Shown piece by piece: positions 1 through 64,000 of a DNA stretch of 64,000 bases. The position numbers were made by a program, and so were the translations under genes. The DNA lies in NCBI GenBank assembly GCA_019694875.1, contig JAIBBC010000001.1:248001-312000 (forward strand), written 5' to 3'. Below the pieces are notes generated by a model. It made no database searches. It was not told where the DNA came from and saw only the letters and a list, made by a program, of their open reading frames with translations. Numbering within the stretch: the first letter of the stretch is position 1; every line of letters starts with the position of its first letter. Origin of the DNA: Cyclobacteriaceae bacterium. GTDB taxonomy: Bacteria > Bacteroidota > Bacteroidia > Cytophagales > Cyclobacteriaceae.

Positions 1-1385
1 GATCCGGACTCCTCACAGAAATAAGTAGAGTAAGATTTTTTGAAGCTGAACTTCACCTGGTAGATGGCGCCCGGCTCGCTATTGATGAGCTTGGCGATAT
101 CAAGCGTGAAGCGGTTCCATTTGCCGAGATCGGTAACGCCTGAATTGTCGAGGGCTACGGTCTTTTTCAGAATTGATTTGCCAACGCGTCTTAACTCCTG
201 CCGACCTGAAAGACTGTTCACCTGCAGGAACTGGAGTACGTTATTTTCAAAAATTTTAATGATCTCAACATCAACCGACCGAAGGTTTACGGCTTCAAAT
301 GGAAGTACAAGTCCGTCTGTGCTTGGAAGGATCACACCTTTTCCGGCAATTTTTACTTCAGGCTTCAGCTGTTCGAACATCACTTCCCAGGTAGCACGCT
401 TGCTCATTCTGTAATCAAGAATGTTGCGCACACCCGCTTCAACCGAAACGATTTTGCTTCCCGCAAGACGGGCCGAAGGGTAAACCCAGATTTCGTTATC
501 GTGGATGTCGAAGTCGAGACTGGCTGCTTCCGGGATGCTGATCAAACCAGTAAGCTCCTGTTTTTCTTTCAATGGATCAGAAAACTGGAGGATAACATAC
601 TGGGTAGGATTCTGAACAACTTTTGCATTTACGATTTTAAAATCACCAAGTGCCGGGATCTCAATGTCTTGTGCATCGTCACGATTAACCCCGAGCGGAG
701 AACCTTTCACCGTCAGATTCACGGTGCTTGCCTGATCCTTACGGGAAACATCTTCAATCACAAAGTTGTGCTGCTTGCCATCCAGTCCATGAACCCATGA
801 CACCTTCAGGGAACTGTTGTCCTGTTTGGCTTCCAGCATTTTTTCGATAATGTCTTTCTCTGCGAAGTCGGCTGTGTTCAACACGCCTTCTATCTTCTGC
901 CGCTTCAGTTCCGTTTTTACGTACGGCTTAATGTTGTCAATGGAAGTCTCAAAATTCTGCGGGATAACCTGGAATGAATATTTGAACTCCTTAAGTTCAT
1001 TCGGAACGGTGGTCAGTTTTGAAAGTTTAAACGTAGCCTCATATACCTGGCCGGAAGTAAGACGGGCGTCCGGACGGAATTCAACCGTGCGGGCATCAAC
1101 CCAGTATGTTTTTCCCTTTATGGAAGGACTAAAATCAAAAAGGTCAACGGAAGTCTCCGAGCCAATCGCGGCTGAATCGGCCGTGTTATTGGTTAGCACA
1201 ATCAGCAATTTGGATCCGGAAGGGACTACGCCTGCCGTGTACGATGAGATATACTCCCCAAATGCCGGGTTGATGTAATTGGCGACCGGCTTGTTCTTAT
1301 TATTAACGAAGAAATAAATACCGAGTACCACTACAGCAAGGCCAGCGATGCCAATGGCGATCTTTTTCCAGGGGAGGTTTTTCAT
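1..1385 (-). CDS. Alpha-2-macroglobulin family protein, N-terminal part (cut by window edge)
   Basis: Reading the minus strand from an ATG at 1385 gives an uninterrupted frame to the window edge, about 461 codons. It begins MKNLPWKKIAIGIAGL, a single N-terminal membrane anchor at about residues 7-26, followed by an ISSYTAGVVPSGSKLLI-like strand typical of the first macroglobulin domain in large bacterial alpha-2-macroglobulins. These are very long periplasmic proteins thought to trap or inhibit proteases as an envelope defence. The rest, including any thioester motif, lies outside the window, so subtype cannot be told. Several plus-strand open frames here are antisense shadows. The gene is divergent from dtd. 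Family assignment rests on the sequence style of the first domains. Confidence 0.8.
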   Translation of the reverse strand, partial: MKNLPWKKIAIGIAGLAVVVLGIYFFVNNKNKPVANYINPAFGEYISSYTAGVVPSGSKLLIVLTNNTADSAAIGSETSVDLFDFSPSIKGKTYWVDARTVEFRPDARLTSGQVYEATFKLSKLTTVPNELKEFKYSFQVIPQNFETSIDNIKPYVKTELKRQKIEGVLNTADFAEKDIIEKMLEAKQDNSSLKVSWVHGLDGKQHNFVIEDVSRKDQASTVNLTVKGSPLGVNRDDAQDIEIPALGDFKIVNAKVVQNPTQYVILQFSDPLKEKQELTGLISIPEAASLDFDIHDNEIWVYPSARLAGSKIVSVEAGVRNILDYRMSKRATWEVMFEQLKPEVKIAGKGVILPSTDGLVLPFEAVNLRSVDVEIIKIFENNVLQFLQVNSLSGRQELRRVGKSILKKTVALDNSGVTDLGKWNRFTLDIAKLINSEPGAIYQVKFSFKKSYSTYFCEESG

Positions 1386-1434
1386 AAAAAACTGAGGTTA
1401 TTATTAAGGAGTTTGAATATCCGAAAAAATAAGG

Positions 1435-1476
1435 TTGACGATAACGAATTGCCGTCAAAATATTTTTTTGACGATA
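1435..1476. promoter_or_regulatory. Inverted and direct repeats between divergent genes
   Basis: TTGACGATA occurs at 1435-1443 and again at 1468-1476. Between them CGTCAAAA (1453-1460) is a perfect inverted match to TTTTGACG (1466-1473) with a 5-base spacer. This cluster lies between the divergent alpha-2-macroglobulin gene and dtd, so it could be an operator. The AT-rich stem could also be chance. Confidence 0.3.
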
Positions 1477-1524
1477 GTTGGGGGCAATAATTCCGGTTGG
1501 TGCCGGGCGTTAGTATATTTCACC

Positions 1525-1977
1525 ATGATCGCAGTTATTCAACGGGTGTCTTCCGCTTCGGTGGAGATTGAAAAGCAGGTGAAGTCGAGCATCGGAAAAG
1601 GATTGCTGGTGCTGGCAGGCATTGAAGATGCCGATGGCCCGGAGGACATTGAATGGCTGGCCGGCAAGATTGTGAACCTGCGGATTTTTAATGACGCTGA
1701 AGGCGTAATGAACGTGAGCGTTAAAGACGATGGCGGTGATATTATTGTGGTAAGCCAGTTTACGCTCCACGCCAGTACAAAGAAGGGCAACCGGCCTTCT
1801 TATATTAAAGCATCCAAACCCGAGATTGCGATTCCGCTGTACGAGAAGTTTGTTAAAGCCGTGGAGGCGTTGTTGGAAAAGCCCGTCCAGACCGGAGAGT
1901 TCGGTGCCGACATGAAAGTTAGTCTGCTGAATGATGGGCCCGTCACCATTGTTATAGACACGAAAGACAGGAAGTAA
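1525..1977 (+). CDS. dtd: D-aminoacyl-tRNA deacylase
   Basis: The 150-residue product cleaves D-amino acids from mischarged tRNAs in the cytoplasm, a proofreading step that protects translation. It starts MIAVIQRVSSASVEI, the standard beginning of the family, so ATG 1525 is preferred over an in-frame ATG 30 codons upstream. The two active-site motifs are present: SQFTL near residue 78 and NDGPVTI near the C-terminus (the NxGPVT loop that recognises the D-chirality). Length matches the usual 145-150 residues. It is followed 20 bases later by the VanX-type dipeptidase gene, which may be co-transcribed. Confidence 0.97.
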   Translation: MIAVIQRVSSASVEIEKQVKSSIGKGLLVLAGIEDADGPEDIEWLAGKIVNLRIFNDAEGVMNVSVKDDGGDIIVVSQFTLHASTKKGNRPSYIKASKPEIAIPLYEKFVKAVEALLEKPVQTGEFGADMKVSLLNDGPVTIVIDTKDRK

Positions 1978-1997
1978 TCCGTGATTAACCTAGTCAT

Positions 1998-2690
1998 ATG
2001 AAAATGAAATCAGTTTTGCTTGCCATTATACCCGTTATCACGGCCACTTCAGTTCTGGCCCAATATAAATACGGCCTGAAGCCCACCGACTACGAGGGAT
2101 ATTTGAAAAGCATAAAAGCCGATCCTAAAAAGGAATTGGTTGACTTGGAAAAATTTATACCCGGGATCGTGCTCGACATCCGGTATGCAACCACCAACAA
2201 CTTCACAGGAGAGAAAATCTACAACCTCCCAAAAGCGTATACCCGCAAGCCTGTGGCCGAAGCGGTAAAACGTGCACAGGCCGAACTTGCCAAACAGGGA
2301 CTTGGAATAAAAATTTTTGATGCCTACCGTCCGTATGCTGCCACGGTAAAATTTTATGAAGTGTATAAAGACACTACCTACGTTGCATCACCCTACCGGG
2401 GATCAAGACACAATCGCGGCTGCGCGATCGACATGACGATCATCAATCTGAAAACCGGTGAAGAGCTGGTTATGCCCACCGGCTACGACTCGTTTAAAAA
2501 AGAAGCGTGGCCTTCAACTCCGGTAAAAAATCCGGTTATCCGCAAGAATCGGCAATTGATTATTGACACGATGGAAAAACAAGGCTTTAAGGTGAACGGC
2601 TCGGAATGGTGGCATTTTGACCTTATCGGCTGGAAAAATTACGAAGTACTCGATATTGATTTTGAAACATTGATGAGTAGTGAGTACTGA
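1998..2690 (+). CDS. D-Ala-D-Ala dipeptidase, VanX/DdpX family (M15D)
   Basis: The 230-residue product is a zinc dipeptidase that hydrolyses D-Ala-D-Ala, probably in the periplasm, since residues 1-21 form a signal peptide ending ...TSVLAQ. Zinc and catalytic motifs are visible: SRHNRGCAID (SxHxxGxAxD) and EWWHFD near the C-terminus. In most bacteria outside vancomycin-resistance clusters such enzymes serve cell-wall turnover or D-Ala recycling; no vanHA-like genes are nearby, so resistance is not implied. The last four residues (SSEY) and the stop codon are encoded by the left arm of a long inverted repeat (2676-2746), suggesting that a repeat insertion replaced the original C-terminal end. 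Confidence 0.92.
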   Translation: MKMKSVLLAIIPVITATSVLAQYKYGLKPTDYEGYLKSIKADPKKELVDLEKFIPGIVLDIRYATTNNFTGEKIYNLPKAYTRKPVAEAVKRAQAELAKQGLGIKIFDAYRPYAATVKFYEVYKDTTYVASPYRGSRHNRGCAIDMTIINLKTGEELVMPTGYDSFKKEAWPSTPVKNPVIRKNRQLIIDTMEKQGFKVNGSEWWHFDLIGWKNYEVLDIDFETLMSSEY

Positions 2691-2746
2691 GTATTGAGTC
2701 TATGGACTAACCCGTACTCAATGCCAACTACTCAGTACTCACTACT
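2676..2746. repeat. Inverted repeat, 18-bp perfect arms, overlapping a stop codon
   Basis: AGTAGTGAGTACTGAGTA at 2676-2693 is perfectly inverted at 2729-2746, and inside it TTGAGT (2694-2699) pairs with ACTCAA (2716-2721), leaving a 7-base bulge and a loop of about 16 bases. The arms are built from GAGTA-like units. The left arm supplies the last codons and the TGA of the upstream dipeptidase gene. It resembles a dispersed intergenic palindrome (REP or MITE-like) more than a terminator, because no T tract follows. It could still fold in mRNA between the two genes. Confidence 0.8.
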
Positions 2747-2758
2747 AACTGCTACCTC

Positions 2759-3085
2759 ATGACAATTCAAGAAGCCCAAACCCAGGTCGACCAGTGGATT
2801 AAGACGCATGGCGTACGCTACTTCAGCGAGCTCACCAACATGGCGATCCTGACCGAAGAAACAGGAGAAGTCGCGCGGATTATTGCCCGCAGGTATGGCG
2901 AACAGTCAGAAAAAGAAAGCGATAAATCAAAAGACCTTGGTGATGAAATGGCTGATGTACTTTGGGTGTTGATCTGCCTCGCCAACCAGACGGGTGTAAA
3001 CCTTACAGACGCCTTTCAGAAAAATATGGAGAAGAAGACGCTCCGCGACCACGACCGGCACAAGAGCAATGAGAAGTTACGCTAG
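2759..3085 (+). CDS. MazG-like nucleotide pyrophosphohydrolase
   Basis: A 108-residue all-alpha protein of the MazG/dUTPase superfamily. These enzymes hydrolyse (d)NTPs to NMP and pyrophosphate using metal-binding acidic motifs. Visible are LTEETGEVAR (ExxE type helix) and DLGDEMADVLW (ExxD type helix), in the normal order. Length fits single-domain MazG-like proteins of Bacteroidota, which are often called house-cleaning enzymes; the true substrate is unknown. The gene lies just downstream of an inverted repeat and is convergent with comB, whose stop is one base away. Confidence 0.88.
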   Translation: MTIQEAQTQVDQWIKTHGVRYFSELTNMAILTEETGEVARIIARRYGEQSEKESDKSKDLGDEMADVLWVLICLANQTGVNLTDAFQKNMEKKTLRDHDRHKSNEKLR

Positions 3086-3086
3086 G

Positions 3087-3788
3087 TTAAACTACAAGGA
3101 CACCGTTTTTCAAAACCGGTACAACTTTGTATTCATCAATCGTGCAGCAAAACTTCATGTCGTCATGAATGTTTAGCTTGTTCAACCGCTTCACGTGGCT
3201 CGATTCATTCAGAAATCCAATCAGGTCACCCTTCGCACAATTATACAAGTGTTTTGCGGCCAAAGGCGCATCGCACGCCAGTGAAAACTTATCAGACAAT
3301 TTTTCCACCAATGCTCCGGCAAAAACTGTATCCTCGAGGTTGACTTTACCTTTCCAGCCAGCGCAAACAATCAAAATGTCGTTATTGCTTTTAATCAGAT
3401 GGTTCGCTACAGCGGAGAGATTCAGAAATGCCCCGATGATAATTTCAGCCGCCCCAATTGATTTTGCGATGGCCTGAGTACCGTTGGTAGTGGTGAGGGC
3501 AATCAACTTGCCGTTCAGCTCAGCCGCCATATACTCAAATGGCGAATTGCCCAAATCGAAATCCGGCACCTTCTCACCTTCACGTTCACCGGCAATCAAA
3601 TAACCTTTCGACTTCATGGCACGGCAATCTTCCAGTCTGGCTACCGGGAAAATGCCGCTCACTCCGTGTGCAAATCCGGTAACCATTGATGACGTTGCAC
3701 GAAGAATGTCTACCACCACGACCGACTTTCCCTCCACCGTGTAGAGGTGCATCAGGTCGGGCGACACGCAAACGTCAACGCTTTTCAT
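3087..3788 (-). CDS. comB: 2-phosphosulfolactate phosphatase family protein
   Basis: The 233-residue product matches the ComB family: VVVVDILRATSSMV near residue 25, the GEREGEKVPDFDLGNSPFEY block near 73-92, and TTTNGTQAI near 100. The founding archaeal enzyme dephosphorylates phosphosulfolactate during coenzyme M synthesis. Bacteroidota do not make coenzyme M, and homologues there may act in sulfonolipid or sulfolactate metabolism, or on another phosphoester; that part is inference. The ATG overlaps the TAA of gcvT (TAATG), so the two genes are translationally coupled. Confidence 0.85.
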   Translation of the reverse strand: MKSVDVCVSPDLMHLYTVEGKSVVVVDILRATSSMVTGFAHGVSGIFPVARLEDCRAMKSKGYLIAGEREGEKVPDFDLGNSPFEYMAAELNGKLIALTTTNGTQAIAKSIGAAEIIIGAFLNLSAVANHLIKSNNDILIVCAGWKGKVNLEDTVFAGALVEKLSDKFSLACDAPLAAKHLYNCAKGDLIGFLNESSHVKRLNKLNIHDDMKFCCTIDEYKVVPVLKNGVLVV

Positions 3789-4873
3789 TATCCAACAAAA
3801 GGAGTCTTGGAAACCTGCGCCTTCAACGCCTTGCCGCGAATGTCAATAAAAATTTCCGAGCCAACAGCCGAGTGTTGCGTGTTCACATAACCCAGTCCGA
3901 TGCCAATACCAAGCATGGGCGACATCGTTCCGGAGGTTACTTTACCAATGGCGTTGCCGGCTGCGTCTTTAATGATGTAGTCGTGGCGCGGAATACCTTT
4001 ATCGATCATTTTAAAACCGACTAACTTTTTCTTCACGCCTTCGTCCTTTTGCTTTTTGATCGAAGGTGCATTGGTAAAGTCTTTCGTGAACTTGGTTATC
4101 CAGCCCAGGCCGCCTTCCAGCGGAGATGTGCTGTCGTCAATATCATTGCCATAAAGACAGAATCCCATTTCCAACCGAAGCGTATCACGCGCACCCAAAC
4201 CAATCGGCTTGATGTCAAATTCTTTCCCGGCTTCAAAAATTTTATGCCACACAGCTTCCGCGTGATCTTTATGAACGTAAATCTCGAACCCGCCAGCGCC
4301 TGTATAACCCGTATTCGACATAATCACATCCTGCACACCGGCAAACTCACCGATCGCGAAATGATAATATTTGATTGTGCTTAAGTCAACCTTCGTCAAC
4401 TTCTGCAACGTTTCAACCGCCTTCGGGCCCTGAACCGCAAACAGGCAGATGTCGGCTGAGATGTTTTTTAGTTCAGCGCCTTTTGTGTTGAACTTGTTAA
4501 TCCAGTTCCAGTCTTTATCAATGTTGCCGGCATTCACTACCAGCATGTAGTCGTTATCTTTCTTTTTATAAACGATCAGGTCGTCAACGATTCCACCGGT
4601 TTCGTTAGGGAAACATGAATATTGCGCCTGCCCGTCAACCAGCTTCGAAGCATCGTTACTGGTAACAAGTTGGATGAGATCAAGCGCATGCGTGCCCTTC
4701 ACTAAAAACTCGCCCATGTGTGAAACGTCAAATACCCCCACTCCTTTCCGTACGGTCATGTGCTCTTCGATATCGGAAGAATACCGTACCGGCATGTTGA
4801 AGCCAGCGAACGGCACCATTTTGCCACCCAGTTTTACGTGCAGATCGTTGAGAGGAATTTGTTTTGTTTCCAT
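3788..4873 (-). CDS. gcvT: Glycine cleavage system aminomethyltransferase (T protein)
   Basis: The 361-residue T protein takes the aminomethyl group from lipoyl-H protein and gives methylene-tetrahydrofolate plus ammonia. Family features are clear: [16 protein letters not shown] near the N-terminus, FDVSHMGEF, a central [10 protein letters not shown] motif that contacts folate, and a C-terminal barrel with [13 protein letters not shown]. Length is typical. Other gcv genes are not in the window, so the system is split in this genome. It overlaps comB by one base. Confidence 0.97.
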
Positions 4874-4895
4874 AGATTATTGAATGTTCTAAATA

Positions 4896-5330
4896 TTAGA
4901 TTTTAGCTTTTGCAATGGCTTCAAGCATCAGTGACTTCATCTTTTCAGCCGCTTCCACCTTGCCCTTCATGTACTGCTGATAGGCGTTCAGGTCGGTTGT
5001 ATCCTGTATCGGCCGCAGGCGGTTATCGTGCATCCAGTCCATCATTGATTTTTCGGCAGAGTCGATCAAATGAATACGCGCCTCGAAGTCGGCTTTTGTT
5101 TCTGGCGAAAGTGAGGCCGGGCTTGCCAGCGTGTCTTTCAGATTCTGCTTAAGACGATAGAGTTCGTCCATTTTGGGCATCACTTCATCGTGAATGTCCA
5201 TTGCGTGGCTGTACAATGCTTTGCTTGCAACTTGCAAACTATCGTTGGAACCAGAGCTTTCATTGGTGGATTTGCCGCAGCCTGAAAGCACAATCAAGGC
5301 TAAAAACAGCGATTTTATGTAATTTTTCAT
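4896..5330 (-). CDS. Small helical lipoprotein of unknown function
   Basis: The 144-residue product has a lipoprotein signal peptide with lipobox LSGC at about residues 15-18, a Ser/Asn-rich linker, then a helical, charged region (HDEVMPKMDELYRLKQNLKD). Similar short lipoproteins in Bacteroidota are sometimes labelled viral A-type inclusion protein, a name with no functional meaning. It is probably anchored in the periplasm or outer membrane. It is a separate unit from gcvT downstream and divergent from the aromatic operon leader. Confidence 0.75.
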   Translation of the reverse strand: MKNYIKSLFLALIVLSGCGKSTNESSGSNDSLQVASKALYSHAMDIHDEVMPKMDELYRLKQNLKDTLASPASLSPETKADFEARIHLIDSAEKSMMDWMHDNRLRPIQDTTDLNAYQQYMKGKVEAAEKMKSLMLEAIAKAKI

Positions 5331-5430
5331 GGATGGGATCTTTTGCCCGCAAAGGTAAGCCAGATCGTTAAGCCGACAACTTTCCTAACGCACATTAGCA
5401 TAAAATTTCGCAAAAAGTTGCGATGCCTTC

Positions 5431-5462
5431 TTGCACGTTGGGTTAAAATGATTCTATCTTTA
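5431..5462 (+). promoter_or_regulatory. Candidate promoter of the aromatic amino acid operon
   Basis: TATCTTTA at 5455-5462 is one base off the Bacteroidota -7 consensus TAnnTTTG. A TTG at 5431-5433 lies 21 bases upstream, fitting the -33 element. Transcription would start near 5468, about a dozen bases before the leader-peptide ATG at 5481. Confidence 0.5.
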
Positions 5463-5480
5463 TGCGATAAGAAAAGGTAC

Positions 5481-5567
5481 ATGAAGCTCAGCCACTCATT
5501 CTTTTACTTTTGGTACTTCTATTTTAAGACCCGGGCGGGACTTAGAAGAGCGGAGTGTTGTTGCTGA
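5481..5567 (+). CDS. Aromatic leader peptide (attenuation peptide)
   Basis: A 28-codon frame runs from ATG 5481 to TGA 5565-5567. It encodes nine consecutive aromatic residues, FFYFWYFYF, at codons 7-15 (5499-5525): five Phe, three Tyr and one Trp. Such a run is the hallmark of a ribosome-mediated attenuation leader peptide. Immediately after the last aromatic codon begins a set of competing RNA hairpins, and 58 bases after the stop is pheA, so the peptide would sense charged tRNA-Phe and tRNA-Tyr (perhaps tRNA-Trp). A longer in-frame start at 5343 exists, but it lies upstream of the likely promoter and is probably not used. The C-terminal part (RRAECCC) has no evident role. Confidence 0.88.
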   Translation: MKLSHSFFYFWYFYFKTRAGLRRAECCC

Positions 5568-5615
5568 ACTAAACGATACAAGAACTCAAAAGAAGTCCCG
5601 GAAAAACCGGGACTT
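5526..5615 (+). promoter_or_regulatory. Transcription attenuator with alternative hairpins
   Basis: Four segments can be drawn. Segment 1 (AAGACCC, 5526-5532) pairs with segment 2 (GGGACTT, 5537-5543) with one A-A mismatch. Segment 2 (CGGGACTT, 5536-5543) is perfectly complementary to segment 3 (AAGTCCCG, 5593-5600). Segment 3 also pairs with segment 4 (5607-5615) to form the terminator. Segment 1 begins at the first base after the aromatic codon run, so a ribosome stalled on Phe or Tyr codons would cover it, free segment 2 to pair with 3, and block termination. When aromatic amino acids are abundant the 1:2 and 3:4 hairpins form and transcription stops. This is read directly from base pairing; function is inferred. 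Confidence 0.82.
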
Positions 5616-5624
5616 TTTGTTTTT
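5593..5624 (+). terminator. Intrinsic terminator of the attenuator
   Basis: AAGTCCCGG (5593-5601) pairs perfectly with CCGGGACTT (5607-5615) around an A5 loop, followed by a T-rich run to 5624. The pheA ATG starts at the very next base, 5625, so the terminator's U tract is also the 5' flank of the pheA start codon. Confidence 0.92.
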
Positions 5625-6464
5625 ATGGCAAAGAAGAAAAAATTAAAGGTTGCTATCCAGGGCATCGCCACCAGCTTTCATGAAGTGGCAGCGCTTACGT
5701 ATTTCGATCAGCCGATTGAAACAATCGAATGCCTCTCGTTTCACAAACTATGTGAAGCGTTGAAAAGCGGGAAGGCCGATGTTGCCGTTATGGCAATCGA
5801 AAACTCCATTGCCGGAAGTATCCTCCCGAATTATTTTCTTTTGCAGGATTATCACTTCAGCATCGTAGGTGAATTGTACCTGCCCATTCACATGCACCTG
5901 CTGGCCTTGCCGGGGGTGAAGCTCGCAGACATCACTTCGATCGAATCGCATCCGATGGCAATCCGTCAGTGCTCGGAATTTTTGTTCTCGTTAAAAGGAG
6001 TGGAAATCCGCGAAAGCGATGATACTGCCGTTTCCGCAAAACGTGTTAAAGACTTCGGTCTGAAAGATACTGCGGCCATTGCCAATGAGTACGCTGCCAA
6101 AAAATTCGGTCTCAACATTCTGGAGAAGCGAATTGAAACGAACAAGAAAAACTTCACACGCTTCCTGATCCTTAACCGAAAAGCCGGTGTTAACGCAGAA
6201 AGCAATAAAGCCTCATTGAGCTTTGAAGTAGCCAACCACGTTGGCAGCCTGGCCGATGCACTAACTACCTTCAAAGAACACAGGATCAATCTTTCGAAGA
6301 TTCAATCGATACCCATTATCGGCCGCCCGAGTGAATATTCCATTCACGTAGATGTAGAATGGAAAAACAGAAGGAGCTACGACAGTGCCGTACGTGATGT
6401 TTTACGGCAAGTAAAGAACCTGAGCGTTTTGGGAGAGTACAAGAAAGCGCAGATCAAATTTTAG
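5625..6464 (+). CDS. pheA: Prephenate dehydratase
   Basis: The 279-residue enzyme converts prephenate to phenylpyruvate, the committed step to phenylalanine. The dehydratase domain covers about residues 7-185, with AVMAIENSIAGSI near 55-67 and the catalytic FTRFLIL motif (TRF) near 177. An ACT domain follows (about 193-270, SLSFEVANHVGSLADAL then IQSIPIIGRPSEY), which in the family binds phenylalanine for feedback inhibition. There is no fused chorismate mutase; that activity is supplied by the last gene of the operon. The start lies directly after the attenuator terminator, so expression should respond to aromatic amino acid supply. Confidence 0.97.
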   Translation: MAKKKKLKVAIQGIATSFHEVAALTYFDQPIETIECLSFHKLCEALKSGKADVAVMAIENSIAGSILPNYFLLQDYHFSIVGELYLPIHMHLLALPGVKLADITSIESHPMAIRQCSEFLFSLKGVEIRESDDTAVSAKRVKDFGLKDTAAIANEYAAKKFGLNILEKRIETNKKNFTRFLILNRKAGVNAESNKASLSFEVANHVGSLADALTTFKEHRINLSKIQSIPIIGRPSEYSIHVDVEWKNRRSYDSAVRDVLRQVKNLSVLGEYKKAQIKF

Positions 6465-6467
6465 GGT

Positions 6468-7658
6468 ATGATACAAACAGCAAAACGTATACAGGCGGTA
6501 GAAGAATATTACTTCAGCAGGAAGCTGGCAGAAGTACGCAGTTTGGACACACCGGAACATCGCGTGATCAACCTGGGAATCGGAAGCCCGGACATGGCAC
6601 CGGCACCGTCCGCGATCAACGCATTAATTGAATCAGCAAACAATCCGGCCAATCACGGCTACCAGAATTACAAAGGCATTCCGCAATTGCGGAAAGGTAT
6701 TGCCGATTTCTACCAGCGCATCTATCAGGTTCAATTGGATGCCGAGACGATGATTCTTCCGCTGATGGGATCGAAAGAAGGCATCATGCATATTTCAATG
6801 GCGTTTGTAAATGAAGGCGATGAAATTCTGATTCCGGACCCAGGCTATCCTACGTATTCATCGGTCGCAAACCTCGTGGGCGGAAAAATCAAAACGTATG
6901 CATTGAAAGAGGAGCTGAAGTGGGGAATTGATATTGATGCGCTCCGCAAAACCGATCTTTCAAAAGTAAAAATCATGTGGGTGAATTTCCCGCACATGCC
7001 CACCGGAAGAATTGCTTCTGCAGACGAGCTGAAGGAACTGGTTGATCTTGCGCGTAAGAATAATTTTCTGATTGTTAACGACAACCCGTACAGCCTCATT
7101 CTGAACGATGAACCAATGAGTATTCTTTCCGTGCCGGGCGCTGAAGACGTTGCACTGGAATTAAACTCGCTGAGCAAATCACACAACATGGCGGGCTGGC
7201 GTATCGGCTGGGTTGCGGGCAAGAAAGAATATATCGATGCCGTGCTGAAAGTAAAAAGCAACATGGATTCGGGCATGTTTCTCGGATTGCAACATGCGGC
7301 CGTTGAGGCGCTTCAAAGCACAAGAGAATGGTTCACTGAACTCAACAAAATTTATGTTGAACGAAGAGCTGCTGCTCACAAAATTCTCGATGTACTCGGG
7401 TGTTCTTACGAATCAAAACAGTCGGGATTGTTCGTTTGGGCAAAGGTTCCCGCTGCCATTGCTGACGTTGAAAAATTCATCGATGAAGTTCTGTACGGAA
7501 CAAAAGTTTTCATCACTCCGGGTTTCATTTTTGGAGAAGCGGGAAGACGATACATCCGGATTTCATTGTGCAGTCCCGTTGAAAAATTAAAGGAAGCGTG
7601 CGATCGTATCGAAAAATTTGTTCACACCAAAGCTAAACTCCAAACCGAAAAAGCATGA
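6468..7658 (+). CDS. Class I PLP-dependent aminotransferase (aromatic/aspartate type)
   Basis: The 396-residue product is a fold-type I aminotransferase. The PLP lysine lies in SLSKSHNMAGWRIGW near residue 237, with NDNPYSLI (Asn and Tyr contacts to PLP) near 204-211 and the substrate-carboxylate Arg near the C-terminal end (RYIRISLC). Its place between pheA and tyrA suggests that it transaminates phenylpyruvate and 4-hydroxyphenylpyruvate, or prephenate to arogenate, though the family also includes LL-diaminopimelate and alanine aminotransferases. It lies 3 bases after pheA and overlaps tyrA by four bases (ATGA). Confidence 0.9.
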   Translation: MIQTAKRIQAVEEYYFSRKLAEVRSLDTPEHRVINLGIGSPDMAPAPSAINALIESANNPANHGYQNYKGIPQLRKGIADFYQRIYQVQLDAETMILPLMGSKEGIMHISMAFVNEGDEILIPDPGYPTYSSVANLVGGKIKTYALKEELKWGIDIDALRKTDLSKVKIMWVNFPHMPTGRIASADELKELVDLARKNNFLIVNDNPYSLILNDEPMSILSVPGAEDVALELNSLSKSHNMAGWRIGWVAGKKEYIDAVLKVKSNMDSGMFLGLQHAAVEALQSTREWFTELNKIYVERRAAAHKILDVLGCSYESKQSGLFVWAKVPAAIADVEKFIDEVLYGTKVFITPGFIFGEAGRRYIRISLCSPVEKLKEACDRIEKFVHTKAKLQTEKA

Positions 7659-8533
7659 AAACGACCATCATCGGTTTAGGATTAATTGGCGGCTCAATTG
7701 CCATCGACTTAAGGAAGTCGGGCATTGCAACTGAGCTCACAGGTATTGATTTGAGTAAAGATCATGCTGAAAAGGCGCTTGAACTTAACCTGGTTGACGC
7801 CATTGATACGGAAGGCAAATCGATTTCCACGGCTGATCTGATTGTGATTGCTATCCCGGTTAGCGTACTCAGCCAGCTTCTGCCCAGCATTCTTGATTCG
7901 GTAAAAAAAGATGCTGTAGTAGTCGACACTGGCTCAACAAAAACTGCGATTTGCAAAGTGGTTTCAAGTCATAAAAACCGCGGGCAATTTGTGGCAGCTC
8001 ACCCGATTGCGGGTACAGAGAACTCCGGCCCAACTGCGGCTTTCTCCGGATTGTTTCAAAACAAAACGAACATTATTTGTGAGAAGGAAAAGTCGTCAGG
8101 CCATGCGTTAACCGTTGCTGAAAAAATATTTGCAGCGCTTCGTATGAACACCATTTACATGGATGCAGCTGAGCACGACAAGCATGTAGCCTACGTGTCG
8201 CACCTGTCGCACGTAAGTTCATTCTTACTCGGACAAACTGTGTTAGACATTGAACGCGATGAGAAAAATATTTTTGCGTTGGCGGGAAGCGGTTTCTCCT
8301 CCACAGTGCGCCTGGCAAAAAGCTCGCCCGACATGTGGGCACCGATTTTTGAACAAAATGCCGAGCATCTGAGTCAGGCGCTGCTGGAATACATCATGCA
8401 CTTGCAACGTTTTCAGTATCATTTGATGAAGCGTGATGTAACCGAACTTCACAAGATCATGAAAGATGCAAACCGCATTCGCGAAGTGCTTAACGGAATT
8501 GAACTGAAAACGAAAACAACTGAAAATAAATAA
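7655..8533 (+). CDS. tyrA: Prephenate dehydrogenase
   Basis: The 292-residue enzyme oxidises and decarboxylates prephenate to 4-hydroxyphenylpyruvate with NAD(P)+, on the way to tyrosine. It shows an N-terminal Rossmann motif GLGLIGGSIA at residues 6-15, the active-site stretch HPIAGTENSGP near 113-123 and the helical-domain motif HDKHVAYVSHLSH near 168-180. There is no ACT or chorismate mutase domain, so feedback control in this protein is not evident. The ATG overlaps the aminotransferase stop (ATGA), indicating coupled translation. Confidence 0.96.
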   Translation: MKTTIIGLGLIGGSIAIDLRKSGIATELTGIDLSKDHAEKALELNLVDAIDTEGKSISTADLIVIAIPVSVLSQLLPSILDSVKKDAVVVDTGSTKTAICKVVSSHKNRGQFVAAHPIAGTENSGPTAAFSGLFQNKTNIICEKEKSSGHALTVAEKIFAALRMNTIYMDAAEHDKHVAYVSHLSHVSSFLLGQTVLDIERDEKNIFALAGSGFSSTVRLAKSSPDMWAPIFEQNAEHLSQALLEYIMHLQRFQYHLMKRDVTELHKIMKDANRIREVLNGIELKTKTTENK

Positions 8534-8542
8534 CTTTGTCAT

Positions 8543-9646
8543 ATGAAGAAGGAATTGGAGCTTGTAGCAATGTCAACCTGGTTACCGACAAACGGTTTAC
8601 CAGCCGTGATCAGCGGACCGTGCAGTGCAGAAACAGAAAGTCAAACTATCGCTACCGCGAAACAACTTGCAGCAACCGGTAAGGTAAATGCGTTGCGGGC
8701 CGGAATCTGGAAACCCAGAACACGTCCCGGACAATATGAAGGTGCCGGTGCTGAAGGATTGAACTGGTTGATTCAGGCGAAAAAAGAAACCGGCCTTCCG
8801 GTAACAACCGAAGTTGCGAACGCGGCACACGTGGAAGCCTGCCTGAAAGCAGGCGTGGATATTCTTTGGGTGGGCGCACGGACAACGGTGAACCCGTTCT
8901 CCGTTCAGGAAATTGCCGACTCGTTAAAAGGCGTTGACATTCCGGTTATGGTGAAGAACCCGGTTAACCCGGATCTCGAACTTTGGATTGGAGCGCTGGA
9001 GCGATTGAACAAAGCGGGCATTAAAAAACTGGCTGCGATTCACCGCGGATTCTCATCGTTTGACAAAGGACCTTTCCGCAATGCTCCGATGTGGGATTTG
9101 GCAATCGAGTTGAAAACACGCATTCCCGAACTTGATATCATCTGCGACCCAAGCCACATTGCCGGTAACCGTGATCTGATTGCGTTGATCAGCCAGAAAG
9201 CGATTGACCTTAACATGAGCGGCCTGATGATTGAAAGTCATATCAATCCCGATGCTGCTTGGAGCGATGCGAAGCAACAGGTAACACCGGCTGTGTTGGG
9301 TAACATCATTGAAGGACTCGTGGCCCGTAAGCCATCAACCGATAACAAAACATTCAAAGACACACTGGCGGTGTTGCGTGAGCAGATCGACCAGCTGGAT
9401 GATGAGATCATGCAGAAGCTTGCCAAGCGAATGACGATCTCGGAGAAAATCGGTCAGTACAAAAAAGAAAATAACGTCACCATCCTGCAGGTTGGCCGCT
9501 GGGAAGAAATCATAGCCACCCGTTTGGCGATGAGCATGGCGATGGGCTTAAGCGAAGAGTTTATTAAAGACATGCTGAAGCTGATTCACAACGAATCAAT
9601 TCAGATCCAGACAAAAGTGATGAATAAAGAGGGCGAGCGGGTTTAG
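8543..9646 (+). CDS. Bifunctional DAHP synthase / chorismate mutase type II
   Basis: The 367-residue fusion catalyses the first step of the shikimate pathway (PEP + erythrose 4-phosphate to DAHP) and the branch step chorismate to prephenate. The N-terminal domain (about 1-265) is the KdsA-like type I-beta synthase: ISGPCSAE, LRAGIWKPRTRP, EVANAAHVEACLKAGVDILWVGART and the DPSHIAGNR metal site. The C-terminal domain (about 275-360) is an AroQ helical mutase with LREQIDQLDDEIMQKLAKRM and a KIGQYKKEN helix. In related fusions the mutase domain lets prephenate inhibit the synthase. It is the last gene of the operon, before a strong terminator. Confidence 0.95.
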   Translation: MKKELELVAMSTWLPTNGLPAVISGPCSAETESQTIATAKQLAATGKVNALRAGIWKPRTRPGQYEGAGAEGLNWLIQAKKETGLPVTTEVANAAHVEACLKAGVDILWVGARTTVNPFSVQEIADSLKGVDIPVMVKNPVNPDLELWIGALERLNKAGIKKLAAIHRGFSSFDKGPFRNAPMWDLAIELKTRIPELDIICDPSHIAGNRDLIALISQKAIDLNMSGLMIESHINPDAAWSDAKQQVTPAVLGNIIEGLVARKPSTDNKTFKDTLAVLREQIDQLDDEIMQKLAKRMTISEKIGQYKKENNVTILQVGRWEEIIATRLAMSMAMGLSEEFIKDMLKLIHNESIQIQTKVMNKEGERV

Positions 9647-9665
9647 TGAAACTCATTCAAAAATG

Positions 9666-9694
9666 AAGAGCAGGTATTCCCTGCTCTTTTTTTT
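9666..9694 (+). terminator. Intrinsic terminator of the aromatic operon
   Basis: AAGAGCAGG (9666-9674) pairs with CCTGCTCTT (9680-9688) around a 5-base loop, followed by a run of T to 9694. It lies 19 bases after the last gene. Confidence 0.93.
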
Positions 9695-9703
9695 GAACAC
9701 TGA

Positions 9704-10435
9704 TCAAAAGTAGTACTCGCCTTTGCTATTGACGCGAACAAGCCGCAGTTTTTTTGTTGACTGAAAATCACGGTAAACCAATTCAAGATTTTTCCAAAAG
9801 GCTGATGTTTTTGCATCGGCCTTTTGCTCGTTAACCAGCTGCTCCACAATACCAGCATCCAGTCTTGACGGAAAAATATGAACAGCAATTTTTTCCTGAC
9901 CGTTGTTTTTTGCTTCTACCGCTGTCACATAAAGTTCTTTGATACCATCATCAGTAATTGGAATGCATCCAATTGTTACACAACCACCATGAATATAAAT
10001 GGCGTTGCCCGGCTTTTTCTTGTCGCTTAAAATAAGGTCTGAGGCGTTTGGATAGTTTATTCCAAGCGATAAATAAAAATTACTAACGGGGTTAAAATGA
10101 TTGATTTGGTAAACGCCTTCCGGGATTTGCAGGTCGCCCTGTTTTCGTTTTGGACCCAACACGCCTGAGGTCGCGCAAAAGTCATACGTGTGAAGCAGGG
10201 CAAATTTATCGGTGTTCCTTTCCTTCACCCAAACCTCCAGCACGGCCTCTTTCTTGAAAGCGCGGATAAACATCTGAAACCTATCCATCGAAAGATGAGC
10301 ATCAGTAAACTGCTTTTTCACCGAATCCTCTGCTTCCTCGTATGCAACTTTAACACGTGCTTCTTTCAGCTGCGTTTGCTTGAACGACTCTTGCTGAAGA
10401 ATCAGCAACAGGCAGAAAACCGGTAAGATTTTCAT
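9704..10435 (-). CDS. L,D-transpeptidase (YkuD domain) family protein
   Basis: The 243-residue product starts with a short hydrophobic signal-like segment and is probably periplasmic. The catalytic YkuD motif is visible as IHGGCVTIGCIPITDDG near residues 148-164 (HGxxxxxGC with the nucleophile Cys). Such enzymes form 3-3 cross-links in peptidoglycan or attach or cleave proteins at meso-diaminopimelate. The family resembles the YafK/DpaA type, in which cleavage of Braun lipoprotein links is known in Escherichia coli; whether this protein makes or breaks links cannot be told. Its ATG overlaps the stop of the MFS gene upstream (ATGA). Confidence 0.88.
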   Translation of the reverse strand: MKILPVFCLLLILQQESFKQTQLKEARVKVAYEEAEDSVKKQFTDAHLSMDRFQMFIRAFKKEAVLEVWVKERNTDKFALLHTYDFCATSGVLGPKRKQGDLQIPEGVYQINHFNPVSNFYLSLGINYPNASDLILSDKKKPGNAIYIHGGCVTIGCIPITDDGIKELYVTAVEAKNNGQEKIAVHIFPSRLDAGIVEQLVNEQKADAKTSAFWKNLELVYRDFQSTKKLRLVRVNSKGEYYF

Positions 10436-11673
10436 CAGGTTGTTTTAATGACGTGTTTCTTGAGCGTATTCCGCGCGAGTAGTGAACTGATTAATGTAAG
10501 GATTGCACCCAGGATCATAGCGGCACCCGGAAAATATACCGGTGCATTTTCACCCGTGAACCAGGCAAAAGTTCCATTCATTAAGATGGGTCCGATAATG
10601 GCAGCAAGACTCATCAAACTGGTAAAGCCACCCTGAAGTTCACCCTGTTCGTTGGGAGGAATGGCCGATGACATGATACCCTGCAGTGCCGGCCCCGCAA
10701 TGCTACCAAGGCAATAAATAATAATGATCGGGTAAATCATCCATGCCTGCGGGGCAATACCGTACAGCAAAAATCCAATTGCATAAAGACCGATGCCAAG
10801 ATAAACACTTCGCTCCTGCCCGAGTTTAGGTATAATAACACGAATCAAACCACCCTGAATAACAGCAAAGGCAACTCCAACCACGGCAAGCGACCAACCA
10901 ATCTGCGCAGGTCCCCAACCAAATTTAGTTTTAACAAAATACGCCCAGTTGGTTTGAACGGCATGTGCTGAAACATAAATGAATGCAAGTGACAAAATCA
11001 ATCCTGAAATAACCGGGTAACGCTTCAGGCTTAGCAACGTACCGACCGGGTTAGCACGCGCCCATTCAAATTTTCGCCTGTTTTCCGGTTTTAATGATTC
11101 CGGAAGAATAAAGAATCCGAACAACCAGTTCAATAATGTTATTCCTGCACAAACGAAGAACGGAGTTCGCGTTCCGAAATCTGCTAGCAATCCCCCCATT
11201 AAAGGCCCGATGATAAATCCAAGTCCGAAAGCTGCACCGATCATTCCAAAATTCTGTGCGCGCTTTTCCGGTGTACTGATGTCGGCAATGTATGCACCTG
11301 CGGTTGTGAAACTTGCGCCCATGATGCCCGCAATAATGCGTCCTAAAAACAGCCATCCCAGGGAAGGAGCAAATGCCAGAAACAGGTAGTCGATACCGAA
11401 ACCGAAAAGTGAACCGAGTAGCACCGGTCTGCGGCCGTATTTATCGCTAAGCCCGCCAACAATCGGAGCACACAAAAACTGCACGAATGCATAAGCAGCA
11501 ACCAGCAAGCCGCCCTGTTGCGATGCAAAACTCAACAGTTCTTCGCGGGTACCTGTGCGGCCGGAAAGTTCGATGATCAAATCGGGCATTACCGGAATGA
11601 TGATTCCGAAGCCGATTACATCCAGCAAGAGCGTAACGAAAATAAAACCAAGGGCGGGAGTGCGGTTTGACAT
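10435..11673 (-). CDS. MFS transporter, TetA-like (DHA1 family)
   Basis: The product of about 412 residues from ATG 11673 ([30 protein letters not shown]) has 12 predicted membrane segments and the family motif [14 protein letters not shown] in the loop between segments 2 and 3. The [17 protein letters not shown] start is typical of TetA-like drug:proton antiporters, but substrate cannot be predicted. An in-frame upstream start would add 27 hydrophilic residues and is less likely. It overlaps the L,D-transpeptidase gene and is probably co-transcribed with it. Confidence 0.92.
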
Positions 11674-11780
11674 TTTTAAAAAGATTAAACACCAAGGTAA
11701 AAATTTTCCCGCTAGTCGCGCACGCCATGCTCTATGAACGACAGTACCTGTCACTTTTTCAATGAGGTTGCCAGGATGAA

Positions 11781-11814
11781 AACAAAAAAGTCCCTCCGCT
11801 TTCGCGAAAGGGAC
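11781..11814 (-). terminator. Intrinsic terminator of the persulfide dioxygenase gene
   Basis: On the minus strand GTCCCT (complement of 11809-11814) pairs with AGGGAC (complement of 11790-11795), with extra pairing inside the loop, and is followed by TTTTTTGTT (complement of 11781-11789). It sits about 20 bases after the stop at 11835. Confidence 0.85.
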
Positions 11815-11834
11815 AACTAAGAAAACGTGATAAT

Positions 11835-13256
11835 TTACAGCTCTGTATTCACCGTTCGCATATCGGATTTTTTTAGTGCGGTGGTCTTCAATTCCTTATA
11901 GCCTCCGGCAATGTTCACAATGTTGTTATAGCCGCGTGTTTTCAGAATCGAGCTCATGATCACCGAACGGTAGCCACCCGCACAATGGATGTAATATTTT
12001 TTGTGCTTATCGATTGAAGCCATGTTCCTGTTAATAAAATCGAGCGGGAAATTTTCAGCACCCAGCAGGTGCTCAGCTTCATACTCACTATGCCGTCTGG
12101 CGTCCCATAAGTTTATGCCGGGATTGGTTGCGTAAAGTTTCGCAAACTCACTGGCAGAAATTGTCTCTATAAAATCAGTTTCCTTGCCTGCATTCTTCCA
12201 CGCAGTAACTCCGCCTTCCAGAAACCCAATGGTATGATCATAGCCAACACGTGCCAGGCGTGTAATCACTTCTTCTTCACGACCCGGTTCCGTGATCAGC
12301 AGGATCGGTTGCTTTAGATCGGTGAGCAACGTTCCCACCCATGGGGCAAAAGAATCATCGACACCAATAAAAACAGAACCGGGAATAAACTCTTTCACAA
12401 AATCTTCCTTCTTGCGTGTATCAAGCACCAGCGCACCGGCCGCCTCCCAGGTTGATTCAAATTGCTGAGGAGTAAGCGCCTTCTTTCCATTCTTGATAAT
12501 GTTGTCGATGCTGTCGACTTCGCCTGTTAAATTCATAATCACATTTGACGGAAAATACTGGGGTGGTTCGACCAACCCATCCGTAACAGCTTCGATAAAT
12601 TCTTCCTTCCTCATATCGGCACGCAAGGCATAATTGAATTTCTTTTGCAACCCGAGCGTGGAAACAGTTTCTTTATCCATTTTCTTACCGCATGCGCTGC
12701 CGGCACCGTGGCCGGGATAAACGATCACTGAATCCGGTAGCGGCATGATCTTATTTCGAAGCGATTCAAACAGTTTCCCAGCAAGAAACTCCGGAGTGAT
12801 GTCTGCTTTTACTTTTTGAACAAGATCCGGACGACCAACATCGCCAATGAAAAGTGTGTCGCCTGTAAAAATTGCGTGCTCTTTGCCTGTCTCATCAAAC
12901 AAGAGATACGTTGTTGACTCCATCGTATGACCTGGTGTATGCAGAACTTTTATTTTAACCTTACCCAGCGCAAGCACTTCGCCATCTTCCGCAACATGAA
13001 CTTCGTAGTTGGGTTTGGCAGTTGGCCCGAAAATAATCTGTGCGTTAGCTTTCTTTGCAAGATCGATATGGCCGCTCACAAAGTCGGCATGAAAATGTGT
13101 TTCAAGCACATATTTGATTTTGGCATTGTCGCCTTTTGCGCGCTCAAGATACGGAGCAGTTTCACGAAGCGGGTCGATGATCGCGACCTCACCATTGCTT
13201 TCAATATAGTAAGCAGCCTCAGCGAGGCAGCCGGTATAGATTTGTTCGATTTTCAT
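11835..13256 (-). CDS. Persulfide dioxygenase-like MBL hydrolase fused to two rhodanese domains
   Basis: The 473-residue protein has an ETHE1-like metallo-beta-lactamase domain (about 1-250) with [10 protein letters not shown] at about 53-62, HTPGHT near 107 and [16 protein letters not shown] near 130. The ETHE1 family oxidises glutathione persulfide or another low-molecular persulfide to sulfite. Two rhodanese modules follow: the first (about 265-355) lacks the catalytic Cys, having TEPGREEE in that place, and the second (about 365-460) has an intact CAGGYRS loop. The fusion suggests sulfide detoxification with sulfur transfer in one polypeptide. The gene stands alone between a terminator and an upstream region with direct repeats. 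Confidence 0.93.
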
Positions 13257-13292
13257 ATGGTAGAGTTTTAATTGCCGGAATCGATCCGAAAA

Positions 13293-13367
13293 TTATCGCA
13301 CACGCTGCGCGATTTCTATGACAAAAATCATATTAAAAACAATTCTGGTCCGTGACTTATCGCACAC
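13293..13367. promoter_or_regulatory. Direct repeat TTATCGCACAC upstream of the persulfide dioxygenase gene
   Basis: The 11-base sequence TTATCGCACAC occurs at 13293-13303 and at 13357-13367, 64 bases apart, roughly six helical turns. It lies in the divergent region between the dioxygenase gene (start 13256) and a small unknown gene (start 13517). It could be a double operator; no regulator gene is adjacent. Confidence 0.35.
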
Positions 13368-13516
13368 TAAAAAACCGGTTTGCGATTCGAAATGGCCAAA
13401 TCCAATCGGATTATAAAATATCGTTATGACAGGTATACAAAAGTTAAATAAAAATTTTCCCCACACGAGACCCATTTTTGCGCGACCAAAAAAACCAAAC
13501 GCTCAAACATTACCCT

Positions 13517-13786
13517 ATGAAGGAACACAAAACCAGGCTGATCGATGGAATCTTTTCACCCGAACAGGCCAGAAACATCACGGTTCAACTCTTAAACGAC
13601 AGGATGAATTATCACTACCTGGAAAAAGTGAGCAATGAAGAGCGGTTTGGAAAAGACAATCAGCACTCCGACAAACGAATAAAAGAACTGACGCAGGAAA
13701 AGGCAGAGCTGATCAAATGGCTTTCAGTAAACTCAGCCGAACGGATTAAAATAAGCTGCACAATTCACATGGTCGTTGAAGAATAA
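13517..13786 (+). CDS. Small protein of unknown function
   Basis: About 89 residues from ATG 13517 (MKEHKTRLIDGIFSPEQARN). The protein is hydrophilic, rich in charged residues, with helical predicted segments (a KRIKELTQEKAELIKWL stretch) and no signal peptide or membrane segment, so it is probably cytoplasmic. An in-frame upstream ATG at 13478 would add 13 residues and lies in AT-rich promoter-like sequence. I do not recognise a family. It is convergent with the YigZ gene and divergent from the persulfide dioxygenase gene. Confidence 0.7.
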   Translation: MKEHKTRLIDGIFSPEQARNITVQLLNDRMNYHYLEKVSNEERFGKDNQHSDKRIKELTQEKAELIKWLSVNSAERIKISCTIHMVVEE

Positions 13787-13797
13787 TATTAGCGCGA

Positions 13798-14418
13798 TTA
13801 GTGATTTTCGACCACGCGTGCGGTGAACACAGTTCCGGTCGCCTGAAGCAAGCGCACTTTTTCCAACAGCGATTCTTTCAGCGAAAGTAAAATCTCAGCT
13901 TCCAGGGTACAGGAACTTTCAAATGCCTGGCTGCGAATCGTTAGGCCGAAATCTTTCACCAATTTCATAATAACCGGTGTGGTTTCGTATGCAAACTCGA
14001 AAACAAGGGGTACGGTAATCTGCTGTTCAACAATCACTGCATGTTTCAAGGCTTCATCAGCAGCCGTTTTGTAGGCCGTCACCAATCCGCCAACGCCTAA
14101 TTTTGTTCCTCCAAAATAGCGAACCACGATTACCAGAACATTTGTAAGGTTTCGCGAGCGGATCTGTCCCAGAATCGGGTCACCGGCAGAATGATTCGGT
14201 TCACCATCGTCATATGCCCGGAACTTTGTCTTATCCGGACCGAGGATGTACGCAAAACAATGATGTCGCGCATCGAAATATTTCTTTTTAATCTCTGTCA
14301 GGCGGGTTTTTACATCGTCCTCCGACCCTGCCGGAAACGCTAAACCGATGAATTTACTTCCTTTTTCACGGTACTCGCCTGTTGATGAACTGTTTATCGT
14401 ATGGAAGGAGGTTATCAT
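13798..14418 (-). CDS. YigZ / IMPACT family protein
   Basis: The product of about 206 residues from ATG 14418 (MITSFHTINSSSTGEYREKGSKF) shows the UPF0029 signature: DARHHCFAYILG near 42, AYDDGEPNHSAGDPILGQI near 63 and VVRYFGGTKLGVGGL near 93, then a C-terminal ferredoxin-like domain. Bacterial members are small proteins of unclear role; the eukaryotic homologue IMPACT binds GCN1 and modulates translation stress signalling. A link to the ribosome or RNA is only inference. An upstream in-frame start at 14457 overlaps the repeat near 14462 and is less likely. Confidence 0.9.
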   Translation of the reverse strand: MITSFHTINSSSTGEYREKGSKFIGLAFPAGSEDDVKTRLTEIKKKYFDARHHCFAYILGPDKTKFRAYDDGEPNHSAGDPILGQIRSRNLTNVLVIVVRYFGGTKLGVGGLVTAYKTAADEALKHAVIVEQQITVPLVFEFAYETTPVIMKLVKDFGLTIRSQAFESSCTLEAEILLSLKESLLEKVRLLQATGTVFTARVVENH

Positions 14419-14461
14419 GCAACACCGCGGGTCGTTTATGCGTCTTAAAGATTGCAAATAA

Positions 14462-14482
14462 ACCGGTGCAACCGGTGCAACC
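14462..14482. repeat. Tandem 9-base repeat with ACCGGT palindromes
   Basis: ACCGGTGCA is repeated at 14462-14470 and 14471-14479, then ACC follows. Each unit contains the 6-base palindrome ACCGGT. It sits between the divergent YigZ and DUF2807 genes and could be an operator or a short slippage product. Confidence 0.45.
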
Positions 14483-14524
14483 CTGTTTAAATTGGAGAGT
14501 CTTTATCCTGTAAAAAATCCAGCC

Positions 14525-15340
14525 ATGAAAAAAGCATCCGTTATCCTTGCTGTCCTTGTAATGTTTACTTCGGCAGTTTTTGCCCAGAAACGCGAAACCC
14601 GCGATGTGGCCTCATTCACAAAAATCTCATTCCGCACCGGTGGAAAGCTCTACCTGAAGCAAGGCACTCCGCAGAAAGTTGAAATCGAGGGCTCATCTGA
14701 AGCGCTTGAAAAAATCAAAACAAAGGTCGAAGGTGGAAAGCTGGTGATCGGCCCTGAAGATAAATGGATGAACTGGAACTGGTCAAACAACGATAGAGTA
14801 ATCGTGTATGTTACCGTTTCAAACATTGATGCACTCAGCGTAAGCGGATCGGGCAACCTGATTGCGCAAACAAAAATTACAGCGTCCGGAAGTATTGACT
14901 TAAGCGTTAGCGGATCGGGAACACTCACAGGCGAGTTTGAAGTTGGCGATGCCGATTGCGATGTAAGTGGCTCGGGTGGAATCGACATCAAAGGAAAATT
15001 CAAAAGCCTGAATGCTGACGTGAGCGGATCGGGAACAGTTGCTATTAACGGAGCAATTTCAGGCAAAGCCGATTTCGAAATTTCAGGTTCGGGCAAAGTA
15101 GAGGCATCCGGTTCAGCTGAGAGTTTAAGCACCGACATTTCAGGATCCGGAAAAGTACTCGGAGCGAGTCTTGTGGTGAACACAGCAAAAATCGACATCA
15201 CCGGTTCTGGCGATGTAGAGATCACCGTGAACAAAGACCTTGATGCAGAGATCAGCGGAAGCGGAACAGTTTTATACAAAGGAAATCCGTCACATGTTAA
15301 CTCTAACGCCAGCGGAAGCGGAAGCGTGAAAAAGATGTAA
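14525..15340 (+). CDS. DUF2807 (head GIN domain) exported protein
   Basis: About 271 residues from ATG 14525, with a signal peptide (MKKASVILAVLVMFTSAVFAQ). The mature part is a beta-helix-like repeat in which SGSG recurs about nine times at the turns (SVSGSGNL, SVSGSGTL, DVSGSGGI, DVSGSGTV, EISGSGKV and so on). This is the putative auto-transporter adhesin head GIN domain, abundant in Bacteroidota and of unproven function, probably at the cell surface or in the periplasm. It is a single gene followed by a terminator. The upstream in-frame ATG at 14492 would place 11 extra residues before the signal peptide. Confidence 0.9.
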   Translation: MKKASVILAVLVMFTSAVFAQKRETRDVASFTKISFRTGGKLYLKQGTPQKVEIEGSSEALEKIKTKVEGGKLVIGPEDKWMNWNWSNNDRVIVYVTVSNIDALSVSGSGNLIAQTKITASGSIDLSVSGSGTLTGEFEVGDADCDVSGSGGIDIKGKFKSLNADVSGSGTVAINGAISGKADFEISGSGKVEASGSAESLSTDISGSGKVLGASLVVNTAKIDITGSGDVEITVNKDLDAEISGSGTVLYKGNPSHVNSNASGSGSVKKM

Positions 15341-15359
15341 ACCAGTATAACTTAGCTTA

Positions 15360-15389
15360 AAGGGTGAGGGGTGACTTTCACCCTTTTTT
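15360..15389 (+). terminator. Intrinsic terminator after the DUF2807 gene
   Basis: AAGGGTGA (15360-15367) pairs with TCACCCTT (15378-15385) around a 10-base loop, followed by T to 15389. Confidence 0.88.
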
Positions 15390-15474
15390 ATTGCCGCGTA
15401 ACGACTGCACGAACCTTCCGGGCCAATTATTGGTTATCTTCCGATAAAACTAATACTCAACTAAAATTACCCTT

Positions 15475-15885
15475 ATGAAACGTACAGCATCCGCACACTG
15501 GGAAGGCGACCTGAAAGCCGGAAAAGGAAATCTTTCAACACAAAGCACCGTTCTCGACAAATCGCAATATTCATTCGGAACACGCTTCGAAAACGGAAAA
15601 GGCACCAACCCGGAAGAATTGCTGGGCGCAGCACACGCGGGCTGCTTTACCATGGCAGTTAGCGCTGCGTTAGGACAGGCCGGTTTCACACCTACGTCAC
15701 TCGACACGGTTGCAACAATTACACTCGAAAACCTTACCGTTACCGGAAGTCATCTCGAGATTAAAGGCACAGTGCCTGGTATTTCAAAAGAAAAGTTCGA
15801 AGAGATTGTAAAAGGCGCTGAACAAAATTGCGTGATCTCGCGCGCACTCAGCGTTCCAATCACATCAACAGCAACATTGCTATAA
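15475..15885 (+). CDS. OsmC family peroxidase
   Basis: The 136-residue product is an OsmC/Ohr-family protein that reduces organic hydroperoxides with two redox cysteines. They are visible in LLGAAHAGCFTMAVSAAL (Cys near residue 60) and in AEQNCVISRAL (Cys near 122). Length fits the OsmC branch. Cytoplasmic, single gene. The substrate range (OsmC versus general thiol peroxidase) is not resolved from sequence. Confidence 0.95.
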   Translation: MKRTASAHWEGDLKAGKGNLSTQSTVLDKSQYSFGTRFENGKGTNPEELLGAAHAGCFTMAVSAALGQAGFTPTSLDTVATITLENLTVTGSHLEIKGTVPGISKEKFEEIVKGAEQNCVISRALSVPITSTATLL

Positions 15886-15930
15886 TTCTTAAAGCGTTGT
15901 ATTGAGGCTTCTCTTTTCGATGGAGAAGTC

Positions 15931-16623
15931 TCAGTATGGCGTATCTGCCATTGTATGTTTTGAAAGTCCCGTAACAATCAGGTATTGCGCCAGGATGTAG
16001 GTGGTCATCACCCAGATACCAGCCATCGATAGTGGTTCCAGAAATTTGTTGATTGCAATCAACGAATCGGAAATCATAAACAGAATTGCTCCTCCAAACA
16101 CAAGCCCGAAACTTGTTGCATTGGTTCTTCCAAAACGGAACAGCGCGGTAATGACCATCGTTGTCAATACTGCTGCATAAACCACAACAGGTACTTTCAT
16201 TCCACCCAGGCGGTTAAATAAAATTACCACCAGTCCCGTGCCCGACAGAATAATAGGAAACGCATACCTGATTTTCTGCAGGCCCTGAAGTTCGTTAGCA
16301 TTGTCGTCAGACCGGTGTTGACGATACGTTAAAATATAAAAGATGTGCGCCACCAGGAAAGCGGCTAATCCGTACACAAAAAAATTAGCATCCCTGCCCT
16401 GGAGCATCAGTAATGTATCGCCAACACATGAAAACAGAATGGCCGGCACAAGCGAACGCGATATCGGTTGATTATTTTCTTTTTGTGTTACGAGGTAATG
16501 CAAACCGAGCGTGATCATAATTGCAGGCTTGCAAATCAGGTACACAACATCCGCATCCCACACATCGGCTGCCAAAACCGCAGCGCTGACAAGCATAAAA
16601 AGATACAGGAAGATTTTTTTCAT
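15931..16623 (-). CDS. YhhN family integral membrane protein (lysoplasmalogenase-like)
   Basis: The 230-residue protein has about eight hydrophobic segments and the YhhN/TMEM86 signature, seen as LFSCVGDTLLML near 67-78 and YGLAAFLVAHIFYIL near 87-101. Animal TMEM86B hydrolyses the vinyl ether bond of lysoplasmalogens; bacterial activity has been shown in a few cases only, so the substrate here is open. It overlaps the upstream MFS gene by four bases (ATGA), so it is the last gene of the prfB-MFS-yhhN transcription unit. Confidence 0.88.
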   Translation of the reverse strand: MKKIFLYLFMLVSAAVLAADVWDADVVYLICKPAIMITLGLHYLVTQKENNQPISRSLVPAILFSCVGDTLLMLQGRDANFFVYGLAAFLVAHIFYILTYRQHRSDDNANELQGLQKIRYAFPIILSGTGLVVILFNRLGGMKVPVVVYAAVLTTMVITALFRFGRTNATSFGLVFGGAILFMISDSLIAINKFLEPLSMAGIWVMTTYILAQYLIVTGLSKHTMADTPY

Positions 16624-17828
16624 ATCGGTTCAGTTACGGGTTCGATTACTTCGTGAGATACTTTTGGTGACCGTGGTGTTTTCAGAAAAATCAAATACAG
16701 GAATGCAGTAAATGCCAGCAGACTGCACGTTAAGAACGTTACGAAGAAATTTTCAGCGTTGTTCGCGTAGATAAATCCTGAGATGAACGCCCCGATGCCA
16801 ATACCCAACTCCATGAAAATATATAAGCTCGCAATTCCCCGGCCGCGGTGTTTTTCCTCACTCAGGTCGGTTGCCCAGGCTAACAAGGTTGGAGAAGTCA
16901 TCCCCTGCGCAAGTCCGTATAAAGAAATTGCAATGATCAGCAACAGCGGTGAAGTACTCAACGCCAAAACCAACATGGCTGCGGCAACTAACAGCGTTGA
17001 GATAATTACCACTTTTCTTCTTCCATATTTGTCCGAAGCCCTTCCCGCAATCAGGCGCACCGACAATGAAAAGATCGTCAGGAAAACAAAAGGAAGCCCT
17101 TCGTTTTGAATGCCAACATGCAAACACAAGTCGGGCACAACCGTAAACACCGCACCATATGCATACGTGGCCAGCAGCATCACCAGACACGGCACAAATA
17201 CCTTTGGTTCAAAAAGATCACGTTTGTGTATTTTAAATACGTTAACTGAAAATCCCTGTTTCACTTTGAGCGTTTCCCTGATTCCGGAAAGCACGGCTAT
17301 TGACAACACTGCCATCGCTGACGAACAGTAGAACATTACATCAAGGCCGAAGTCGTTGGCAATACTTGGTCCGATGGCGAGACCTGCAGCCATACCAACA
17401 GTTCCGGCCGTTCCCAGGATGCCCATCGCTTCTCCCCTTCTCGTAAACGGAATGATGTCAGACAAATAGGCGGTAGCACCGGTTGGAGAAAATCCCGTTG
17501 AAAATCCGTGCACAAGCCGAAGGAGCAAAAATCCCGTTATCGTTGTTAACATCGGATACAGCAAGCTGATGAGCACGCAGACCGAAATACCGATGAGCAT
17601 GGTTGGAATACGACCAACCTTATCGGCAATCTTGCCACTGAACGGCCGCGAGATCATAGCCGTGAGAGTGAACAAGGAGATGATCAGGCCCTTATAATCC
17701 GCACCACCCAGACTGGTAAGATAAGCCGGAAGTTTGGGGATGATCATGTTAAAGCTCGCAAAGAACAAAAGCGAACTTGTGCAGAGCATCCAGAACTGCG
17801 AGGTATAAATGCGTTGTGTGTTATTCAC
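16620..17828 (-). CDS. MFS transporter
   Basis: The 402-residue membrane protein has about 12 transmembrane segments. The typical loop motif GKIADKVGRIPTML lies between segments 2 and 3 and a second copy, GRASDKYGRRKVVI, between segments 8 and 9. It resembles DHA1 drug-efflux or YfcJ/AraJ-like carriers; no substrate can be assigned. It lies four bases after prfB and overlaps yhhN, so it shares their transcript. Confidence 0.92.
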   Translation of the reverse strand: MNNTQRIYTSQFWMLCTSSLLFFASFNMIIPKLPAYLTSLGGADYKGLIISLFTLTAMISRPFSGKIADKVGRIPTMLIGISVCVLISLLYPMLTTITGFLLLRLVHGFSTGFSPTGATAYLSDIIPFTRRGEAMGILGTAGTVGMAAGLAIGPSIANDFGLDVMFYCSSAMAVLSIAVLSGIRETLKVKQGFSVNVFKIHKRDLFEPKVFVPCLVMLLATYAYGAVFTVVPDLCLHVGIQNEGLPFVFLTIFSLSVRLIAGRASDKYGRRKVVIISTLLVAAAMLVLALSTSPLLLIIAISLYGLAQGMTSPTLLAWATDLSEEKHRGRGIASLYIFMELGIGIGAFISGFIYANNAENFFVTFLTCSLLAFTAFLYLIFLKTPRSPKVSHEVIEPVTEPI

Positions 17829-17832
17829 AGAA

Positions 17833-18931
17833 TTAGTTCTGAGAGCTTTGTTCCTGAGCGCCTAACAAAAATGACTTGATAAAATCATCCAGGTCACCAT
17901 CTAACACGTTTTGTGCATCAGTCCGCTCAACACCTGTACGGGCATCTTTTACGAGTTTATACGGATGCAAAACATAATTCCGGATTTGTGACCCGAAATC
18001 AATTTTCATTTTACCCGCTTCAATCTTGTCGCGTTCCGCGTGACGCTTCTCCATTTCGAGTTGAAACAACTTCGACTTCAGCATTTGCATCGCACGCTCA
18101 CGGTTGGCATGCTGCGACCGTTCAACCTGGCATACGATTACAATCCCGGTAGGTTTATGGGTAAGCTGAACTTTCGTTTCAACCTTGTTTACATTTTGTC
18201 CACCGGCACCGCCCGAACGTGAAGTTTGAATTTCCACATCAGCCGGATTGACTTCAATGTTAATGGTATCGTCAACTTTCGGATACACAAACACAGAAGC
18301 GAACGATGTATGTCGTCTTCCGTTTGAATCGAACGGAGAAATGCGCACGAGGCGATGCACGCCAATCTCTGATTTCAATTTTCCGTATGCAAAAGGCCCG
18401 TCAATTTCCAGCGTAGCGGATTTGATACCGGCTACTTCACCCGCCTGATAGTTTAACTGAGAAACACCGTAGCCATTCTTTTCGCCCCACATAATGTACA
18501 TCCGGTTGAGCATGTCGGCCCAGTCGTTACTCTCGGTACCACCGGCACCCGGATTGATTTCAATGATGGCGCTGAGCTGATCCTCCTCGCGACTCAGCAT
18601 TTTTTTAAACTCAAGCTCTTCGACAGATTTTTCGGTACGTGCGTATTCGCGATCAACCTCCTCATCGCTTACATCACCGGCATCATGAAATTCATTCAGA
18701 ACTTCCAGATCATCAACCTGCTTGTTCACCTGATCAAATGCATCCGTCCACACTTTTTTGGTGCGGATGTTCTTCAGGGTAAGTTCAGCTTGTTTGGGAT
18801 TATTCCAGAAGTCGGCTTGCTGGGTAATAAGCTCCTCGTCTTTCACCTCAACGATCTTGCGATCGTAGTCAAAGATACCGCCTGAGGGCGGCAACTCTTG
18901 TTTTAAGGTCTTTCAACTGTTCAGTTGTCAT
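17833..18931 (-). CDS. prfB: Peptide chain release factor 2, expressed by programmed +1 frameshift
   Basis: RF2 ends translation at UGA and UAA. The gene begins at ATG 18931 ([20 protein letters not shown]), meets an in-frame TGA at 18871-18869, and continues in the +1 frame from GAC 18870 (DYDRKIVEV), giving about 365 residues. The stop-recognition SPF tripeptide is in [16 protein letters not shown], and the peptidyl-hydrolysis GGQ is in [17 protein letters not shown] single long frame starting with TTG at 18894 would lack the true N-terminus and is not the real gene. The next gene upstream is the THUMP methyltransferase, 85 bases away. Confidence 0.97.
18868..18883 (-). promoter_or_regulatory. 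prfB autoregulatory frameshift site
   Basis: On the minus strand the sequence reads AGGCGGTATCTTTGAC: an internal Shine-Dalgarno-like AGGCGG, a TAT spacer, the slippery CTT and the TGA stop followed by C. This is the classical RF2 site. When RF2 is scarce the ribosome pauses at TGA, slips +1 and makes full-length RF2. The weak use of Shine-Dalgarno starts in Bacteroidota makes retention of the stimulator notable. Confidence 0.95.
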
Positions 18932-19016
18932 CAGAAATAGAATTATTGTGCAAATATAATAAAACACAAACTCTTGCCGGTTCGCGGCAGCAAACAGACT
19001 TTGAACGGGTTAGAAA

Positions 19017-20183
19017 CTACTCGGCTTTCTTTCCTGCGTATAACTCATACTCCAGCAACCGGCAATCGATCTTTGCGGTGTAGAACTCATATCTCCTGCT
19101 GGCGCGTAAGCCGATCTTTTTTGCAAGGTCAAGGTTGCCGGTAAAAATGTATCCGGTGTATCCCTGGCATTTCTGCTTCATGAAATCACCGATGCGCTTG
19201 TAGGTTACTTCAAGCTTGTCAAGTTCACCCAAACGTTCACCGTATTCGGGGTTGAAGAAAACCACTCCGGGCTCGGCAGGAATTTTCGTTTTCTCAAAAT
19301 CGCATACCTCAAAATCGATATACTGTTCCACTCCGGCAATGCCTGCATTGGTGCGTGAAACGTTGATGGCATCTTCGCTGATATCGGTAGCGATAACTTT
19401 CAGCCCGGGTACTTCCTTCACTTTACGGTTCAGCAATTCAAGCTGATCGAGATACAGTTGGTTATCATACCCAACCACGTGCATGAACGAATAATTCTTT
19501 CTTAACAATCCCGGTCTGCGGTTGGTAGCCATCAGTACGGCTTCAATCGCAACCGTTCCCGATCCACACATCGGATTCACGAAGGGCGACATCCGGTCCC
19601 ATTTTGAAGCGAGAATTGTTGCCGAAGCAAGCGCTTCCAGCATGGGTGCTTTGCCCGGTACTTTTCGATAGCCATGTTTGGACAATGTTTCACCAGAGGT
19701 ATCAAGAAATACTTCCGCGTCCAGTTCCCACCAGTACAAATTGATTACGGCACCATCCATTGCTGAGCCTGAATCCGGGCGTTTCGCGGTCTCTCTTCGA
19801 ATGCGATCTGCTATAGCATCTTTCACCTTCACATTCGTAAACATGGTATTGTTCACACTCGGGTGATCGACATGGCTCGTTACCGAGAAGTACCCGTCAT
19901 TCGCGATGAGTTTTTCCCACGGATACGTCATTAGCTTTTTGTAAAGCTCTTCCGGACTATTGCACCGGAATTCATATAACGAGTACAACACCTGGCTTGC
20001 ACAGCGAAGGTTCAGGTTCAGGCGGATGCAATCTTCCACGGTGCCCTTCAACTCAACACCCGTAGCAAATGTATCAACAACCGAAAAGCCAAGTTCCTCG
20101 ACCTCCAGCTTAAGCCAGGGTGCCAAACGCTTGTTGCAGGTTATGATGATTTTGCTGGGTGTCGTGAAAATGTTCATTGCCAC
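19017..20183 (-). CDS. THUMP-domain class I SAM-dependent RNA methyltransferase
   Basis: The 388-residue product has an N-terminal ferredoxin-like and THUMP region (about 1-165) for RNA binding and a C-terminal Rossmann methyltransferase of the UPF0020/RlmL type. SAM-binding motifs are visible: FVNPMCGSGTVAIEA near 196-210 and VIATDISEDAI near 254. The catalytic motif IV reads FFNPEYGERLG near 302 instead of the common NPPYGERLG. The family makes N2-methylguanosine in 23S rRNA (RlmL) or tRNA (Trm14/TrmN-like). The exact target is unknown; the lack of a second, RlmK-like domain distinguishes it from E. coli RlmKL. Confidence 0.88.
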   Translation of the reverse strand: MAMNIFTTPSKIIITCNKRLAPWLKLEVEELGFSVVDTFATGVELKGTVEDCIRLNLNLRCASQVLYSLYEFRCNSPEELYKKLMTYPWEKLIANDGYFSVTSHVDHPSVNNTMFTNVKVKDAIADRIRRETAKRPDSGSAMDGAVINLYWWELDAEVFLDTSGETLSKHGYRKVPGKAPMLEALASATILASKWDRMSPFVNPMCGSGTVAIEAVLMATNRRPGLLRKNYSFMHVVGYDNQLYLDQLELLNRKVKEVPGLKVIATDISEDAINVSRTNAGIAGVEQYIDFEVCDFEKTKIPAEPGVVFFNPEYGERLGELDKLEVTYKRIGDFMKQKCQGYTGYIFTGNLDLAKKIGLRASRRYEFYTAKIDCRLLEYELYAGKKAE

Positions 20184-20222
20184 AAACTTACTGTTAACAG
20201 CATTGACATCAAAAGTGAATGT

Positions 20223-20774
20223 CTATTGTTGTGGATACAGCAGCGGGTCTGCAGCCGGTTTGACTTTATAAAATGGAGAGTCCTTCTCCACAATCAATAT
20301 CCTGCGCATGCGGCCGGGTTTGAAGTATTTACCCTTCCCGAAAAACAATAACGCGCCACCCGAAAACATAGCGACACTTGTTGCCGCAACACCCTCGTCA
20401 ATTGAAGCATCTTCATGTTGAACAGCCGTTGTGTTGATTAAATCAGCCAGCGGCAGCACAACTCCTGCAATCATCATGTACGCTCCGAGCCGCTCGGCAA
20501 AAGTTGCTTTTCGCTTTCCGCGGATATCCAGTTTCCTGATCCGGTAATAGGCCACCGTATCGAGGTTCATCATAACGGAGGTATCGTTGAGTGCAAGAAT
20601 TTTCTGGAGCTGAATTTTCTTATCGCCGGCACGCGCGAACGCAAGCACATCACCAACCTGATACCGTGCCAGCACACGTTCTTTCTTGAGCACAACAACC
20701 TGACGCTGCTGCGCGGTTGCACCGATTCCTGCTACAAGAAGAAAAAAAATCAGAACTACATTTTTGTTATCCAT
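20223..20774 (-). CDS. Exported protein of unknown function
   Basis: The 183-residue product begins with a clear signal peptide (VVLIFFLLVAGIGATAQ). The mature part has a basic N-terminal section and a hydrophobic stretch near 105-118 (AYMMIAGVVLPLADL) plus a second at 132-145, so it may be membrane attached. No family recognised with certainty; similar proteins are common beside core genes in Bacteroidota. Its first codons overlap the end of ilvE by 19 bases, implying co-transcription. Confidence 0.7.
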   Translation of the reverse strand: MDNKNVVLIFFLLVAGIGATAQQRQVVVLKKERVLARYQVGDVLAFARAGDKKIQLQKILALNDTSVMMNLDTVAYYRIRKLDIRGKRKATFAERLGAYMMIAGVVLPLADLINTTAVQHEDASIDEGVAATSVAMFSGGALLFFGKGKYFKPGRMRRILIVEKDSPFYKVKPAADPLLYPQQ

Positions 20775-21820
20775 CCGAAAGAATCCGGGCGATTACCTCT
20801 TTTGATGCCTTCAAGTTCGTTGTACACCTTGTTGGCAAACTTTCGCTCCGTGACAGGTGGAAGATAGTAATCTTTGCCTTCAAATCCGATGAGTTCGATG
20901 TGTGCAATGGTAGCTGCAGTACCTGCACCAAAAGCTTCCTTCAGTCGTCCCGCTTCGGCAGCCTCTATAACTTCGCTGACAGACACTTTGCGTTCCTCCA
21001 CGTTCATGTTCCATTTGCGGGCAAGCTTGAGCACGCTGTCGCGGGTAATGCCAGCCAGAATTGAATCGCTTAATGCCGGTGTAACTAACGTGTCGTCAAT
21101 CACGAACATCACATTCATGGTTCCGGATTCCTCGATGTATTCGTGTGTTTTGCCGTCTGTCCAAAGAAGCTGGTGATAACCCTGATCCTGCGCCAGTTTA
21201 GCCGGATAAATTGCTCCCCCATAATTTCCTCCCGCCTTTGCATAACCTGTTCCGCCTTCCGTGGCACGTGTGAACTGTGTTTCAATCTTAACTTTTACGG
21301 GTGTTGAATAATATGGACCTACCGGTGAAAGAATAATCATGAAAGTAAAGCTTTCGCTCGGGCGGATGCCGATGTATTCATCGGCAGAAAACAGGAACGG
21401 TCGTATATATAAGGAGGAACCTTCGGCTTTCGGCACCCAGTTTTGATCAAGTGAAATCAGTGTACTCAATCCTTCCATAAATAATTCTTCGGGTACATGC
21501 GGCATGCAGATACGTTCACCGGAAATATTCAGGCGAATCCAGTTATCAGACGCGCGGAAAACCAATACTTCACCGGAAGGCGATTTCATTGCTTTCATTC
21601 CTTCGAATATTGCCTGGCCATAATGAATTGCGGGAGTTGCAGGACTAATGGAGATGTGACCATACGGAACGATGCGTGAATTCTTCCATTCACCATCGCG
21701 ATAATCGGCTATAAACATATGGTCGGTGTAAATCTTGCCGAACGGCAAATCCGCAAAGTCGACCTGACTGATTCTCGAATGTTTTACGCGCTCAATCTGA
21801 ATACCTTCTGTGACCACCAT
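20756..21820 (-). CDS. ilvE: Branched-chain amino acid aminotransferase
   Basis: The 354-residue fold-type IV PLP enzyme carries out the last step of isoleucine, leucine and valine synthesis and the first of their breakdown. Features: FEGMKAMKSPSGEVLVFR near 70-87, YIRPFLF near 146, the PLP lysine in GGNYGGAIYPAKLAQDQGY near 205, and EESGTMNVMFV near 235 followed by ILAGITRDSVLKLA, the phosphate-binding region. Length matches the longer eukaryote-like BCAT subfamily. The upstream gap to the cobalamin adenosyltransferase gene is about 90 bases. Confidence 0.96.
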   Translation of the reverse strand: MVVTEGIQIERVKHSRISQVDFADLPFGKIYTDHMFIADYRDGEWKNSRIVPYGHISISPATPAIHYGQAIFEGMKAMKSPSGEVLVFRASDNWIRLNISGERICMPHVPEELFMEGLSTLISLDQNWVPKAEGSSLYIRPFLFSADEYIGIRPSESFTFMIILSPVGPYYSTPVKVKIETQFTRATEGGTGYAKAGGNYGGAIYPAKLAQDQGYHQLLWTDGKTHEYIEESGTMNVMFVIDDTLVTPALSDSILAGITRDSVLKLARKWNMNVEERKVSVSEVIEAAEAGRLKEAFGAGTAATIAHIELIGFEGKDYYLPPVTERKFANKVYNELEGIKRGNRPDSFGWITKM

Positions 21821-21909
21821 ACCTGAATTGTTTACGTAGGGCGGAAATATAACAGGATTTTTATCGGTAGCCTAACGATTGTTAGTGGACTGGCAAATTG
21901 GTCGAAACT

Positions 21910-22458
21910 CTACATTCTGGGCTTCCAGGGCAATTCTTCGGCATTCAGTTCAGCCGACATCTTCCGCGAAAGCATAAACAGATAATCGGACAACCGGTTA
22001 AGATATTGAATCACAAGGCCATCGACCGGTTCATGTTCATTTAACGCGATCGTGAGGCGTTCGGCCCTTCGGCAAACGGTGCGGGCCACATGACAGAAAG
22101 AAACCGACTGATGTCCGCCCGGAAGCACGAAAAATTTCATGGGTGGCAGCGAAGCATCCATGGCATCAATTTCTTTTTCCAGAAATGTTACATCATCGGG
22201 GTTAAGAGCAGGTATTTTAACTTTTGTATTCCCGGGTTCGGTCGCGAGAATAGATCCAACCGTAAAGAGCCGATCCTGAATCTCGATAAGTACATTTTTT
22301 CGGATTTGATTTACCGGTTGATCACGAACGAGACCGATATAAGAATTGAGTTCATCGACCGTGCCATAGGTATCAATACGAAGATCGGCCTTCGACACAC
22401 GCTTTCCACCGAACAACGCAGTGGTACCCTTATCGCCAGTTTTTGTGTAGATCTTCAT
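21910..22458 (-). CDS. ATP:cob(I)alamin adenosyltransferase, PduO type
   Basis: The 182-residue trimeric enzyme transfers adenosyl from ATP to cob(I)alamin to make coenzyme B12. It starts MKIYTKTGDKGTTALFGGKRV, the ATP-binding signature, with DTYGTVDELNSYIG near 30-43 and CRRAERLT near 130. Adenosylcobalamin would serve methylmalonyl-CoA mutase or class II ribonucleotide reductase, neither of which is in the window. Bacteroidota often salvage corrinoids rather than make them. Confidence 0.95.
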   Translation of the reverse strand: MKIYTKTGDKGTTALFGGKRVSKADLRIDTYGTVDELNSYIGLVRDQPVNQIRKNVLIEIQDRLFTVGSILATEPGNTKVKIPALNPDDVTFLEKEIDAMDASLPPMKFFVLPGGHQSVSFCHVARTVCRRAERLTIALNEHEPVDGLVIQYLNRLSDYLFMLSRKMSAELNAEELPWKPRM

Positions 22459-22480
22459 ACGAATCGAAAGTAAATATACA

Positions 22481-22512
22481 AAAACAAAAAGGCTGCCTTT
22501 TGAGCAGCCTTT
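22481..22512 (-). terminator. Intrinsic terminator of the 22533-23438 gene
   Basis: AAAGGCTGC (22488-22496) pairs with GCAGCCTTT (22504-22512) around a 7-base loop. Read on the minus strand it is followed by TTTTTGTTTT (complement of 22481-22490). Confidence 0.9.
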
Positions 22513-22532
22513 CGTTGAAATTTCTCAATTCG

Positions 22533-23438
22533 TTACTTGGCGTATTTTGCCGGGATAAATGCAAGGTTGTTAAACTGGTGATCATAGTCATTACCGAGTT
22601 TAGCCATGAATGTGATTTCCTCGCCCACCATGTCAACCGTTACCAAATACGTACGGGCTTCGTCGTAGTGGTAAAGTAAGCCGAACACAACTCCCTTTTT
22701 GTTCACCGCCAATGCCTTCATTGTTAACCAACTGTCGGTCACGGTTTCCGGAAATCCGGTAAACGTTGTGATGGTCGTGGTGGCTGTGATCTCGCCACCT
22801 TCAATGGTTACAATATCAATCTCTCCATCATCAGTATCCCAACTGCTCGAAACTGTAAGAACATCAGTTTTGGCATCGTACAGTAAACCGTTACCACAAC
22901 AAATATCAACTTCTTTTGTCTTTAGCGAGCGGCCACCATCTGTTCCAAACTTAACGATACCATTGCCATCGCCATTAAAGTCACCAATTGCTACGAGGCT
23001 GTCATCCTCTGCAACGGCCCAATTATTAATGGCATCCCAAACCGCATATTCTCCGCCATTGCCATCGTTGGCGTTAATTACAGATGCGACTTTAGTCTTT
23101 GGATTCATCTTGTAGAGGAAACCCAATCGATTACTAACACCAGCCGTGCTATGTACTTTTGTGTTTTCGGAAAGGTATGAATTAGCACTTGCAAAAAACA
23201 TGTCTTCACCCTTGTGGTAAACAAATGCACGGACATCCGTTAACGTGCTTCCAGTTACTGTCGGAGTAAAAATTTTCGTGGTGTCGCCTGTTTTCTGATC
23301 GATTTTGTAAAAAGCTCCGGTTTGACGATTGCTTGTAACCAGAACATCTGCAGCAGGTGACTTATCATCATCACCGCACGACTGCATAAAGAATATCCCT
23401 GAAACAAGGATTAGAAGAGGTTTAAATTTGGTTGTCAT
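22533..23438 (-). CDS. Lipoprotein with beta-propeller-like repeats
   Basis: The 301-residue product has a lipoprotein signal peptide with lipobox MQSC near residues 18-21, then an Asp-rich linker (GDDDKSPAAD). The mature part has repeated four-stranded blade-like patterns (VLVTSNRQTGAFYKIDQKTGDT, GFLYKMNPKTKVASV, DSLVAIGDFNGDGNGIV, GLLYDAKTDVLTVSS), which suggests a six- or seven-bladed propeller near the outer membrane. The IGDFNGDGNGIV segment resembles a calcium-binding FG-GAP loop. Function unknown; it is a single gene, divergent from the next lipoprotein. Confidence 0.75.
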   Translation of the reverse strand: MTTKFKPLLILVSGIFFMQSCGDDDKSPAADVLVTSNRQTGAFYKIDQKTGDTTKIFTPTVTGSTLTDVRAFVYHKGEDMFFASANSYLSENTKVHSTAGVSNRLGFLYKMNPKTKVASVINANDGNGGEYAVWDAINNWAVAEDDSLVAIGDFNGDGNGIVKFGTDGGRSLKTKEVDICCGNGLLYDAKTDVLTVSSSWDTDDGEIDIVTIEGGEITATTTITTFTGFPETVTDSWLTMKALAVNKKGVVFGLLYHYDEARTYLVTVDMVGEEITFMAKLGNDYDHQFNNLAFIPAKYAK

Positions 23439-23577
23439 TAATAGTTATTTTTCACGAAGTTACTACTTTTGCTACTACATATTGCGTTAGCTTTTTACAC
23501 TTTTTTATACCATTTATATCCATTCTAAAAAGCGCGCAAATCTCTCGAATTAACCCTGTTTCCTCTATCCAACCTAA

Positions 23578-24912
23578 ATGAAAAAACTTCTTTCTCTACT
23601 TATAGCATTCGCAGTTTTACAATCTTTTCAATCCTGCGACAGCGATGAAGATATTAAACGCGCAGAAGTAACTACCCGGGAAATAATTGATATCACGCAC
23701 GAGCGTGCATCCGGAGGGGGTGAAGTAGTTTCCGATGGTGGAAGTGACGTTACCGTACGCGGGATATGCTGGGGTATTCAGCACGATCCAACCATAGAAA
23801 GCGATGGAACCACCGATGGTACCGGACTTGGCGTTTTTACCAGCGAACTCACTGACTTGACCGGAGGGACAACTTATTTTGTAAGAGCCTATGCGATTAA
23901 CAAAGCAGGCGTTGCGTACGGCAACGAAGTTCAATTTACAACGGCACCCACTCCCGTTTTGGCGACACTGTCTACTATGGCGATGAGCAACATCACCACG
24001 AACTCAGCATCTTCGGGCGGATCGGTAACAGACGATGGCAATGCTGACATAACAGCGCGTGGCGTATGCTGGTCGCTAAATGCAAATCCCACCATTGCCG
24101 ACTTCAAAACATCCGATGGTTCAGGTACGGGTGATTTCTCCAGCCAGCTTACGTCGTTGGAACCCGGCGAAACGTATCATGTTCGTGCATATGCCACCAA
24201 CTTAGCGGGTACCGCATATGGCAACGAAATCACGTTCTCTACAAATTCAATCGTAACGACTGTATACGCGAGTAAGGACGCAACCATTTTTAATAACCAG
24301 GCCGGTAACGCCGCCAACGGAAATTATGGTGCAGGTGGAAGTGAATTATTGCAGGTTGGATATGCCTCCCCGACAGGAATTTATGCGCGAGCGCTTGTGC
24401 AGTTTGACCTCAACGGGATTCCTTCGGATGCAGTCATCGAGAGTGTAACGCTTGAATTTACGCTTGGAAGTTCGGGCACGTTCATTCCACAAATTAATGT
24501 GTATAAAGTAAATCAGTCATGGACTGAAGGAAGTACGAGTTTTTGCACATACAATAACTCCTGCAATACACAAGGTGTAGCAATTTCACCGGGAGGTACT
24601 GATGTGACATGGAATGAAACAACCTATTCCGGATCGAATGCCAATCCATGGAGTGCCGCAGGTGGAGTTTTTACATCAACCTCCAGTGCAACATCGGTTG
24701 ATGCAGGCGCATCGACAGTACTATATACCTCTGCGGGTTTGAAAGATGATGTTCAGGGTTGGGTTTCAGGTACTTCGTCTAACTTCGGATGGATTCTGAA
24801 AACGGATTTCATCACGAACACGTCAGCCATGAGACGCTTCAGAAGCCGCGAAGGGGCAACCGCATCAGGCAGTACCGATACGGCTCCCCGACTGACGATC
24901 GTGTATCATTAA
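23578..24912 (+). CDS. Lipoprotein with two FN3-like repeats and a DNRLRE-like domain
   Basis: The 444-residue protein starts with a signal peptide and lipobox QSC at about 18-20. Two tandem repeats of about 95 residues follow (about 28-125 and 128-222), each with a GI/VCWxxxxxPTI core and ending TYxVRAYAxNxAGxAYGNE; these are FN3-like modules common in Bacteroidota surface lipoproteins. The C-terminal region (about 225-444) resembles the DNRLRE domain: ASKDATIFNN, ARALVQFDLNGIPSDAVIESVTLEF and a final PRLTIVYH. Probably surface exposed and binding a polymer. No glycan-uptake genes are adjacent. Confidence 0.82.
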   Translation: MKKLLSLLIAFAVLQSFQSCDSDEDIKRAEVTTREIIDITHERASGGGEVVSDGGSDVTVRGICWGIQHDPTIESDGTTDGTGLGVFTSELTDLTGGTTYFVRAYAINKAGVAYGNEVQFTTAPTPVLATLSTMAMSNITTNSASSGGSVTDDGNADITARGVCWSLNANPTIADFKTSDGSGTGDFSSQLTSLEPGETYHVRAYATNLAGTAYGNEITFSTNSIVTTVYASKDATIFNNQAGNAANGNYGAGGSELLQVGYASPTGIYARALVQFDLNGIPSDAVIESVTLEFTLGSSGTFIPQINVYKVNQSWTEGSTSFCTYNNSCNTQGVAISPGGTDVTWNETTYSGSNANPWSAAGGVFTSTSSATSVDAGASTVLYTSAGLKDDVQGWVSGTSSNFGWILKTDFITNTSAMRRFRSREGATASGSTDTAPRLTIVYH

Positions 24913-24933
24913 AGCTTGTAAGAAGGAGATTTC

Positions 24934-25650
24934 TTAGTGCGCAGCCACGCCCTGCGCGCGGTTAACATTCTCGTTCACACGGTCCCACTCCACCAGTCCG
25001 TCACGCAAACGAACGATGCGGTGCGCGTAGTGCGCAATGTCATCTTCGTGTGTTACCATGATGATTGTGTTCCCTTTGTCATGAAGTTCCTGGAACAGGT
25101 TCATGATATCGTAAGATGTTTTTGTATCGAGGTTACCCGTAGGTTCATCGGCCAGAATAATGGAAGGATTGTTTACGAGTGCGCGGGCAATCGCAACACG
25201 CTGGCGCTGACCACCTGAAAGTTCATTCGGTCTGTGATGATGACGGTCGCCTAAGCTTACACTTTCGAGCGCTGCCATAGCCATTTCTTCACGTTCGCTT
25301 TTCCCATAACCGGCATAGATCAGCGGAAGCGCCACGTTTTCAAGTGCTGAAGCACGCGGCAGCAGGTTGAAGGTTTGGAACACGAAACCGATCTCCTTAT
25401 TCCGAACCTCCGCAAGTTCATTTTCCGTCATTTCACTCACCAGCTGATTGTTGAGCGAATAAGTGCCGGAAGTTGGTGTATCGAGGCAACCCACAATATT
25501 CATCAGGGTAGACTTTCCGGACCCGGAAGGACCCATAAAGGCCACGTATTCGCCCTTTTTTATGTCGATGGAGACAGACTGAAGCGCATTAACTTCGGTT
25601 GAGCCCATGATGTAGCGTCTGGAAATATTGCGTGTTTCGATAATATTCAT
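24934..25650 (-). CDS. ABC transporter ATP-binding protein, MacB/LolD type
   Basis: The 238-residue ATPase has Walker [10 protein letters not shown] near 40-48, Q-loop [11 protein letters not shown] near 90, signature [15 protein letters not shown] near 146-160, Walker [13 protein letters not shown] near 167 and H-loop MVTHEDDIA near 199. The pattern places it in the MacB/LolD/FtsE-like group that works with FtsX-like permeases in efflux or lipoprotein export. No permease gene is adjacent, so the partner is encoded elsewhere. Confidence 0.93.
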
Positions 25651-25844
25651 GTGATCGGGTTAAATACAGTTTAAGATGGCAGAGGGCTCGAAAAAGTTTA
25701 ATACTACTGCGTATACTGGTCTTTACAATTTAAGTTTCAATAAACGGTCAAATCAATTAACCAAACGCGAAAAACTGATCAATTAGTCAGCCAATAACGG
25801 CTTAAATTACAGGATTTGGCAGATTTCTTGACAACCCTGCGATT

Positions 25845-26708
25845 TTACGATTCTGACGAATGGAGACGAATAAATGTTACAACCTCACGGATAACTGAAT
25901 CGTCACGGAGAATGCGCGTATGCCCTAACCCGGCAGTTTTAAAAAGCCGGGCTTGCGGAAAAAGCTTCAGTAAGGCTTCGGGGTGTTTCATACTGACTTC
26001 CTGATCGTCTTCGTCATACACAAGTAAAAGATTCAGGTTAACGGGAACACGCTTGATAAACTGCAGGGATGAATACTCCTCAAATGGCTTTCCATATCGT
26101 TTGAGAATGTAGTCCTTAAATGCGTTACCCGTTTTTGCCGACCCGCCAATTGCACGCAAATAGGTGTTTACAATTTCATCCGCAATAGTCGGGCTGGCTA
26201 TTGTGATCAGCGTTTTTACCGGCAAGCCTTCCGCGATGGCATACAAACTCGCTACACCACCAAATGAATGAGCAACAATAGCTTCGATATCAAACTGTTT
26301 CTTCAAGGCCTGAATTACATCGAGAAACTCGTTCAGATTGGTACTTCGCCCTGAAGACTTGCCGTGCGCGGGTCCGTCAAATGCAACGACTTGATAGCCC
26401 CCGGCCAGGAGCGGTTTAACAAAACGTCTGAATTGGGTTGCCCTGCCTGCCCAACCATGAACAGCTAAGATTGTTTTGCCTCCTTTACCCCATTGATAGC
26501 ATTGAATCCGCATCGTCCCGACAGAAAGAATGAAGGTTTTCGCGAAGGTTTCTGACTTGGTTTCTTTCTCCGGGGTCGGGTAGCCGATCGGGGTGAAAAA
26601 CAGAAATCTGAACAGCCGATTGGCCAGAGGTTGCGCCAATTTTTCGAGCCAGGGAAAGATGGCCGGGATAACTCTGAGTGCAAAAGGCGTTTTTGACTTC
26701 TTTTTCAA
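25845..26708 (-). CDS. Alpha/beta hydrolase
   Basis: The 287-residue product has an alpha/beta hydrolase core: VHGWAGRATQF (oxyanion region) near 78-88, the nucleophile elbow AHSFGG near 145-150 (GxSxG in the variant form HSFGG), an acid in VYDEDDQEVS near 232 and His in GLGHTRILRD near 262. There is no clear signal peptide; a hydrophobic stretch near residues 8-17 may bind membranes. Substrate unknown. It is divergent from the giant surface gene. Confidence 0.85.
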   Translation of the reverse strand: MKKKSKTPFALRVIPAIFPWLEKLAQPLANRLFRFLFFTPIGYPTPEKETKSETFAKTFILSVGTMRIQCYQWGKGGKTILAVHGWAGRATQFRRFVKPLLAGGYQVVAFDGPAHGKSSGRSTNLNEFLDVIQALKKQFDIEAIVAHSFGGVASLYAIAEGLPVKTLITIASPTIADEIVNTYLRAIGGSAKTGNAFKDYILKRYGKPFEEYSSLQFIKRVPVNLNLLLVYDEDDQEVSMKHPEALLKLFPQARLFKTAGLGHTRILRDDSVIREVVTFIRLHSSES

Positions 26709-26800
26709 GGTTTGGCAATTTATAAAAGCCGTAGCTGTTACCCCTTGCTATATCCAAGAATTAATGCTAATACCGTAAAAGTACATAGCATAAAAGTTCA

Positions 26801-26808
26801 TATTTTTG
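26801..26808 (+). promoter_or_regulatory. Candidate -7 promoter box of the first giant gene
   Basis: TATTTTTG matches the Bacteroidota -7 consensus TAnnTTTG exactly, 61 bases before the ATG at 26869. A clear TTG at -33 is not seen. Confidence 0.4.
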
Positions 26809-26868
26809 TACTTATCGCGTAGTCTAACGTCCTTATAAATAGCTGGTTATCGTCTTGCAATCTTGAGT

Positions 26869-29800
26869 ATGAAAAAGTTGATTCTGGTGCTGCTCGTCAG
26901 CGTCATAACCGGGTTTACCGGTTCACTGTTTGGCCAAAACCGTTTTTGGGTCTCAGCTTCTACTTCCAACTGGAATAATACCGCGAACTGGTCTACCACC
27001 TCGGGTGGAGCCGGTGGTGCCTCGGTACCCGGGGCAACCGAAGTGGCAATTTTCAACGCCAATGGTTTAGGTAACTGTAACCTTGATATTGCCCCGACTG
27101 TTGCCGGAATCACGGTAAACGGCTATACCGGAACCATTAATTTTCAGGGGAACAACCTGACTACAACGGGCACGAATCAGTTTACCACCGGAACCCTGAC
27201 CCCGGGCACCACTGCTTCGCTCATTCTCAATACAACCACCAACACGACATTTAGTGGCACAACGGTGTCGGTAAACGTATCCGGAAGTACCGGAAGGTTA
27301 TTTTTCAATGGATCAACATTTAATGGAACTGTTAATGTTACCAAGACTGACAACAATGGGGATTTCAGCAGTGGTAATAACGTATTTAATGGATCGACTA
27401 CCCTGACAAACACAGGTGATGGGTTTATCCTGATGGGTAACACCAATCGTGACCAGTTCAATGGTGTAACTACTTTTAACAACAATGGCGGCTACCGGAT
27501 ATACCTGGCGTACAACCATGGCGGCCAAACAACAACCTTTGCCAATGATGTTTTTCTAAACACCAATAAATCCGGAGGAACAGATGCCTGGTCATACCTG
27601 ATTTGCGAAGGGACCAACACTGCGGTTTCGTTTGGCGGAAATGTAACCATCAACTGTGGCGGTACATTACAAAGCAATCACAGGATTTTGCAAGGAACCG
27701 GAACGCAGGCTACGTACGCGGGAACGGTAACTGTAAACGCTACGAACACACACACGTCCACCTCCATAAACATGGGCGCAAACGGAACGTCCGTTTTCAA
27801 TGGTAATATTGTTTTGAACAATCCAGGCGGGATAAACGGAATTTATTTCAACAACGGTGCGTCAGCCGCTTCCACATTGGCTGCCACGCGAACAATTACG
27901 ATCGGTGGTAGTGGCTTTGTGGCAGGCACGTTAAGCCTCCCAAGATTTACTCAGCTTGGATCCACTCTACAAACACTAACTGCATTAAGCGGAACAGCTA
28001 TACTGACGGTTGGACCAAGTTCAAATTTTGCAGGCGATGTGAACTTCGCTGCTCCAAGACTTTTCCTGAATGGTGCAGTCTATGGCGGGACAGCCAGTTT
28101 TGAAAAAACCGGTGCATCGGGTGATTTCAGCACAGGAGGAAATACGTTCAATGGCTCCACAACTATTACCAACAGCGGATCGGACGAATTTGTATTGGGG
28201 AATGGTAACGCTGACATTTTTAACAACACAGTAACATTTAACAATACCGGTAGCTATCGCATTCGCGCGGCCTATAACCACAGCGGCCAAACCACTACGT
28301 TTAACGGTAATGTCACCCTGAACTCAAATAAATCAGGTGGTACCGATTCCTGGTCATTTCTGTTTGGAGAAGTAAACGACTCTAACCTGTTGTTCAATGG
28401 TTTATTGACCATCAACTGCGGAGGTACACTGCGCAGCGACCATCGCTTCCTCAACGGAACAGGTTCTGCAGGATCATTTAACGGGCTGGTTACAATCAAT
28501 ATAACCAATACCCATCCTTCTACCGTAGTAACAATGGGTGTAAACGGTACTGCCACGTATGCGGAAAATATTATTCTAAGCAATTCCGGTGGAGCCAATG
28601 GAGTTGTATTTAACAACAGCACATCAGCGTCTTCAACATTGGCAGCGGGAAAAACAATTACTGTTGGAGCCGGTGGATTTTCTTCCGGAAGCCTAAGTCT
28701 TCAGCGATTTGTTCAGACCAGTGCAACCAACCAAACACTTGCACTGACAGGAACCTCATCTCTTACCCTCGGCCCTGATTCACAGTTTGGCGGAGATGTT
28801 AGCTTTTCTTCTCCCCGACTATTCATGAACGGATGTACGTATGGCGGAACCACCACTCTTACTAAGAACGGTGCAGGCGATGACGCAGGCACTGGCGGTA
28901 ATATTTTTCAGGGCGTCACTACAATTACGAATGCAGGTTCCGGATATCTGTTAACCGGAAGTGTTAATGCCGACCAGTTTAACGGAGCAACAACATTTAA
29001 CGTAACCGGAAGCGGCCGTTTTCATTTTGCCCATAATCACGGGGGCCAAACAACAACCTTTGCATCCACGGCTTTGTTCAACATCAATAAATCGGGTGCA
29101 GTAGACAATTGGGGAATCCTATTTTGTGAGGGAGCAAACACAGCCGTTACGTTTGGCGGAACGCTTACCATCCAAAACAGCGGTGCATTTGAAAGCGATA
29201 CCCGTTTTGTTAGAGGAACCGGATCGTCCGCGGTGTACAACGGTGCTGTAAATGTTATCGTTACCAACACCAATGCAGCTACTCAACTGAATATGGGTAA
29301 CAATGGTACATCAACCTACAATCAAAACATTCAGGTCTCAAATTCGGGCGGAGCAGCCGGTGTCTTTTTCAATACAGGCGGGTCCGGCAACTCCACGCTT
29401 GCTGCAGGTAAAACGATTACACTAGGCGCAGGTGGATTTTCGTCAGGTACGTTGAGCCTCGCCCGTTTCACGCAAGTGGGGGCAACCGCTCAATCACTCA
29501 GCCCTACCGGAACTACATTGCTGACTGTAGGACCAGCTTCGCAGTTTGATGGTGATGTAACGTTTATTGCACCTCGTTTACAACTCAATGGATGTACATA
29601 TGGCGGAACAGGAACATTTGAGAAATCCGGAATTACCGATGATGCCAGCTCGGGAGGGAATGTGTTTACCGGTGTAACAACAATTACTAACAGCAGCCCC
29701 AACACCATTTATCTTGCCAACGGTAACCGCGATCAGTTTCTTTCAGCAACTACATTCAATAACACGGGTGGCGGACGTTTTTATTTTGCCTCTACGCACA

Positions 29801-32800
29801 ACGGCCAAACTACTACATTCAATTCACTTACCCTGAATTCCAACAAGTCAAGTGGCACCGATGCCTGGTCGTTTTTTATGGCCGAGGGCGCAAACACATT
29901 TGTTACGTTTTCGAGCGCATTGACGCTTAACAATGCAGGCGCCCTTCAAAGCAATTGCAGGTTTTTGAGCGGAGGCGGATCCACGGCTGTGTACGGAGGA
30001 CTTGTTACTCTTAATATCAGCAACTCAAGTTCCGCTACCACGATCTACATGGGCGATAACGGAACATCTACCTACAATGGCAACATTTCCGTAAGTAATA
30101 CGGGCGGAGCAAACGGTATAATATTCAATAACAATTCAACTGCATCTTCAACTCTGAATGGAAGTATTTCCTCAAGTGGATTCAGCAGCGGCCAGTTGAG
30201 TCTTTTTCGCTTTACTCAAATAGGTGCAATTCCGCAGACCCTAACATTGACTACAGCAGGAACATTTCTCCGCATCGGACCATCTTCATCTTTTGATGGA
30301 AGTGTAAATTTCGTATCACCGCGTTTATTATTAAATGGTGCGATCTATAACGGCACAACATATCTTGAAAAAAGTAATAACACGGATGATTTCGGAGCGG
30401 GTGGTAACACGTTTAACGGCAATACCACATTGGTCAACTCCGGAGCAGGCTATTTGTTGACAGCCGGCAGCTCGCCTGATATTTTTAATGCCGACCTCAC
30501 GGTTACCAACTCCGGAAGCAACTTAATCTATCTCGCGCATTCCGTGACTGGAAACGAGTTTAACGGCAACATTGTACTTAACAATACCGGCAGTGCGTTG
30601 GGCATTCGCTTTAGTAACAATGCATCCGGGGCAGCAACTTTCAATGCAGGAACAACAAAAACAATTTCAATCGGTGGCTCGGGTTTTTCAACCGGAGAAC
30701 TCCGGTTACAACGTTTTACTCAAACCGGAACAGCATCACAAACGCTGAGCTTAACCGGATCAACCACACAGTTAATTGTGGGCCCAACCTCCGAATTTAA
30801 TGGCAACGTTACATTTACATCACCCAGGGTGTTTTTAAATGGTGCACGTTACAATGGTACAGCCTACATTGAAAAAACAGCCGCCAATAACGATGATGGA
30901 ACGGGTGGCAATACATTTAATCAGACAGCAACGATTGTTAACTCAGGAAGCAGTTACCTGCTGACGGGTTCCACAAATCCCGATATCTTTAACGGGCTCC
31001 TCATTGTCCAAAACAATAGTTCATCAACGATACGATTTGCCGATAATTCAGCCGGTAATCAATTCAACGGAAATATCGAATTAAACTCAACCTCAGGCGG
31101 TGGAATTTACTTCGGTAACAACGTCAACAGCACGTCAACCCTTGCGGGAGGCAGAACAATTGCCGTTGGGGGATTAGGCTTTACGACTGGTGATCTTCGC
31201 ATAAGACGTTTTACACAATCAGACGCTGCTACCCCACAAACACTTTTGATGACGGGAACTTCAGCACTTGTTCTTGGACCCAGTATCGCTTTCTCCGGAA
31301 ATTCGGATTTTCGTGCACCCCAGGTTTATCTGAATGGAGGTACATTTAACGGAACTGCACTTATTGAAAAGACGGGGGCTACAGACAACTCCGGCAACGG
31401 AGGAATGACCTTTCAGTCGACAACTATCCTTCGTCTTAGCGGAACAGGATTTTACCGAACGGGCGGTAATAACACGTTTAATGGTCCCACTTCAATTATC
31501 AACAACGGTTCGAATTACATGTTGTTTGAGCTAAGTGCGGGCAGCACGTATAACGGAGATCTCACACTTATCAATGCAGGTTCATCGACCATCCGTATGG
31601 ACTATATCGGAGCCAGTAATTTTAATGGCAATATTTTGGTTAACAGCACCAGTGGTAACGGTATCTATTTCAACGATAGCGGATTTGGCGCAACTACGTT
31701 CGCAAGCGGCAAAACAATTGCAACTGGTGGAACAGGGTTCACTGCCGGAGATCTAAGACTTCCCAGATTTACGCAACTGGGTACTACTGCGCAAAGCCTT
31801 GTACTAACAGGTTCATCCGTGTTGCGTCTTGGCCCGGCTACCACCTGGAATGGAAATTTTGTTGCATCCGCTCCATCTATTTTCCTGGATGGAACTACGT
31901 TCAACGGTACCACCAATAGTATCACCAAAACAGGTGCAAGTACCGATGCCAGCAATGGCAACAACGTGTTTAGTTCAGGCAGCATAACAACCATAGCCAA
32001 TACAGGAACGGGAATATTCAGACTCGGAAGCGCGAACACAGACGATTTCAGAGGAAATGTAATTTTCAACCAAACGTCCGGAACAATTCAACCCGCCTAC
32101 AACGTAAACGCTAACTTCCGTGGCGATATAACGGTTAACAGTTCAACTCCGATCGTCTTTGGAGCGAACTTTGGTTCAGCCACATTTACGGGAACCGCTA
32201 ACCAAGGTGTGAGCAAGACCGGAACGGCTTCCCCTGTATTTGCTAAAATGACCATGAACAAGACATCCGGTACTGTGACGCTTAATACGGATGCGCGCGT
32301 GTCGGGAGCGGCCACATTTACAGCGGGAATTTTAAACACAACAGCAACCAATTATCTCGACTTTGCCGATAATGCAACCGTAACAGGTGCAAGCAATGCA
32401 AGCTTCGTTGACGGACCTGTTCGTAAAACCGGTAACGATGCATTTACTTTCCCGATCGGTGATAACAACTTCTATCGACCGGCTGCCATCTCGGCCCCTA
32501 CTAACACCGCACATTTCTTTACGGCACAATACTTCAATACCGACCACGGCCTCGGATCAAATGGTGACCCCTCATTCATTTCGATAACCAAATGCGAATA
32601 CTGGCAGATTGATCGCAACTCAGGCGCATCTTCCAACGTCTCGGTAACGCTAAGCTGGCAGGAAGCAGCATGTGTGGTTGGCTATATCACTGATCCGCCA
32701 ACGCTGCGCGTTGCTCGCTGGAACGGATCAAGCTGGGTTAATCAGGGGAATGGCGGAACAACAGGTACCGCTACAAACGGAACGATTGTTACCAGCAGTG

Positions 32801-33390
32801 CCGTTACTTCATTTAACACACAATTTACATTGGCTTCTGTTTCACTGGCCAATCCGTTACCGGTTGAGTTAACCTGGTTCCGTGCAACCATAACCAAATC
32901 CGGAACAGGGCTTCTTGAATGGCACACCGAGTCTGAATTAAATAATGATCGCTTTGAGATTGAGCGTTCTGAAAACGGAACAGACTTCACTACCCTTGGC
33001 AGTGTTGCCGGATCAGGCACAACTAATCAAGCACATGACTATCAGTTCGAAGACACAAATCCCGCGCTGACACTCGTGTATTACCGGCTCAAACAAGTTG
33101 ACTTCACCGGTGAGTTTGAATATTCCAGCCTCGTGCCGCTAGACTTTGCAGGCGCTGAGGTGAATCGCGGCAAACTCCTGATAGGTCCGAACCCGGTAAA
33201 TTCAGGTTCGTATGCATTCTTTGGATCAGTGGAACACCCGGTTAGGCAAACCGTAACAATTTCCAACAGTATGAACCAGATTATCCGGGAATATACGGAT
33301 GCCGAAGGCTTCAGTACGGAAGGTCTCGCAGCGGGTATGTATATCGTGCGTAACAAGCAAGGCGAAATTTTCAGGCTGGTTGTCAAATAG
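26869..33390 (+). CDS. Giant repetitive T9SS cargo protein (about 2173 residues)
   Basis: Start ATG 26869 gives a signal peptide (MKKLILVLLVSVITGFTGSLFGQ). From about residue 147 to 1750 the protein is made of eight homologous Ser/Thr/Asn/Gly-rich units: four long (about 250-254 residues) then shorter ones (165-185). Each has an LNGxxYxGT-like strand, a TGGNxFNGxTTITNSG strand, a GxSLxRFTQxG strand and a final LxVGPxSxFxGxVxF. The pattern predicts a long right-handed beta-helix or fibre. After it come a FVDGPVRKTG segment, a PLPVELTWFRA...WHTESELNNDRFEIERS domain and the type A sorting domain (PNPVNSG to RLVVK), so the product is exported by the type IX system and bound to the surface. Probably an adhesin or matrix protein; function inferred. 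Codon usage looks like that of its neighbours. Confidence 0.92.
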   Translation: MKKLILVLLVSVITGFTGSLFGQNRFWVSASTSNWNNTANWSTTSGGAGGASVPGATEVAIFNANGLGNCNLDIAPTVAGITVNGYTGTINFQGNNLTTTGTNQFTTGTLTPGTTASLILNTTTNTTFSGTTVSVNVSGSTGRLFFNGSTFNGTVNVTKTDNNGDFSSGNNVFNGSTTLTNTGDGFILMGNTNRDQFNGVTTFNNNGGYRIYLAYNHGGQTTTFANDVFLNTNKSGGTDAWSYLICEGTNTAVSFGGNVTINCGGTLQSNHRILQGTGTQATYAGTVTVNATNTHTSTSINMGANGTSVFNGNIVLNNPGGINGIYFNNGASAASTLAATRTITIGGSGFVAGTLSLPRFTQLGSTLQTLTALSGTAILTVGPSSNFAGDVNFAAPRLFLNGAVYGGTASFEKTGASGDFSTGGNTFNGSTTITNSGSDEFVLGNGNADIFNNTVTFNNTGSYRIRAAYNHSGQTTTFNGNVTLNSNKSGGTDSWSFLFGEVNDSNLLFNGLLTINCGGTLRSDHRFLNGTGSAGSFNGLVTINITNTHPSTVVTMGVNGTATYAENIILSNSGGANGVVFNNSTSASSTLAAGKTITVGAGGFSSGSLSLQRFVQTSATNQTLALTGTSSLTLGPDSQFGGDVSFSSPRLFMNGCTYGGTTTLTKNGAGDDAGTGGNIFQGVTTITNAGSGYLLTGSVNADQFNGATTFNVTGSGRFHFAHNHGGQTTTFASTALFNINKSGAVDNWGILFCEGANTAVTFGGTLTIQNSGAFESDTRFVRGTGSSAVYNGAVNVIVTNTNAATQLNMGNNGTSTYNQNIQVSNSGGAAGVFFNTGGSGNSTLAAGKTITLGAGGFSSGTLSLARFTQVGATAQSLSPTGTTLLTVGPASQFDGDVTFIAPRLQLNGCTYGGTGTFEKSGITDDASSGGNVFTGVTTITNSSPNTIYLANGNRDQFLSATTFNNTGGGRFYFASTHNGQTTTFNSLTLNSNKSSGTDAWSFFMAEGANTFVTFSSALTLNNAGALQSNCRFLSGGGSTAVYGGLVTLNISNSSSATTIYMGDNGTSTYNGNISVSNTGGANGIIFNNNSTASSTLNGSISSSGFSSGQLSLFRFTQIGAIPQTLTLTTAGTFLRIGPSSSFDGSVNFVSPRLLLNGAIYNGTTYLEKSNNTDDFGAGGNTFNGNTTLVNSGAGYLLTAGSSPDIFNADLTVTNSGSNLIYLAHSVTGNEFNGNIVLNNTGSALGIRFSNNASGAATFNAGTTKTISIGGSGFSTGELRLQRFTQTGTASQTLSLTGSTTQLIVGPTSEFNGNVTFTSPRVFLNGARYNGTAYIEKTAANNDDGTGGNTFNQTATIVNSGSSYLLTGSTNPDIFNGLLIVQNNSSSTIRFADNSAGNQFNGNIELNSTSGGGIYFGNNVNSTSTLAGGRTIAVGGLGFTTGDLRIRRFTQSDAATPQTLLMTGTSALVLGPSIAFSGNSDFRAPQVYLNGGTFNGTALIEKTGATDNSGNGGMTFQSTTILRLSGTGFYRTGGNNTFNGPTSIINNGSNYMLFELSAGSTYNGDLTLINAGSSTIRMDYIGASNFNGNILVNSTSGNGIYFNDSGFGATTFASGKTIATGGTGFTAGDLRLPRFTQLGTTAQSLVLTGSSVLRLGPATTWNGNFVASAPSIFLDGTTFNGTTNSITKTGASTDASNGNNVFSSGSITTIANTGTGIFRLGSANTDDFRGNVIFNQTSGTIQPAYNVNANFRGDITVNSSTPIVFGANFGSATFTGTANQGVSKTGTASPVFAKMTMNKTSGTVTLNTDARVSGAATFTAGILNTTATNYLDFADNATVTGASNASFVDGPVRKTGNDAFTFPIGDNNFYRPAAISAPTNTAHFFTAQYFNTDHGLGSNGDPSFISITKCEYWQIDRNSGASSNVSVTLSWQEAACVVGYITDPPTLRVARWNGSSWVNQGNGGTTGTATNGTIVTSSAVTSFNTQFTLASVSLANPLPVELTWFRATITKSGTGLLEWHTESELNNDRFEIERSENGTDFTTLGSVAGSGTTNQAHDYQFEDTNPALTLVYYRLKQVDFTGEFEYSSLVPLDFAGAEVNRGKLLIGPNPVNSGSYAFFGSVEHPVRQTVTISNSMNQIIREYTDAEGFSTEGLAAGMYIVRNKQGEIFRLVVK
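27307..32170 (+). repeat. Eight tandem coding repeats in two size classes
   Basis: Homologous LNG/FNG codons mark each unit at 27307, 28069, 28828, 29587, 30334, 30838, 31333 and 31888. The distances are 762, 759, 759, 747, 504, 495 and 555 bases, all multiples of three. The long units hold an extra block (NHxGQTTTFxxxxxLNxNKSGGTDxWS) that is missing from the short ones, so the array arose by two rounds of duplication, with an internal block lost or gained. The right end is approximate. Confidence 0.85.
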
Positions 33391-33767
33391 ATGATGATCA
33401 GTTAGTTACAATTGGTTTTTCTCGCGAGAAAATTCTTTCTCGAATAATTCCGAAGGGGCTCTGTGAAATTTCATGGAGCCCCTGTTACTATCCACACATT
33501 TTGTGAATTAAAGAGGCTGTTAAGAACAGCAAAAATCAGTAAATTAGAGTTTTTGATTCTCTGTAAAGCGCTATAGAACAGCCAATTAGCTTCCTCCAGG
33601 GGTTGGATCTGCGGGCTTAGGAGCAATGTTCAGGTTTGTGAACCAAACTGTCTTACATAATCAGGGACAAAACGCCCTTGAAATCAAGGACTATGTGGCA
33701 AAACTTTCTGAACCAAAAAACACAACTGGCTTTTAAATTTTTAATAATCTGAAATAACGTTCTCTAA
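33391..33767 (+). other. Intergenic stretch between the two giant genes
   Basis: No gene is seen in these 377 bases. GGGGCTC (33455-33461) pairs with GAGCCCC (33476-33482) around a loop with inner complementarity, a possible terminator stem without a T tract. A second pair, GGCTGTT (33515-33521) and AACAGCC (33577-33583), encloses an AT-rich loop and may lie in the 5' leader of the next gene. No clear promoter box was found. Confidence 0.5.
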
Positions 33768-36700
33768 ATGAAAAGATCTCTACTCTCTTTCCTGTTTATT
33801 GTTTTCGGGGTCGCAGCCTTCGCACAAACGGGGCCTGGTGGTGTTGGTAACACGTTAGGAGTTGGACAACCCCGAAACGTACTCTGGCTTGATGCGTCTA
33901 CGTTGAGCCTTAGTGATGGTAATGACATTCTGGCTTGGCCAGATCTATCCGGGAATGCCAATAATTTCTCTACCACAGCCTCAATCAGTCCGCAGTTTGA
34001 AAACACAGTTCCGCAAAACGGGCTAGGCTATGCCCGCTTTTCGAAGGCGGATAACCGCATCGTTAAGAATTCATTTACAGATATGCCACAATCGGCTTAC
34101 ACCGTTGTGATTGTGTACCGCACGAGTGATACGGGTGATGCGATTGTGTCGTATGCTGCCTCTGACGCCAAACCGGACGAGTATCTGTTGCGAAACAGTG
34201 ACGCTTTGAGAACATACCTGATTGACGCAGCTTTCGATCAAACGGCAATCGCTACAAACAACAATACGTTTCGTTCCATTGTAACCTCGTGGGAAAACGT
34301 TGACGGTGTTTTAGATTACTACATCAATGGAAATGAGTCAGGTGGTTCCTACCGCAACATCACCGGCTTTAAAATCGGCCAAAGCCTTCAGTCAGGCGGT
34401 ACTATTGCGCTCGGAAATGACCAGGATTTGCTTAATGCCAGTTACGATCCATTGGAAGCTTTTGCGGGCGACATCGCTGAGGTGATTGTGTACGACAGAA
34501 AGCTCAATGCAATGCAAGTGCGCATTGTAAATAATTACATCGCAGCGAAATATAACCTCACACTTGCAAATATCAACTACGTTGGGTCAACTGGCGCGAA
34601 CGGAGATTATGACTACAAAGTAATCGGTGTAGGAAGGTTGAATGGTGTTACACATAATGAAGCTAACTCAGCAGGATTTCTGCTTACCGGAAACACATAC
34701 ACAACCGCAAACACGTTTGCGTTTGCCGGACATAACAATCTTCCAAATTCAGCGGTGGCTACCAGTTTGGGAGCAGGGGTACAACAACGCTGGAACAGAA
34801 GCTGGTATATCGACTTTACGAATACGCTTACAGTAGATGCAACCTTTGATTTGGGCGAAGGAATTGGCGGTGGTTCTCCTGTTAATAAAGACAATTATGT
34901 TTTGTTGAAATGGAACGGCTCACAATGGATCAATACCGGTGTGGCAAGTGCAAACAAGTTTATCAATGGCGACAGGATTTCGTTCCGCATTACCAACGCG
35001 GCTGGTGACGGTGCTTATACACTCGGAACAATCGATGCAGCAACCAGTCCGGTGGCGGGTATCAATATTCGCACATGGTATTCTTACCAATCCGGTAACT
35101 GGAATAATCCGGATGTATGGACGCTTGACGGAGGCGTGGTGCCTTTATTAACCAATCCGGCAAATGAAATTCCGCAACCAAGCGATAACGTAGTGATCAC
35201 AAACGGTCGTACCGTGACGATGAACATCAACAACGTTACACTTGCAGGTATTCGGGTTGATGGAACACTTAACGTAGCCACCACTTCGGGCCATAACTTC
35301 AATACGATAGATGGTAACGGTCGCGTTCGCGTTGCCGGGTCGGGCGGTAATGACAATTTCCCGTCTGGTACCACTACCAATTTTGCTGATGCGATAAGCG
35401 GAGGGACAGTTGAATATTATGGTGCCTCTAACATCACACTGAACCAGGACAGAATTTACAATAACCTTCAAATCAAGCTCACCGGAGGTGCAACAAGCTG
35501 CTTACTGATGTCGAACTTCACGGTAAACGGCAACATGAGCGTTGAAACCGGAACGTTCCAGTTCAATGATGCAGTAACAACAACCAACCGAACACTTACT
35601 GTAAATGGCGATGTTACAATCGAAGCAGGTTCAAGCATCACGGTAGGGTCGGCAGGCGGACTGCATGAATTTAACTTGCTGGGCGATCTCACGAACAACG
35701 GAGGAACACTTGCTCTTACCAATTACACCTCAGCCAATTACACCACGGCCATTCCTACTAACGGAGCGGTTAACGCAAACTTTACGAGTGGCCTTGAAAA
35801 CCAGGAATTGGTGTGTAATGGTTTTTCAAAGTTCTGGAGAATTAAAATCGACAAAGGATCTGACGATACCTATAAGCTTCGCATAACGGCTAACAGCGTT
35901 GCAAATTTCAATTTGTGGGGTTACGCCAACGAAAATCATGGCCCGGTTGCACAGCTGGCTAACAACCTGAATGCCCTCGGGCTTGTTCGGGGTACCGTGG
36001 AAATCGGTACTAACGTGGAGGTTAATCAATTGGGAACGAATAATTACAATATTTCAGAAGGCGCTACACTTTGGGTTAACGGTGGCTTTGTATTAATGCC
36101 TACAGGAGGAAACGCAGTGGTTGTATATGGAAAAGCCAAAGTTACGACCGGGACTTTCAACTCACTTGTATCAAGCGGATTTACCTTACGTGTAAACGGA
36201 ACGCTTGAAGTTGAAGGCGGAAGTGTTACCACGAACCAGATCAGAACTTCCGTATTGGGAACTTCCAATATTGGAGGATACATCCAAACCGGAGGTACCG
36301 TTGTAGTAAACGGCACGGCCGGTATCAATGGAAACTACTATACGTTTAGCATGACCTATGGCGGTAACGTATTCAGGATGAGCGGAGGAACGCTAACCGT
36401 GCGAAGGGCGTCGGGCACCACAGATCGCGGAATATTGTTTATTAATTCCGATCCGCAAAACATCAGCGTGACGGGAGGAACGATTACCCTCGAAATGGAC
36501 AACACCTCCAACAACTATGTTATTACCTCTAAGGCTCCCTTGTGGAATCTTATCCTCCGCAAAACAGCTAACGTGGCATCTACATTTAAGATCACCGGCG
36601 GAACCTCTGGCGACATCGGCCCACCGGATACGCGGTCAATTGTAGGCGCTCAACCGCTTGTTGTGCAAAACAGTTTAACAATTGACAACGCTCCATTCGT

Positions 36701-39700
36701 AGCAACGCTGGATGCACTGGGTAACGATGTTGAAATCGGTAAAGACTTCTTCATCAACTCAGGAGCCACCTACACCACCGGATCAAATACAACCAAATTT
36801 ACAGGAACTGCCAATGGTATTTTAAATCTTGGCGGATCGGCAAGAACCTTCAATAATTTTTACTTTGAAAAAACCACAACTGGCGCTTCACTCGATATTC
36901 AAAACGGGGTTGTTGCACCAACAGCTTCTGTGGTGATCAACGGCACGTTCAGCGCAATTCGCGGAACGCTTTCATACGGGGCGTTTGTGTTGAGCGCAAA
37001 AGGAAACGTAGTGAACAACTCAACCGTTGGAGTTTTGGCCAATACGGGGAAGGTTATTTTGAACGGTACCTCAGCTCAAACCATTTCATCGAACAACGGT
37101 ACGTTCTTCAACCTGGAGCTTGATAACACGGCCGGCATAAATCTTACCACGAGCACATTGAATGTGTCACGCGTTTTAACGATGACAAACGGCATATTCA
37201 ACATTGGCATTAATAAGCTTGTGTTACTTGGTGCAAATGCATCTATTTCCGGATCCGGTTTTGGAACCACAAAAATGATCCAGACATCCGGCCTCGGTTC
37301 GGATGGAGGCCTTGAAGCGTATTTTAATGCCGCGGGAGCGAAGACTTATCCAATTGGAACCAATGCAAATGCGACAGTTCGTTACACACCTGCCGTTGTA
37401 CAAGTGGTGACGTTTACTGATGACGGTTACATTCAGGTAAACCCTGCTGATGAAATTCTTGCTACGACTAACGCAAGTGGCGGAGGTGATATACTATCAT
37501 ACTACTGGCGTGTGCGCTTCCGCGATTTTGCAGCATCTCCTACCGTGGCTTACAATTTTAACTACGCAGATTCAGATGTTGGCGGAACGGAAGCTAACTA
37601 TGTTCCGGGTCGTGTGCTGGATTCAACTCCGTTCACCCGCGCAACGGATGGCGCAACGAATGACGTAAATACAACTACCAACATTATTTACTTTAACGGA
37701 GCGTCCACCGGAGCTACTTTCCCCGGATCAGGCTTTACCTTGGTAGCAGCCAGCTATACTGCTGGAGCTTCTGCGCGGTTTACCGGTGCGCCAACTATTT
37801 ACTATAGTCGCAGTGCAACCGCGACTGGCTTTCCCGGATTACGTTGGGATCAGGCATCATCATGGTCTACCGTGTCTCACACAGGTGCGGCAGCGGCAAG
37901 TTTCCCACAGGCGGGTGATGTTGCGATTATCGGGTCAGGAAATACCGGTGCAAACAATCATCATGCAGTTGATGTAAATAGTGCAGTTGCGCAAGCCGCA
38001 CAAGTTGTGTTTGCAGCTGTTCCTCCGGGTACGTTTCAGCCACGCCTTACAATCCAGGAAAATCAAGGTGTCAATTTCGGCCGTGTATCGGGGCCCGGAA
38101 CTGTAATGGTACGCGCCACCAACTTGCTTGTTCCGAGCATCGTTGGCGACTTTGGAGATTTTGCCAATGAAGTAACGAGCTTGTATGATTATTTGTCGGA
38201 AGCAGGGGCACTCATTACCCTGCCAACCAACCCATCTGTTTTTCCCAATTTGCGATTCGAAGGAGGTACGGCCGCGTTCGGCAGGAAGATGACAATTCCG
38301 ACTGACATAACCGTTAGACGAAACTTGCTGATTAATCAGCAAGCTGATTTTGTGTTGGGTGGAAACGTGACAGTAGGCGGAAACCTTAGTCTGAGTGATA
38401 ATACCCCAGGTCGCCTGGAATTCCCGACAAGCGGAAGCAGCTATACCATGGCTGTTACGGGTGACCTGATTATGAACACCGTTGGCACAGGACAGAATGA
38501 AATAGCTGTAATGAACAACGTTCCTTCAACGCTTACACACCGGTTGTCAATCGGTGGTAACGTGACCATCAGCAATGGAACGATCGATTTATTTAATGGA
38601 AACGGAGCAACTGATAATAACGCAGTTCTTGAGTTCACAGGCTCAGCCACCAACACGTTCACTAATTCCGGAGCAGGTACAATTGAACTCTACAGACTAG
38701 AGATGAACAAAGGCACAAGCATTGCGTCTACGATGACAGCCTCTTCGAACTTTACGTTGAATGGCCCGACCAATGCCGCCACTAAAGCACTACAACTCAA
38801 GAACGGTTTGTTAATTTTGGATAATGCCGGTATTACACTTAACCTGACAACCGGAAATGGTGATTTTTCAATCCCGGCTACAACCGGTCTGGAAGTTCGT
38901 CAGGGACAGGTGAATGTATCGGGTGCAAACACCGGTATTCTGCTTGACGGGTTACTTCGCGTAGCAGGAGGTATTGTTAATATGGACGATGCTGTAAACG
39001 GGGGTAACAATTACATTGAATATTCTGCCAGCGGAAGCGCCCAGCTTGAAATCAGCTCAGGCGGATTAATTGTTGGCTCGCAAATCAGGCGCGGTCTTAC
39101 TTCTACTGCAGGTATTCTGAAATATATCCAAACCGGAGGATCGGTAACGGTGGCAAAAAATGCAGCGCCTCAAACAAACCGTGGTGTTTTCGAGATCGTG
39201 AACGCAAACAGCCGTTTCACCTACACAGGCGGATCGCTCTTAATTGTGCAGGGTATTAACAGCGCATTTGTTCCGTCAATATTGATTGAACCAACAACTT
39301 ACAGCTTCCCCATTACTCAAACGTTAACCATTGGTAATGCGAATACACCAGCATCGTTGAATGCCAAAAATATCGGTATCAAGACAAACCAGGTATTTGG
39401 TGGCCTGACAATTGATAACACCAGCAGTAACGATCCGATTGTAAAACTTTATACCCAACCGTTGATTCTTGGAGGTGTTTTAACAATCAACAACGGAGCA
39501 ACGTTTAACGCACAGGGATTTGATGTTACAGTCCGCAATAATTTCGTCAACAATGGGGTTTATTTGGCTAGCGGTAACAAAACAATCTTTAATCCAACTG
39601 GATCTGGAGTTAGAACAGTTTCTGGAAATGGTGTATTTGACATCTATAAGCTTGACAAAACGGGTAGTAATACGACAACACTTGCAACGAGCTTGGTTGT

Positions 39701-42578
39701 TAATAACGAACTCCGAGCACTGGGTGGAGTTCTCTCTTCTGGGTCAAATTATCTGGTAGCTAAGCAGAATGTAGTATTTGATGCTACTATGACCAGCACA
39801 TCCGGGTTGGGATTGGTGTTTGAAGGCACATCCAAGCAAACCCTTAGTCGTTCCGACAACCTGTCAACCTCTGCGTTGAGCATTGTTACTATCCGCAACT
39901 CAAGCGGTGTTGAAATTCCGGATGGCCAGGGTTACAAATTCAGCGTTAGCAGCCAATTACGTTTGGAGAACGGTGTGTTCGATGTAGGTGGTAACCTTCT
40001 GCTACTGACCAACACAGCATTGATTATACCCGTAAATGCGTTTTCGGTTGGAAATATGATTCGGACTAACAGCTCATTTTCTGATAGCGGTGTCCGAAAA
40101 ATATTCCCTGCTAACTACACAGTTGATTTCGTGTTCCCGGTAGGTCAGGCACGCTACACTCCGGTTACGTTCAATTTCGGGTCACCCGGTAAAACTACGG
40201 GTGCAGTAGCTCCTACCATTACCATTCGTACGGCTGAAGAGCCACATCCATCGATTGTCGAAGATTCAGAAGCTCCTGATCCGGAAATCGTGGATATCGA
40301 CAATGTGCTACAGTATTATTATACCATTGATGCAGACAATATCAGCGCATCATTCAATGCGGATGCGGTTATGGTTTATGATGCATCCTATGTAGCGGTT
40401 ACGGCACCTTACTCAGAAGCTAATTATATCACTGCTAGCATTCTGGAGGATAATAATCCTACCGAAGCGATTAATAAATCATCAGGTGTTGTGAACACAC
40501 TGGCAAAAACGCTGACGTTCTCATTCTCCGGTGTTACAGATGACCTCGTGTCGGGCGACTATTTTGCTGGCATAGATTCAGCTATCCCTGATAATGTGCC
40601 CGTATATCAAACGATAGCAAGTGGTGATATCACGGATCCAACAATTTTTAGTCCGCAACCTGTCGGTGTTCCAAACGGAGCAATCGTAGTTGTTAACTCA
40701 GGTCACGAGCTCGATTTCAACGTTAACTCAGTGAGACTGTACAAAACCATCATCAATAGCGGAAGTACACTGGATATTGACCAAACATATGGTCACCGCC
40801 TTGGAATTGTAAGCGGAACGGGAACATTAAAAATCACCAGCAACACGACAAGCGCGGTTCTGCCGGCCGGATTCTTCGAAAACTTCTTTGGTTGCGGAGG
40901 CGGTTCGCTTGAATATGCAGGAACAGGCTTGTACGACATCCTGGGCGGTATTACAGAAGTACGAAACCTGACATTGTCGGGAGGTGGCGATCGTCTGTTG
41001 GCTAACAACGACTTGCACATCTGTAATGATCTTGTTATCAATGGTCCATCAATGCTTAACAGTAATAACCGTGCGATCGTTATTGACCGTGACTTCAACC
41101 TGATGGCCGGAACATTCAATAAGAGTAATGGAAACCGAACGCTTACTGTTGGCAGAGATTTGAATGTAACAGGTGGTACGTTCGTTAGTGTTTCAGGTGG
41201 CGACCGCACCGTTACGCGCGACCTGTTTATCAGCAGCGGAACATTTAATGTAGGATCGGGCGGTAACCTGATTCTGAAAGGAAGTCTGATCATGACCGGG
41301 GGAACCTTCAATGGCGGTTCAGGAACCGTGAAGATGCTCTTGAATGGTACCACCACTCAGCTTATCAATGGTAACTTTACCGGAGCAGCCCAGATTCACA
41401 GGCTTGAGCTTGACAACACATTCGGTTTGAACCTTGCCGGAAATGTTGATATCAACAACGAGTTGTTGCTGACTAATGGTTTGATAAACCCGGGGGCGAC
41501 AACATTCAAGCTCAACGCGTCCGCTACTGTAACGCCAACGAACGGCAGGTCAAATTCATTCGTTAACGGACGTCTTCATAAAGTACTGAACGCAGGTGCA
41601 AGCTTCTCATTCCCTGTTGGAAAGGTTAATCGCTGGAGATACACGAAAGTTAATAACGTATCAACAGGCGGGTTGACATGGTATGCCGAGTACTTTATCG
41701 GAAATGCTCGTTTGCTTGAACCAGGTGTTACTAACCAACTTTCCTCCGATCCATCCGTGATCATCGTTTCCGGTGGTGAATACTGGAAGGTTGCTGATAA
41801 CACCGCACCTGCCGATGCGAATGCACAAGTTGGATTAAGCTGGGGTATTGAAAGCGATGTTTCATCCAATTCGTCAAACCGCGAATCATTGAAAGTAATG
41901 GTTTGGAATACGACCACATCGCTGTGGGATAACTATGGTGGTATTAACTTCCTCGCAGGCCACACGCAAAGCCAGGGCGACTTTACCTCTGCAACAAACG
42001 TGTCGTTCAGCGAAAAGATTATCACCATGGGATCAACCAACCTGGCTAACCCGCTTCCGGTTGAGCTGACTTCGTTTACAGCTTCTATGACTGATTTCAA
42101 TACGGTATTATTGAAATGGCATACTGAATCGGAAACCAATAACGATCGCTTCGAAATTGAGCGCTCACAAAACGGAAAAGATTTCGAATACCTCGGTGAA
42201 ATAAAAGGCGCAGGAACCTCTACCAAAGCGCACGATTATTCAATCATCGATGAAAATCCAATGTTGGGTGTTTCTTACTATCGCCTGAAGCAAGTTGATT
42301 TTGACGGAACATCAAGCTATTCTGAGATCAGAAGAGTTGAAAACAACGGAACGGGAAGTATCGTTGAGCCGTTCGTAGCTTATCCTAACCCGCTTGACCT
42401 TACCCGCAACAGCGTGGTTAACTTCAACAGAACAGTAAACGTGACTATCTACAATAATATGAATAAGCCTGTTCGTCAGTACAAGCAGGTCGACAGTTTT
42501 GATGCAACAGGCCTGCCGGGCGGAATGTACATCATCCGTACCAGCCGCGGGGAAGCATTTAAATTGTTAGTGAAATAA
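33768..42578 (+). CDS. Giant T9SS cargo protein with LamG-like N-terminal domain (2936 residues)
   Basis: A signal peptide (MKRSLLSFLFIVFGVAAFAQ) is followed by a concanavalin-like lectin domain (about 40-265: VLWLDASTLSLSDGNDILAW to AEVIVYDRKLNAMQVRIVNNYIAAKYN). Next is a very long Ser/Thr/Asn/Gly-rich beta-helix-like region with loosely repeated VNGxxxVxGGT, LELDNTAG and GNVTI strands and three or four segments of the type FPIGTNANATVRYTP or FPVGQARYTPVTF. The end (about 2765-2936) is a PLPVELTSFTASMTD module and a type A sorting domain from YPNPLDLTRN to FKLLVK. The protein should cross the outer membrane by the type IX system and be surface bound. It is a paralogue of the preceding gene by C-terminal region but has different central repeats. 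Role in adhesion or glycan binding is inferred. Confidence 0.92.
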   Translation: MKRSLLSFLFIVFGVAAFAQTGPGGVGNTLGVGQPRNVLWLDASTLSLSDGNDILAWPDLSGNANNFSTTASISPQFENTVPQNGLGYARFSKADNRIVKNSFTDMPQSAYTVVIVYRTSDTGDAIVSYAASDAKPDEYLLRNSDALRTYLIDAAFDQTAIATNNNTFRSIVTSWENVDGVLDYYINGNESGGSYRNITGFKIGQSLQSGGTIALGNDQDLLNASYDPLEAFAGDIAEVIVYDRKLNAMQVRIVNNYIAAKYNLTLANINYVGSTGANGDYDYKVIGVGRLNGVTHNEANSAGFLLTGNTYTTANTFAFAGHNNLPNSAVATSLGAGVQQRWNRSWYIDFTNTLTVDATFDLGEGIGGGSPVNKDNYVLLKWNGSQWINTGVASANKFINGDRISFRITNAAGDGAYTLGTIDAATSPVAGINIRTWYSYQSGNWNNPDVWTLDGGVVPLLTNPANEIPQPSDNVVITNGRTVTMNINNVTLAGIRVDGTLNVATTSGHNFNTIDGNGRVRVAGSGGNDNFPSGTTTNFADAISGGTVEYYGASNITLNQDRIYNNLQIKLTGGATSCLLMSNFTVNGNMSVETGTFQFNDAVTTTNRTLTVNGDVTIEAGSSITVGSAGGLHEFNLLGDLTNNGGTLALTNYTSANYTTAIPTNGAVNANFTSGLENQELVCNGFSKFWRIKIDKGSDDTYKLRITANSVANFNLWGYANENHGPVAQLANNLNALGLVRGTVEIGTNVEVNQLGTNNYNISEGATLWVNGGFVLMPTGGNAVVVYGKAKVTTGTFNSLVSSGFTLRVNGTLEVEGGSVTTNQIRTSVLGTSNIGGYIQTGGTVVVNGTAGINGNYYTFSMTYGGNVFRMSGGTLTVRRASGTTDRGILFINSDPQNISVTGGTITLEMDNTSNNYVITSKAPLWNLILRKTANVASTFKITGGTSGDIGPPDTRSIVGAQPLVVQNSLTIDNAPFVATLDALGNDVEIGKDFFINSGATYTTGSNTTKFTGTANGILNLGGSARTFNNFYFEKTTTGASLDIQNGVVAPTASVVINGTFSAIRGTLSYGAFVLSAKGNVVNNSTVGVLANTGKVILNGTSAQTISSNNGTFFNLELDNTAGINLTTSTLNVSRVLTMTNGIFNIGINKLVLLGANASISGSGFGTTKMIQTSGLGSDGGLEAYFNAAGAKTYPIGTNANATVRYTPAVVQVVTFTDDGYIQVNPADEILATTNASGGGDILSYYWRVRFRDFAASPTVAYNFNYADSDVGGTEANYVPGRVLDSTPFTRATDGATNDVNTTTNIIYFNGASTGATFPGSGFTLVAASYTAGASARFTGAPTIYYSRSATATGFPGLRWDQASSWSTVSHTGAAAASFPQAGDVAIIGSGNTGANNHHAVDVNSAVAQAAQVVFAAVPPGTFQPRLTIQENQGVNFGRVSGPGTVMVRATNLLVPSIVGDFGDFANEVTSLYDYLSEAGALITLPTNPSVFPNLRFEGGTAAFGRKMTIPTDITVRRNLLINQQADFVLGGNVTVGGNLSLSDNTPGRLEFPTSGSSYTMAVTGDLIMNTVGTGQNEIAVMNNVPSTLTHRLSIGGNVTISNGTIDLFNGNGATDNNAVLEFTGSATNTFTNSGAGTIELYRLEMNKGTSIASTMTASSNFTLNGPTNAATKALQLKNGLLILDNAGITLNLTTGNGDFSIPATTGLEVRQGQVNVSGANTGILLDGLLRVAGGIVNMDDAVNGGNNYIEYSASGSAQLEISSGGLIVGSQIRRGLTSTAGILKYIQTGGSVTVAKNAAPQTNRGVFEIVNANSRFTYTGGSLLIVQGINSAFVPSILIEPTTYSFPITQTLTIGNANTPASLNAKNIGIKTNQVFGGLTIDNTSSNDPIVKLYTQPLILGGVLTINNGATFNAQGFDVTVRNNFVNNGVYLASGNKTIFNPTGSGVRTVSGNGVFDIYKLDKTGSNTTTLATSLVVNNELRALGGVLSSGSNYLVAKQNVVFDATMTSTSGLGLVFEGTSKQTLSRSDNLSTSALSIVTIRNSSGVEIPDGQGYKFSVSSQLRLENGVFDVGGNLLLLTNTALIIPVNAFSVGNMIRTNSSFSDSGVRKIFPANYTVDFVFPVGQARYTPVTFNFGSPGKTTGAVAPTITIRTAEEPHPSIVEDSEAPDPEIVDIDNVLQYYYTIDADNISASFNADAVMVYDASYVAVTAPYSEANYITASILEDNNPTEAINKSSGVVNTLAKTLTFSFSGVTDDLVSGDYFAGIDSAIPDNVPVYQTIASGDITDPTIFSPQPVGVPNGAIVVVNSGHELDFNVNSVRLYKTIINSGSTLDIDQTYGHRLGIVSGTGTLKITSNTTSAVLPAGFFENFFGCGGGSLEYAGTGLYDILGGITEVRNLTLSGGGDRLLANNDLHICNDLVINGPSMLNSNNRAIVIDRDFNLMAGTFNKSNGNRTLTVGRDLNVTGGTFVSVSGGDRTVTRDLFISSGTFNVGSGGNLILKGSLIMTGGTFNGGSGTVKMLLNGTTTQLINGNFTGAAQIHRLELDNTFGLNLAGNVDINNELLLTNGLINPGATTFKLNASATVTPTNGRSNSFVNGRLHKVLNAGASFSFPVGKVNRWRYTKVNNVSTGGLTWYAEYFIGNARLLEPGVTNQLSSDPSVIIVSGGEYWKVADNTAPADANAQVGLSWGIESDVSSNSSNRESLKVMVWNTTTSLWDNYGGINFLAGHTQSQGDFTSATNVSFSEKIITMGSTNLANPLPVELTSFTASMTDFNTVLLKWHTESETNNDRFEIERSQNGKDFEYLGEIKGAGTSTKAHDYSIIDENPMLGVSYYRLKQVDFDGTSSYSEIRRVENNGTGSIVEPFVAYPNPLDLTRNSVVNFNRTVNVTIYNNMNKPVRQYKQVDSFDATGLPGGMYIIRTSRGEAFKLLVK

Positions 42579-42598
42579 ATTTTTTAGATATCCTAAAG

Positions 42599-42625
42599 AA
42601 GCCTCGCACATGCGGGGCTTTTTTT
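42599..42625 (+). terminator. Intrinsic terminator after the second giant gene
   Basis: AAGCCTCGC (42599-42607) pairs with GCGGGGCTT (42612-42620), one G-T pair, around a 4-base loop, then T to 42625. The T tract overlaps the stop codon of the convergent TANGO2-like gene. Confidence 0.9.
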
Positions 42626-43391
42626 ATTGACGAATATCGAATTGAAAATCGCGCTGCGTAAAATCAAACGTTTGAAGGTCGAACACACGTTCTGAAAAAT
42701 TTACGTGATCGTCACGATCGATGAGAACTACGGTTGAGCATCGCGTGCCGTAGCCCGGGCTTTTAATAAACATAGACGACAACATGCGCTCACGCTCCAG
42801 CCCCACCCCGGTATCGGGCAGCTTGTCATCCGCGGCAATCATATCATCAAATAAAACGCTGAATAACGAATCGATTGAGAGCTGAGGTTTTGTCAAAAGT
42901 GACTTCATCTTATCCAAACCGCGTTCAACTTTCGGCCAGGGTGTGTCAAGCAAATGGTTGCTCAGGCCATGCAGGCCAGCTGAAAGTTTATGCACACCTT
43001 GTTTATAATTCGAATTGTACCACAACTCCTCACCCGATCCAACAACGAGATTAAAACCATTGTACTCCTGCCCTTTGCTTTCTACCTGACCAAGATAATT
43101 TTCAGGTGAGCTGCCGTCTAACAAAAAGTTGGTTACTAAGGCCCCGCGTGATGGCGCAACATGTTTTATGTTCCGGATGTCGCGATAGTTAGTTACCATA
43201 GCGATTCGTCCGTTTTTATTCATGGCCATCCACGTACCCTGGGCCTCCAGATCACGGCCGCCTAATATTTCCGGATGATCCCGCCAGTAGGAAGCCGGTG
43301 CTGTTTTACGTTGGTAGAATTCATCGCGGTTAGCTGCAATGATTAATTTATAGGTAGGATGATCCTGAACGGATATGAAAATCAAACACAT
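42624..43391 (-). CDS. NRDE/TANGO2 family protein
   Basis: The 255-residue product begins MCLIFISVQDHPTYKLIIAANRDEFYQR; the N-terminal Cys and the NRDE motif define the family. GGRDLEAQGTWMAMNKNGRIA and VTNYRD follow, as in TANGO2. The N-terminal Cys resembles that of Ntn hydrolases, but activity is unproven; animal TANGO2 has been linked to lipid and heme trafficking. Cytoplasmic by sequence. It lies 11 bases after rnhB on the same strand. Confidence 0.92.
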   Translation of the reverse strand: MCLIFISVQDHPTYKLIIAANRDEFYQRKTAPASYWRDHPEILGGRDLEAQGTWMAMNKNGRIAMVTNYRDIRNIKHVAPSRGALVTNFLLDGSSPENYLGQVESKGQEYNGFNLVVGSGEELWYNSNYKQGVHKLSAGLHGLSNHLLDTPWPKVERGLDKMKSLLTKPQLSIDSLFSVLFDDMIAADDKLPDTGVGLERERMLSSMFIKSPGYGTRCSTVVLIDRDDHVNFSERVFDLQTFDFTQRDFQFDIRQ

Positions 43392-43402
43392 GTATACAAA
43401 GA

Positions 43403-44005
43403 TTAATCTTCGAACAACTCAAGCTGATCCGGAAGTAGCGTAAACGATTTACGATGAAATGGTGTAATGCCCAGCTCGCGAATCCCATCCCGATGTTGTT
43501 GTGTAGCATAGCCTACGTTGGTTTCCCATCCATATCCGGGAAACTGTTCTGCCAGCTTGAACATATAGTCATCGCGATACGTCTTCGCTAAGATTGACGC
43601 AGCCGCGATAGAAAGATAAAGGGAATCGCCCTTGATAATGCACTCATGCTGAATCTCGGCATATTTATTGAACCGGTTTCCGTCAATTAACAATAACTCC
43701 GGTTTGTGGGTAAGCTTGTCAATTGCACGATGCATTGCTTTGAACGATGCATTCAAAATGTTGATCACATCAATTTCATCGCAAGTTACTTCAGCAATCG
43801 CCCAGGCAACAGCATCCCGTTCAATTTCAGTTCGCAATAATTCACGGTCTTCACGGGTCAGCTGTTTGGAATCGTTAAGCTTTTTATGCTTGTAATCTTT
43901 TGGCAGGATAACGGCAGCAGCAACTACCGGGCCTGCAAGGCATCCGCGACCGGCTTCATCACAACCGGCTTCAACTAACGTAGGCGAAAACCACGACTTT
44001 AGCAT
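43403..44005 (-). CDS. rnhB: Ribonuclease HII
   Basis: The 200-residue enzyme nicks RNA in RNA-DNA hybrids and starts removal of misinserted ribonucleotides. The family motif GCDEAGRGCLAGPVVAAAVIL (given in two overlapping parts, DEAGRGCLAGP and VVAAAVIL) holds the DE metal pair near residues 16-17; LLIDGNRF near 104 and SIAAASILAKTYRDD near 131 carry further active-site acids. Normal length. Its start overlaps the upstream in-frame extension of the divergent NUDIX gene, but the likely NUDIX start is downstream. Confidence 0.97.
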   Translation of the reverse strand: MLKSWFSPTLVEAGCDEAGRGCLAGPVVAAAVILPKDYKHKKLNDSKQLTREDRELLRTEIERDAVAWAIAEVTCDEIDVINILNASFKAMHRAIDKLTHKPELLLIDGNRFNKYAEIQHECIIKGDSLYLSIAAASILAKTYRDDYMFKLAEQFPGYGWETNVGYATQQHRDGIRELGITPFHRKSFTLLPDQLELFED

Positions 44006-44078
44006 GCTGCAAAAATCAAAATTCGGGCTTCAAAATTCAAACGTATATTTGAAATATCACGATTTAAAGTTTAGCGCT

Positions 44079-44621
44079 ATGGCCAACCCGTGGAAAACAC
44101 TGTCAACCCGTCTCGTCTACGAAAATAACTGGATAAAGCTGGAAGAAGACCAGGTCATTAATCCTTCAGGCGGAAAAGGAATTTACGGCAAAGTCCACTT
44201 TAAAAATAAAGCCATAGGAATTATTCCGCTTGATCAGGATGGGAACACGTGGCTCGTAGGTCAGCACCGGTATACGCTCAATGCATATTCCTGGGAAATC
44301 CCTGAAGGCGGCTGTCCATTGGGCACGCTTCCGCTCGATTCGGCCAAACGCGAGCTCAAAGAAGAAACCGGAATAACGGCTTCACGCTGGCAGCAACTGA
44401 TGACTTTCCACACGTCAAATTCCGTTACGGATGAAGAAGGATTTATTTTCCTGGCGGAAGGATTGTCGTTCGGAGACAATGCACTGGAAGAAACCGAGGC
44501 CGATCTGATCGTAAAAAAACTACCGTTTTCAGAAGCTGTTGACATGGTGATGCGGGGCGAAATTACTGACAGCATGAGCGTAGCAGGAATCCTGAAAGTA
44601 GCCCGGCTCAAAAATTTTTAA
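44079..44621 (+). CDS. NUDIX hydrolase (ADP-sugar pyrophosphatase type)
   Basis: About 180 residues from ATG 44079 (MANPWKTLSTRLVYENNWIKL). The Nudix box reads GGCPLGTLPLDSAKRELKEE then TGI: the REL-KEE metal helix is intact, but the first Glu of GX5E is replaced by Thr. The layout, with an N-terminal beta domain and a WEIPEGG motif, matches ADP-ribose or ADP-sugar pyrophosphatases. An ATG at 44004 would add 25 residues and overlap rnhB. The stop TAA shares its last A with the ATG of the thioesterase gene (TAATG), so the two are coupled. Confidence 0.9.
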   Translation: MANPWKTLSTRLVYENNWIKLEEDQVINPSGGKGIYGKVHFKNKAIGIIPLDQDGNTWLVGQHRYTLNAYSWEIPEGGCPLGTLPLDSAKRELKEETGITASRWQQLMTFHTSNSVTDEEGFIFLAEGLSFGDNALEETEADLIVKKLPFSEAVDMVMRGEITDSMSVAGILKVARLKNF

Positions 44622-45232
44622 TGCAGCCGGATTCCAGTAACTTCATAGTTTTACCCACAACCCCAATGAGCACCGATGACGCACGGCCAGTCCGCTTTTC
44701 GCAGACCACCATTACCGAACTCATGATCCCTGCCTACGCCAACTTTGGTGGAAAAATTCATGGCGGCATTTTGCTTTCCCTCATGGATAAGGTTGCGTAT
44801 GCATGCGCAAGCAAGCATGCCGGAACGTATTGTGTAACTGTCTCAGTCGACAGTGTGGATTTTTTACAACCGGTAGAAGTTGGTGAACTGGTTTCGCTTC
44901 ATGCATCCGTTAACTATGTAGGCCGGTCTTCATTGATTGTGGGCATTCGGGTAGAAGCGCTTAACGTAAAAAGTAATTTTGTCAAGCATACCAATTCGTC
45001 ATACTTCATTATGGTCGCGAAAGGCGATGACGATAAACCGGCAACGGTTCCAAAGCTGATTCTTGAAACCACCGAAGAAGTAAAACGCTTTATCGAAGCC
45101 ATGCGGATGAAAGAAATCCGGGCAAAAGTAAAAGAAGAGATGGACGATGCACGCTCGCACATCGAGGTAACGCGCGCACAGGAAATACTAAAGGACGAAC
45201 GGTGTATTATTGCCGTTGCCAAAGCTTATTGA
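44621..45232 (+). CDS. Acyl-CoA thioesterase, hotdog fold
   Basis: A 203-residue hotdog protein of the YciA/BFIT type that hydrolyses acyl-CoA. Features: NFGGKIHGGILLSLMDKVAYACASKHAG near 44-70, with the catalytic Asp in LMDKVA, and VDSVDFLQPVEVGELV near 77. The C-terminal tail from about 130 is long and highly charged. ATG 44621 overlaps the upstream stop; a second ATG at 44666 (MSTDDARPVRFSQTTITEL) is also plausible and would give 188 residues. Confidence 0.9.
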   Translation: MQPDSSNFIVLPTTPMSTDDARPVRFSQTTITELMIPAYANFGGKIHGGILLSLMDKVAYACASKHAGTYCVTVSVDSVDFLQPVEVGELVSLHASVNYVGRSSLIVGIRVEALNVKSNFVKHTNSSYFIMVAKGDDDKPATVPKLILETTEEVKRFIEAMRMKEIRAKVKEEMDDARSHIEVTRAQEILKDERCIIAVAKAY

Positions 45233-46558
45233 ATGAAAAAATTATACGTTGTTGTTTTATTTGCATTGTTGTGCGGAAGCGCCTTTTGCCAGTATCCCGC
45301 CATTCTTTCGCAGCGCGACCAGGCCACAGTAATTGATGAGTTACTGGATGATCGCTTGCGTAATATTTTACCGGCATTGATGCGAAGAGAAGGCTTCGAC
45401 ATGTGGGTGATCATTTCCCGTGAATACAACGAAGACCCTGTTATCAAAACGCTGCTGCCCGCAACGTGGTTTGCGGCACGAAGAACCACTATGCTGGTGG
45501 TATACGATAACGGAACAGAACTGGAATATCTCGCGGTGGCCCGATATGATGTCGGCAAAATTTTCAAACGTGCGTGGGACCCCGATGCTAACCCCGACCA
45601 ATGGGCGCAACTCGGAAAAATCATCAGCGAACGCCATCCTAAGAAGATCGGTATTAACAAAGCTCCATCGTATGGTCATGCAGACGGCCTTACGGCAAAT
45701 GATTACGATAATCTTTTACGTGTACTTCCAAAAGATTTGCAAAGTCATCTCGCTTCCGCGGAAAAGCTTGCAGTTAGCTGGCTGGAGACTCGCACGGAGA
45801 AGGAAATGATCATTTATCAACAAATCTGTCGCATCGCCCACGATATCCTGGCAAAAGGTTTATCCGATCAGGTAATACAGCCCGGAGTTACCACCACCGA
45901 TGACGTGGTATGGTGGTATCGCGAAGAAATAAAAAGACTCAAACTCGAAACGTGGTTTCAACCTTCCGTATCAATACAGCGAAACGAACCTCTTGCCATC
46001 ATGGCAAAACGTCCCCAACCCCTGGTGATACAACCGGGCGACTTTTTGCACGTAGACTTTGGAATCTCGTATCTGCGACTTAATACCGACACGCAAGAGC
46101 ATGCTTACGTGTTGAAGGGCAATGAAACAGAAGCTCCCTCCTATCTGCGAGAAGCGTTCGCAAAAGGGAACCGCCTGCAGGACATTCTCACCGGCAATTT
46201 CAAAGAAGGCCGTACAGGAAATGACATTTTAAAAGCCTCAAGAGATCAGGCTATAAAAGAAGGAATTACACCTTCTATTTACACACACCCCATCGGTTAT
46301 CATGGACACGCAGCCGGCACAACCATTGGTATGTGGGACATGCAACAGGGCGTTCCGTTTACCGGAGATTATCCAATGCATTATCGAACCGCTTATTCGA
46401 TCGAATTGAATTGTTCTGTTAACCTGCCCGAGTGGAATAAAAGTGTTCTAATTCAACTGGAAGAAGATGGGTATTTTGATGAATCCGGCTTCCGGTACAT
46501 TGATGGGCGCCAGAAGGAAATTATTCTGATACCAAAACCCCAGGCTACTAACCGATAA
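45233..46558 (+). CDS. Exported M24 family metallopeptidase (Xaa-Pro peptidase-like)
   Basis: The 441-residue product has a signal peptide (MKKLYVVVLFALLCGSAFCQ) and so acts in the periplasm. The C-terminal pita-bread domain (about 190-440) shows dinuclear metal motifs: FLHVDFGI (Asp), NTDTQEH (second Asp), HPIGYHGHAAG (His), SIELN (Glu) and IQLEEDG (Glu). M24 aminopeptidases of this type cleave N-terminal residues next to proline. The export signal distinguishes it from cytoplasmic PepP. It starts right after the thioesterase stop. Confidence 0.9.
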   Translation: MKKLYVVVLFALLCGSAFCQYPAILSQRDQATVIDELLDDRLRNILPALMRREGFDMWVIISREYNEDPVIKTLLPATWFAARRTTMLVVYDNGTELEYLAVARYDVGKIFKRAWDPDANPDQWAQLGKIISERHPKKIGINKAPSYGHADGLTANDYDNLLRVLPKDLQSHLASAEKLAVSWLETRTEKEMIIYQQICRIAHDILAKGLSDQVIQPGVTTTDDVVWWYREEIKRLKLETWFQPSVSIQRNEPLAIMAKRPQPLVIQPGDFLHVDFGISYLRLNTDTQEHAYVLKGNETEAPSYLREAFAKGNRLQDILTGNFKEGRTGNDILKASRDQAIKEGITPSIYTHPIGYHGHAAGTTIGMWDMQQGVPFTGDYPMHYRTAYSIELNCSVNLPEWNKSVLIQLEEDGYFDESGFRYIDGRQKEIILIPKPQATNR

Positions 46559-46566
46559 CAACCGGC

Positions 46567-47292
46567 ATGAAAATTCTTCAAGCGCTTCATACGGCATACG
46601 GGTTTTTCGTTTTCGTCATCCTGTTTTTCATCTTCTTTCCGCTGTTGCTGATCCCCATTGTTTTTAAAAAGCAGCATCACCTCGTGGGAACTTTCAATCG
46701 TTGGTGGGCTATGGCACTTCTTACGTTGATTGGCATGCCGTGGCATCGCGAAGTACGAGGCAAACCCGATCGAAATAAACAATACATCTTTTGCCCGAAC
46801 CATTTCTCATACCTCGACATTGTTGCGATGGGTTTAAATCCGATGGATGCGATTTTTGTCGGCAAGAACGAGATGGAAAAAATTCCGCTGTTTGGCTTCA
46901 TGTACCGCAAACTTCACATCACAGTCGACCGCAGTAAGCTCACCAGCAAGTACAGTTCATACACGCGATCGCTTGAGGCATTAGAACAAGGCAAAAGTCT
47001 GGTGATTTTTCCCGAAGGCGGAATCGTGAGCACAGATCCGCCATACATGAGCCGCTTTAAAGATGGAGCATTTCGCCTCGCGATTGAAAAACAAATTGCC
47101 ATCGTGCCGGTAACATTACCTGACAATTGGATAATTTTGCCGGATAACTCCATGTTGTTGCGGGCCAGGCGTATACGACTCATTTTTCATGAGCCTATTG
47201 AACCAGCCGGTTATACCGTAAAAGATATTGATGCGCTTAAAACGCAAGTCTTCAATGTTGTAGAGCAGGAGTTAAAAAAACTAAACGCATGA
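46567..47292 (+). CDS. plsC: 1-acyl-sn-glycerol-3-phosphate acyltransferase
   Basis: The 241-residue membrane enzyme adds the second acyl chain to lysophosphatidate to give phosphatidate. It has an N-terminal hydrophobic segment (about 12-35), the acyltransferase motif I NHFSYLD near 80-86 (NHX4D), the substrate motif FPEGGIVS near 142 and IVPVTLPDN near 178. The assignment to AGPAT rather than an ornithine-lipid or other PlsC-like acyltransferase is probable, not certain. It overlaps gatC by four bases (ATGA). Confidence 0.92.
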   Translation: MKILQALHTAYGFFVFVILFFIFFPLLLIPIVFKKQHHLVGTFNRWWAMALLTLIGMPWHREVRGKPDRNKQYIFCPNHFSYLDIVAMGLNPMDAIFVGKNEMEKIPLFGFMYRKLHITVDRSKLTSKYSSYTRSLEALEQGKSLVIFPEGGIVSTDPPYMSRFKDGAFRLAIEKQIAIVPVTLPDNWIILPDNSMLLRARRIRLIFHEPIEPAGYTVKDIDALKTQVFNVVEQELKKLNA

Positions 47293-47576
47293 AAATCGAC
47301 CGCCCACTACTGGATAAAATGGCTCACCTGGCACGACTTGAATTTGAAGACGAGGATGCTGAAAAGATGATTCAGGATATGACCAACATCATCAACTGGG
47401 TTGAAAAATTAAATGAAGTAGATACGACCGGGATTGAACCGCTCACTTCCATGTCGCACGAAGTGAATGCACTCCGTGAAGATAAATTTGGCCCTCAGAT
47501 TCCAGCCGAAGAAGTACTTAAGAATGCCCCGGTAAAAAATGAGCATTATTTCCGCGTGCCAAAAGTACTGGGCTAG
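47289..47576 (+). CDS. gatC: Glutamyl/aspartyl-tRNA amidotransferase subunit C
   Basis: The 95-residue subunit stabilises GatA in the GatCAB complex that turns Glu-tRNA(Gln) or Asp-tRNA(Asn) into the amide form. The sequence is typical: LLDKMAHLARLEFEDEDAEKM at the N-terminus, INWVEKLNEVDTTGIEPL in the middle and EEVLKNAP-YFRVPKVLG at the end. gatA and gatB are not nearby, so the subunits are split in this genome. Overlap with plsC suggests a common transcript. Confidence 0.97.
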   Translation: MKIDRPLLDKMAHLARLEFEDEDAEKMIQDMTNIINWVEKLNEVDTTGIEPLTSMSHEVNALREDKFGPQIPAEEVLKNAPVKNEHYFRVPKVLG

Positions 47577-47615
47577 CAGATTTTTCCGTTTCAATCGCAC
47601 ACCTAACTCCTTGCC

Positions 47616-50564
47616 ATGCAATCTTTAGTCTTTTGGAAAAAATGGACTCGTGAATATAAATTCTGGTGGTATGCGCTTATCCTGCTCATGGGCACCAGCC
47701 TTGTCTCGATGTGGGCTGGATACTTCCGCGCTCCGCAGAACCTAACCGAGTGGACGACCTACCAGGATCAGCAAACCGTTGAAAGTGTCAGTCACACCTT
47801 CGAAGTCGGCAATTTTGAGTTTGCCGTTCCGATCGATTCTTACACAACGTTTGAATATTTCAATGCCGGGCCACTTCAGGTAAGAACTTCCGCTGCATAC
47901 ATTTTTGTAGCAATTCTGGCGCTGACAAGCGTTCTATTGTTCACGATCATTACTACACTTCCGCGATTCTCGTATTATGTGGGGACGGGTTTGTTTATAT
48001 TATTCCTGGTCAGCATGCGTCTGGACGTGCTTGGCATCTTCGGTGAACGTAATTTCTTGCCAGTCATCGCCACAGCGATCGTTTTTATCACTGTCAGCTT
48101 CTATTTCAATGCCTTTAACACTACCGCGTCTTTCACTACCCGTGCGCTAACGTTTCTTTTATTAACGGCCGCTTTGGGAATAATTATTAATTTCTTTTCA
48201 GGCGTTGACCATCCGTTTCTTTACCTGTCTGTCAGCTCATTCATTCCCGGGATGATCGTGACCGTGCTGTTCATTTTCATGATCGCACATGAAATTATTG
48301 CCGGATTTGTTTACCTCACCAGTCAAAGTCAAACAAGTTCAAAGAGCCTTAGGCATTTTGCAATCATCAGCCTGATCTACATCATCAATCTTGTTCTCGC
48401 ATACATGAATGAGGCCGGCTTTATTGAATGGAATTTTGTATTCATCAATCTATACCTCCTGTTTACGATATCGGCCATACTCGCAATCTGGGGTTACAAA
48501 AAACGCGAGCAGATGTTCGACAACATTATTCCATACTACCCGTTTGGAGCTTACTTTATTGTGGCCCTTGCCGTAATCGCGTTTACAACTACCGCGGTCA
48601 TGTTGCACAGCTACAACGACACCGCCCTCCACATTATCCGCGATATCATCATCTTCAGCCATATCGGGTTTGGAGTAATCTTTCTGCTCTATTTCACCTC
48701 CAATTTTATTGGCATGATGGCCGCTAACAAAAACGTGTATAAAATCCTGTACAGCCCGGTTAGCATGCCCTATGCAACCTATCGCATTGCAGGATTGATT
48801 GCCACATTTGCATTTGTATTTTATTCACAATGGCATACGTATGTGTACTATGCTACGGCCGGCATTTTCAACAGCATGGGCGATGTGCAGCAAGTGGTGG
48901 AAGGAGATGCTACAGCAGAAGAATATTACACCAAGGCCCGGGGGTATGCCGGTACAAATTTTCACAGCAACTACAACCTGGCCGGGCTGGCGTTGCAAAA
49001 GAATGATTTGAAAGGAGCTCACCAATACTACAACTCGGTCAACTGGAGAAAACCAGCTGAATCGTCAATCGTGAACAACGCCAATGTGTTCCTGCTGGAG
49101 GATAATAATTTTGAAATGGAGCATGCGCTGGAGCAGGGGCTCGAAAAATTCCCTAAGTCGGGTTTTATCCAGAACAATCTCGGGTACGCGCTTTTTAAAA
49201 TCAACAAGCGGGATTCAGCATTCCTGTTTTTTGACCGCGCTGCAAAATTCAGTGGAACACAAACTGAAGCACAGGCCAATATCACCGCACTTGTCGCGAA
49301 AAACAATATCGCAATTAATGCCGATTCGTTGATTCAACCTTTCACAAAAACAGATGCAGTGCTCAGCAACGCCATTTTGATAGCGGCACAGCAGGGTCAA
49401 TTACTCACAACAAGTGTTGACCCATTTAAAAGTGAAGTTTTGAACGTTCAATCTGCAACCCTGCTGAATAATTACATGGTTTACAAATTGAAAGACCTTG
49501 ATACCACATTTATAAACAGAGCATTTAAACTGGCCAGCGATTCCGTTAACGGTGACTATTCAGAAGCACTAAAAGCTACGCTTGCGCATGCCTATTACCA
49601 TCAAAATAATGTCGCAAAAGCAATGGCTTTGCTGGGCGAAGTAGCGTATGTAACGCAATCGCTTCAGGGTAAATTTAATTACACTATGGGTTTATGGGCG
49701 CTTGAGCAAGGTAATCCGAGGCTTGCGGTAAGTTGTTTCGCCTACTCGGTCGACCAGAATTATAAAGACGCAATAACTTACAACGCAATCGCGTTGGCCG
49801 AGGCCGGGCAAAGCGAAGCCGCAAATGCTGCTGCAGCGATGTTGCTTGAAGGTCGGAATCTAAGCGATCGTGAAATTGGTCGTCAGCTCAGGAAAATTTA
49901 CGCCACGTCTCCAACGGAAGTACTTACGCAAACCGATCTGGAAAAGTACCAGTACTGCCGGTACAGGTTGAGCCTGACAGATTCAATGCAATTCAATAAA
50001 ATCATCAACACAATTGAAAATACGAACTACAAAGCGCTGATTATCCTTGAAATGGCTCAGCGTCAGTTCAATGCCGGAAGCACGCAAAAGGCTATCCGTT
50101 ACTTTACCAAATTAGAAGGCATTCGGTTCTCCGATAAAAATCTGAATAATAAAATCAACCATTTTGAGCTTGAACTACTGGCAGCACGCAACGAGGTAAG
50201 ACTGCTGGCCGAAAAGATCAATCAGGGAATTGAGTTCCCGAAGGAAAAAGAACTGCAAAAGACGTTGTACACAGCGCTTATCCAGGAGGCAGGCGGAGAT
50301 ACGCTGGCTGCCGGTAAAAACTACGAAATACTTTCAGTGTACAATCCGTTTTTTGAACAGGGCGTTATTACTGCCTCGCGGTTTTTCAGAGATCATTCAC
50401 CCGAACGGTTAAAGGCCTACACGATTCTGGCGGAAGCCAAGCAAATTAATCCGGGGTCGATACGGTTATTGGCCGCATACATTGCCGAGGCAACACGAGT
50501 AGGATTTGATGACTTTGCTGCAGACGCTTACGCTGAACTGGAAGAACTTCAGCATAAAAAGTAA
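47616..50564 (+). CDS. Multi-pass membrane protein with TPR region
   Basis: A 982-residue protein. Residues about 15-410 hold 11-12 hydrophobic segments, the first near 18-36, with short loops; about 430-980 form a soluble helical region with TPR-like pairs (YYTKARGYAGTNFHSNYNLAGLAL, NNLGYALFKINKRDSAFLFFDRAA, AIRYFTKLEGI). The tail is expected to lie on the periplasmic or cytoplasmic side next to the inner membrane. No family is certain. A role in envelope assembly is only a guess from architecture. It is convergent with the SET-domain gene, with no gap. Confidence 0.8.
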   Translation: MQSLVFWKKWTREYKFWWYALILLMGTSLVSMWAGYFRAPQNLTEWTTYQDQQTVESVSHTFEVGNFEFAVPIDSYTTFEYFNAGPLQVRTSAAYIFVAILALTSVLLFTIITTLPRFSYYVGTGLFILFLVSMRLDVLGIFGERNFLPVIATAIVFITVSFYFNAFNTTASFTTRALTFLLLTAALGIIINFFSGVDHPFLYLSVSSFIPGMIVTVLFIFMIAHEIIAGFVYLTSQSQTSSKSLRHFAIISLIYIINLVLAYMNEAGFIEWNFVFINLYLLFTISAILAIWGYKKREQMFDNIIPYYPFGAYFIVALAVIAFTTTAVMLHSYNDTALHIIRDIIIFSHIGFGVIFLLYFTSNFIGMMAANKNVYKILYSPVSMPYATYRIAGLIATFAFVFYSQWHTYVYYATAGIFNSMGDVQQVVEGDATAEEYYTKARGYAGTNFHSNYNLAGLALQKNDLKGAHQYYNSVNWRKPAESSIVNNANVFLLEDNNFEMEHALEQGLEKFPKSGFIQNNLGYALFKINKRDSAFLFFDRAAKFSGTQTEAQANITALVAKNNIAINADSLIQPFTKTDAVLSNAILIAAQQGQLLTTSVDPFKSEVLNVQSATLLNNYMVYKLKDLDTTFINRAFKLASDSVNGDYSEALKATLAHAYYHQNNVAKAMALLGEVAYVTQSLQGKFNYTMGLWALEQGNPRLAVSCFAYSVDQNYKDAITYNAIALAEAGQSEAANAAAAMLLEGRNLSDREIGRQLRKIYATSPTEVLTQTDLEKYQYCRYRLSLTDSMQFNKIINTIENTNYKALIILEMAQRQFNAGSTQKAIRYFTKLEGIRFSDKNLNNKINHFELELLAARNEVRLLAEKINQGIEFPKEKELQKTLYTALIQEAGGDTLAAGKNYEILSVYNPFFEQGVITASRFFRDHSPERLKAYTILAEAKQINPGSIRLLAAYIAEATRVGFDDFAADAYAELEELQHKK

Positions 50565-51041
50565 CTACTTCTTTTTCTTCTTTACTTTTTTACGTTTGGC
50601 TTTCTTTTCCGCTTCACGTTTTGTTTTCTTGTCGATCGCCAGATTTTCGCGCATCGTTTTCCAGTAGTCCGGGCCATAATCAACAAAAATCTCCGATCCG
50701 GGCTCGATATTCTTTGTGGACTCAATGTATGCCTTCAGGCCGTCCACCACATATTCTGCATTATTGGTAATCCCTTTTATCCGCACAAAACCACGCGCAT
50801 CATTCGCATACCGGGCCAATGGTTTCCTGGTTGGCAGTGCATCAATCACGTGATAACGTTTGATGTAAAATATATAGGGATTTTCTCCATCATCTTCTTT
50901 TACGTCAGCCCAGGTAGTAATCCGTCCTTTATACTCAACAATTCGTGTTCGCTTGGGAATGGAAACTTTGGTAAACAACCCTTTGCCCGCGTTCGGCAAC
51001 GTTGACTTCTTAACTACTAAATGCTTCTCAAATAACGCCAT
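50565..51041 (-). CDS. SET domain protein with Lys-rich tail
   Basis: The 158-residue product carries a compact SET domain, the fold of protein lysine methyltransferases. Visible: STLPNAGKGLFTKVSI (SAM-binding GxG region), VEYKGRIT, RYANDARGF in place of the common RFINHS motif, and GSEIFVDYGPDYW at the end with the catalytic Tyr. The C-terminus (about 140-158) is almost all Lys and Arg, which could bind nucleic acid or be a substrate. Bacterial SET proteins are rare in biochemistry; the target is unknown. It stands alone and is not next to a DNA-binding protein gene. Confidence 0.88.
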   Translation of the reverse strand: MALFEKHLVVKKSTLPNAGKGLFTKVSIPKRTRIVEYKGRITTWADVKEDDGENPYIFYIKRYHVIDALPTRKPLARYANDARGFVRIKGITNNAEYVVDGLKAYIESTKNIEPGSEIFVDYGPDYWKTMRENLAIDKKTKREAEKKAKRKKVKKKKK

Positions 51042-51100
51042 AGATCTAAAAAAGTCGGCAAGATAGAATTTGCCTGACGTTCTGCAAAAACCAGTCCGGA

Positions 51101-52015
51101 TTACAGGAACGACAACGCGATCAGGCGGATGCTGACAATAATGACAACGATCCCTACCACAATCAGCATCTTTTTAACCGGCAGCTTACTTACCAGCAAC
51201 GCAGCAATCGGTGCAGCAATGATTCCGCCCAGAATAAGACCTGCAATAATCTCAAAGTATCCAATACCAATACTCAGAAAGAATGTGACGGAGCTCGCGA
51301 ACGAAACGAAAAATTCCGCCAGGTTAACGGAACCGATCGTATAACGTGGATTTCTTCCCCGGGCAATGAGCGTAGTTGCCACAATCGGGCCCCAGCCTCC
51401 ACCCCCGATCGAATCCATAAATCCTCCAAAGCCTGCTAATGCAGGAACATTCTTCGTTTTTCTCCTTTTCGGTTGAATATTGCGCGCCTTAATAATAATG
51501 ATGATCCCCAGAATAAGCGTGTAGGTTGCCACAACCGGCCGGATGATCGTGTTGTATTCTTCGAAAGAAGCAAGAATATAAGCGCCTGCAATCGCGCCTA
51601 AAACGCCCGGAATCAACAAGCTCTTGAACAGACGCTTATTTACATTCTGAAACTTAAGATGCGATAATCCCGAAACGCCACTCGTGAAGATTTCAGAGGC
51701 GTGAATACTAGCGCTGGCGGCAGCAGGCGAAACTCCGAACGACATTAAAAAAGTTGACGCACTTACTCCATACGCCATTCCCAACGATCCGTCAATCATT
51801 TGCGCAATGAACCCACCCAGCACAAAAATGAAAAATTCGGGGCCGATGCTATTCCAGATAGCCCTTCCCTCATGTTTGATTTCCTTAAAGAAAAAAATAC
51901 AAACAACTATTATCATCACTGAAACGAGTGAGATAATAAAAATCTTCCGCTTGCTGAGCACTTTTTTTTCTGACAGTTCTTCCTCTACACTGTTCTTTGG
52001 CACATTATCAGTCAT
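51101..52015 (-). CDS. TauE/SafE family membrane permease
   Basis: About 304 residues from ATG 52015 (MTDNVPKNSVEEELSEKKVL). It has an N-terminal cytoplasmic tail, then eight hydrophobic segments in two halves. The repeated core GFIAQMIDGSLGMAYGVSAS and GGFMDSIGGGGWGPIVATTL is typical of the sulfite exporter TauE/SafE family, which moves sulfur oxyanions or other organic anions. It overlaps the DUF2490 gene by 8 bases and ends the TonB receptor operon, which suggests that it handles a product of the imported compound. Confidence 0.9.
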   Translation of the reverse strand: MTDNVPKNSVEEELSEKKVLSKRKIFIISLVSVMIIVVCIFFFKEIKHEGRAIWNSIGPEFFIFVLGGFIAQMIDGSLGMAYGVSASTFLMSFGVSPAAASASIHASEIFTSGVSGLSHLKFQNVNKRLFKSLLIPGVLGAIAGAYILASFEEYNTIIRPVVATYTLILGIIIIIKARNIQPKRRKTKNVPALAGFGGFMDSIGGGGWGPIVATTLIARGRNPRYTIGSVNLAEFFVSFASSVTFFLSIGIGYFEIIAGLILGGIIAAPIAALLVSKLPVKKMLIVVGIVVIIVSIRLIALSFL

Positions 52016-52748
52016 CAGGACGTAAATCAAGGTTATGGAAAACAAAAAGGCGGACGCCATCAACATGCCGGAATGTTCCGGCAGGAGCAAATTGTTGAAA
52101 CACAGTCAGGTAGCCGAGATGTGCATTCAGATTCTTCGTGAATTGATACCCAAGTCCGATAAAAAATCTGTTCTGATCGAAGTAGTTGTTACTAATTTCC
52201 GATCCGAAGTTGATCATCAATTCATCATTAACAAAAATAAATGGTGTATGAGCTTCGCCCGGTTTACCTTTCAGCGGAATGGTTAACGCCATCGCGTACC
52301 GTACCCGATAATTGAAACTATAGTCGGAGATAAGTTCGTTTGCTTCGACCTTTCTGCGAAAGCGCTCCTCCAGGCGAACATATTGCATTAATGAAAGCCA
52401 GTTCTTTTTCTCAAACCATTGAATTTGTTGCCAAAGTCTGTGTTCGGGAACGTTGGGGGATTTTTCGGTGGCAGAATATTGAACGATATGCGCATATCCT
52501 GATGCAAGCCGGTTTTGATCGTTCAGGTAAAAAATATATGCGCCCCGGATCATGCTCAAACCGGGTTGCCCCAGAAAGTTGTCGTTAAAACGCAAATGGA
52601 GGTCAAGCCAAAGTCCTGATCGATTGGTGAAGCGTGTTTGATTGAGATACCCAAACCAGGTTTGCTCATCATAATCGATATCTTTTTGTGCAAAAGATGC
52701 AGACGAAAGGAAAAGAAGAAATAATAACAGTACTCGTTGTAATCGCAT
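52008..52748 (-). CDS. DUF2490 outer-membrane-like protein
   Basis: The 246-residue product has a signal peptide (VLLLFLLFLSSASFAQ) and alternating beta strands (TWFGYLNQTRFTNRSGLWLDLHLRFND and so on) ending FVFHNLDLRPDD, consistent with a small beta-barrel. It belongs to the DUF2490 family of Bacteroidota and Proteobacteria, whose role is not established. It starts one base before the end of the FAD protein gene's region and overlaps the TauE/SafE gene, so it is in the same operon. Confidence 0.82.
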   Translation of the reverse strand: MRLQRVLLLFLLFLSSASFAQKDIDYDEQTWFGYLNQTRFTNRSGLWLDLHLRFNDNFLGQPGLSMIRGAYIFYLNDQNRLASGYAHIVQYSATEKSPNVPEHRLWQQIQWFEKKNWLSLMQYVRLEERFRRKVEANELISDYSFNYRVRYAMALTIPLKGKPGEAHTPFIFVNDELMINFGSEISNNYFDQNRFFIGLGYQFTKNLNAHLGYLTVFQQFAPAGTFRHVDGVRLFVFHNLDLRPDD

Positions 52749-52749
52749 G

Positions 52750-54111
52750 CTATGGATTCGTTTCAGATCGAATTAATTGCTCGCTTAAAAGATAAGCCTG
52801 CTGACTGATCTCTTTAGCCGCAGTGCATTCAAATACGGAAGCTCTGCGCAAAGCACCAAGTGCAAAAATGTTTTTCCTCCCGGAATTACAGGTAAGCGCA
52901 CCCGATTCATCTGTTTCAATGCCCAGGCGGGTCTGGTCGGGAATCATATACTGTCGTTCAAGAAGTTTTTTAAGCAGAGGGTCTGACGTGAGCGAGATAT
53001 CGTGTTGCAGGCCGGAACTGTTTAATAAATAATCGGTTGTTATTGTTGACGTGCCTTGAGTCCCTCCTAAGTGAATGACGAGTTGGCGTCCTTTCATCTC
53101 CGTCTTCCGGATCGATCCTTTCAAAAGTTTAAATCTTCCTTCGCGGCCAGCCTTGTTAATAACGTCCAGCGCACGCTGCGGGGCCCGATGCCTGTGAATT
53201 TCCCAATACGGTTTCAAGTGACGGATAAATCGCTTTTTGCTTTCGTTACTCAACGCACGCCAAAGTTGCGGTACCTCGTTCCGGATGCGGTCAATGAGAT
53301 CGCGCCAATCCAAACCCTTGTCTTTATGTTTTTTATAATATGCGCGAATATTTCTAAGCAATAATCCAATATCGTCACCCGGCACAATCGAATACTCCGG
53401 AAAATCGTATGGTTCGTATGCGTCATGCGGAAGCGGCAGGAAACCCCTGCGTGAAAATGCAGTAACAGAAAAATTACCTTTGTCATTTAAGAGCTCAACT
53501 GCGTGATCAAGCATGGTAAGGCCGCTACCGATCAGGGTGATATGCTGGTTAGCCTTTATCTGATTGAGGTATCGGAAATTCCATGGGTTTGACTGGTAGT
53601 GCCCCGACTTCAAAACATCTGCAGACAGAGTAAAAGGATCGGCCGGAGGTAAAATACCGTTAGCCAGAACAACTTTTGCAACACCATATGAGTGCCCCGA
53701 CCGTGTTGAAACCGACAACTTATCCTCTTCCTTCACGATATCAATCACTTCTTCGGCAATAACTTTGACCTTTACTTGCTTTGCTTTTGCCAGTTGTCGT
53801 TCAAAAAGTTCTTTCAGATAACTGCCAAATAAATTGCGCGGAACAAAGTCTGTTGGCGAATAGTTGGTGCTTGTATTTTTTTGAAGCCATTGATAGAAAT
53901 CACCTGAAGGCAGGTTGTAGAGGTTCATTGCTGCAGCGGGAACATTCAGCAGATGGTTCTCATTGGAATCGCGGTAGGCAATGCCGCGCGCCAGTTGCAA
54001 CGGCTCCTTTTCAAATACATAAATAGTCTGCGCATACCGGTCGGCCAGCAGCATATAGTATGCAACAAGTGTTCCGCTAAGGCCCCCTCCGATGATTGCG
54101 ATATCCGTCAT
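52750..54111 (-). CDS. FAD/NAD(P)-binding oxidoreductase
   Basis: The product of about 453 residues from ATG 54111 (MTDIAIIGGGLSGTLVAYYML) has an N-terminal Rossmann FAD motif GGGLSGT near 8-14, a second dinucleotide motif IGSGLTMLD near 195-203 and a C-terminal FALGALRRAS segment. This two-dinucleotide-domain arrangement is the FAD-NAD(P)-binding family PF13454, related to flavin monooxygenases and hydroxylases; the substrate is unknown. It lies one base before DUF2490 and 90 bases after the TonB receptor, so it may process an imported compound. Upstream in-frame starts at 54132 and 54198 are possible. Confidence 0.85.
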   Translation of the reverse strand: MTDIAIIGGGLSGTLVAYYMLLADRYAQTIYVFEKEPLQLARGIAYRDSNENHLLNVPAAAMNLYNLPSGDFYQWLQKNTSTNYSPTDFVPRNLFGSYLKELFERQLAKAKQVKVKVIAEEVIDIVKEEDKLSVSTRSGHSYGVAKVVLANGILPPADPFTLSADVLKSGHYQSNPWNFRYLNQIKANQHITLIGSGLTMLDHAVELLNDKGNFSVTAFSRRGFLPLPHDAYEPYDFPEYSIVPGDDIGLLLRNIRAYYKKHKDKGLDWRDLIDRIRNEVPQLWRALSNESKKRFIRHLKPYWEIHRHRAPQRALDVINKAGREGRFKLLKGSIRKTEMKGRQLVIHLGGTQGTSTITTDYLLNSSGLQHDISLTSDPLLKKLLERQYMIPDQTRLGIETDESGALTCNSGRKNIFALGALRRASVFECTAAKEISQQAYLLSEQLIRSETNP

Positions 54112-54201
54112 GTCGTCATGAAAGTTACGCATTACAAAAAACACCACGAAATCTGGCGTTGCTTCTTCGTACCAACCTATTTGCCCGAACACATGCATTT
54201 G

Positions 54202-56775
54202 CTAGAATGAGTAATGCAGGGTAACTCCATACGTACGCGGATCACCCAAAACTCCTGCGTAATGGCCTGCATTTCCGCCTGCAGGCAACAATTGCTCAAA
54301 GTAATCTTTGTTTAACACGTTGCGTGCCCACAACGTGGCTGACACACCGCCCGATACTCTAAACCCGGTTCTGATGTTAACAAGGGAGTAGCCATCCACG
54401 TTAAGATATTTCGATGGTGACGGACTTGACGAAAACGTTGAGCGATAAAATGTTTCAACCGCGAAAAAGAACCTGCCACCCTGCCGCAGGAAGTTCACAG
54501 GAGCTGTAAACTCGCCACCGAGTGAACCCGACCATTTCGAAATGCCGGGCAACGTTTCACCGGAAATATCTTTAAACGCAACTTGTACCCCGTCAACGGT
54601 TGTTCCGGTTTCTTCCAGCGGAAGCGGAGCATTCGTGAATTTTACATATTCCCCATCGGTGTACGCAGCTGCACCATACAGTTTAACAGACTTGCTTATC
54701 GTGATACTTCCATCCAGTTCAACACCCCGCACCCGAACTTCCTCGGCATTGGCGATGTAACCCCGGTTAACACCCAGCTCAGGCGATTGAACATTGGTTT
54801 GGTAGTTATTAATGCCGGTATTATAAACCGTCAGGTTTAGTGTAGCGTTGGCAACCGGGGTAGTTTTAATACCCACCTCAACATGTTTCACATCTTCCGG
54901 TTTTATCACCGCCAGATCAGTAGCCGGTTGTCCATCGATCGTAGGTAATCCCGCCACGTTTACACCTACCGGCTTATAGCTTGTTGAATACGTTACGTAT
55001 GCGTTGATACGGCTTGTAGGCTTGTAGGCCAAGGTGACATTATAGGTAAAATTGTTTTCATTGGCATCGGCCACGTATTGCTGGCTCGTATAAACCCCGT
55101 TCTTAAATCCTTGTAAGGTTGTTTTCTGAGCTTTGGTGCCACTGTAGGTAGCCGTGTCAAGTCCGCCATATGCCGTACGGTTGTAGCTAACATTTTTTTC
55201 ATCGTAGTTGAAGCGTAAGCCGGGCATCACGTGCAAACCCTCCAGCACCTCCCAGTCAACGTTGGCAAACACGGCCGCACTCTTTGATTTAATAGACGCC
55301 TTCGTGCGGATTCCGAACCCCTCAAAAAGGCCGGGCGTTTGCCACAGCGCATTGGTTGAACTTTGAGAAAAGCGCCACTGCGCTGAGCCGGATTCCTCCG
55401 TTCCATTAATCTTAACTTCCTGATCAATAAAAAATACTCCGACCACTCCGCTTACGCGGGATGAAATATCGCCAGCGTAGCGTATCTCCTGCGACCAGTT
55501 GCGGTGCTCAGCCGGATTTTGCGATTTTGACAATGCCTGTAAGCCGGTAAAGTCGCGATCGTTAGACGGATCCCAGTCCCAATATCTCCACGCGGTAGTT
55601 GAGGTAAGCGTACCGGGGCCGAGCTCGCTATCAACAGTTAAAGAAACTCCGCCCAGGTCGTTGTTAGACTTCCACGGAGTATCATGATCAATCTTTCTGT
55701 CGAATGCATTCCGGCTGGGTAATGAATAATTGAGGTCGGCAATAATCGCATCGAACTGACGGTAATCGGCACGTTTGGTTTTCACAACGCCCGCTACTAC
55801 CTGAGCGTAACCGTCAGGCCGCTGGCGGGATGCGTCTGCCGACAGCGTGACCGAGGTAGTGGAAGTAGGTTCAAACAAAAGCTGCGCGCGCAGACCCAGG
55901 TTGTTAATATCATTAATGTACTTTCCGGTTCTTATGTTTTCGATGGTACCATCGCGTTGTGTGCCTGAGAAAGACAATCGAGCAGCAAGCTTTTTAGACA
56001 ACGGTCCGGTAACAGAGGTTTTCGCTTGTACGAATCCATAATTTCCGTAGCTGACTTCAACATCGGCACCCGGGGTAAACGCTGGCTTTCGGGTAGTAAT
56101 GTTAAACGCTCCCGAGGTCGTGTTCTTGCCGAACAGCGTTCCCTGAGGGCCGCGCAGTACTTCAATACGCTCCACATCAATGAAGTCGAACGTTGCCGCA
56201 GCCGGCCGTGCATAATAAACACCGTCAACATAAAAACCTACACCCGGATCGAGTCCATCGTTGGTTAATCCAAACGGAGATCCCAAACCACGAATGTTAA
56301 TCCCGGTATTACGCGGATTGGACGAATAGAGCTGAACAGATGGAATAAGTTCCTTGAGGCGATTAACATTGAATGCACCGGAATGCTCAACGGTTTCCCC
56401 ACTCAAAACAGAAATTGCGATCGGCACTTTTTGCGCCACTTCTTTTCTGCGTCTGGCGGTGATCACAACTTCCGAAAGCAGAACGTCTTCAGCCAGCGTG
56501 ATTTCAAGTTGCCTGTCCGGCGAATCAAGTTGCACTTCCTGCGTTTTGTATCCAACCGAACTTACGCGGACAACCACCGGTAACGGTGCAGAGAATGTGA
56601 GGGTGAAAGCGCCTTGTGAATCGGTGACAGCGTATGCCTTGGTGCCGGTAATCACCACGTTTACCTGCTCAATGGGTGCTCCCTGGCTGTCCTTAACAAC
56701 ACCGGAAACAGTTTGTTGCGCAAGTGCGCTGACGGCTGTGAGCGCCAATAAAATCGTGAGTAGAGTTTTATTCAT
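54202..56775 (-). CDS. TonB-dependent receptor
   Basis: The 857-residue outer membrane receptor starts with a signal peptide (MNKTLLTILLALTAVSALAQ), then a carboxypeptidase-regulatory-like beta domain (about 22-95), the plug (about 110-225: RRRKEVAQKVPIAISVLSGE, LRGPQGTLFGKNTTSGAFNI) and a 22-strand barrel ending in an aromatic Phe (GVTLHYSF). The plug motif is the type seen in iron-siderophore and small-molecule receptors, not SusC, and no SusD partner is present. Substrate is unknown. It leads an operon of four genes. About 120 bases upstream hold the terminator of the next operon and its promoter. Confidence 0.93.
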   Translation of the reverse strand: MNKTLLTILLALTAVSALAQQTVSGVVKDSQGAPIEQVNVVITGTKAYAVTDSQGAFTLTFSAPLPVVVRVSSVGYKTQEVQLDSPDRQLEITLAEDVLLSEVVITARRRKEVAQKVPIAISVLSGETVEHSGAFNVNRLKELIPSVQLYSSNPRNTGINIRGLGSPFGLTNDGLDPGVGFYVDGVYYARPAAATFDFIDVERIEVLRGPQGTLFGKNTTSGAFNITTRKPAFTPGADVEVSYGNYGFVQAKTSVTGPLSKKLAARLSFSGTQRDGTIENIRTGKYINDINNLGLRAQLLFEPTSTTSVTLSADASRQRPDGYAQVVAGVVKTKRADYRQFDAIIADLNYSLPSRNAFDRKIDHDTPWKSNNDLGGVSLTVDSELGPGTLTSTTAWRYWDWDPSNDRDFTGLQALSKSQNPAEHRNWSQEIRYAGDISSRVSGVVGVFFIDQEVKINGTEESGSAQWRFSQSSTNALWQTPGLFEGFGIRTKASIKSKSAAVFANVDWEVLEGLHVMPGLRFNYDEKNVSYNRTAYGGLDTATYSGTKAQKTTLQGFKNGVYTSQQYVADANENNFTYNVTLAYKPTSRINAYVTYSTSYKPVGVNVAGLPTIDGQPATDLAVIKPEDVKHVEVGIKTTPVANATLNLTVYNTGINNYQTNVQSPELGVNRGYIANAEEVRVRGVELDGSITISKSVKLYGAAAYTDGEYVKFTNAPLPLEETGTTVDGVQVAFKDISGETLPGISKWSGSLGGEFTAPVNFLRQGGRFFFAVETFYRSTFSSSPSPSKYLNVDGYSLVNIRTGFRVSGGVSATLWARNVLNKDYFEQLLPAGGNAGHYAGVLGDPRTYGVTLHYSF

Positions 56776-56850
56776 GGTTAAGCTATTCGGGGTTCAAAAG
56801 CCCCAAATATATTAATACTCTACTAATTTTATAGACTAACTATAGATTAA

Positions 56851-56889
56851 GTAAAAAATAAAGCCCCATGAAATTTTCCACAGGGCTTT
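56851..56889 (-). terminator. Intrinsic terminator of the sigma factor operon
   Basis: AAAGCCC (56860-56866) pairs with GGGCTTT (56883-56889). On the minus strand it is followed by TATTTTTTAC (complement of 56851-56860). It lies just after the stop at 56898. Confidence 0.85.
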
Positions 56890-56897
56890 GCAAACGT

Positions 56898-57629
56898 TTA
56901 CAATGACTTTCTCAGATAGACATTTCCGTACCGAGATTCAAAGCTATAACGCGGGCCTGCGCCAGGCTTTACTGAAACCTGCGTGTGAAAATCACCGAAA
57001 TCTTCTCCCTGAAACTTGAGGTCGAGGTTAGAGTAAATTTCTCCATACCCCGTTTCAGCCACAAGCTCACCGGTTAATTTTGGCTGAACGACAACATCTA
57101 CTCCACCGTATGTCGCTTCCACGGTAAGCGGACCGGAAAAGTCGCGAACCTCAACCAGTCCGTATGTAGCTTCGATTCTGGTTTCCATATTTCGCGGAAC
57201 CTTAACTTCCAGGGTTATGTCAATGTCGACACCATGCGATGTATAGTTAAAGCTGCCACCATGTTCGCGCTTGTACTTTTCAAAATCATCTTTTGTTTTG
57301 AATACGATTTTCTCCTGCCCGTGATTAATCGTATAGCGGTGCGGCAGTTGTTTGAGGTTTCTCATTCTGCCTTCTACCGTTAATGTATTTCCGGAAGCAG
57401 AACTGGTCAGTTCAAATGCATCATCATTTTCGCCACCGTTGATACTTACTTTTCCGGTAATGGAGATTTCATTTTTATCCCAGGTACTCACTTTAATCAA
57501 CTCAGGATAATCAAATTGAAATACCAGTTTTTGTCCGGAAGCGGTAGCAAAAGTCTTCGTTACCGGAGTCTGGGCTGCCAGACTACCGATAACGAAAGTG
57601 ATCAGAATAATGATAACCAGTGGTCTCAT
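56898..57629 (-). CDS. DUF4097-like exported protein, paralogue 1
   Basis: The 243-residue product has a signal peptide (VIIILITFVIGSLAAQ) and a repeated beta-helix-like core (ETRIEATYGLVEVRDFSGPLTVEATYGGVDVVVQ, ELVAETGYGEIYSNLDLKF) of the DUF4097/DUF4098 type. The ending FESRYGNVYLRK closely matches that of the next gene (FRSDYGKIYFRKK), so the two are duplicates. Probably surface or periplasmic. Its ATG overlaps the stop of paralogue 2 (ATGA), which places it in the sigma factor operon. Confidence 0.82.
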   Translation of the reverse strand: MRPLVIIILITFVIGSLAAQTPVTKTFATASGQKLVFQFDYPELIKVSTWDKNEISITGKVSINGGENDDAFELTSSASGNTLTVEGRMRNLKQLPHRYTINHGQEKIVFKTKDDFEKYKREHGGSFNYTSHGVDIDITLEVKVPRNMETRIEATYGLVEVRDFSGPLTVEATYGGVDVVVQPKLTGELVAETGYGEIYSNLDLKFQGEDFGDFHTQVSVKPGAGPRYSFESRYGNVYLRKSL

Positions 57630-58384
57630 TTCTTGCGGAAGTAAATTTTACCGTAGTCGGAGCGGAAGTCGATGCTCATCCCTCCACCATTAATTTTGCC
57701 GTTGATCTTGTCGCTATAGTTAACGAGTTCACCCTGGCGTTCCACTTCAATTTTAAAGTCAGGCGAAGCAAAGATTTCACCGTAGGAAGTGCTCATCTTA
57801 ATATTAGCCTTGATGCTTACCGGCATCGCTACGTCAACATGCCCATAGATCGAAACGATAGAGATCGGACCTTTTACATTGTTGCTGAACACGGCATCCA
57901 CACCGCCATATACAGCCTTCACTGTTGCCGGCCCGCTGATATTCTCCAGTTCAACACTGTTATAGTTTGCTGACACTTCGATTTCGTTCTCAAGATTTTT
58001 GAACGTAACCGTGCTGCCGTATTGCGAACTGTGTTCATACGCAACAATCACTCCTTTTGGGACCAGAATCTTGATGTCGGGTGAGTTCATCTTTTTCAGC
58101 TGGCTTACCACCAACACTCCGTCTTTTTCTGTTACGTTAATCCCCAGGCCGGTGTTATCTTCCAGTCCCGATCCGCTTATTGCCCGCAGGCCGTTGGCAC
58201 GATCATCCTTTTCACGCTCGCTGTCTTTCGAGGAAAAGATGATTTCGTTTCCTGCGTGTCCTTCCACCGTTACGCGGCCCAGATTAATCTGGAGCTTGCC
58301 GCTGTTCTTCGCTACTTTATATTCCTGTGCCGTGACTGTTAACGTTATGCAAAGGGCAGCCACTCCCATCAGTATTTTTTTCAT
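57626..58384 (-). CDS. DUF4097-like exported protein, paralogue 2
   Basis: About 252 residues from ATG 58384 (MKKILMGVAALCITLTVTAQ, a signal peptide). The mature part has repeated strands NSVELENISGPATVKAVYGGV and STSYGEIFASPDFKIEVERQ, as in paralogue 1, and ends FRSDYGKIYFRKK. An in-frame upstream start at 58453 would bury the signal peptide and is rejected. The role of this family next to sigma/anti-sigma genes is not known; it could be an envelope-stress target. Confidence 0.82.
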   Translation of the reverse strand: MKKILMGVAALCITLTVTAQEYKVAKNSGKLQINLGRVTVEGHAGNEIIFSSKDSEREKDDRANGLRAISGSGLEDNTGLGINVTEKDGVLVVSQLKKMNSPDIKILVPKGVIVAYEHSSQYGSTVTFKNLENEIEVSANYNSVELENISGPATVKAVYGGVDAVFSNNVKGPISIVSIYGHVDVAMPVSIKANIKMSTSYGEIFASPDFKIEVERQGELVNYSDKINGKINGGGMSIDFRSDYGKIYFRKK

Positions 58385-58460
58385 TGTTTTGATTTTTAGA
58401 ATCTGTTTTTTGTATATAACCATCGGATCAATTTTCTCTCTGCAGTGAGTCAATTAATCG

Positions 58461-59234
58461 TTACGAAAGTTTAAATATTCCTGAGTATGCTTCGTCCCGA
58501 ACCGCCTTCATTGTTTTTGTATCCTTTGTCATTCGCTCAAGCTGTTTCACCACGCCTTTTTCTTTCATTTTTACCATAAGCTGGATCAATGCTATCTGAA
58601 CAACGGGGTCCTTCTGCGTTGATAGTGATTTGATTAACTCCTTGCGCACCTGCTTTTCTTTTGCAAACTGGCCCAGTGCATCCAATGCCGCCAGGCGCAC
58701 GTTTGTATTAGGATCATTATTCAGCGTGCTTACCAGCGCATTTACAATTTCGTCATCCGGTTTGTCGATTTCGTATGCAACCGAAACTCCCTGCATACGC
58801 TGGCTTGGAGAAAATTCGTTGTTGAGCATGCCCATCATCTGCTTTTTATACTTTTCCAGCTCGCGTTCCATCTTCGCCAGGCGGTCCTGGTTCTGTAAGT
58901 CTCTGCGAATCCAATACGCGGCAACGCCTGTCACCATTAGAATAACAATTCCCGCTGCTATCCGATAAAACATCGGCACCATCTTTACCGACCGGCTTTC
59001 CGGTTTTCGGGCTATCTCCTGTGAAAGAAAATGATCGAAGCCTCTCCTTAGCGCTTCACCCGGTTCCAGCTGCGGAGCCGATCCCATCTTCACCATCACT
59101 TCTTTCAACTGATCGTGGAGTGCACGCGCTATTTCGCTTCGCTCAAGCTCAGCCTCCACCTCCCGGCACTCCTTCTCATTCAACGTTCCATCGATGTAAT
59201 CGATGAGCATACTTTCAAGTTTCTCGCGTTCCAT
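58461..59234 (-). CDS. Anti-sigma-like membrane protein with HEAT repeats
   Basis: The 257-residue protein starts with an anti-sigma-like cytoplasmic region (MLIDYIDGTLNEKECREVEAEL, without a CxxC zinc site), then one membrane segment near 88-108, a coiled segment (AKMERELEKYKKQMMGML) and four or five HEAT-like repeats (VNALVSTLNNDPNTNVRLAALDALGQ and following). It follows the ECF sigma gene with 2 bases between them, the normal place of the cognate anti-sigma factor. The periplasmic HEAT domain would be the sensor or a partner-binding platform; this is inference. Confidence 0.88.
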   Translation of the reverse strand: MEREKLESMLIDYIDGTLNEKECREVEAELERSEIARALHDQLKEVMVKMGSAPQLEPGEALRRGFDHFLSQEIARKPESRSVKMVPMFYRIAAGIVILMVTGVAAYWIRRDLQNQDRLAKMERELEKYKKQMMGMLNNEFSPSQRMQGVSVAYEIDKPDDEIVNALVSTLNNDPNTNVRLAALDALGQFAKEKQVRKELIKSLSTQKDPVVQIALIQLMVKMKEKGVVKQLERMTKDTKTMKAVRDEAYSGIFKLS

Positions 59235-59236
59235 AA

Positions 59237-59776
59237 TTATATCTGCTCCAGTTGAAAATAATGTTCCCGCAATTTTTGGATCGCCCGATGAATCTTCACT
59301 TTGATGTTTGCCACAGTTGTATCCATCATCTCGGCAACCTCTTCATATTTTAAATGCTGAAAGCGGGTAAGTACCAGCAGTTCGCGCTGTTCTTCTGTTA
59401 ACATCGCCATCGAGCGGTGAAGAATTTTTTCGCGTTCATCCTGCACCATACTTTCTTCTTCGTCTGCAATTGTGCCCCCTACTTTCTCCACATCCACAAA
59501 ACCCGCAACCCTGTTTTTATGCATTTGGTAGTGATCGCTGAATACATTACGGGCTATCTGGTATATCCACGATTGAAACTTGCTTCCTTCGCGATAGCTC
59601 GTACGGTATTTAATCATCCGGAGAAACACGTTCTGGGTAAGATCCTCCGCCAGCACTTTACTCACGGTCATCCGCGCCAGAAAATTGTAGATCCGCTTGT
59701 GATACCGCTCAAAAAGCAGTGATGCCTGCTGAAGATTTCCGCTTTTCACGGCCTCCATGATCATCTCATCGGTCAT
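59237..59776 (-). CDS. ECF-type RNA polymerase sigma factor
   Basis: The 179-residue product has region 2 (FERYHKRIYNFLARM, DLTQNVFLRMIKYR, KFQSWIYQIARNVFSDHYQM) near 22-85 and region 4 (LTEEQRELLVLTRFQHLKYEEVAEMMDTTVANIKVKIHRAIQKLRE given here in parts: LTEEQRELLVL, YEEVAEMM, NIKVKIHRAIQKL) near 125-175. It lacks region 3, as expected for ECF factors. Control is probably by the membrane anti-sigma protein downstream. The next genes, two DUF4097 proteins, complete the operon. Confidence 0.95.
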   Translation of the reverse strand: MTDEMIMEAVKSGNLQQASLLFERYHKRIYNFLARMTVSKVLAEDLTQNVFLRMIKYRTSYREGSKFQSWIYQIARNVFSDHYQMHKNRVAGFVDVEKVGGTIADEEESMVQDEREKILHRSMAMLTEEQRELLVLTRFQHLKYEEVAEMMDTTVANIKVKIHRAIQKLREHYFQLEQI

Positions 59777-59978
59777 CAGGTCTGCGTTTTTGTTGATTTC
59801 GTGTTATTTACCGGGAGGGGTACTAAAGGTTACAGGCGGAAAAGCTCTGTTTTTTTGGCTCCCGGAACAAACCCCGAATTTGGCTGTTACTACTGGAAAC
59901 TATCTAAAAATCATCTAAAATCAGTCAATTAGATTAAACCTCACCACTGCAATCTGGTCAAATGCAAAACCGCAAAAC

Positions 59979-60587
59979 ATGAACAAAGTCAGATTTATCC
60001 TTTTCTCCCTTCTTTTAACCTGCGGACTGGCGCTCATCAGCGAACAAGCTGACGCGCAACGCAGAAGAGCCGTGGTACGCACCAGGCGCGGAACAACCGT
60101 TGTTGTGCGCAGACCTCAACGCACGGTTGTTGTACGAAGAGCACACGTTCGCTATGCCACACTTCCCCGGTGGGGAACTACAGTTCGTGTAGTTCCTGCC
60201 GGAGCTACCGTTATCAAATACAAAAGAACACCTTACTATTTTCACAGCGGTGTTTACTATACCCGCAGAGGTGCTGACTACGTTGTGGTGCGGCCTGTTC
60301 GCGGGCTTCGCGTACGCGCACTTCCGGTTGGTTACAGAACGGTGATTGTCGGGCCGGCTACCTACTATTATTACTATGGCACGTTCTACGCAAAAGCTCC
60401 GAATACAACCGAAGAGTATGACGTGGTGGATGCACCGGAAGGCGCAGTCGTAGATGCGCTTCCCGAAGGTTATGAAGTTGAAACCATCGATGGAAAGGAA
60501 TACTATGTCCTGGACGATGTTTACTATGCAGAAGTAGACGCTCCGGAATTTGAAGATAAAATCGGTTATGAGGTAGTTGTCCCATAG
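59979..60587 (+). CDS. DUF6515-like exported protein rich in Arg, Val and Tyr
   Basis: The 202-residue product has a signal peptide (about 1-26, ...EQADAQ), then a highly basic part RRRAVVRTRRGTTVVVRRPQRT and a central part with tyrosine-rich repeats (TPYYFHSGVYYTRRGADYVVV, TYYYYYGTFYAKAP). The C-terminal part is acidic. This two-charge layout and the YYxxGxFY pattern are typical of DUF6515. Likely periplasmic or surface; function unknown. A single gene with its own terminator. Confidence 0.78.
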   Translation: MNKVRFILFSLLLTCGLALISEQADAQRRRAVVRTRRGTTVVVRRPQRTVVVRRAHVRYATLPRWGTTVRVVPAGATVIKYKRTPYYFHSGVYYTRRGADYVVVRPVRGLRVRALPVGYRTVIVGPATYYYYYGTFYAKAPNTTEEYDVVDAPEGAVVDALPEGYEVETIDGKEYYVLDDVYYAEVDAPEFEDKIGYEVVVP

Positions 60588-60607
60588 CCGGTTTCTCCTG
60601 AACGAGA

Positions 60608-60637
60608 AAGCCCTGACGATTCTGTCAGGGCTTTTTT
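60608..60637 (+). terminator. Intrinsic terminator between convergent genes
   Basis: AAGCCCTGAC (60608-60617) pairs with GTCAGGGCTT (60624-60633) around a 6-base loop, followed by T to 60637. It may also stop the convergent peroxiredoxin transcript. Confidence 0.92.
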
Positions 60638-60641
60638 ATGC

Positions 60642-61277
60642 TTACAAATTTGGCTGCGGTGTTGTTCTCAGATAAGGCTTAATCTTTTTATGCCCTTTCG
60701 GAAACTTAGCGGGAATGTCTTCGTCCTTCACAGCTGTGGTGATGATCACATCTTCGCCATTTTTCCAGTTGGCGGGTGTTGCCACACTGTAGTTTGCAGT
60801 CAGCTGCAGACTGTCAATAACCCGTAAGATTTCATCAAAATTTCTCCCGGTTGAAGCCGGATAGGTTATTGTCAGCTTAACTTTTTTATCGGGTCCGATA
60901 ACAAACACCGAGCGAACGGTAAACTTGTCGGTCACATTCGGATGCACCATGCCGTACATGTTCGCAACTTTAAATTCCGGATCGGCAATGATCGGGTAGT
61001 TGACGGTAGTGTTTTGTGTTTCGTTAATATCGTTCACCCACTTCTTGTGTGAGTCGAGCGGATCAGCGCTAAGCGCGGCAACCTTAACGTTGCGTTTGGT
61101 AAACTCCGGTATCAGTTTCGACATCGCTCCGAGCTCCGTGGTACATACTGGCGTGAAGTCAGCCGGATGTGAAAACAATATACCCCAGCCGTTTCCAAGC
61201 CATTCATGAAATTTGATTGTTCCTGCTGTGGTTTCCGCAGTGAAGTCGGGCGCCACATCTCCCAAGCGTAAAGACAT
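60642..61277 (-). CDS. 1-Cys peroxiredoxin, Prx6 type
   Basis: The 211-residue product reduces peroxides with a single peroxidatic cysteine, visible in SHPADFTPVCTTELGAMSK near residues 36-54. The extended C-terminal part after residue 160 (TPANWKNGEDVIITTAVKDED) and the length match the Prx6/AhpC2 family. Cytoplasmic. An Rrf2 regulator gene lies 66 bases upstream on the same strand, and a candidate TATCTTTA promoter box lies between them, so it may have its own promoter. Confidence 0.96.
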   Translation of the reverse strand: MSLRLGDVAPDFTAETTAGTIKFHEWLGNGWGILFSHPADFTPVCTTELGAMSKLIPEFTKRNVKVAALSADPLDSHKKWVNDINETQNTTVNYPIIADPEFKVANMYGMVHPNVTDKFTVRSVFVIGPDKKVKLTITYPASTGRNFDEILRVIDSLQLTANYSVATPANWKNGEDVIITTAVKDEDIPAKFPKGHKKIKPYLRTTPQPNL

Positions 61278-61343
61278 AATGATTGATTAAAATTTACGCA
61301 GTAAAGATAATCCTATAAAATCAGTAGACTAATCCCTGCAGGA

Positions 61344-61775
61344 TTATTTTCGGTCCTTTTTTTGCTTTTTGACAAGCGCTGCGAGATTGCTTTCACTGAG
61401 AATTTTCAGCGTTTCATCGCGGATCGTGAGGAATGTAGTGCGGATGGTGCAATTTTTTTCATTGACACATTCCTCGCACGATTCATAAAAATTGAGCGAC
61501 ACGCAGGGCAGCAGGGCAATGGGTCCATTGGTTAACCGGATCACTTCCGTAAGATTAATTTCTTCAGGACTGCGCTGAAGGTAATAACCCCCGCCCTTAC
61601 CCTTCTTGCTGTTCAGGATGCGGCCGTTGCGTAATTCCAGCAGAATCGCTTCCAGGAATTTTTTCGGAATTTTTTGCCTGTCGGCTATTTCACCGATTTG
61701 CACAGGCCCCTGCCCGTGGCGTTCAGCCAGGTATACAAGGGCATGGATGGCATATTTGCATTTTTTTGAAAGCAT
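61344..61775 (-). CDS. Rrf2 family transcription regulator
   Basis: The 143-residue product has a winged-helix DNA-binding domain at the N-terminus (MLSKKCKYAIHALVYLAERHG, IADRQKIPKKFLEAILLELR, SKKGKGGGYYLQR) and a C-terminal cysteine cluster: Cys near 91, 99, 102 and 108 (PCVSLNFYESCEECVNEKNC). This cluster may bind an iron-sulfur centre or sense redox change, as in IscR, NsrR or CymR. It probably regulates the peroxiredoxin gene next to it; that link is inference. Confidence 0.92.
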   Translation of the reverse strand: MLSKKCKYAIHALVYLAERHGQGPVQIGEIADRQKIPKKFLEAILLELRNGRILNSKKGKGGGYYLQRSPEEINLTEVIRLTNGPIALLPCVSLNFYESCEECVNEKNCTIRTTFLTIRDETLKILSESNLAALVKKQKKDRK

Positions 61776-61896
61776 ATCGGAGGCAGCCGGTAAGTATAGT
61801 AATTTTTTGATTGAGCAGGGAGGATTTCCTCACGGCTCTGCCGCGGTCTGGCCATGTCAGACGCCCATCCTAAAATTCAATCCTGTCACAAAAGAA

Positions 61897-61923
61897 AAAG
61901 AGTTAGCGTTCTGCTAACTCTTT
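61897..61923 (-). terminator. Hairpin and terminator after the GIY-YIG gene
   Basis: AAAGAGTTAGC (61897-61907) pairs perfectly with GCTAACTCTTT (61913-61923) around a 5-base loop. Read on the minus strand it is followed by TTTTTCTTTT. A closely related hairpin lies at 62378-62402 on the other side of the nuclease gene. Confidence 0.85.
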
Positions 61924-61938
61924 CCGTACCGAAGGCGG

Positions 61939-61958
61939 GTGCCGATAGCTATCGGCAC
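61939..61958. repeat. 20-bp perfect palindrome next to the GIY-YIG stop
   Basis: The core CCGATAGCTATCGG is extended to a 20-base perfect palindrome at 61939-61958, only six bases past the nuclease stop codon. It sits inside sequence that otherwise resembles a tRNA T-arm end (GGGTTCG ... CCC on the minus strand), as if inserted there. Confidence 0.7.
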
Positions 61959-61964
61959 GAACCC

Positions 61965-62255
61965 TTATGCTGTGCGATACTTCATTATAAGATTTTGCGC
62001 GATTTCAGGGTATTTTTTAAGGTTTTCGAGATAGCGTCTACTTTTCATCTGTTTTAGATGTCGTTCTATCAGCCTTGCCTGACCAAACTGTAATTCATCC
62101 ATAGAAAAAAATAATTGCCAATCTTCGGCTCTGGCTGTAAAACTTCGGCTAAAAGATTTACTCAAGTGTTGATCAATCCGGTAAGAAAGATTTTTACAAC
62201 TGCCTATGTAAAACCTGTCCAATTTTTTCGAATGCAGAATATAAACCGAGGCCAT
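61965..62255 (-). CDS. Solitary GIY-YIG nuclease domain protein
   Basis: About 96 residues from ATG 62255 (MASVYILHSKKLDRFYIGSCKNL). The GIY-YIG motif is present as VYILHS and FYIGS, then YRIDQHL with the conserved Arg, and a late Glu (RLIERHLK). This single-domain UvrC-like form is very common in Bacteroidota and often multi-copy near tRNA genes; its job is unclear. Upstream in-frame start at 62288 would add 11 residues. The gene is enclosed by two related hairpins (61897 and 62378) and tRNA-tail-like sequences, the layout of a small mobile or duplicating unit. Confidence 0.88.
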   Translation of the reverse strand: MASVYILHSKKLDRFYIGSCKNLSYRIDQHLSKSFSRSFTARAEDWQLFFSMDELQFGQARLIERHLKQMKSRRYLENLKKYPEIAQNLIMKYRTA

Positions 62256-62744
62256 GAAGATATAAGCAACGGAAAAATATCTAGGCAAAAAATAAAAAAT
62301 GACCTTTTTAGGCCGAAACTGGCAGGCGTATTGGCGAACAACTTGTAAAAATCTACTATGCCATTTCGGTCAAAAAAAAGAGCTAGCAAAACGCTAACTC
62401 TTCCTGTACCCCCGATGGTCAGAAAGTCGAACCAGGTTTATTGAGGATTTGAAACTTTTGCATAGGTTCGAGTCTGTCATTTTGGCCGACCGGTTTTTTG
62501 ATAGCTAATTTCCATTGATATCAGTTCATGGTCTTTTGGCTGAATTGCGACAGACGTGTATTCACATAGATTTTAAGTAGCAACGGGATCAAGGCAAAAC
62601 GTTCTGGCATGTTTCCGTAACACTACATTTATGACTTTTTAAGGATTTGTAGCAATTTTTTTCGACCACACTTCCATTGAAATTGTCCAATACGTCGCAA
62701 GCTGTTTTTTGATACATGTTCATCGATGCTGTTTGAATCCTTTG
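62256..62744. other. Intergenic stretch with repeat remnants
   Basis: No gene is seen in these 489 bases. It holds the second hairpin (62378-62402), a minus-strand GGTTCGAC-like end near 62428-62436 and a plus-strand GGTTCGAGTC near 62464-62473, which resemble T-arms of tRNA genes facing outward; no complete cloverleaf could be formed. The rest (62490-62744) shows nothing recognisable. Confidence 0.5.
62378..62402 (-). repeat. Second hairpin flanking the GIY-YIG gene
   Basis: AAGAGCTAGC (62378-62387) pairs with GCTAACTCTT (62393-62402) with one mismatch around AAAAC. Right of it CCTGTACC aligns with CCGTACC beside the 61897 hairpin. On the minus strand a run of T follows, so it can also be a terminator. 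Confidence 0.75.
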
Positions 62745-63221
62745 CTAATCGTCGTCTTGAGGCGCTGTTCTTGATTCGGTAATCTCCGTGTGCCTTATCT
62801 TCCCACCCAGCCAGGCAGTCCTCGCGGCAAGTGAGAATGCGAGTGCGCTAACCGCAAGCACAGCCGCAGCAAGCTTACGTTGAAGATGCTGCTTGCGCTG
62901 CGTTAAAATTATAGTCACCACCGTGAAACAACCAAGGATGACGAATCCTATCAGCGTAACCTTAGCGGAATCTTCATGTTGCTCAATAGCAGACTCTGAA
63001 ACTCCCGCAATCTGTTCGACAGTCTCTTCCGCGCCTTCCCCGGAAAAGTATGCAACGAATGCGCTTGCCGTAGCTATGATAAGAACTGTGTATGCAGCGA
63101 AATAAGTGTGGCGCGAATCCGTCTTGATGGCAAAAAGAAGTACAACAACTGCGAGAAAGGTGCCAATCACAGCCATGTGATTAATCACTAGATGGACGTA
63201 AGTCGGGTTCATAATTTTCAT
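62745..63221 (-). CDS. Small integral membrane protein of unknown function
   Basis: About 158 residues from ATG 63221 (MKIMNPTYVHLVINHMAVIGTF); ATG 63212 is nearly as likely. Four hydrophobic segments are predicted (about 10-32, 38-58, 90-112, 122-138). The HLVINHMAVIGTF start and the FSGEGAEETVEQIAGVSESAIEQHE middle segment are characteristic of a Bacteroidota family related to DUF2231-like cytochrome-associated membrane proteins; function unknown. It is divergent from the porin gene, with two dyads in the shared upstream region. Confidence 0.78.
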   Translation of the reverse strand: MKIMNPTYVHLVINHMAVIGTFLAVVVLLFAIKTDSRHTYFAAYTVLIIATASAFVAYFSGEGAEETVEQIAGVSESAIEQHEDSAKVTLIGFVILGCFTVVTIILTQRKQHLQRKLAAAVLAVSALAFSLAARTAWLGGKIRHTEITESRTAPQDDD

Positions 63222-63279
63222 TCGTTGGTTTGAAACTTGCGAAAAAAGACAATGGCGTCCAGTGACAAACGACATCTAT

Positions 63280-63298
63280 ATGACGATCATTTCGTCAT
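63280..63298. promoter_or_regulatory. Inverted repeat upstream of the membrane protein gene
   Basis: ATGACGA (63280-63286) and TCGTCAT (63292-63298) form a 7-base perfect inverted repeat with a 5-base spacer, 59 bases upstream of the minus-strand ATG. It could be a regulator-binding site. Confidence 0.4.
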
Positions 63299-63355
63299 TG
63301 TTCACCGGGCGATACGCGAATGCATCTAATCTACCGGAAATAAAACACTGCTAAC

Positions 63356-63369
63356 ATGATCTGAATCAT
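63356..63369. promoter_or_regulatory. FNR/CRP-like dyad
   Basis: ATGAT-CTGA-ATCAT at 63356-63369 is a perfect dyad with a 4-base spacer, matching the TGATnnnnATCA core of FNR-type sites. It lies 51 bases before the porin ATG, a usual position for activation. No FNR-family gene is in the window. Confidence 0.45.
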
Positions 63370-63420
63370 AAGGACAGGCATTCGCTGAAACTACCTTGTT
63401 TTTTCAAATTTTCAGTGATC

Positions 63421-64000
63421 ATGCGTATCGCAATCACCGTGGCTTTCATACTGATCGCAGGTATTGCTAAAGGCCAGACCAAACTTGAAGTCAGTGGCGA
63501 TCTCAGAGCAAGAGCTGAGTATCGTCATGGTTTTGGTACGCTTGCAGCGAAGGATCAGCGTCCGGCATTTTTTGTCGACCAGCGCAGTCGCTTAATAGCG
63601 CATTACGTTGCATCCAGGTATGCTGTAAAATTGAGTTTGCAGGACGTTCGTGTTTGGGGTAATCAATCTCAGATGGTTCGTGAAGACGGAGCATTGACTG
63701 CAATGCATGAAGCATGGGGCGAAATATTTTTTACCCAAAAAATTTCCGCACGTCTTGGCCGCCAAGAGATCGCGATGGATGACCATCGAATATTTGGGAA
63801 TGTGGATTGGGCCATGCAGGCTCGAAGTCATGACGCGTTAGTGCTGAAGTATTTGAAAAGTCGATTTGAGGTACAAGCTGGTTTAGCTTTTAACCAAGAC
63901 AAGCCGCAGCTTGCAACCACCTATTATACCATCGCCAACAATTACAAAACATTCCAGTACCTATGGCTACACCATAATGACGATTCTTTTTCGTCAAGTG
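63421..64000 (+). CDS. Alginate-export-family outer membrane porin, N-terminal part (cut by window edge)
   Basis: A frame from ATG 63421 runs through the window edge with 193 codons. It has a signal peptide (MRIAITVAFILIAGIAKGQ), then alternating beta strands starting KLEVSGDLRARAEYRHGFG, FVDQRSRLIAHYVASRYAVKL, LQDVRVWGNQ and ARLGRQEIAMDDHRIFGNVDW. This is the pattern of the alginate export (AlgE-like) porin family, which in Bacteroidota is often unrelated to alginate. The C-terminal part is outside the window. Confidence 0.85.
   Translation, partial: MRIAITVAFILIAGIAKGQTKLEVSGDLRARAEYRHGFGTLAAKDQRPAFFVDQRSRLIAHYVASRYAVKLSLQDVRVWGNQSQMVREDGALTAMHEAWGEIFFTQKISARLGRQEIAMDDHRIFGNVDWAMQARSHDALVLKYLKSRFEVQAGLAFNQDKPQLATTYYTIANNYKTFQYLWLHHNDDSFSSS

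Follow-up and report, generated by a model that had tools for sequence, protein, structure and literature searches.

A stretch of 64,000 nucleotides from a Cyclobacteriaceae bacterium (hereafter the window) carries, directly upstream of pheA, an element that is very probably a ribosome-dependent transcription attenuator of a Phe/Tyr operon (pheA, an aminotransferase gene, tyrA and a DAHP synthase-chorismate mutase gene). The leader frame, its aromatic codon run, the mutually exclusive 2:3 and 3:4 pairings, their spacing and the operon itself are apparent from the sequence and its comparison with relatives. Three features of a classical attenuator were found together: a leader reading frame with control codons, an intrinsic terminator before the first gene, and an antiterminator (2:3) competing with the terminator (3:4). 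An earlier note on this DNA had read the element in the same way, and the conservation of both the aromatic run and the alternative pairing in relatives supports that reading. The positions of the features are given in the table.

Table. Features of the putative attenuator and of the operon that it precedes (positions in the window).
Feature	Position	Strand	Evidence and remarks
Promoter-like stretch: TTG (5431-5433) and TATCTTTA (5455-5462)	5431..5462	+	putative; weakly supported
Leader peptide ORF, MKLSHSFFYFWYFYFKTRAGLRRAECCC, 28 codons plus stop	5481..5567	+	frame listing; kept 5' of pheA in relatives
Control codons F F Y F W Y F Y F, nine aromatic	5499..5525	+	read directly from the letters
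Segment 1, AAGACCC, able to pair with segment 2	5526..5532	+	predicted fold; weakly supported
Segment 2, CGGGACTT, 5' strand of antiterminator	5536..5543	+	pairing scores in relatives
Helix E, 5' strand, GAG (partner 5585-5587)	5548..5550	+	alignment and fold
Hairpin D within antiterminator (arms 5555-5562 and 5572-5579)	5555..5579	+	fold; mean z
Helix E, 3' strand, CTC	5585..5587	+	alignment and fold
Segment 3, AAGTCCCG, 3' strand of antiterminator and 5' arm of terminator	5593..5600	+	pairing scores, alignment
Intrinsic terminator, stem-loop 5590-5618 and T-rich tail to 5624	5590..5624	+	12 pairs, covariation
pheA, prephenate dehydratase	5625..6464	+	best family 189 bits, below its cut-off of 219
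PLP-dependent aminotransferase	6468..7658	+	25 families listed, all below cut-offs
tyrA, prephenate dehydrogenase	7655..8533	+	NF006307 above cut-off
DAHP synthase with C-terminal chorismate mutase domain	8543..9646	+	families below cut-offs
Terminator-like hairpin 3' of last operon gene	9665..9689	+	hairpin finding

The 28-codon leader and its nine consecutive aromatic codons, as first described, proved exact in coordinates and codons. Translation would begin at the ATG at 5481, which is conserved in relatives; the list of open reading frames embeds the leader as the end of a longer TTG-started frame. Among ATG-started frames of 8 to 60 codons, the nine-codon run occurs in only one place in the window, where it is seen from two nested ATGs, and the runner-up has six aromatic codons. 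A Shine-Dalgarno-like motif lies upstream of only 1 of 134 leaders. The -7 box of Bacteroidota, quoted as TAnnTTTG in PMC9723704, resembles TATCTTTA in the window, and 20 of 84 leaders have TANNTTTR at a distance of 5-50 nt 5' of their start, where shuffles would give 9.7. The gene family matches confirm the joint Phe/Tyr operon proposed previously; its products are Phe and Tyr, and DAHP synthase also feeds the common pathway. The intergenic region is shared with a divergent gene on the minus strand (4896-5330) for a small protein that reads as lipoprotein-like and has no NCBIfam match. Tandem repeats were looked for and none was found. In the genome that contains the window, searches for runs of four His codons (32 matches forward, 24 reverse) or six Phe/Tyr codons (11 forward and 7 reverse, versus 8 and 20 in the reversed control) were too unspecific.

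The attribution of the DNA to Bacteroidota was correct: its nearest relatives are Cyclobacteriaceae MAGs, and the nearest named ones belong to Chryseolinea, Chryseosolibacter, Dawidia and Ohtaekwangia. The conserved aromatic frame that the earlier note proposed to look for upstream of pheA is indeed present in relatives. It was found in all 17 searched genomes of the same genus; one of the pheA searches behind this count retained 30 loci, 21 passing the leader threshold and nine, with at most 51% protein identity, failing it, and matches in 20 further genomes were left out. A pheA protein search of the named collection retained 80 loci, 79 of them evaluable (L110 had no upstream sequence), and an aromatic leader precedes pheA in 77 of these 79 when at least six aromatic residues in 10 are required and in 74 when at least seven are; it is absent upstream of pheA at L108 and L111. 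The named relatives with a leader are Cytophagales (e.g. Chryseolinea, Ohtaekwangia, Chryseosolibacter and Dawidia), many MAGs and two Solitalea.

A survey of the phylum based on pheA gave an estimate of range not tied to near relatives. pheA was matched in 138 of 158 genomes, and with a threshold of six aromatic residues in 10 within 600 nt, a leader was detected at 31 of the 34 pheA loci tested in the same class (one of its 35 genomes with a match, G508, was left out) and at 4 of 37 tested in other classes, the latter being hand-picked, mostly from the upper ranks, among 103. At two of the three misses within the class (G070 and G085), the leader instead lies 5' of the DAHP synthase-chorismate mutase gene (L164 and L162). 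Searches with an RNA model (R1) yielded matches in 51 of 390 genomes of the order and 46 of 395 of the phylum, counts that probably understate the range, as strict filters lose weak matches. All 56 loci found with this model have an aromatic frame, 53 ahead of pheA and three ahead of the DAHP synthase-chorismate mutase gene. In a hand-picked set of 18 genomes, 16 had a pheA match, six with a leader within 650 nt and 10 without; five of these 10 have an R1 match elsewhere (G367, G370, G398, G414 and G089). Given its presence at 31 of 34 tested loci of the class, the hints already in print and a Trp counterpart in Rfam, the device is not exceptional within the phylum.

In two of these genomes, G370 and G414 (loci L281 and L282), the leader lies between two DAHP synthase-chorismate mutase genes, directly ahead of the second, and pheA and the aminotransferase gene are located further downstream of the gene that it heads; the pair of intervening genes in G370 resembles aroB and aroA on reading. 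From the gene order, the device stays with the head of the rearranged aromatic operon in these two genomes rather than with pheA. In a genus belonging to another family, each of the three genomes examined (G048, G065 and G081) has two aromatic leaders in series ahead of a single operon. The pairing of segment 2 with the terminator differs between the members of each pair: at L026, the first leader reached p≤0.05, with its partner in the terminator loop, and the second had p 0.3; at L200, the first had p 0.075 and the second p≤0.05; at L201, no terminator was seen by the finder for the first, and the second had p≤0.05. Tandem attenuators have been described for the mgtCBR operon (PMC3641672).

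The composition of the run bears on how it would be sensed. Phe, Tyr and Trp account for 1069 of the 1166 run residues in 136 leaders; Phe and Tyr are both present in all 136 leader peptides, and Trp lies inside the run in 37. The kind of residue is thus kept, but its order is not: there are 78 distinct strings of the last eight residues among the 136 leaders, and three different orders in the window's own genus. Constancy of kind with variability of order fits sensing by decoding rather than by a fixed peptide. This distinction is relevant to nascent-peptide arrest of the TnaC type, in which the order of the critical residues is conserved. A peptide of this kind, perhaps with a free amino acid as ligand, would stall the ribosome in the exit tunnel, an effect that free Trp has during translation of the TnaC leader (PMC8429421), and the same geometry would work once the ribosome had stopped; nevertheless, the 78 strings and the three orders within one genus depart from the conserved order of such arrest leaders and make this explanation quite improbable.

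Segment 2 is perfectly complementary to segment 3, the first arm of the terminator, exactly as the earlier note had claimed. In the window alone (L002), this complementarity has a p value of 0.02, and most of the evidential weight for the 2:3 pairing is carried by the relatives. Scored against spacer shuffles, 81 of 85 leaders had a match of segment 2 to the terminator arm at p≤0.05, and 57 of 85 had one at p≤0.01, these leaders being those left from 102 unique upstream regions after removal of 12 without a leader and five without a terminator by that finder. A broader second set, for which partners in the loop were accepted too, gave corresponding numbers of 44 and 29 of 57; this set had 59 entries (45 model hits, three loci found through pheA, six leaders from the genomes with two in series and the five that lacked a terminator in the first set), 57 of which were scored, with a laxer finder. 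The paired segments are of unrelated sequence: CGGGACTT:AAGTCCCG in the window, GGGGGATT:AATCCCCC in L092, AGCGAGGCTTT:AAAGCCTCGTT in L170, CGGGGCTT:AAGCCCCG in L085, TCGAATCGG:CCGATTCGA in L149 and GAAACGAGGTT:AGCCTCGTTTT in L207.

When terminator arms were swapped among 34 leaders with distinct arms, the mean score was 18.8 for the own arm and 14.6 (sd 0.48) for swapped arms, and none of 5000 permutations reached the own value. As the 2:3 pairs are built into R1, the pairing of the loci found with it (L120-L175) is partly built in, and the test was repeated on 24 leaders not found by the model, with the same outcome (18.9 versus 15.0; 0 of 5000). The own arm was the top-ranked partner in only 10 of the 34, the median number of foreign arms that scored higher was one, and many of the terminator arms are alike among these leaders. 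L026 and L062, for which the finder picked wrong hairpins, were excluded from the 85-leader set in the swap, fold-stability and geometry analyses.

The covariation that the earlier note suggested seeking in the three alternative stems was recovered to different extents. It is strong in the terminator, for which a close alignment of 81 sequences (A2) has 99.5% of cells paired and two-sided changes in six of nine pairs. For the 2:3 pairing, it is supported by the swap test and only in part by A2: the 2:3 and E helices beat 500 of 500 shuffles in cells paired, in cells changed on both sides and in score, but the number of pairs changed on both sides was reached by 451 of 500 shuffles and that of pair types by 249 of 500, and slides of -2 and +1 gave 21 and 32 two-sided cells, versus 13 for the true register. 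The third stem, the hairpin said to begin at the base directly after the aromatic run, is the weakest part of the earlier reading; it is predicted to fold in the window (5526-5543, AAG.CCC with GGG.CTT and a single A-A mismatch), at a position that would suit masking by a stalled ribosome; its CCC:GGG pairs are conserved in the alignment of 81 sequences, in which covariation is absent, and its fold stability has a mean z of -0.6 in 135 leaders. The region from segment 2 to the terminator, in which hairpin D lies, folds on average more stably than its shuffles, with a mean z of -1.28 in 136 leaders. Hairpin D and helix E (5548-5587 in the window) recur in relatives with changing sequence.

These data also bear on the notion that a constitutive intergenic terminator is accompanied by a fortuitous U-rich frame, with segment 2 kept for another reason, such as mRNA stability. 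Phe codons do arise easily in U-rich stretches, and terminators are common; however, Leu is absent from all 1166 run residues even though TTA and TTG are one change away from Phe codons, the longest aromatic runs in 40 dinucleotide shuffles of the window had three to six codons (at least seven in none), and segments 2, 3 and 4 agree across unrelated sequences. Such a coincidence is highly improbable.

For the attenuator, we infer the promoter, the translation of the leader, the stalling and the read-through, together with which amino acid would count most, and envisage the following course. RNA polymerase would start just upstream, with a ribosome following on the leader. Should charged Phe-tRNA or Tyr-tRNA (or Trp-tRNA, where a Trp codon is present) be scarce, the ribosome would wait in the aromatic run, leaving segment 2 free to pair with segment 3 in a structure that encloses helix E and hairpin D; the terminator would then be blocked and the operon read. 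With charged tRNA plentiful, the ribosome would pass segment 2 to the stop codon, segments 3 and 4 would pair, and transcription would end before pheA, the ATG of which lies 6 nt beyond the terminator stem-loop.

Predicted folding energies and spacing are compatible with such a course. Once the polymerase has completed segment 3, and with segment 2 free, the predicted fold is 2:3 with E and D, at -20.7 kcal/mol; in the complete RNA, with segment 4 present, the terminator (-26.4 kcal/mol) is favoured over the structure with 2:3 forced (-22.0 kcal/mol). An RNA ending at segment 3 still folds 2:3 when segment 1 is free, so termination should need the ribosome or kinetics. On this modelling, it is unlikely that the 1:2 hairpin alone enforces termination in the window's genome, and the translating ribosome crossing segment 2 is the likelier agent. 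The distance from the last aromatic codon to the start of segment 2 is 8-11 nt in 114 of 136 leaders, with a mode of 10. Given the usual ribosome footprint, a ribosome whose A site holds the last control codon would extend about as far as this, and a stall anywhere in the run should therefore keep segment 2 accessible. In the window, the end of the stop codon lies 24 nt 3' of segment 2, too far for a ribosome halted there to cover that segment itself. The stop codon is variable in position, ending 2-28 nt past segment 2 in 131 of 136 leaders and 2-10 nt past it in 63 of 136.

We regard as evenly balanced the broader proposal that the leader acts throughout the class as a multi-aromatic OR-gate, in which a shortage of Phe or of Tyr, or of Trp in some clades, would each halt the ribosome on this one leader and open its one switch. 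If this is true, transcription and translation would be closely coupled at the leader throughout a class in which such leaders have no Shine-Dalgarno sites, and one genus would have put two attenuators in series to sharpen the response. A class-wide example in Bacteroidota would provide a direct test of ribosome-polymerase coupling without Shine-Dalgarno sites, and the natural series pair offers material for studying how attenuators combine. The element also defines an RNA family absent from Rfam 15 and would add an aromatic multi-amino-acid sensor beside the branched-chain ones.

None of 4227 Rfam models, including that of the T-box, reached its gathering score in the window, and a single tRNA was the only such match in the loci of 20 relatives. 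The 2:3/3:4 switch part alone would be compatible with any sensor, but its control by a different one for tRNA or a metabolite, such as a T-box, riboswitch or RNA-binding protein, is extremely improbable, given this absence of Rfam families and a conserved sensor part that is a reading frame of Phe/Tyr codons.

The known system closest in design comes from the same phylum. The Bacteroid-trp RNA motif (RF01692), listed by Weinberg in 2010 (PMC2864571), matched 13 of 148 phylum genomes (11 above the cut-off), all of family f26, besides the control Bacteroides ihuae, and had no match in the window's genome. The 12 loci examined (L188-L199) have a short leader with a WWW run, followed by a segment that, judged by eye, matches the terminator arm before the T run. 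Bacteroid-trp is thus itself probably an attenuator, given WWW leaders of like design, but it would sense Trp only, whereas the window leader mixes Phe, Tyr and Trp codons. For the same kind of operon, pheA-hisHb-aroA-aroQ-tyrA of Bacteroides thetaiotaomicron, a putative attenuator from a prediction database is given in Table 7 of a 2005 paper (PMC1173090), the accessible text of which presents no leader peptide, aromatic run or species comparison. Structured 5' elements upstream of pheA and hisG, with clues to leader-peptide attenuation, were reported for Flavobacterium in 2021 (PMC9723704); the pheA element of F. psychrophilum shares gene and phylum with ours, but the main text describes no peptide, mixed codons or alternative pairing. 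Short frames reminiscent of leader peptides are also mentioned for B. thetaiotaomicron (PMC7366714). According to the accessible texts, no conserved RNA structure was found to precede Phe or Tyr operons in Actinobacteria (PMC1262725), and in 2010 leader-peptide systems had been shown only in Proteobacteria and Actinobacteria, ermC and the authors' own case in Firmicutes excepted (PMC2965389); general background is provided by PMC4833913 and PMC1183508. The literature searched, chiefly openly accessible main texts and abstracts, held no description of a mixed aromatic leader ahead of pheA.

The enterobacterial pheL leader (Phe_leader, RF01859) is likewise an attenuator with a Phe-rich leader 5' of pheA, but the window element scored 25.3 bits with that model, against a gathering score of 55. 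The pheL leader contains Phe codons only and controls pheA alone; in contrast, the window leader mixes Phe, Tyr and Trp codons and heads an operon for Phe and Tyr. The ilvGMEDA and thrABC leaders of enterobacteria each combine, in one leader, control codons for several end products of a branched pathway. They are multivalent, like the window leader, but for branched-chain amino acids and Thr/Ile rather than aromatic ones. The kind of attenuation itself, the hints in print (PMC1173090, PMC9723704) and the Trp counterpart Bacteroid-trp were thus already known; added here are the leader with mixed Phe and Tyr (sometimes also Trp) codons, the range and covariation of this element, and its occurrence as a pair in series.
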